From contig JAAZNX010000087.1 in the NCBI GenBank assembly GCA_012798025.1, positions 1 through 19,918 of the forward strand: a DNA stretch of 19,918 nucleotides, in the 5' to 3' direction. This stretch comes from Methanothrix sp. Lineage in GTDB: Archaea > Halobacteriota > Methanosarcinia > Methanotrichales > Methanotrichaceae. Positions 1-19,918 of the stretch are shown in pieces (within the stretch, counting starts at the first letter, position 1; every line of letters starts with the position of its first letter). The notes under the pieces were generated by a model. That model did no database searches. It saw only the letters and a list, made by a program, of their open reading frames with translations, and was not told the DNA's origin. Made by a program: the position numbers and the translations under genes.

Positions 1-260
1 CGATCGCGGATCCATTGGGCGATCTTTTCTGCAGTAGGGTTCGGCAGAAGATCGTTGAGGCAGCGGTGATCTAGATCCTGCAAAGCTGCTGAAAGAATCT
101 TTTTCATGTGGTAGAAGTCCATGACGAAACCGTCTTCTCCAACCTCGCCCTCCACAACCACCTCCACCTGATATGTGTGGCCATGCAAGTTGGCACATTT
201 GCCAATGTAACCGGGCAGGCTGTGCGCAGCATCAAACTCTGCAACCAGGCCTAGCTTCAT
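1..260 (-). CDS. queD: 6-pyruvoyltetrahydropterin synthase / QueD family protein, 3' end missing
   Basis: The first 86 residues are present; the C-terminus lies outside the window. QueD/PTPS proteins act on dihydroneopterin triphosphate; in archaea the QueD branch makes 6-carboxytetrahydropterin for preQ0 and then archaeosine in tRNA. Visible hallmarks: a zinc-ligand His in FDAAHSLPG (about residue 13), the active-site Cys followed by the HGH zinc motif in KCANLHGHTY (about 22-31), an FVMDFYHMKK segment like the QueD VxDFxxLK region, and DLDHRCLND plus NPTAEKIAQWI near the cut. The Cys before LHGH favours QueD over mammalian-type PTPS. The start ATG at 260 is preceded by a GAGAGGA purine run and, about 50 bases further up, by a BRE/TATA-like promoter. 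Family assignment is firm; exact product is by homology recall. Confidence 0.85.
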   Translation of the reverse strand, partial: MKLGLVAEFDAAHSLPGYIGKCANLHGHTYQVEVVVEGEVGEDGFVMDFYHMKKILSAALQDLDHRCLNDLLPNPTAEKIAQWIRD

Positions 261-310
261 CCTTGAGTTCCTCTCCGAACGCCATTCATCAAATGAAGAT
301 ACAGGATCCT

Positions 311-327
311 TATTAATAGCCTTTCGC
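311..327 (-). promoter_or_regulatory. BRE/TATA-like promoter of queD
   Basis: On the minus strand GCGAAAGG (327-320) is followed after one base by TATTAATA (318-311). This is the usual archaeal BRE-TATA arrangement. Transcription would start near 288, giving a leader of roughly 28 bases before the queD ATG. It sits in the 82-bp gap after dphB, so queD probably has its own promoter as well as any read-through. Confidence 0.5.
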
Positions 328-342
328 CACCACATGAGCTTT

Positions 343-1143
343 TTAGCCCTCCACTGCGAGATCTGGAGGCGCCCCGGCCAGGGCGACAAGCGCCTTTGCT
401 TCCATAAAATGCAGCTTTGCAGGCACGACGATGATGTGCAGCGGTCCTCCAAAGTCGCAATTTTTTAATCTGACGAGAAGATCTGCCTTTACAGCTGCAT
501 CCTCTGATCCTGCACGAGCAATGCCAATGGCCAGGCATCCGTCCAGGATTTGCTCCCTTGCATTGGCCTGCATCTCCAGGAGCAGTGCTGCACCTTCATT
601 CACGGTCATGTATCGCTCTTTTGGAGCGCTCTGAATGTCCAGGAAGAGCATTGTGTGCAAATTTCTGTCAAGATTCTCCTTCAAGACCAGATAAGGTGTC
701 TCTGGGATGATGCGCTTGCCCCTTGAGGTGTATGGAAAGGGGATGGTTGTAGATCTGCCGAAGCGGTAGTTCTGCAAGCCGCACAGGCCCTGCACTGCTG
801 TGACGATGGAGGCTGAATGAATCACCCGGGTCATGATGCCCAACTCTGCAGCTCTGAGCCGCAGGTCCAGGTGTGTGGTGGAGACCATGGCATCGCCTCC
901 CACCAGAAATGCTACATCGTCATCCCTGGCTTCCTCAAGCCATGCTGGATCATCCTCCACGTCGGAGCGTCCCAGGAGATGGATCTTCCTGCCGTAAAAG
1001 GCCTCCATCCTCTCCACAGAGGTGCCCATCAGCCGGGAGGTGTAAAACTCAGCATAAACCTTGTCTGCAGCACGTACTGCCTCCAGGCCTTTGACTGATA
1101 TGTCTTTCTCATCATAGAGACCGAGGCCGATGAAGATGAGCAT
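343..1143 (-). CDS. dphB: Diphthine synthase (diphthamide biosynthesis methyltransferase)
   Basis: 266 residues, the usual length for archaeal DphB. The enzyme uses S-adenosylmethionine to methylate the modified histidine of translation elongation factor 2, giving diphthine, the second step to diphthamide. The N-terminus [16 protein letters not shown] is nearly diagnostic. It is followed by a tetrapyrrole-methylase-type fold: the [15 protein letters not shown] loop (about 76-90, the SAM-binding GDxxxxTTH motif), [21 protein letters not shown] (about 110-130) and [18 protein letters not shown] (about 168-185). The ATG has an AGGAGG Shine-Dalgarno (1153-1148) four bases upstream. It diverges from mcrC across a 75-bp promoter region. 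EF-2 itself is not in the window. Confidence 0.95.
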
Positions 1144-1162
1144 GAGTCCTCCTCGCGTTCAG

Positions 1163-1195
1163 CATTTAAAAACGCTCCTTTCGGTAGATCTATAT
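1163..1195. promoter_or_regulatory. Shared divergent promoter region of dphB and mcrC
   Basis: The 75-bp gap between the two ATGs holds ATTTAAAAA (1164-1172) and TCTATATTCC (1189-1198), both AT-rich elements that read as TATA boxes on either strand. For mcrC (+) the 1164-1172 element puts a start near 1194. For dphB (-) the 1189-1195 element puts a start near 1166, upstream of its Shine-Dalgarno. CCGAAAGG on the minus strand (1184-1177) resembles the BRE seen at other promoters here. Which TATA serves which gene cannot be decided by eye. Confidence 0.4.
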
Positions 1196-1218
1196 TCCAA
1201 ATCGTCCAAAAGGAGAGC

Positions 1219-1881
1219 ATGATCGGTAGGGCAACTCAGGTGGTGGATTGCCGGGAGAGCATGGGGCTTGCCAAAGGCGGTGGCCTGGCTCAGAGAGGGA
1301 CGCTCTCCGAGGCTACGAAGCCAGATGTCATCGCTATAGCCATGTCTCCAGGAAGGCGTCACATTACCAAACCCGTCTGCGAGATTACTTATGGTCTGCG
1401 TCGGGAGGGCATCCAGACCAGTGTGCTGGTCTTGGAGGCAGGAACGGGAGTGCCAGAGAGCTTTCCCCAGGCGTCGCGAGGCTACGGCCCTACGTTTGGG
1501 TTGAACGAAAGAGAGATAGAGCAGATCGCGCGCCACAAGATCGCTGTCCTCCATCTGGGCAATGTGCGCTCTCATGTCATCCACAAGACCAAGGAGGTTC
1601 TGTCGCAGGTGAGAATTCCAGCAGTTGTAGTGGCCCAATGCCCCATGGACATGGAGGACTTCGCGCGCGAGGGCATAAAAACCAGAACTGTCAAGCCACC
1701 TCACCAAAAGACTCAAACCAAGGGGGAGGTAGTGGACATAGTCACGGGCGTCACCCGCGGTGCAACCTGTACCCGCGTAAAGCTCAACACACTGGCCAAG
1801 GCCTTAAACAAGCACCTTGCGGAGATCTACGATCGCGAGGCACAGGAGGCCATGCAGGCCACAAAAAAGAAGAAGAAATAG
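1219..1881 (+). CDS. mcrC: Methyl-coenzyme M reductase operon protein C / activation component
   Basis: 220 residues. The N-terminus MIGRATQVVDCRESMG with GGGLAQRGT, the KPDVIAIAMSPGRRHITKPVCEITY block (about 34-58) and VLEAGTGVP are characteristic of McrC. McrC is known as a component of the ATP-dependent complex that reductively activates methyl-coenzyme M reductase (its nickel cofactor F430 must be in the Ni(I) state). An AGGAG Shine-Dalgarno (1211-1215) sits three bases before the ATG. The C-terminus ends in a lysine run. Its stop is followed two bases later by apgM, so the two are probably co-transcribed. No other mcr gene is in the window: this copy is outside an mcrBDCGA operon, as happens in several methanogens, and may be a second McrC. 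Confidence 0.92.
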   Translation: MIGRATQVVDCRESMGLAKGGGLAQRGTLSEATKPDVIAIAMSPGRRHITKPVCEITYGLRREGIQTSVLVLEAGTGVPESFPQASRGYGPTFGLNEREIEQIARHKIAVLHLGNVRSHVIHKTKEVLSQVRIPAVVVAQCPMDMEDFAREGIKTRTVKPPHQKTQTKGEVVDIVTGVTRGATCTRVKLNTLAKALNKHLAEIYDREAQEAMQATKKKKK

Positions 1882-1883
1882 TC

Positions 1884-3059
1884 ATGAAGTATGTAGTTTT
1901 ATTGGGCGATGGCATGGCCGATCGGCCCCTGGATGCCCTGGATGGCCGCACGCCCCTGCAGGCAGCGAAGATCCCAAATATGAACTGGGTGGCGAAGGAA
2001 GGAAGAAATGGGCTGGCTTTGACGGTTCCAGAGGGATTTTCTCCAGGAAGCGATGTGGCCAACCTCTCTGTTATGGGCTACGAGCCGAGGAAATACTACA
2101 CTGGACGTGCGCCCCTGGAGGCGGCAGCCATGGGCGTGCACCTCGATAAAGCCGACATAGCTTTTCGCTGCAACTTCGTCACAGTACAAGACGGCATAAT
2201 GGTGGACTACAGCGCAGGGCACATCACCTCTGAGGAGGGAAGCGAGCTTGTACGAGCGCTGAAGCCTTTGATGCCCGGAGAGAGACTGTATGCCGGAGTT
2301 AGCTACCGCAATCTTCTGGTATTAAAAGCTGGAGAAAAAGCCGTCTGCACGCCCCCTCACGACATCAGCGACCAGCCCATCGACGGCCACATGCCAAGAG
2401 GCAAAGACTCAAAGCTGCTCATCGATCTTATGGAGAGCGCAAAGCCGCTCCTGGCCAACCATCCAGTTAACCTGAAGCGCGTGGCTGAAGGCAAGAAGCC
2501 AGCAAACATGATCTGGCTGTGGGGGCAGGGACCTGCACCTGTTATGCCCGCATTTAAAAAGAAGTACGGCCTGCAGGGTGCAATGATATCAGCCGTGGAC
2601 CTGCTCAAAGGCATTGGAGCCTATGCACAGCTAAAAGTCATAAGCGTTCCAGGCGCGACAGGTACCATAAGCACCAATTACGAAGGAAAGGTACAGGCGG
2701 CCCTGCAAGCTCTCAAGACGCTGAACTTCGTCTACCTGCATGTCGAGGCCCCTGACGAGGCATCTCATGAGGGAGAACTGGATGAGAAGATCAGGGCAAT
2801 TGAACTATTCGATCAACTCATCGTAGGCCCAGTGATCGAGGGGCTGCGCCACAGCGACGAGGACTGGCGCGTGCTTCTCCTGCCGGACCACGCTACGCCC
2901 ATCTCAATCAAGACGCACAGTCGCGATCCAGTGCCCTTTGCCATGGTTGGAAAGGGAATTGCACCCGACAGCGTGAACAGATTTGATGAGGTGGAGGCAA
3001 GGCGAGGAGGCTTCGGGCTGGTAGACGCGACAGGCCTCATAGGGATGATGAGGGACTGA
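1884..3059 (+). CDS. apgM: 2,3-bisphosphoglycerate-independent phosphoglycerate mutase, archaeal type
   Basis: 391 residues; interconverts 3- and 2-phosphoglycerate in glycolysis/gluconeogenesis. It belongs to the alkaline-phosphatase superfamily with two metal ions. Visible motifs: the N-terminal metal Asp in YVVLLGDGMADRP (D9), the phosphoserine nucleophile loop GSDVANLSVMGY with Ser62 the likely nucleophile, GRAPLEAAAMG (74-84), HVEAPDEASHEG (from residue 286; metal ligands), and LLLPDHATP (D335-H336) with a following SRDPVPFAMVGKG. The frame stays open far upstream inside mcrC, but the family N-terminus fixes the start at 1884. In this window it feeds gluconeogenic carbon toward the glycogen island. 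It converges on the debranching enzyme gene with 18 bases between stops. Confidence 0.95.
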   Translation: MKYVVLLGDGMADRPLDALDGRTPLQAAKIPNMNWVAKEGRNGLALTVPEGFSPGSDVANLSVMGYEPRKYYTGRAPLEAAAMGVHLDKADIAFRCNFVTVQDGIMVDYSAGHITSEEGSELVRALKPLMPGERLYAGVSYRNLLVLKAGEKAVCTPPHDISDQPIDGHMPRGKDSKLLIDLMESAKPLLANHPVNLKRVAEGKKPANMIWLWGQGPAPVMPAFKKKYGLQGAMISAVDLLKGIGAYAQLKVISVPGATGTISTNYEGKVQAALQALKTLNFVYLHVEAPDEASHEGELDEKIRAIELFDQLIVGPVIEGLRHSDEDWRVLLLPDHATPISIKTHSRDPVPFAMVGKGIAPDSVNRFDEVEARRGGFGLVDATGLIGMMRD

Positions 3060-3077
3060 GCCATCCTGGCAGCACCG

Positions 3078-4928
3078 CTATGCAGCCTTCGCCCAGGCTC
3101 GCAACACCTCTGCAACAGACCACGCCTGGGAGATGCAACCTCCGGGCCGATGTGGCAGATCGCCATCGAAGACTTCTGGAATTGTATTCACGCCGCCCGC
3201 GTCAAGCTCCAATAGCGGCTGCAGGAGCGATCTTGCAAGCCTTCGACTCTCATTTGAATGATCGTTCACGCTTAGAAGAGCATCGACATACGGGCCCATA
3301 AGCCAGGGCCATACAGTGCCCTGGTGGTAGGCACTGTCTCTTTGCCAGGGGCCACCTTCATATCTGCCGATGTAACGCGGATCGCGCGGGGAGAGCGTCC
3401 TTGGGCCGAACGGCGTGAGCAGTTCTCTGGTTACGACCTCCAAGATGCTTTTTCTCTTGATCGTTGGCAGAAGATCTGGAACGGCCGCAGCAATTATCTG
3501 GTTGGGCCTGATTGAAGCATCCTCAGGATCGATCACATCGAACAGACATCCAGTCTCGCTGTTCCAGAACCCTTGATAGCTCAGCTTCGCATCATTTGCC
3601 AGCGCGCACTCCCACTCACATGGTTCGCCCAATGCCTCTGCCAATGCTTCCATCTTCCTCAATCCAAAATACCAGAGTGCATTTATCTCGCAGCATTTCC
3701 CAGCTCTGGAAGTGACCGGCCTTCCGCTCACGCGTGCGTCCATCCAAGTGAGCGCAGGACCGGAACGAATGAGGCCGTCTTTATCCATTCCAAAGTCCTC
3801 TCCAGCGGATGAGTAGCGTCTCAAAACTTCCTGGAGTTTTGGCCAAAGAAGGCGAACTAGCGATATGTCATGGGATTGATCGTAGTAGGCGTAAACTGCC
3901 TGGATGAACCAGAGGGACGCGTCTGCTGTGTTGTAGGACTTGGCTCCCAAATCGTTTGGCAACACGCCGTTTTTCATGGCGCAAGCGAATGATTTTAAAA
4001 CAGCCGCTGCATCCTCAAAGCGTTGCGAGATGAGCAGCAGGCCAGGCAACGAGATCATGGCATCCCTGCCCCAGTCATCGAACCAGTGATATCCTGCGAT
4101 GATGCTCTTCTTCCCGTCTCTTTGCACCAGAAAAGAGTCTGCTGCCTGAGCGAGCCTTCGGACTGGAGCTCTCAGTGCCCCCAGGCGAGCTGTCTCCTTC
4201 TCGACCTCCTCCTCCACATCAGGCATCGAGCTTCTCGATGTAGACGCGACGATGGCGAAATCAGCATCTCCTGCCAGTTCCAGCTCAAAGCTGCCCGGAC
4301 AGAGCAGATTTTCCCGCCAGGCCAGTCCTCTGCGGCGCTCTTCTTCGTACTCGAAGTTATAGTAAACAGTCTCCTGCGGGATGTATCTTGCTCTATCCGA
4401 AATCAGCACCAGCTTGCAGCTTGATTTAAGCCTGGTCCCTCTGGCCTGAGGCTCCTGGCGAATCTGCGGCAGATCGGATGCAGCATGGAAGCTGCGAGAG
4501 TGGACCAGAGGAAATATTCGCATCGATCCCTGTCCGTTGCTGATCCTGTATCCGATGATCGTTGTATTCTCGCCATGGATCATGAAAATTGTCTTTTCGA
4601 TTCTGACAGTTCCAAGAGAGTAGATGAACTTGGGAAATGGATCGATCCTGAACTCTCGAAGATGCAAAAAGCCCTGCGGGTGAATCACGCCTGGATACTG
4701 GTGATTGGCCAGGGACACGCCATTGACCTCTTCGTCAAGGGTTGAGAGCAGAAGCCATCGGTTCGTTGGCGGCTTTAGGGCGGCCACGAGAAGGCCGTGG
4801 TAGGAGCGAGTGTTGCTACCGATAGCTGTTGCTGATGCATAGCCACCAAGGCCATTGGAGGCCAGCCATTCGCGTGCTGCGCCATCTTCATAGCTGCGGG
4901 GCGTGAGAGCGTAAATTGTTGGCGTCAT
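3078..4928 (-). CDS. Glycogen debranching enzyme, archaeal type (amylo-alpha-1,6-glucosidase)
   Basis: 616 residues. The N-terminal domain (about 1-250) begins REWLASNGLGGYASATAIG and contains NTRSYHGLLVAAL and STLDEEV, typical of archaeal debranching enzymes. The C-terminal alpha/alpha-barrel glucosidase-like domain (about 270-610) has GYHWFDDWGRDAMISLPGL (279-297), TWMDARVSGRPVTSRAGK with the following CCEINALWY (394-420), GPWQRDSAYHQGTVWPWLMG and TIPEVFDGD. The acidic residues in WGRDAM and CCEINALW lie where catalytic residues are expected. It would hydrolyse alpha-1,6 branch points in intracellular polyglucan. Its ATG overlaps the stop of the GH57 amylase (ATGA at 4925-4928), so the two are translationally coupled; no signal peptide. 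Confidence 0.93.
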   Translation of the reverse strand: MTPTIYALTPRSYEDGAAREWLASNGLGGYASATAIGSNTRSYHGLLVAALKPPTNRWLLLSTLDEEVNGVSLANHQYPGVIHPQGFLHLREFRIDPFPKFIYSLGTVRIEKTIFMIHGENTTIIGYRISNGQGSMRIFPLVHSRSFHAASDLPQIRQEPQARGTRLKSSCKLVLISDRARYIPQETVYYNFEYEEERRRGLAWRENLLCPGSFELELAGDADFAIVASTSRSSMPDVEEEVEKETARLGALRAPVRRLAQAADSFLVQRDGKKSIIAGYHWFDDWGRDAMISLPGLLLISQRFEDAAAVLKSFACAMKNGVLPNDLGAKSYNTADASLWFIQAVYAYYDQSHDISLVRLLWPKLQEVLRRYSSAGEDFGMDKDGLIRSGPALTWMDARVSGRPVTSRAGKCCEINALWYFGLRKMEALAEALGEPCEWECALANDAKLSYQGFWNSETGCLFDVIDPEDASIRPNQIIAAAVPDLLPTIKRKSILEVVTRELLTPFGPRTLSPRDPRYIGRYEGGPWQRDSAYHQGTVWPWLMGPYVDALLSVNDHSNESRRLARSLLQPLLELDAGGVNTIPEVFDGDLPHRPGGCISQAWSVAEVLRAWAKAA

Positions 4929-6400
4929 CTGTTCCTCTTCAGTGCTTCATGCACAGTCTTCAAGAGCCTCTTTCTCAGCCTCTCGCCTTTGCTATCTTTG
5001 TGGCTCTCCAGCTTCTCGGCCAGGGTGTCATCGCCCAAGCTCGTCCTGGCCCACATGGCCAGGTCTCCCCTCTCATTATGATATTCCAGAGAGGCAATAT
5101 CGACCTTTTCAAGGACATCTTCTAAGCCAGACAGGCTCCATGCGACATGTCCTGTGAATTCATCAATGCCCGTGGCAAACCTGAAAAGAGAATCCGCCAG
5201 CATCGTCCTCTTCTTGAGCCTGTAATGCAGATCGCACAAGACGCTGAAGTATGTCACTGATGCATCATATGGAAGGCCGTATGGACTGAAGTAGCTGTGC
5301 ACCTCGCCTGGGCCTCCTCCATGTGTGAATATGTAATAGAGATGATCGGAAAGCCCCAGAGTTCTCCAGATCTCTAAAAGATCCACATCCCTGCTCTCCT
5401 TGGCCGGAGCCTCAAGCCACTTCTGGTAGATGAAGCATGCATGCTGCAAAGCGTTGCCCAGCCAGCAGCTTGTATCCCTTTCGAGATCCGCCCAGGAGAC
5501 ATACTTTTCAACAGTCAGCTCTTTTTCGGGCGCAACGTCCCTGGCAATCTCGCCAGGTGTTGCGAATCTGAGGCCCTCATGCTGGATGACTTCCCGAGGC
5601 AGATGGCGAAGGAACTCGAATATTCCTGTATCCTCCCATTGATGTTCGCCGAAAGTCTCGTAGTCGCAGAATATGTTTATGCATCTTCCGGGTGTGCTCG
5701 CCAGCCAGCATGCATATTTGTCGGCTGTCAGGGGATACTCTGCCCAGTTGCGAGAGGAGAAACGAAAGCCAATATCGTCTGTGAGCTGAAAATTTCTCAG
5801 AAGAAGGGCTAGATCAGTTCCTTTGGGCCTGTAAACATAATTGGGATCGGCGATCACGCCCTCTGTGAATATGGCCTTGTAGCCCATGTCGTCGACCATT
5901 TTCGCAATCTGATCGTTATAGATCAATTCCGTATTCTCGAACGTGGTCGGTCGCAGGCCGAAAGAGTCCCATATGATCTCTCTGTGCATTTTTACTTGTT
6001 CGTAAAACTCCTGCTTCTCCTCGTAAAGGCTGGCTAGAGAATGGTAGTATGTCTGCTCCAGCAACTCGACAAAGCCCGTCTCAACCAGCTTAACAAAGGA
6101 GTCGAGAACAGCGGGCCGATATCTGCGACATTGCTCCAGGAAAATGCCCGAAAAGCTGTACGCTACCTTGAAAGGCTTATCTGATCCTTCTAGATCTTGA
6201 ATGCTCTTCAAAATGACGTCATTGGCCGGAAGATAGCATTTATCTGAGACACGCTCGAAGATCCTCCTGTTCTCGGCATCGTCAAAATAGAAGTCCCAAA
6301 GATCGGGCACGACCTCCTTTAAAATAGATCTCCCCCAGAAAAAATTTTTTTTCAATCGAAGAGGCTGATGCACCTCGAAGCAGAAGGACAGTTCAGTCAT
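4925..6400 (-). CDS. GH57 family alpha-amylase
   Basis: 491 residues from the chosen start. GH57 conserved regions appear in order: HQP at 11-13, TGFVELLEQTYYHSL (108-122), FENTELIYND (154-163) with E158 the likely nucleophile, and FCDYETFGEH (244-253) with D246 the likely acid. It resembles the short archaeal GH57 amylases that act on intracellular starch or glycogen; a GH57 glucanotransferase or branching activity is possible and cannot be excluded from motifs. An in-frame ATG at 6469 would add 23 residues, but family proteins start at MTELSFCFEVHQP and a TATA box (6428-6421) inside the longer version points to initiation at or next to 6400, perhaps leaderless (no Shine-Dalgarno visible). 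First gene of an operon with the debranching enzyme. Confidence 0.9.
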   Translation of the reverse strand: MTELSFCFEVHQPLRLKKNFFWGRSILKEVVPDLWDFYFDDAENRRIFERVSDKCYLPANDVILKSIQDLEGSDKPFKVAYSFSGIFLEQCRRYRPAVLDSFVKLVETGFVELLEQTYYHSLASLYEEKQEFYEQVKMHREIIWDSFGLRPTTFENTELIYNDQIAKMVDDMGYKAIFTEGVIADPNYVYRPKGTDLALLLRNFQLTDDIGFRFSSRNWAEYPLTADKYACWLASTPGRCINIFCDYETFGEHQWEDTGIFEFLRHLPREVIQHEGLRFATPGEIARDVAPEKELTVEKYVSWADLERDTSCWLGNALQHACFIYQKWLEAPAKESRDVDLLEIWRTLGLSDHLYYIFTHGGGPGEVHSYFSPYGLPYDASVTYFSVLCDLHYRLKKRTMLADSLFRFATGIDEFTGHVAWSLSGLEDVLEKVDIASLEYHNERGDLAMWARTSLGDDTLAEKLESHKDSKGERLRKRLLKTVHEALKRNR

Positions 6401-6417
6401 ATCAGTTAGTCGGCTTG

Positions 6418-6430
6418 CAAAATATTTACA
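6418..6430 (-). promoter_or_regulatory. TATA box of the GH57 amylase-debranching enzyme operon
   Basis: The minus strand reads TGTAAATATTTTG (6430-6418), preceded by GCGAAGGA as a possible BRE. The usual 25-27-base spacing places the transcript start at about 6398, essentially on the ATG at 6400. This suggests a leaderless mRNA and argues against the longer upstream start. Confidence 0.4.
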
Positions 6431-6476
6431 TCCTTCGCGCAGATAGCCTCTCACGCTGCCATGAGCCATCCTTACA

Positions 6477-6491
6477 CCGAAAGAACTATTA
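6477..6491 (+). promoter_or_regulatory. BRE/TATA-like promoter of the KaiC-like/glycogen synthase run
   Basis: CCGAAAG (6477-6483) followed by AACTATTA (6484-6491) resembles the BRE/TATA pairs at queD and tRNA-Thr in this window. A start near 6514 would leave a leader of about 47 bases to the ATG at 6561. A second AT-rich element, GGAAATTAATGG (about 6502-6513), is an alternative. Confidence 0.35.
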
Positions 6492-6560
6492 CCTAAGTTT
6501 AGGAAATTAATGGAGAGTTAGCGTTGCTAATCGAGCGCAGAGATGGGATGGAGAGGTTCT

Positions 6561-7295
6561 ATGGTGGCGCAAGGACAGAGCAGCAAATTTCCCAGGGTGA
6601 AGTCCGGCATACCTGGATATGATGAATTGATTGATGGAGGATTTCATATAGGAACAGTAAACACTGTCACCGGCTCATCTGGTACGGGCAAGACCGTGTT
6701 CGCCAGCCAGTTCATCCATCATGGCATCAAAATAGGAGAGAAGGGTATGATCATCACGCCATCTGAGAGTTCAGAATACCTGAAGCGAGAGATGATGTCC
6801 TCTTTTGGCTGGGACTTCTCAGGGCTTGAAAAAAAGGGAAGTCTTTGCATAGTAGATGTCACCGACCCGGTGCTTCGATTGCAAAAGAGCATCGATGTCG
6901 ATCCCGTGGAATTTCTCATAAATTTCAGGAAACTGGTGGAGAGAAAGCTGGATGAGGTAAAGCCAAGCCGGCTTTTCATAGATGACCTGACAGCATTTTT
7001 CATGGCAGTTGAGGCGCCCTTCAAGATCAGGTCGCTAACTGACGATCTATTTGGGACGATTCGATCCAGCAAAGTTACATCTGTAGTGACAATTGGAACT
7101 GCTTTTGGCATGAACCAGTTCCTGGAGTACGGCGCAGATTCCGCTACCATGCTCAACAGGGAGAGGATAGGCAACACGCTCATAAGATCGATATACGTCA
7201 TGAAGATGCGCGGGTCAAAGATAGCCAACAGCATAAGGGTCCTGGATATATCCGACGATGGGATGGCAGTGTCCTCTCTGTCGCCCTATCCCTGA
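6561..7295 (+). CDS. KaiC-like / RadA-superfamily single-domain ATPase
   Basis: 244 residues, one RecA-fold domain. Visible: the KaiC-type entry VKSGIPGYDELIDGGFHIGTV, Walker A GSSGTGKT (38-45), Walker B RLFIDDLTAF (137-146) and a SFGWD motif after beta-2. In KaiC this region reads like LEES, where the paired Glu are catalytic; here it reads PSES (67-70), so only the second Glu (E69) remains. It is not a recombinase: no DNA-binding N-terminal domain is visible. Proteins of this class in archaea are mostly uncharacterised signalling ATPases. An in-frame ATG at 6543 exists, but GGAGAGGT just before 6561 supports the later start. Its stop lies seven bases before glycogen synthase, implying co-expression and possible control of polyglucan synthesis (inference). 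Confidence 0.8.
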   Translation: MVAQGQSSKFPRVKSGIPGYDELIDGGFHIGTVNTVTGSSGTGKTVFASQFIHHGIKIGEKGMIITPSESSEYLKREMMSSFGWDFSGLEKKGSLCIVDVTDPVLRLQKSIDVDPVEFLINFRKLVERKLDEVKPSRLFIDDLTAFFMAVEAPFKIRSLTDDLFGTIRSSKVTSVVTIGTAFGMNQFLEYGADSATMLNRERIGNTLIRSIYVMKMRGSKIANSIRVLDISDDGMAVSSLSPYP

Positions 7296-7302
7296 GGTTA
7301 AA

Positions 7303-9087
7303 ATGATCGAAAGGTGGATCGCTCTGGCAGGTGAGGAAGGTGGGCCCGTCTCAAATAAAATGGGTGGCATATGGGATGTCGTGGATGCCGAAGCCGTAAC
7401 ACTGGCAAAGCTTGCATCTCAGGGTGTTATTGAGCGCGGCCTGAAAATTTTGGTTTTGGGACCCAACTATCCAACTTCCGGATCGGATTGGAACACAGGC
7501 AAGAACAGGGTCTCGAAGCTATCGGGATTTGATAAGCTTGAGATGGGCCCTGAGCTTGATCGCGTCATAGTTGCTTTGAGCGCAGCAGGCATCGAGACCC
7601 TCACCGGTCAGAGGACCATTGGAGGCGTTCCGATCGGATACATCCTATTCAACACAAGCTATTATCAGTCTCGCATGGTGCGCTGGAAGGACCAGGAGAT
7701 GACTCTCAACAACGCAATCAAGACTGAGGCCTTCGATCTTATGGGCCTGGACTCCATGAATTTTGAGAGGGCTCACTATGGCGCGGAGTACAACCACTAC
7801 TTGAACCTGTCATATGCAGTCTCCGAGCTTGTGCGCGGCCTCTCAATGGCCCAGGACAAGACGGCTACGAAGTACGAGGACAAGGCGATCTCGGAGTTTG
7901 CCAAATCGGTGATGCCGAAGTTGAGGGTATCTTTGCACTGTCATGAGTTTGGGGTATTTTATGCTGTGGCCAGGCTGAAAAAGCTGGGCATTCCCGTGAG
8001 AACTGTGTGCACCCTTCATGCCACTGTTCCGGGTAGGACCGCAGGCTTCCGAACACTGCAAAAAGTCGTTCAAAACGACTCCCGAATGGAACCCGGAACG
8101 CCCTTGGGCTTTGCAGCCCTGGAGGCGCTGGCTCGCTATGCAGACGTCGTAACCTTCGTGGGCGATTCGACCATGAAGGAGGCGATGCTCTTTTATCGCC
8201 TGAAGGGCATAGTCATCCGGAATGGAATCGATGTAGACGTCGAAGATATCGACTGGGACAAGAAGGATAGCTGCCGGGCCAAGATTCAGAAGTTCTTGGC
8301 CGACAATCTCTACAAGTTCTGCGATGGTCAGTGCGTGAATCCGGAAAGCATAATTCCCATCTTCACCATCTCTCGTATAGAGATTGAGAACAAAGGCTAT
8401 CCTCAGCTCCTCGACGCCCTTGTGCTTCAGGATCATTTGCTCAAACATCGGCTGATGGGCCAGCGCCGTGCCGAGGACACGAGGGTTGTATGCTTCCTGA
8501 TAGCTGCACACGGACCGAAAAACAAGGAGAAGCTTCCCCCTGGATTTCCCATAAATCTGACGCCTGAGGTACTTGTAGGCGATGAGATCCGTCTGGAGAA
8601 CATGATCAAGGAGAGGAACCTGGACGAAAAGGAGCTGATCTCAGGCAAGAGGCTTGTGGCCGCGATGCTTTATCCTCAGTGGGTTGGACCGGATGACGGC
8701 GGCCTGGGCATGCGAAGTGACGAGATCATGGCAGGATGCGTCGCTGGTGTCTTCCCTTCGCAGTATGAGCCCTTCCTGCTCACAGCTCTTGAAGCTGGCA
8801 AAGAGGGCACTCCCAGCATAGTCAGCCGGTCTGCTGGCTACAGCGATGCTCTGAAGAAGATCAAGCGCCGTGTGCCGGGCCTTGGCGGTGTGGTGATAGT
8901 AGACAATGTGGAGGCCCAGCATCAGGAGACAGTCCTGGACTATGCTCTGGCCATGGATTACTTCACATGGACCTATCTGGAGGACCAGGTCAAGTACCGA
9001 CTGCTCTGCGAAGAATCATTCTCCCTGGCCAAGCAATTCAGTTGGAAGGAACCAGTTCTGGAGTATTACAGGAATTTGGTGGTATGA
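7303..9087 (+). CDS. Glycogen synthase, GT3 family (eukaryote-like)
   Basis: 594 residues. GT3 synthases transfer glucose from a nucleotide sugar (UDP-glucose in eukaryotes) to the growing alpha-1,4 chain. GT3-like features: KMGGIWDVVDAEA near the N-terminus (19-31) matching the NKVGGIYTV loop, LHCHEFGVF (211-219), TLHATVPGRTAG, VIRNGIDVD, SRIEIENKGYPQLLDAL, and the catalytic E-x7-E in YEPFLLTALE (E489, E497) followed by GTPSIVSRSAGYSDAL. It lacks the long eukaryotic regulatory extensions. The ATG at 7303 follows GAGGT (7294-7298) with four bases spacing, which decides against an earlier in-frame ATG at 7258 inside the previous gene. Central biosynthetic enzyme of this island. Confidence 0.88.
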   Translation: MIERWIALAGEEGGPVSNKMGGIWDVVDAEAVTLAKLASQGVIERGLKILVLGPNYPTSGSDWNTGKNRVSKLSGFDKLEMGPELDRVIVALSAAGIETLTGQRTIGGVPIGYILFNTSYYQSRMVRWKDQEMTLNNAIKTEAFDLMGLDSMNFERAHYGAEYNHYLNLSYAVSELVRGLSMAQDKTATKYEDKAISEFAKSVMPKLRVSLHCHEFGVFYAVARLKKLGIPVRTVCTLHATVPGRTAGFRTLQKVVQNDSRMEPGTPLGFAALEALARYADVVTFVGDSTMKEAMLFYRLKGIVIRNGIDVDVEDIDWDKKDSCRAKIQKFLADNLYKFCDGQCVNPESIIPIFTISRIEIENKGYPQLLDALVLQDHLLKHRLMGQRRAEDTRVVCFLIAAHGPKNKEKLPPGFPINLTPEVLVGDEIRLENMIKERNLDEKELISGKRLVAAMLYPQWVGPDDGGLGMRSDEIMAGCVAGVFPSQYEPFLLTALEAGKEGTPSIVSRSAGYSDALKKIKRRVPGLGGVVIVDNVEAQHQETVLDYALAMDYFTWTYLEDQVKYRLLCEESFSLAKQFSWKEPVLEYYRNLVV

Positions 9088-9110
9088 TCTTCAATTAATA
9101 TGGGGCTCAA

Positions 9111-10319
9111 ATGAGAATAGCATATTTTAGCATCGAGTTTCCACCCAGGATCTTTGGTGGCCTTGGGGTTTACGTAGATGAGATCTCCAAAGAGATGACA
9201 TCTTTTGGAGAACGGGTCACGGTCTTCACCCTCGGGAGTGAAGAGCTCAAGAGGCATGAGGTGATGAACGGTGTGGAGGTATTCAGGGAGATCCCGATTC
9301 CGATCAGAGACGGACTGGAGATATTCCTCTCATGCGATAGCCTGTCATGGGGCAAGGGCCTGGACTTTCTTCTGGACCTTTTCAGCCTAAATCAGCTTGC
9401 TGCATCCAGGTTCATGGAGACTGGACCATTCGATCTTTGCGTAGCCCATGACTGGCTCGGCCTACCGGGAGCCATGGCGATCAAGAGAAAAGGAGTTCCA
9501 GCCATCTACCACGTCCATGGCCTTGAGGTGGGGCGGTCTGAAAACCCCAACTGGCAGATCGTAGCTTTGGAAAAGAAAGGGGCAGAGGTGGTAGACAAGC
9601 TCATAACAGTATCCCATGCAATGAAGGGACAGCTCATGGGCCTTGGAGTCCCAGAAGAAAAGATAGGCGTTTGCTACCATGGTGTTGATGTCGAATTTTT
9701 CGACCCTGTTCGGGTCGATCCGGAACGTCTGGAGGCTCTGAGAAAAAAATACGGCTTCACAAAAGATGATACTATTGTGCTCTTCATGGGTCGGCTGGAG
9801 CCCGTCAAGGGCATAGTGCAGCTATTCTCTGCCATCTCGAGGATCAGGGCAGAGAACCATAAGGTGAAGCTCCTGGCGGTAGGGAAGGGCAGCTTGGAAT
9901 GCTGGGCAAGTGAAGAGGCGAAGCGGCTTGGAGGCATCACTCTGGTCACTGAGTTTCTTGACGCAGAGGATAAGATGTACCATTACGCCCTTGCTGATCT
10001 TTGTGTTTTCCCCAGCATCTACGAGCCCTTCGGCATTGTGGCCCTTGAGGCGGCCGCCATGGGCCGAGCATCTGTGGTAGGTGCAGCTGGAACCAGCGGT
10101 CTGCGAGAGATCGTAAAGAACCCAGCAGCAGAAAGGCCCACAGGTGTTCACGTGAATGCAAGGGATCCAGCAGATATTGTCTGGGGCATCAACCTGGCGC
10201 TGGAGGATCGGGAAAGGCTGAAGTCATGGGGCGAGAACGCCAGAGCGAGGGTTCTGGAAAAGTTCACCTGGCAAAAGGCCGCAAAAAGGACTCTGGAGAT
10301 CTACAAGGAAGTAGCCTGA
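9111..10319 (+). CDS. GT4 family glycosyltransferase, glycogen synthase-like
   Basis: 402 residues with a GT-B fold. N-terminal donor-fold entry MRIAYFSIEFPPRIFGGLGVYV, whose FGGLG resembles the KTGGL loop of bacterial glycogen synthases; VAHDWLGLPGA; acceptor/donor linker HGLEVGRSEN; ITVSHAMKGQL; CYHGVDVEFFDP; FMGRLEPVKGIVQL; and the nucleotide-sugar E-x7-E in YEPFGIVALE (E305, E313). The next gene starts inside its stop (TGATG, 10317-10321), so it is co-translated with the GalT-like enzyme, and it follows GT3 synthase by 23 bases. Likely role in building alpha-glucan or a maltosyl primer; donor and acceptor cannot be read from sequence. A sucrose/trehalose-type transferase is the main alternative. 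Confidence 0.82.
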   Translation: MRIAYFSIEFPPRIFGGLGVYVDEISKEMTSFGERVTVFTLGSEELKRHEVMNGVEVFREIPIPIRDGLEIFLSCDSLSWGKGLDFLLDLFSLNQLAASRFMETGPFDLCVAHDWLGLPGAMAIKRKGVPAIYHVHGLEVGRSENPNWQIVALEKKGAEVVDKLITVSHAMKGQLMGLGVPEEKIGVCYHGVDVEFFDPVRVDPERLEALRKKYGFTKDDTIVLFMGRLEPVKGIVQLFSAISRIRAENHKVKLLAVGKGSLECWASEEAKRLGGITLVTEFLDAEDKMYHYALADLCVFPSIYEPFGIVALEAAAMGRASVVGAAGTSGLREIVKNPAAERPTGVHVNARDPADIVWGINLALEDRERLKSWGENARARVLEKFTWQKAAKRTLEIYKEVA

Positions 10320-11284
10320 TGCCGGAGATACGAAAGCATTACTTTCTGGATGAATACTGCATAATCGCAGCCGAGCGCAGGAAGAGGCCTTCGGATTTCC
10401 GGACAGCAAAACCCCCTGCTATGGATGAAAAAAGCTGCCCTTTTTGCCCAGGCAACGAGGATATGACTCCGCCAAGCGCTGTAGTTTACACGGATCTGGG
10501 CGTGCCAGTCGACGGCCCTGCGAAAATTCGCAATTGGAAGATTAGGGTATTTCCCAATCTCTTCGCTGCTATGGTGCCAAGCCCCACTCCTTCCACGACT
10601 GAGTGGGTGGCTCTGCCAGGGCATGGGCACCACGAGGTGATAGTGGACTCTCCACGGCACAATGATGCTCCTGCAGACTTCAGCCAAGAGCATATGGAGC
10701 TGCTCTTGAAGGCCTACCAAGATCGCTATGCTTATTATAGCGGTCTTGAAGGCGTCAAATATGTGTCAATCTTCAAGAACTGGGGCAAGGAAGCTGGAGC
10801 GTCCCTCTCGCACACCCATTCACAGTTAGTCTCCCTGCCCATCACGCCGCCTCAGATCAAAAGAGAGCTGGAGGCGGTCTCTTCTGCCGCTTTTTGCCCC
10901 TTTTGCAACATAGCAGAGAGGGAGAGGGCATCTCGCAGGCTTGTAGCCCAGAACGAGGGCTGGATACTCATAGCCCCTTTTTATTCACAAGTGCCATACG
11001 AGACATGGATTTTGCCTCGCAGACATATGAGCAATCTGGCTGGGATGGACAATGAGGATCGCAGGGATCTGGCGACCATACTGTGCCACGCCTTGAGATG
11101 CATCAGATCTCTCCTGAACGATCCGCCTTACAATTACATGATCTACCAGCTCCCCTCTGATTACCATCTAAACATCAGGATCCAGCCTGCAGTCTCCAAG
11201 ATAGCGGGCTTCGAGAGGGGCACGGGCATCCACATCAACTCAGTTCCTCCTGAGCAGGCTGCAGCCGAGCTTCGCCCTACCTAG
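10319..11284 (+). CDS. galT: Galactose-1-phosphate uridylyltransferase family nucleotidylyltransferase
   Basis: 321 residues. Two zinc-type Cys pairs are visible, CPFC at 40-43 and CPFC at 193-196. The HIT-superfamily active site is HTHSQ (165-169), with H167 the likely uridylylated nucleophile. The C-terminal half carries PYETWILPRRHMSNL, IRIQPAVSKIAGFERGTG and INSVPPEQAA, all typical of GalT. The ATG overlaps the GT4 stop (TGATG), fixing this start over an in-frame ATG at 10226. GalT normally swaps UMP between UDP-glucose and galactose-1-phosphate. In a glycogen island it may instead make or phosphorolyse an NDP-glucose for the synthases (inference). No galactokinase or UDP-glucose epimerase gene is seen nearby, so the Leloir role is not supported by context. 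The gene symbol reflects the family, not a proven substrate. Confidence 0.85.
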   Translation: MPEIRKHYFLDEYCIIAAERRKRPSDFRTAKPPAMDEKSCPFCPGNEDMTPPSAVVYTDLGVPVDGPAKIRNWKIRVFPNLFAAMVPSPTPSTTEWVALPGHGHHEVIVDSPRHNDAPADFSQEHMELLLKAYQDRYAYYSGLEGVKYVSIFKNWGKEAGASLSHTHSQLVSLPITPPQIKRELEAVSSAAFCPFCNIAERERASRRLVAQNEGWILIAPFYSQVPYETWILPRRHMSNLAGMDNEDRRDLATILCHALRCIRSLLNDPPYNYMIYQLPSDYHLNIRIQPAVSKIAGFERGTGIHINSVPPEQAAAELRPT

Positions 11285-11465
11285 CTTCGCCGAAAGGTTA
11301 ATCAATTATCAGTCCTATTAAGTGTAGCAAAATGTTTATTTAACCGCCCATGAATTTCATTAAGCGTGGATTTGGAGATGTAAAATGTTCCAAAAGCCCC
11401 GTATTGATTGATCTTGTAATGATTGAAGGCCAATAGCTGTAAATATTTGTGCTATCGGAGAAGAG
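11285..11465 (+). promoter_or_regulatory. Leader/promoter region of the second glycogen-type glycosyltransferase
   Basis: A 181-bp AT-rich gap. CCGAAAGG (11290-11297) followed by TTAATCAA (11298-11305) is a BRE/TATA candidate, and GTTTATTTAA (11334-11343) a second; starts near 11328 or 11364 leave a 100-140-base leader. A third TATA-like element, TGTAAATATTTG (about 11439-11450), sits directly before the gene's Shine-Dalgarno GGAG (11457-11460). The next gene is therefore probably transcribed separately from galT. Confidence 0.45.
11385..11411 (+). other. Possible leader mini-ORF (8 codons)
   Basis: ATG at 11385 with GGAG (11374-11377) seven bases upstream encodes MFQKPRID and stops at 11411. 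It lies inside the long leader of the following glycosyltransferase. Spacing of the Shine-Dalgarno is good, but an eight-codon frame can arise by chance and no conservation can be tested here. Confidence 0.15.
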
Positions 11466-12629
11466 ATGCGGATTGGAATGTTCTCCTGGGAGAGCTTGTA
11501 CTCAATAAAGGTGGGAGGTGTAGCGCCTCATGTCTCAGAGCTGTCCGAGGCCCTGGCCAGAAGAGGGCATGAGGTACATATCTTCACGCGGAGGGGCGAT
11601 TTTGAGTCGTACGATAAGATCAATGGCGTCCACTACCAGAGAGTGGATGCCGACAGCTCCGGCGACATCCTTGCTCAGATGAATCGGATGTGTGATGCTC
11701 TTTATGATCGTTTCGGTGCCGTGAAAAACATATTCGGCAGCTTTGACATATTGCACGGACATGACTGGCATCCCGTGCTGGCCTTATCCCGCATAAAGCA
11801 AGATTTTGGCCTCCCATTTGTTCTCACGATGCACAGCACAGAGTGGGGCAGGAACGGCAACAACTTTGGATATGGCATATCACAGGAGATATCTCATCGT
11901 GAGTGGCTTGGATGCTACGATGCATCGCATGTGATCGTAACCACAAGACGCATGCAGGATGAGCTTATGTGGATATACTCAGTTCCGGAAAAAAAGATTT
12001 CCATAATACCAAACGGCATAATTTTGGGAAAGCTGAAGCGAGGTCTGGATGCCGGCAGGATAAAGGAAAAGTATAAAATCCATCCACTAGCTCCTGTGGT
12101 GCTCTTTTGTGGCAGGATGAGCATCCAGAAGGGACCTGATCTCCTGGTAGAGGCCATACCCCACATTTTAAAGAAGCGGCCAGATGTCAGATTTGTCTTC
12201 ATGGGTGAGGGTGGCATGAGGGCCGAATGCGAGCGCAGGGCTCACGAGCTTGGCGTAGCAGATGCTTGCAGGTTTTTGGGATATACCACGAGTTCTGAGA
12301 AGGAGGAGCTGATCAACGCATGCGATCTGATGTGCGTTCCCAGCCGCAATGAACCCTTTGGAGTTGTCGTCCTGGAGGCCTGGGATGCCTGCAAACCCGT
12401 TGTGGCAACGGAGGCAGTGAGCATCATAAATAATTTTCAGGACGGTATTCTGGCCTACATACAGCCTGAATCCATCGCCTGGTGCATAAACCGGCTTCTC
12501 GAAAATCCCGAGGAGATGAAGAAGCTAGCTGTTGCGGGATGTAGCAGGATTGATGCAGAGTTTAGTTGGGATCGCATCTCCAAGAGGACTGAAGATGTCT
12601 ACGAGCTGGCCATAAAGCAAACCGCTTGA
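11466..12629 (+). CDS. GT4 family glycosyltransferase, glycogen/maltose-1-phosphate synthase-like
   Basis: 387 residues, GT-B fold. N-terminus MRIGMFSWESLYSIKVGGVAPHV has the GG loop for the donor sugar; ILHGHDWHPVLAL and TMHSTEWGRNGN form the acceptor side; IIPNGI, LFCGRMSIQKGPDLLVEAI and the E-x7-E in NEPFGVVVLE (E296, E304) form the nucleotide-sugar site. It resembles archaeal and actinobacterial-type glycogen/maltose-1-phosphate synthases as well as other GT4 enzymes, so the exact product is open. It ends the polyglucan island. Separated from galT by its own promoter region, so it may be expressed on a different schedule. GGAG lies five bases before the ATG. Confidence 0.82.
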   Translation: MRIGMFSWESLYSIKVGGVAPHVSELSEALARRGHEVHIFTRRGDFESYDKINGVHYQRVDADSSGDILAQMNRMCDALYDRFGAVKNIFGSFDILHGHDWHPVLALSRIKQDFGLPFVLTMHSTEWGRNGNNFGYGISQEISHREWLGCYDASHVIVTTRRMQDELMWIYSVPEKKISIIPNGIILGKLKRGLDAGRIKEKYKIHPLAPVVLFCGRMSIQKGPDLLVEAIPHILKKRPDVRFVFMGEGGMRAECERRAHELGVADACRFLGYTTSSEKEELINACDLMCVPSRNEPFGVVVLEAWDACKPVVATEAVSIINNFQDGILAYIQPESIAWCINRLLENPEEMKKLAVAGCSRIDAEFSWDRISKRTEDVYELAIKQTA

Positions 12630-12644
12630 CAGCCAGTGGTTTAA

Positions 12645-12660
12645 CCGAAAGGTTCATGAA
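12645..12660 (+). promoter_or_regulatory. BRE/TATA-like promoter of tRNA-Thr
   Basis: CCGAAAGG (12645-12652) followed by TTCATGAA (12653-12660). The predicted start, about 26 bases from the TATA centre, falls at about 12683, two bases before the mature 5' end of the tRNA. Confidence 0.45.
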
Positions 12661-12684
12661 TGGAGAGCACAAGGGGCTCTTGGC

Positions 12685-12758
12685 GCCTCGATAGCTTAGC
12701 TCGGTATAGCGCGTCCTTGGTAAGGACGAGGTCGCGGGTTCGAATCCCGCCCGAGGCT
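12685..12758 (+). tRNA. tRNA-Thr (anticodon GGT)
   Basis: 74 nt cloverleaf by eye: acceptor 12685-12691/12751-12757, D stem GCT/AGC, anticodon stem CGTCC/GGACG (12712-12716/12724-12728) with loop TTGGTAA, T stem GCGGG/CCCGC (12734-12738/12746-12750) with loop TTCGAAT. The anticodon is GGT at 12719-12721, reading ACC/ACT threonine codons. The discriminator is T (12758), as expected for archaeal tRNA-Thr, together with G1:C72 and C2:G71. CCA is not encoded and there is no intron. One oddity: acceptor position 7 (A, 12691) faces C66 (12751), a mismatch. Confidence 0.95.
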
Positions 12759-12783
12759 TAAACAATTTTGCATAGCACGCGGG

Positions 12784-13212
12784 CTAACGGGCCAGCTTCT
12801 GATTTTTATATCTCTCGTACGCGAGCCTAGAAAGCCTGTCAGCCTCCTGGTTCTCCTCCCGCGGCACCCAAACAAAGCTCACATCTTTTCCCTCAAGCAG
12901 CCTCTGTATCTTGGGCACGTACTTCTTGGAGGTGGCGGAATTTACCTTCCACTCCCCCTTCATCTGCTTGATCACAAGCTGTGAATCGCCTTTGATCACA
13001 ATCTTCTCCTCGATTCCCTCGTCCGCGATCCACTGCGCAGCAGCCATCAAGCCCTCGTACTCCGCCACATTGTTGGTCATTCCCCTGCCCTCCCCCACGG
13101 CGCGAAAGCCCTTATGAACTACCTGACCGTTCTTGAGAACCAGATAGCCAAAAGCTGCCACGCCGCAAGGATTTTTGGGATAGCAAAGTCCGTCGAAGTA
13201 GACAGTGATCAT
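12784..13212 (-). CDS. rnhA: Ribonuclease HI family protein
   Basis: 142 residues with the RNase H fold. All four catalytic acids are visible: D7 in VYFDG, E51 in NNVAEYEGL, D76 in IKGDSQLV and D125 in NQEADRLS. It would cleave the RNA strand of RNA-DNA hybrids using Mg. It lacks the basic handle region and resembles the archaeal/Bacillus YpdQ-like short class. Start: two adjacent ATGs (13215 and 13212) follow AGGAG (13222-13218); the second has the better five-base spacing. An in-frame ATG at 13269 would add 19 residues but its peptide (MDPMRKRSSHIPSTNTGEM) has no family character. It converges with the tRNA and diverges from the FAD oxidoreductase. Confidence 0.9.
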   Translation of the reverse strand: MITVYFDGLCYPKNPCGVAAFGYLVLKNGQVVHKGFRAVGEGRGMTNNVAEYEGLMAAAQWIADEGIEEKIVIKGDSQLVIKQMKGEWKVNSATSKKYVPKIQRLLEGKDVSFVWVPREENQEADRLSRLAYERYKNQKLAR

Positions 13213-13288
13213 CATTTCTCCTGTATTCGTTGAAGGTATATGAGAAGATCTCTTGCGCATCGGGTCCACGACGATGATTGGAAATCAC

Positions 13289-13300
13289 CATTTTATATAG
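13289..13300. promoter_or_regulatory. Shared TATA element between rnhA and the FAD oxidoreductase gene
   Basis: ATTTTATATAGG (13289-13300) is a good TATA box on the plus strand and CTATATAAAAT on the minus strand. Plus-strand start would be near 13321, about 44 bases before the oxidoreductase ATG. Minus-strand start would be near 13269, about 57 bases before the chosen rnhA start. No second strong TATA is seen in this gap. Confidence 0.45.
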
Positions 13301-13364
13301 GAGACTGGGCAAGATTGGCCGGAAGAAATTGCGTCAAAGATGAACAAGAGGTTGAGCAGTTAGC

Positions 13365-14429
13365 ATGAAGGTCGCAGTCATCGGAGGTGGTGTGGGTGGG
13401 GCAGAGCTGATAAGGGTTGCCTTTCCAGGCCCTCTGAAATTCACCCTAATCGAGCCCAAGAGGCAAATTGAGATGCAGGCATTGTACCCGGAGTACCTGG
13501 GCGGAGTTGCAAGGCTCAAGGAGCTGACTGCACCGCTCAAGCCTTTTTGCGAGCGAACGGGCACCGTTCATGTTCAGGAAAAGGCTTTGCGTCTGGAAGG
13601 AAACACAGTGGTCTGTGAGAAATCTCGCGTTCCGTTTGACTGTGCAGTGATTGCAACTGGCGCGGAGCAGAACTACTTCGGCATCAAGGGCGTGGAGAAC
13701 ACCTTCTCCATCAATACCCTGGAGGAGACAAAAAGGGCGCGAAGGTTCGTAGAGGACATGAACCCTGAGCGCATTATGATCATGGGTTCGGGCCTGACAG
13801 GCGTTGAGGCAGCGTCCATTCTCGCGGAGAGCCTTGATGCCAGCATCTACATCATCGAGGCCAGGGAGAGGGTCCTTCCTCTGTTCTCGCCTCAAACTTC
13901 AGCGCTTGTGGAAAAGGCGCTTTCCAAAAAAGGTGTGAACATCCTCACCTCCACCATGGTCTGCGAGATTAAGAAGGACTGCATAATGTTCGCAGACGGT
14001 ACCTGCCTGGACTGTGACATGGCCATTTGGACTGCAGGCGTCAAGCCGTCCAAGTTCGTTCAAGATCTCGATCTGCCCAAGAAGAACGGTTGGATTCTGG
14101 TGGACGAGTTCCTGCGCGCCAGGGATAATATCTTCGCCATCGGCGATGCTGCTTGGATTGAGATAGACGGCAAGCTGGCCACCAAGACAGGCCTTGAGGC
14201 AGAACGTCATGCGAAGCACGTTGCCGAGAATCTCGTGCGTCTGGCTGAGGGCAAACCAATGGAGAAGTATGCTATTCGCGCCAGCACGGACAATCAGGTG
14301 GCGCTCATATCTCTTGGCAGCGACTGCGCCGTGGGTGTGGTGGGAAAGATGTGCATCGGCGCACCGACCAGGTTGATCTACTCCCTCAAGAGCTGGATCG
14401 ATAAGTCCTTTATCAAAAGATTCAAGTGA
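13365..14429 (+). CDS. FAD-dependent pyridine nucleotide oxidoreductase, NDH-2-like
   Basis: 354 residues with two Rossmann folds. The FAD-binding loop is VAVIGGGVGGAEL (4-15), with a later CAVIATGAE segment; the NAD(P)H-binding loop is MIMGSGLTGVEAA (138-150); the second FAD motif is IFAIGDAAW with D261. The pattern matches type II NADH dehydrogenase / COG1252 proteins, which pass electrons from NAD(P)H to quinones. The C-terminus ends in an amphipathic basic segment (RLIYSLKSWIDKSFIKRF), like the peripheral membrane anchor of NDH-2 enzymes. Methanogens generally use F420H2 or ferredoxin and methanophenazine, so the true donor and acceptor are uncertain. Possible GAGGT Shine-Dalgarno lies far upstream (about 13348). 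Monocistronic; ends in a strong hairpin. Confidence 0.82.
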   Translation: MKVAVIGGGVGGAELIRVAFPGPLKFTLIEPKRQIEMQALYPEYLGGVARLKELTAPLKPFCERTGTVHVQEKALRLEGNTVVCEKSRVPFDCAVIATGAEQNYFGIKGVENTFSINTLEETKRARRFVEDMNPERIMIMGSGLTGVEAASILAESLDASIYIIEARERVLPLFSPQTSALVEKALSKKGVNILTSTMVCEIKKDCIMFADGTCLDCDMAIWTAGVKPSKFVQDLDLPKKNGWILVDEFLRARDNIFAIGDAAWIEIDGKLATKTGLEAERHAKHVAENLVRLAEGKPMEKYAIRASTDNQVALISLGSDCAVGVVGKMCIGAPTRLIYSLKSWIDKSFIKRFK

Positions 14430-14461
14430 ATGCTCCCTTCGCCCCTTGGGGCAGGGAGCAT
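14430..14461. terminator. Hairpin between convergent genes
   Basis: ATGCTCCCT (14430-14438) pairs with AGGGAGCAT (14453-14461), and GCCCC (14441-14445) faces GGGGC (14448-14452), leaving a two-base bulge and a tiny loop. It begins directly after the oxidoreductase stop and lies eight bases from the stop of the opposing binding-protein gene, so it could end or insulate both transcripts. No long U-run follows on either strand. Confidence 0.6.
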
Positions 14462-14468
14462 CAAAAGA

Positions 14469-15344
14469 TTATCCGAGCACTAGATGCTTATTATAGTTGA
14501 GCACATCTGCCATAGTTTCTACTCCCTTCACCGAATGCGGGAAGTTGGTGAAGATGACGCGCTTCGCATTGATGCCCTTGTCCTTCAGTGCTTCCTCAAT
14601 GCCTTTGGCAAGCTCTCCTGACTGCATGTTCTCGATGATATAGGCGACGTCCTTATACTTGTCCGGATTGGCATTGATGTCGTCTACGACCTTGGCAGCG
14701 GTCTTGGTGCCATTCATGTAGAACTCAGGTGCGAATACGTTCACCACATCCATTCCCAGCCAGCTCTTGACGGGATCCTGCTGCCAGACCATTACAATGA
14801 CCTTCGTCTGGTTCAGCTTCTTCTTCTCGTCTTCAGTCGGCTCCACTGCATCAAACGTCTTGGTGTAGTTGACATAGCGCTGCTCGTAGTAGGTCTTGTT
14901 CGTCGGATCCCTCTCAACCAGCCATCCCTCTACCTGTTCAGCCAGCCGCTTGGAGTTGGTGGGCGTGTTCCATCCGGATAGTTTGGAGATGGTATACCAC
15001 TCAACTGAACGATTGTAGTTGGCTGCCAGGAAATCCTTCACAGCAGGCATGTTATACTGCCTGTCGTTGCTGTCGTTGTAGGCGACGAACATATTTGCGC
15101 TCTCAATGAAGTCCTTGTTGAGCTGGATGCGATTGGGGATTATATCGGACTGCAGGTGCGGGCAAATGGTTGGATCGGCAATGGATATGGCCTCAACATT
15201 GTCGCCGCCGATGAAGATTATGGGGTCCATCAAAACACTGGTGGTGCATACGACCTTGAGCGCTGCACTTCCTGAAACGGCTGGGACGATCAGAAGGATC
15301 GCTACCAGCAGCGTGATTATGCTGCAATATCTATTGTTTAACAT
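14469..15344 (-). CDS. ABC transporter substrate-binding protein, TroA/ZnuA-like but lacking canonical metal ligands
   Basis: 291 residues. A signal peptide is clear (hydrophobic 9-22, cleavage expected after AVSGSA near 26-27); there is no lipobox Cys, so it is either secreted or held by its N-terminal helix. The mature protein begins LKVVCTTSVLMDPIIFIGGD, typical of cluster A-I metal-binding proteins. Where the family has DPHxYEPxPSD this protein has DPTICPHLQSD (57-67), so the first His ligand is Thr59. At the HxWLDPxN site it has SGWNTPTNS (123-131), and at the HxAFxYFA site WQQDPVKSW (187-195). Only His63, His270 and His287 occur in the whole protein. Last gene of the fmdE-like/ABC/DUF169 operon. 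GGAG precedes the ATG by about four bases. Substrate unknown. Confidence 0.82.
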   Translation of the reverse strand: MLNNRYCSIITLLVAILLIVPAVSGSAALKVVCTTSVLMDPIIFIGGDNVEAISIADPTICPHLQSDIIPNRIQLNKDFIESANMFVAYNDSNDRQYNMPAVKDFLAANYNRSVEWYTISKLSGWNTPTNSKRLAEQVEGWLVERDPTNKTYYEQRYVNYTKTFDAVEPTEDEKKKLNQTKVIVMVWQQDPVKSWLGMDVVNVFAPEFYMNGTKTAAKVVDDINANPDKYKDVAYIIENMQSGELAKGIEEALKDKGINAKRVIFTNFPHSVKGVETMADVLNYNKHLVLG

Positions 15345-15359
15345 AAGCTCCGGATGGTA

Positions 15360-16154
15360 TTACGAACTATTTAAGAGTTGCCACTTTATTACACACTTTG
15401 GGAGAACCAAGCAATATCGGCAAGAAAAGACTGCTTTGCGCATTCTGCCATCATCCTGGCCATCTTCTCTGAAATTCCGATCACCAAACACCCCTTTGGG
15501 CAGCCAAAAGCTTGCAGATGGGTCAGAAGGTCCCACGAATAGCATATCAGGTGGTGCATTTTCCGCCATGCCTGCTGGATAGGTGATCATGGTCGCGCAC
15601 GATGGCCCCCGGGGGATAGAAACCAGGTTGAAGACATCGCTGCTTGCGAAATGGGCCAGAGCGCATAGATTGCGAATCTGCTCGCCGCTGGCAAAGCAGA
15701 CGAGACATCTGACGCCCCGGTCATCCTGCAAACCTTCGCAGCGGCTCATCACGACATATCTGCCCAAGGGCACAACTTTTCCAATGCTGCTAATGGTCTT
15801 CTGTGCAATTTCGCGACTCTTCTTCAGGCGTTTGGGCACGAAGCCTTTCAAGTCCTCAGATCCGGATGCCAGCAGGCTCATCAGCCCGTGATCGAAGGAC
15901 CTGTATCCGAACCATGCCGGTCCGCCCATGCAGCGGCAAAAGGACTGATCCTGCTCGTACCCTGCATAAAGCGGTCCGCAAATTTTGCCAGTAGCCATTT
16001 GATACATGGCAGATGCGAGGCAGCCACTTATGGACGATGTCCGAACGCCGCTTTCCGGGATTCTCTCAGAGCCGTACACGCACACGATCTGAGTTTCCAG
16101 GTTCACTGAGTCTGCCAGTATGCGGCCAATCTCTTTGATGGTTAACTCTGGCAT
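15360..16154 (-). CDS. DUF169 family protein, probable frameshift near the 3' end
   Basis: 264 residues as a continuous frame. DUF169 is an uncharacterised, mainly archaeal family. Recognisable parts: KICGPLYAGYEQD (about 57-69), VPLGRYVVMSRCEGL, ALAHFASSDVFN, IPRGPSCATMITYPAGMAENAPPDMLF and SDPSASFWLPKGVFGDR (about 210-226), the last two typical of the family. After GDR the frame becomes cysteine-rich and unlike DUF169. One base to the side (codons from 15475) the strand reads ISEKMARMMAECAKQSFL then ADIAW, a good family ending, and stops at 15389-15391. The real product is thus probably 15389-16154 with a one-base error or mutation near 15476. Start is six bases after the permease stop; no clear Shine-Dalgarno. 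Function not known. Confidence 0.75.
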   Translation of the reverse strand: MPELTIKEIGRILADSVNLETQIVCVYGSERIPESGVRTSSISGCLASAMYQMATGKICGPLYAGYEQDQSFCRCMGGPAWFGYRSFDHGLMSLLASGSEDLKGFVPKRLKKSREIAQKTISSIGKVVPLGRYVVMSRCEGLQDDRGVRCLVCFASGEQIRNLCALAHFASSDVFNLVSIPRGPSCATMITYPAGMAENAPPDMLFVGPSDPSASFWLPKGVFGDRNFREDGQDDGRMRKAVFSCRYCLVLPKCVIKWQLLNSS

Positions 16155-16160
16155 GTTTGA

Positions 16161-16991
16161 TCAATGTGTTCTGGTTGTAACTTTTCTCTTAGTAGATAGC
16201 ATCACAGCCAGCCCGAAGGTGCCCGTCAGGAGCAGGGCGACCAGGGGCGCTATTGGCAAAGTGTATTCAAACCCCGCCCAAACGCCGAAGGCGCTCACAA
16301 GCAGAGCCACCAGTGGTGCTACAATGAACATGCTCCTCACATCGAAGCAGAACTGGCTGGCAATGGAGGCAGGCGTCACAAGCCAGACGAATATCAGAAG
16401 CCCTCCAACGATGTTGAGGCACAAAGCTACTGAAAGCGCTATGATAAACAGCAAAATATAATAGACCACCTGAACTCGCATCCCGGAGGCCTGAGCTATC
16501 TTCATGTTGAACATGATGGCACAGATCTCTTTGTAGAAGAGCAGCACGAAGATGATTGTGAGGAGCGAGACCGCAGCCAGTGCATAAATCTCCTCCCTGT
16601 AAAGCGAGATGACATCTCCAAACAGCAAGCTGCTTGCGGAGAGACCTTTGCCCAGGTACTGCATGTAAGAGATGAGAAAGATGGCCAAGGCCATGCAAAG
16701 GGCGAAGAGCACACCCAGCGTTGCATCCGCTGCCATCTTGGCTTTGTCGCTAATGGGCCCTATGAGGGCCGCCACTCCCACGCTGAAAGCGATGGCAGCC
16801 ATCTGGGCGTTCGTCTCCAGGAACATACCGATAGATGCGCCTGCGAACGCTGCATGGGACATTGTGAAGCCGATGGAGGCGAGGTTCATCCGGGATATCA
16901 CAACGCCAAGGATGCTGCAAGCGATGGAGGCGAATGCCATTGCCTCCACCGCATGGCACACAACGTTGTTCTGAATCAGCGGCTCTAGCAT
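16161..16991 (-). CDS. ABC transporter permease, ZnuB/MntB-like
   Basis: 276 residues, strongly hydrophobic with about eight membrane segments. Family features of metal-type (ABC-3) permeases: VCHAVEAMAFASIACSILG, MNLASIGFTMSHAAFAGASIG (the SDAISHAALPG-like motif), ADATLGVLFALCMALAIFL, SSLLFGDVISL, MRVQVVYYILLFIIALSVAL and NIVGGLLIFVWLVTPASIASQF (the VGxLLVxALLxxPAATA-like motif). It would form the membrane channel for the ATPase at 16997 and the binding protein at 14469. It is five bases from the ATPase stop and six from the DUF169 start, so the operon is tight. The transported compound is inferred to be unusual from the binding protein. Confidence 0.88.
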   Translation of the reverse strand: MLEPLIQNNVVCHAVEAMAFASIACSILGVVISRMNLASIGFTMSHAAFAGASIGMFLETNAQMAAIAFSVGVAALIGPISDKAKMAADATLGVLFALCMALAIFLISYMQYLGKGLSASSLLFGDVISLYREEIYALAAVSLLTIIFVLLFYKEICAIMFNMKIAQASGMRVQVVYYILLFIIALSVALCLNIVGGLLIFVWLVTPASIASQFCFDVRSMFIVAPLVALLVSAFGVWAGFEYTLPIAPLVALLLTGTFGLAVMLSTKRKVTTRTH

Positions 16992-16996
16992 TTATA

Positions 16997-17725
16997 TCAC
17001 TGCTTCAAAGAGGACTTGCGAACGATGTCTTCCACAGCTTGGGCTGGACAACAAATGTCTTTGGTAATTCTGCCTTCATTCATCACCACCAGGTGAATGC
17101 GAATATCGGGAAGCCCGTCGAATGCATGCGATACGATAACTATCGGCGTGCCGCCTTTCACCAGGTCCAAGAGAATGGCCTGCAGATACTCTCTGGCGGA
17201 AAAATCTAGATTGCTGAAGGGCTCGTCGAGCAGCATGACCTCCGGCTCCTTTGCCAGGTTATGAGCGATCATCACCTTCTGCTGCTGGCCGCCGCTCAAA
17301 GTTCCGATGGTCTTTTGTGCCAGATCTTCGATGCCCACCAGCCGAATGGCCCTCTCGGCTGCTTTGTAGTCCTCTTCCAATGGTCTCTTCAACAAACCCA
17401 ATCGGCCATAGCGTCCCATCATCACCACCTGCTGCGTGGTGAAGGGCGTAAATGGATCGAAGTAAAAGTTCTGCACGACATAGCCCACCTTTTTTCGCAC
17501 ATCGTGGCCGCTACGGCGTACATCGAAACCACATACATTTGCTCTGCCGTGAGTGATCTTCACCAGGCCATTTATGGACTCAAGGAGCGTCGTCTTTCCT
17601 GCGCTGTTTGGACCGCCGATGACCACGTACTCTCCTCGGCCTATGTTAAGCGTAAGGTCCCTGATGATGGGCTTGTCGTCTCCCTCGTAGGCTGTGTAGA
17701 TGCCCTCAAGCTCAATGATGCTCAA
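16997..17725 (-). CDS. ABC transporter ATP-binding protein, ZnuC/MntA-like
   Basis: About 242 residues from a TTG start. All ABC motifs are present: Walker A GGPNSAGKTT, Q-loop YVVQNFYFDPF, signature LSGGQQQKV, Walker B VMLLDEPFSNLD, and H-loop IVIVSHA. The class is that of the metal-ion importers. Start choice: domain homology begins at IIELEGIYTAYEG, and TTG at 17725-17723 is the closest usable start; it overlaps the end of the fmdE-like gene by 14 bases. An ATG at 17800 is in frame but lies deep inside that gene and its translation is cysteine/arginine-rich with no family similarity. Sequence after Walker A is standard; no regulatory C-terminal domain is seen. Confidence 0.88.
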   Translation of the reverse strand: MSIIELEGIYTAYEGDDKPIIRDLTLNIGRGEYVVIGGPNSAGKTTLLESINGLVKITHGRANVCGFDVRRSGHDVRKKVGYVVQNFYFDPFTPFTTQQVVMMGRYGRLGLLKRPLEEDYKAAERAIRLVGIEDLAQKTIGTLSGGQQQKVMIAHNLAKEPEVMLLDEPFSNLDFSAREYLQAILLDLVKGGTPIVIVSHAFDGLPDIRIHLVVMNEGRITKDICCPAQAVEDIVRKSSLKQ

Positions 17726-18173
17726 TTCCCAGCACCCGAAAAGAGGCCTCGAACAGGTCCGAGTCTGCCATGCTGTACATCTCCTCTGCCATGCTCTCAA
17801 CGAGCCTGGGATAGTCGTGATCTTCCTGAGGCAGTTCTTTAAAGGGCTTTGGAATCAATGTCAGCTTTTTTTCTCCATATGTGAAGATGCATCGGATCTC
17901 TTTGGATGCGATGATCTCAATATTTCTCTTGCCCAAGGTACAGCCACTGCCTATCTGTATGCCGTCTGCCATGCATGATTCTGGTGGTGTCCCGGCACAA
18001 TAGACCGAAGCGCTCATCTGAAAGGGATCGGTGCAGAAATTTCGCTTTGCATATCTTCCCATTCTGTAACCCAGGACTATGAATGGACCAAGATGGCCGT
18101 GGAAAGCCGCCAGATCCTCGATGGAATACTCTTTTTCGATGCCTGTGTGCCTGCATCCGTCAGATTTGTTCAT
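17712..18173 (-). CDS. FmdE family protein (formylmethanofuran dehydrogenase subunit E-like)
   Basis: 153 residues, a single FmdE domain. Signature: FHGHLGPFIVLGYRMGRYA (24-42; H25 and H27 likely metal ligands), then PPESCMADGIQIGSGCTLGKRNIEI (63-87; C67 and C78), the C-x2-DxIQ-x3-GCTxGxxN pattern of the family. The C-terminal zinc-finger (TraR-like) part of longer FmdE proteins is absent. FmdE was named from the molybdenum formylmethanofuran dehydrogenase operon of methanogens, but its function is unproven and it is not part of the purified enzyme. Here it is the first gene of a five-gene ABC operon; no other fmd/fwd gene is near. GGGAGG (18191-18186) lies 12 bases upstream of the ATG, a rather long gap. 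Confidence 0.85.
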   Translation of the reverse strand: MNKSDGCRHTGIEKEYSIEDLAAFHGHLGPFIVLGYRMGRYAKRNFCTDPFQMSASVYCAGTPPESCMADGIQIGSGCTLGKRNIEIIASKEIRCIFTYGEKKLTLIPKPFKELPQEDHDYPRLVESMAEEMYSMADSDLFEASFRVLGIEHH

Positions 18174-18245
18174 TGATTATTATGGCCTCCCAACGCTAGT
18201 TCTTTTCTGTTAGAATACACCCGATATTACTTATGAACTTGTTGC

Positions 18246-18283
18246 ATGTTTAATTAACATAACTATCGTTAAATAGATGTTAA
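18246..18283. repeat. Operator-like nested inverted repeat upstream of the fmdE-like/ABC operon
   Basis: TTAACAT (18254-18260) faces ATGTTAA (18277-18283), and inside them CTAT (18263-18266) faces ATAG (18273-18276), leaving a six-base loop CGTTAA and a two-base bulge. A further ATGTT (18246-18250) faces AACAT (18256-18260) in the same stretch. The element lies between the TATA box at 18307-18316 and the gene start, around and just after the predicted transcript start, a usual place for an archaeal repressor. Confidence 0.45.
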
Positions 18284-18301
18284 TTTCAGGAGGCGAATCG
18301 A

Positions 18302-18317
18302 TAAAAATTTATAAAAG
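18302..18317 (-). promoter_or_regulatory. TATA box of the fmdE-like/ABC operon
   Basis: The minus strand reads CTTTTATAAATTTTTA (18317-18302). The expected transcript start is about 18285, giving a leader of around 110 bases that contains the inverted repeat. It lies just after the terminator of the ribosomal operon, which is read in the same direction. Confidence 0.55.
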
Positions 18318-18330
18318 CAAAAAATAATTA

Positions 18331-18352
18331 GGCGCAAAAAGAATCATGCGCC
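18331..18352 (-). terminator. Terminator after rps7
   Basis: On the minus strand GGCGCA pairs with TGCGCC around a ten-base loop, directly followed by TAATTATTTTTTGC, a U-rich tract in the RNA. It lies 12 bases after the rps7 stop and would end the ribosomal transcript before the next operon's promoter. Confidence 0.65.
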
Positions 18353-18364
18353 ACAGTTTTTCGC

Positions 18365-18931
18365 TTATCTAGCAGCCTTGGCTACGCGCTCCACGCTATC
18401 CTTGTGGTTTATTGCGTAGCTCTTGACATCATGGTTGGCGGCGGCGATGATCTCGTCTGCCAAGGCAGCCTCGACCGACTTGGTCTTCTTGAAGGAGGCC
18501 TCACGAGCGCCTTTGGCTATGAACATGAGAGCAGCATCTACTCTTCTTTGCGGAGCTGTATCTACAGCTTTCGGTACCGTTATGCCTCCATACTTGAGCC
18601 GAACGACCTCTTCGCGCGGGCCAGCATTCGCAATGGCCTTGGCTAGAACGGATAAGGGGTTCTCCTTGGTCCTCTTCGCAATTATATCGAAAGCGCCTTC
18701 GACGATGCCATAGGCCTTCAACTTCTTGCCCGTGTTCTTCTCTTTGCGCATCATCTTATTCACCAATCGCTCAACGATATGCTGCTCAGACTTCTTGAAC
18801 TGCTGCTTTGCATGTCTGCCGCCTGAGTGCATGACCGCCTTTGGGGCAAGGCTCATGTAGCCCTTGATGCTCGGGTCTGCGATCTCCACTTCGGCCGGGT
18901 CCCATTTGCCGAATACCTTCATTTCAATCAC
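18365..18931 (-). CDS. rps7: 30S ribosomal protein S7
   Basis: 188 residues, the usual archaeal length. Typical S7 features: [32 protein letters not shown] (about 29-60), [20 protein letters not shown] (about 95-114), [32 protein letters not shown] (about 116-147) and a basic C-terminus. It binds the 3' major domain of 16S rRNA and sits in the decoding head. The ATG overlaps the rps12 stop (ATGA, 18928-18931), indicating coupling. In many archaea fusA and tuf follow; here a hairpin terminator does. Confidence 0.97.
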
Positions 18932-19356
18932 CTTACAGGCTTCTCCTTTCTTCCCCTAACCAGCTCCAGCAGGGACACGTTATTGACGGCAATGACCTTG
19001 AACCTGACCCCCGGGATGTCTCCCATGGATCGGCCCTGACGCCCACCAATGCGGTCAACTACGACTTCATCATGCTCATCTATGAAGCCGATTGCGCCAT
19101 CGCCCGGAGCAAAGGCAGTAACTTGGCGGCCATTTTTGATGAGCTGTATGCGCACGGCCTTTCTTATGGCCGAGTTGGGCTGCTTGGCCTCTATCCCAAC
19201 CTTCTCCAGAACTATCCCACGACCCATGGGCGCTCCACCCAGTGGATCAGCCTTCATCTTGCTTCCAGACATCCTGCGGATATACTTAGGATAGCTCCAC
19301 CTCATCGTCTTCCTATCACTCTCCAGTTTCCTGGCGGCATAGATTCCATTTCCCAT
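18928..19356 (-). CDS. rps12: 30S ribosomal protein S12
   Basis: 142 residues, archaeal/eukaryotic S23-type S12. Recognisable: [20 protein letters not shown] at the N-terminus, [36 protein letters not shown] (the PNSA loop of the decoding centre, about 37-72), [17 protein letters not shown] and the [18 protein letters not shown] loop. It helps monitor codon-anticodon pairing. It follows nusA by 30 bases and overlaps rps7 by four. Confidence 0.97.
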
Positions 19357-19386
19357 TCAATTCACCTTGAATAAATCGCGATCAAT

Positions 19387-19818
19387 TCATTGAATTATGA
19401 TGTCATCAACGCCATGATGCCTGTGAGCAAGCATCTTGGCTCTGAGTATGTTGCGGCCATCCCTGCCGATGGCAATGCCTTTGTCCTTATTTGCTACCTC
19501 TACATAAGCCAATCGCTTATTATTTTTGTTGACCACCATCACGTTCTTTATGGCAGCCGGCTGGAAGAGGTTCTCCAAAAACTCCTTCACATCGTCGCTG
19601 TATTCGACGATCTCGATCTGCTTTCCTACAGATTTTTTCACGCGGTTGATGTTTGAGCCCTTTCTGCCTATGGCCGCACCCATATCCCCTTTCTTGATGA
19701 CAAAGATGATGCGGTCATTGTCTTCATCCACAACGCAATCCCTTGCCATGCCGCCTGTCAGGCTCTCGAACAGTGCGATGTATCTGATCCCTTCGGTGGT
19801 GAGTTTGAACTCACTCAT
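19387..19818 (-). CDS. nusA: NusA-like KH-domain transcription factor
   Basis: 143 residues with two KH domains and none of the bacterial S1 or acidic repeats, as in all archaeal NusA. KH1 has the GRKG loop in AAIGRKGSNINRV (48-60); KH2 has GRDG in IAIGRDGRNILRA (116-128). It probably binds nascent RNA during transcription of the ribosomal/RNA polymerase operon. Its ATG overlaps the stop of rpl30e (ATGA, 19815-19818), and rps12 follows, the standard archaeal order. Confidence 0.95.
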   Translation of the reverse strand: MSEFKLTTEGIRYIALFESLTGGMARDCVVDEDNDRIIFVIKKGDMGAAIGRKGSNINRVKKSVGKQIEIVEYSDDVKEFLENLFQPAAIKNVMVVNKNNKRLAYVEVANKDKGIAIGRDGRNILRAKMLAHRHHGVDDIIIQ

Positions 19819-19918
19819 GCCTCAACACCCCGGATCTCACGCTGCAGTGCCATTATCTCCGAGTCACCTGGCTCTATGATGGCCAAGGCGGCCACGGAGA
19901 ATGGTTTCCCACAGGCAG
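19815..19918 (-). CDS. rpl30e: 50S ribosomal protein L30e, C-terminal part
   Basis: Only the last 33 residues and the stop are in the window. They read ACGKPFSVAALAIIEPGDSE and end EIRGVEA. The CGKPFSV...IxDPGDSxI pattern is the C-terminal signature of L30e. The position directly upstream of nusA, with an ATGA overlap, matches the archaeal rpoA-rpl30e-nusA-rps12-rps7 order. The 5' part lies outside the window. Confidence 0.88.
   Translation of the reverse strand, partial: ACGKPFSVAALAIIEPGDSEIMALQREIRGVEA

Follow-up and report, generated by a model that had tools for sequence, protein, structure and literature searches.

In 42 of 56 named methanogen loci, genes for an FmdE-like protein, an ATPase, a permease and a binding protein follow one another in that order, and in the Methanothrix sp. 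DNA analyzed here a DUF169 gene is added to this four-gene core. The importer is of the ZnuABC type, and the metal site of its binding protein is altered. A metal complex is favoured as the cargo, and nickel is our best guess.

A five-gene operon with an FmdE-like protein and an ABC importer

The five genes lie on the minus strand of the window, which is the whole stretch of 19,918 nucleotides that was analyzed (contig C36 of genome G000, source assembly 87.65% complete). From their layout they are predicted to form one operon in the order FmdE-like protein, ATPase, ABC-3 permease, DUF169 protein and ZnuA-like binding protein, with the following features.

18174..18364, minus strand: intergenic region that separates the operon from the S7 gene, with the putative promoter; judged by eye against the upstream sequences of 42 loci
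17712..18173, minus strand: FmdE-like protein (PF02663), 153 aa; Pfam E 9.6e-20; aligned to 2glz and 2gvi
16997..17725, minus strand: ZnuC-like ABC transporter ATPase, 242 aa when counted from a TTG start at 17725; Pfam ABC_tran E 3.3e-28
16161..16991, minus strand: ABC-3 family permease, ZnuB/AztB-like, 276 aa; Pfam ABC-3 E 5.7e-46
15360..16154, minus strand: DUF169 protein (PF02596, COG2043), 264 aa; Pfam E 2.7e-20
14469..15344, minus strand: ZnuA/TroA-type binding protein with an altered metal site; Pfam ZnuA E 3.6e-15

The order of the five open reading frames agreed with the first-pass annotation, and all five Pfam matches were above the curated cut-offs, including those of the FmdE-like protein (71.5 bits, cut-off 22.9) and the DUF169 protein (73.5 bits, cut-off 27). 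Spacings from the FmdE gene to the binding-protein gene were -14, 5, 6 and 15 bases, so that the tight packing described earlier holds for the 14-base overlap and the gaps of 5 and 6 bases but not for the last gap, which is 15 bases and not 5-6. The overlap involves the TTG start of the ATPase gene, and the ATPase orthologues in relatives align from residue 1. In the two closest relatives the FmdE and ATPase genes overlap by 4 bases, compared with 14 in the window, and the C-terminal residues of the FmdE protein are not the same in the window as in these two. The nearest named homologues among the matches listed were from Methanothrix. The best NCBIfam match of the permease was AztB (1.5e-29, under the cut-off of that model), and none of the NCBIfam transporter matches shown for the operon proteins reached a curated cut-off.

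The operon had also been proposed to lie behind a single TATA box. A TTTATAAA box does exist about 133 bases upstream of the FmdE start, but it is shared with L048 and missing in L049. A GTTCATAAGTAATA block about 50-60 bases upstream of the start is nearer and common to both relatives, and the promoter was therefore placed, by eye and provisionally, at this block. In addition, an inverted repeat of 6-16-6 geometry, seen in Methanoculleus and Methanolinea, was present upstream of the operon in seven of ten genomes. None of its nine sites in total was at a NikR or CbiM gene, and no operator common to the operon and the NikR or CbiM genes was found in the upstream sequences, which were read by eye.

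The four-gene core is conserved in relatives

To follow up the neighbour-conservation check suggested in the first-pass annotation, we scanned named genomes with an alignment of the binding protein. The scan yielded 56 loci, which partly coincide with G genomes discussed below and of which some are two contigs of one assembly. The four core genes were arranged in the same order in 35 loci, and seven others had DUF169 inserted into this order. The remaining loci contained ATPase, permease and binding protein (3), the same three with DUF169 before the binding protein (1), an FmdE gene downstream of the binding protein (1), or the binding protein only (9). Seven loci outside the 42 with the full core order (L051, L057, L060, L065, L098, L100 and L103) end at a contig edge. 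The order ATPase, permease, binding protein was kept in 47 loci, with DUF169 in between in 8 of them. The check thus bore out the gene content, and the ZnuB/ZnuC-like transporter pair with an FmdE gene built in, as claimed earlier, is an arrangement kept in relatives.

The core was found in Methanotrichaceae and Methanomicrobiales, with loci in Methanothrix/Methanosaeta, Methanocrinis, Methanoculleus, Methanolinea, Methanoregula, Methanofollis, Methanospirillum and less resolved relatives. Methanocella conradii proteins were among the homologue matches listed, which were the best 120 of 410 and the best 120 of 378. A separate search with the DUF169 protein gave matches in 20 of 60 related genomes. 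All five genes were in order in six of them (G015, G012, G006, G004, G035 and G019), and the same order with a broken or truncated DUF169 was found in G014 and G008. The locus of G007 is cut by a contig end, G020 has DUF169 and a permease remnant, and in G023, the source of L052, four genes are together and the binding protein is on another contig. The recurrence of the five genes in the same order in relatives, and of the core in 42/56 loci, indicates more than chance.

The gene contexts also bear on whether the binding protein transports at all. It stands alone at L052, L053 and L093, and in G329 and G287 a single frame of about 795 aa encodes two fused copies. Both would fit a system for sensing or sequestering metal, in which this protein would signal instead of taking part in transport. 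We consider such a system very improbable, because a permease and an ATPase accompany the binding protein in the 47 loci mentioned above and the remaining genes of G023 are on another contig.

DUF169 is an accessory member

DUF169 is an extra to the core and an accessory, lineage-limited member that has decayed in some lineages. It had been viewed as an equal partner, which is not supported, given its presence inside the operon in 8 of the 56 named loci, its broken or truncated state in G014 and G008 and the operons elsewhere that lack it. Among 392 genomes of the phylum, 55 had a binding-protein match at 1e-10 and 39 at 1e-50 or better. In these 39 genomes, DUF169 was located in or beside the operon in five (G000, G023, G004, G035 and G085), and some DUF169 gene was found anywhere in the genome in 26. 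Five more distant copies that we examined were in other gene contexts.

In an alignment with 11 relatives, the tail of the window DUF169 protein, at about residues 222-264, proved to be in another frame than in eight of them. Among the remaining three, L043 is truncated and L034 and L042 each have an unusual tail. The same tail as in the window is found in a database protein that is 95% identical over all 264 residues (6 member sequences), and the tail is therefore a feature either of that lineage or of a single assembly represented several times. A confident structure model of the DUF169 protein of a relative (P0014) gave no match in a PDB fold search.

The binding protein has lost part of the usual metal site

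The binding protein has a hydrophobic N-terminus and is probably exported. Its mean column identity is 72% among 17 sequences and 55% among 18 wider sequences. One alignment (A3) was made without L087. The structure model (mean pLDDT 92.1) matched the folds of YfeA, PsaA, MntC and ZnuA, and thus has the ZnuA fold that characterizes ZnuABC/TroABC-type importers.

The residues of the site are C61-P62-H63, S123, W125, W187-Q188, D190 and N267. In alignments to EfaA and MntA, H63 falls on the first ligand and no histidine falls at the DPHxW histidine. We found the first metal histidine, H63, in 131 of 133 operon-type sequences, whereas the second was absent, its place being taken by S123 in 117 and by histidine in 0 of 133. 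Q188 and N267 were present in all 133. N267 falls, as we presume from the pattern, on the FTD aspartate of PsaA-like proteins, and the metal-site aspartate is replaced by asparagine in 133/133. The place of the third ligand is taken by Q188 in the strand register and by residue 190 in the helix register, with one alignment supporting each; residue 190 is D or E in 131/133, and the third ligand may therefore be kept as an acid there. The canonical site, with three histidines or with two histidines, a glutamate and an aspartate, is absent from the operon binding protein, and the pocket contains invariant tryptophans.

A separate canonical ZnuA was found in 30 of the 39 genomes (4e-49 or better), and all 30 carry the three metal histidines (27 by a strict pattern and 3 by eye); one comparison used open reading frames from 19 of the 30, two of them out of frame, and a later reading covered all 30. 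The operon is therefore not an ordinary zinc importer, and the changed site together with a canonical ZnuA in the same genomes indicates a paralogue with another task. The partly lost metal site, in combination with a partner that is usually a small metal-site protein, suggests that the importer probably carries something else.

The operon could instead encode a second importer of zinc or another plain divalent metal, with the ion held in another geometry or as a complex and with FmdE storing or sensing the metal. This is unlikely. The retention of H63 and of the acid at 190 fits it, but the second histidine and the aspartate are missing in operon-type sequences, and the three-histidine ZnuA is already available in most of the genomes. 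If the operon does import zinc, the alteration of the usual ligands would be surprising in itself.

The FmdE-like protein keeps three of four metal-site residues

The FmdE-like protein keeps H25, H27 and C67 of the known metal site, and G29 replaces the first cysteine. The three residues are kept, and the cysteine is glycine, in all 16 operon-type FmdE sequences, so that the four-ligand FHGHxC...C site is incomplete. Cysteines at positions 7, 47, 59 and 78 are further invariant in these 16 sequences. The four-ligand site is itself not universal, two ligands being absent from 3d00. In the structural report (Axelrod 2010, PMC2954224), the metal site of 2glz consists of His15, His17, Cys19 and Cys55 and holds Zn with some Ni, and 2gvi has an unexplained ligand at the second cysteine; Zn in these structures would also suit an importer of zinc. 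The same report states that most PF02663 genes adjoin metal-ion transporter genes, and the adjacency of FmdE and metal transporters in general is thus already known.

These observations bear on a further alternative, in which the importer takes up a small, metal-free organic molecule. The loss of metal ligands and the invariant aromatic residues of the binding protein are consistent with such a cargo. We regard it as quite unlikely, because FmdE retains the three metal-site residues in 16/16 sequences, because of the reported neighbours of PF02663 genes (PMC2954224) and because CooC occurs near the operon (see below).

We also considered the FmdE-like protein as a subunit of formylmethanofuran dehydrogenase and rejected this assignment, since its context is an importer in 42/56 loci. 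No fmd/fwd catalytic genes were found among the five genes and the genes flanking them on either side.

The window genome has three FmdE genes, one of them in the operon. The second (C200) faces CbiM, CbiQ, an ECF-type ATPase and a radical SAM gene. The third (C140) encodes 366 aa with a hydrophobic N-terminus, matches half of the FmdE profile and adjoins CooC, a protein of nickel insertion, and a NikA-like solute-binding protein (best NCBIfam match NikA, 1.3e-45, below the cut-off).

Gene neighbourhoods point to nickel more than to oxyanions

To narrow down the cargo, genes within 20 kb of the operon were counted in the 39 genomes. CooC was near the operon in 8 genomes (0.42 expected), CbiM in 7 (1.53 expected), canonical ZnuA in 4 (0.48 expected) and NikR in 1 (0.70 expected). 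WtpC-like ATPases were near it in 0/39 (1.67 expected), counting loose matches at E 1e-60 or better, of which the curated cut-off was reached in 8/39 genomes; an oxyanion cargo, which had been suggested earlier, is thus without support. The counts used 29 of 50 CooC rows (E 1e-50 or better), 43 of 45 NikR rows (two below the cut-off dropped), 141 of 149 FmdE rows (eight weak second-half rows dropped) and all CbiM rows except two second-piece rows of G247.

CooC and CbiM had been chosen after being seen, and the counts were therefore repeated without the discovery loci. CooC then remained near the operon in 3/32 genomes (0.29 expected, P 0.003) and CbiM in 2/33 (1.13 expected, P 0.31); canonical ZnuA without G085 and G414 was near it in 2/37 (0.46 expected, P 0.08). 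These P values presume that genes are placed uniformly and that genomes are independent, and they refer to families picked after having been seen. In addition, 11 of 29 CooC genes had, within 8 kb, an FmdE copy located over 6 kb away from the binding-protein gene (0.64 expected). At L138 (G076) the operon is flanked by NikR (over the NF002169 cut-off), a CooC-like ATPase, CbiM (over the NF008873 cut-off) and a weak CbiN match. Of the window genome's own matches to NikR, CbiM and CooC, none is on the window contig.

The neighbour counts and the contexts of the FmdE paralogues favour nickel over tungsten or molybdenum, and less clearly over zinc or cobalt. For zinc, the proximity of ZnuA, including canonical ZnuABC adjoining the operon in G085 (L142) and G414 (L221), is positive evidence, and a review reports the suggestion that a NikR beside ZnuABC in Methanothermobacter is zinc-responsive (PMC3087415). 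The enrichment of CooC is, however, stronger than that of ZnuA, for which P is 0.08 without these two genomes.

Cobalt or a metal-loaded cofactor, such as a corrinoid or a nickel tetrapyrrole, would be processed by FmdE and DUF169 after import. CbiM-type, FecBCD-type and TrmO-like genes in some flanks and the invariant tryptophans of the pocket are compatible with this cargo. It is nevertheless quite unlikely: the proximity of CbiM is not significant once the discovery loci are removed, and no corrinoid or tetrapyrrole gene was recognised among the recurring flank clusters, which were read by eye and scanned in a minority of cases. ABC-3 permeases, moreover, are known for metal ions.

A proposed route for a chelated metal

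We tentatively propose, at somewhat less than even confidence, that the operon encodes a ZnuABC/TroA-superfamily importer of a chelated metal, with nickel as the best guess, and that the cytosolic FmdE passes the metal on. The binding protein would hold the metal bound to an outside chelator, contacting it via H63, perhaps the acid at 190, and the aromatic pocket, as in E. coli NikA. The ABC-3 permease and the ATPase would bring the complex inside, where the FmdE-like protein would accept the metal or the complex at H25/H27/C67 and hand the metal on to nickel enzyme assembly. In Methanothrix, and in a single genome from a different family, DUF169 would serve as an optional helper. We infer nickel, the chelate and the roles of FmdE and DUF169 from sequences and gene contexts. 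It is possible, though we think it doubtful, that the operon is an unrecognised high-affinity nickel-chelate importer of Methanotrichales, Methanocellales and Methanomicrobiales, a re-tooled ZnuABC-type machine with FmdE as its cytosolic nickel acceptor.

Methanogens have a high demand for nickel. No paper on this operon was recognised by title or abstract in a literature search whose coverage mostly excluded subscription journals, and for Methanothermobacter a review describes the nickel ABC transporter as not yet identified (PMC3087415). Should nickel be the cargo, many methanogen genomes carry wrong automatic labels such as zinc transporter, and the FmdE family would acquire a role that can be tested; if nickel is imported as a chelate, the general function of the family would be nickel handling, beyond what its name implies.

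Comparison with known systems

Alignment to 2glz placed its H15, H17, C55, D58 and Q61 on H25, H27, C67, D70 and Q73 of the operon FmdE, and its Cys19 on the glycine of all 16 operon-type sequences. Behind its core, the operon FmdE offers no sequence that could form a zinc finger like those of 2gvi and 3d00.

NikABCDE takes up complexed nickel, with a single histidine holding it, and the proposed holding of the metal by one histidine and aromatic residues is similar. NikA belongs to another family of binding proteins (SBP_bac_5), and we claim no relation to the operon protein; the NikA-like genes of the genome are located elsewhere, away from the operon. NikMNQO/CbiMNQO systems of the ECF type likely share the cargo class, and they have unrelated membrane parts and no binding protein; CbiM matches are present in 39/39 genomes, and in the window genome one is beside another FmdE gene. 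FpvC of the pyoverdine system of P. aeruginosa has the same fold as the operon binding protein and was solved with Ni, Mn and Fe; it pairs with FpvF as a chelate binder, and unlike in that system no siderophore genes were recognised at the operon.

ZnuABC, TroABCD and PsaABC share all three protein families and the fold of the binding protein with the operon importer, which likewise has an ABC-3 permease and its own ATPase in one gene group. They differ in that the operon binding protein lacks the second metal histidine and the aspartate and in that an FmdE gene precedes the importer genes in 42/56 loci. Judged by its sequences, the operon is of the ZnuABC/TroABC importer kind, and it departs from the canonical members at the metal site.

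Genes and sequences adjoining the FmdE/importer operon

An inverted repeat was observed upstream of the FmdE-like gene in Methanoculleus and Methanolinea loci. When up to 3 mismatches were allowed, 9 sites were found in 10 genomes, and 7 of the 9 precede the FmdE/importer operon.

L069 (example locus), 5885-5912: inverted repeat GTRGGAAATWAT-N5-TWATTTCATAC

A gene for a SAM-dependent methyltransferase was located near the operon in 22 of the 56 named-genome loci found with a binding-protein alignment, being upstream and divergent in 21 of these 22. In the window, a flavoprotein gene is convergent with the operon, and its place next to the operon is conserved in the two closest relatives; its product is related to the SelD-associated oxidoreductase model, with a score below the model's cut-off.

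L076 (example locus), 5133-5822: SAM-dependent methyltransferase gene
Window 13365-14429: flavoprotein gene

Variation in DUF169 and the binding protein

Alignment showed that the frame of the window DUF169 differs from that of most relatives from about residue 222 onward. The same tail was found in one database protein, an entry representing 6 member sequences, and the DUF169 proteins of genomes G004 and G014 each have an unusual tail of their own kind.

Window 15360-15500, minus strand: DUF169 tail region, frame departing near residue 222

In G329 and G287, the last gene of the operon is a single reading frame of about 790 aa that joins two binding-protein domains in tandem.

G329 (L143), 6671-9034; also G287 (L144): fused tandem binding-protein domains

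Other FmdE-like genes in the window genome

Two further contigs of this genome (G000) carry FmdE genes. The protein on C140 is 366 aa long and probably exported. The gene on C200 lies on the strand opposite to its listed neighbours. CooC with FmdE at most 8 kb away was found in 7 genomes besides G000.

C140 (L216), 265-3777: adjoining genes for a CooC-like ATPase, a NikA-like binding protein and an FmdE-like protein
C200 (L205): CbiM, CbiQ, ECF-type ATPase and radical SAM protein genes with an FmdE gene
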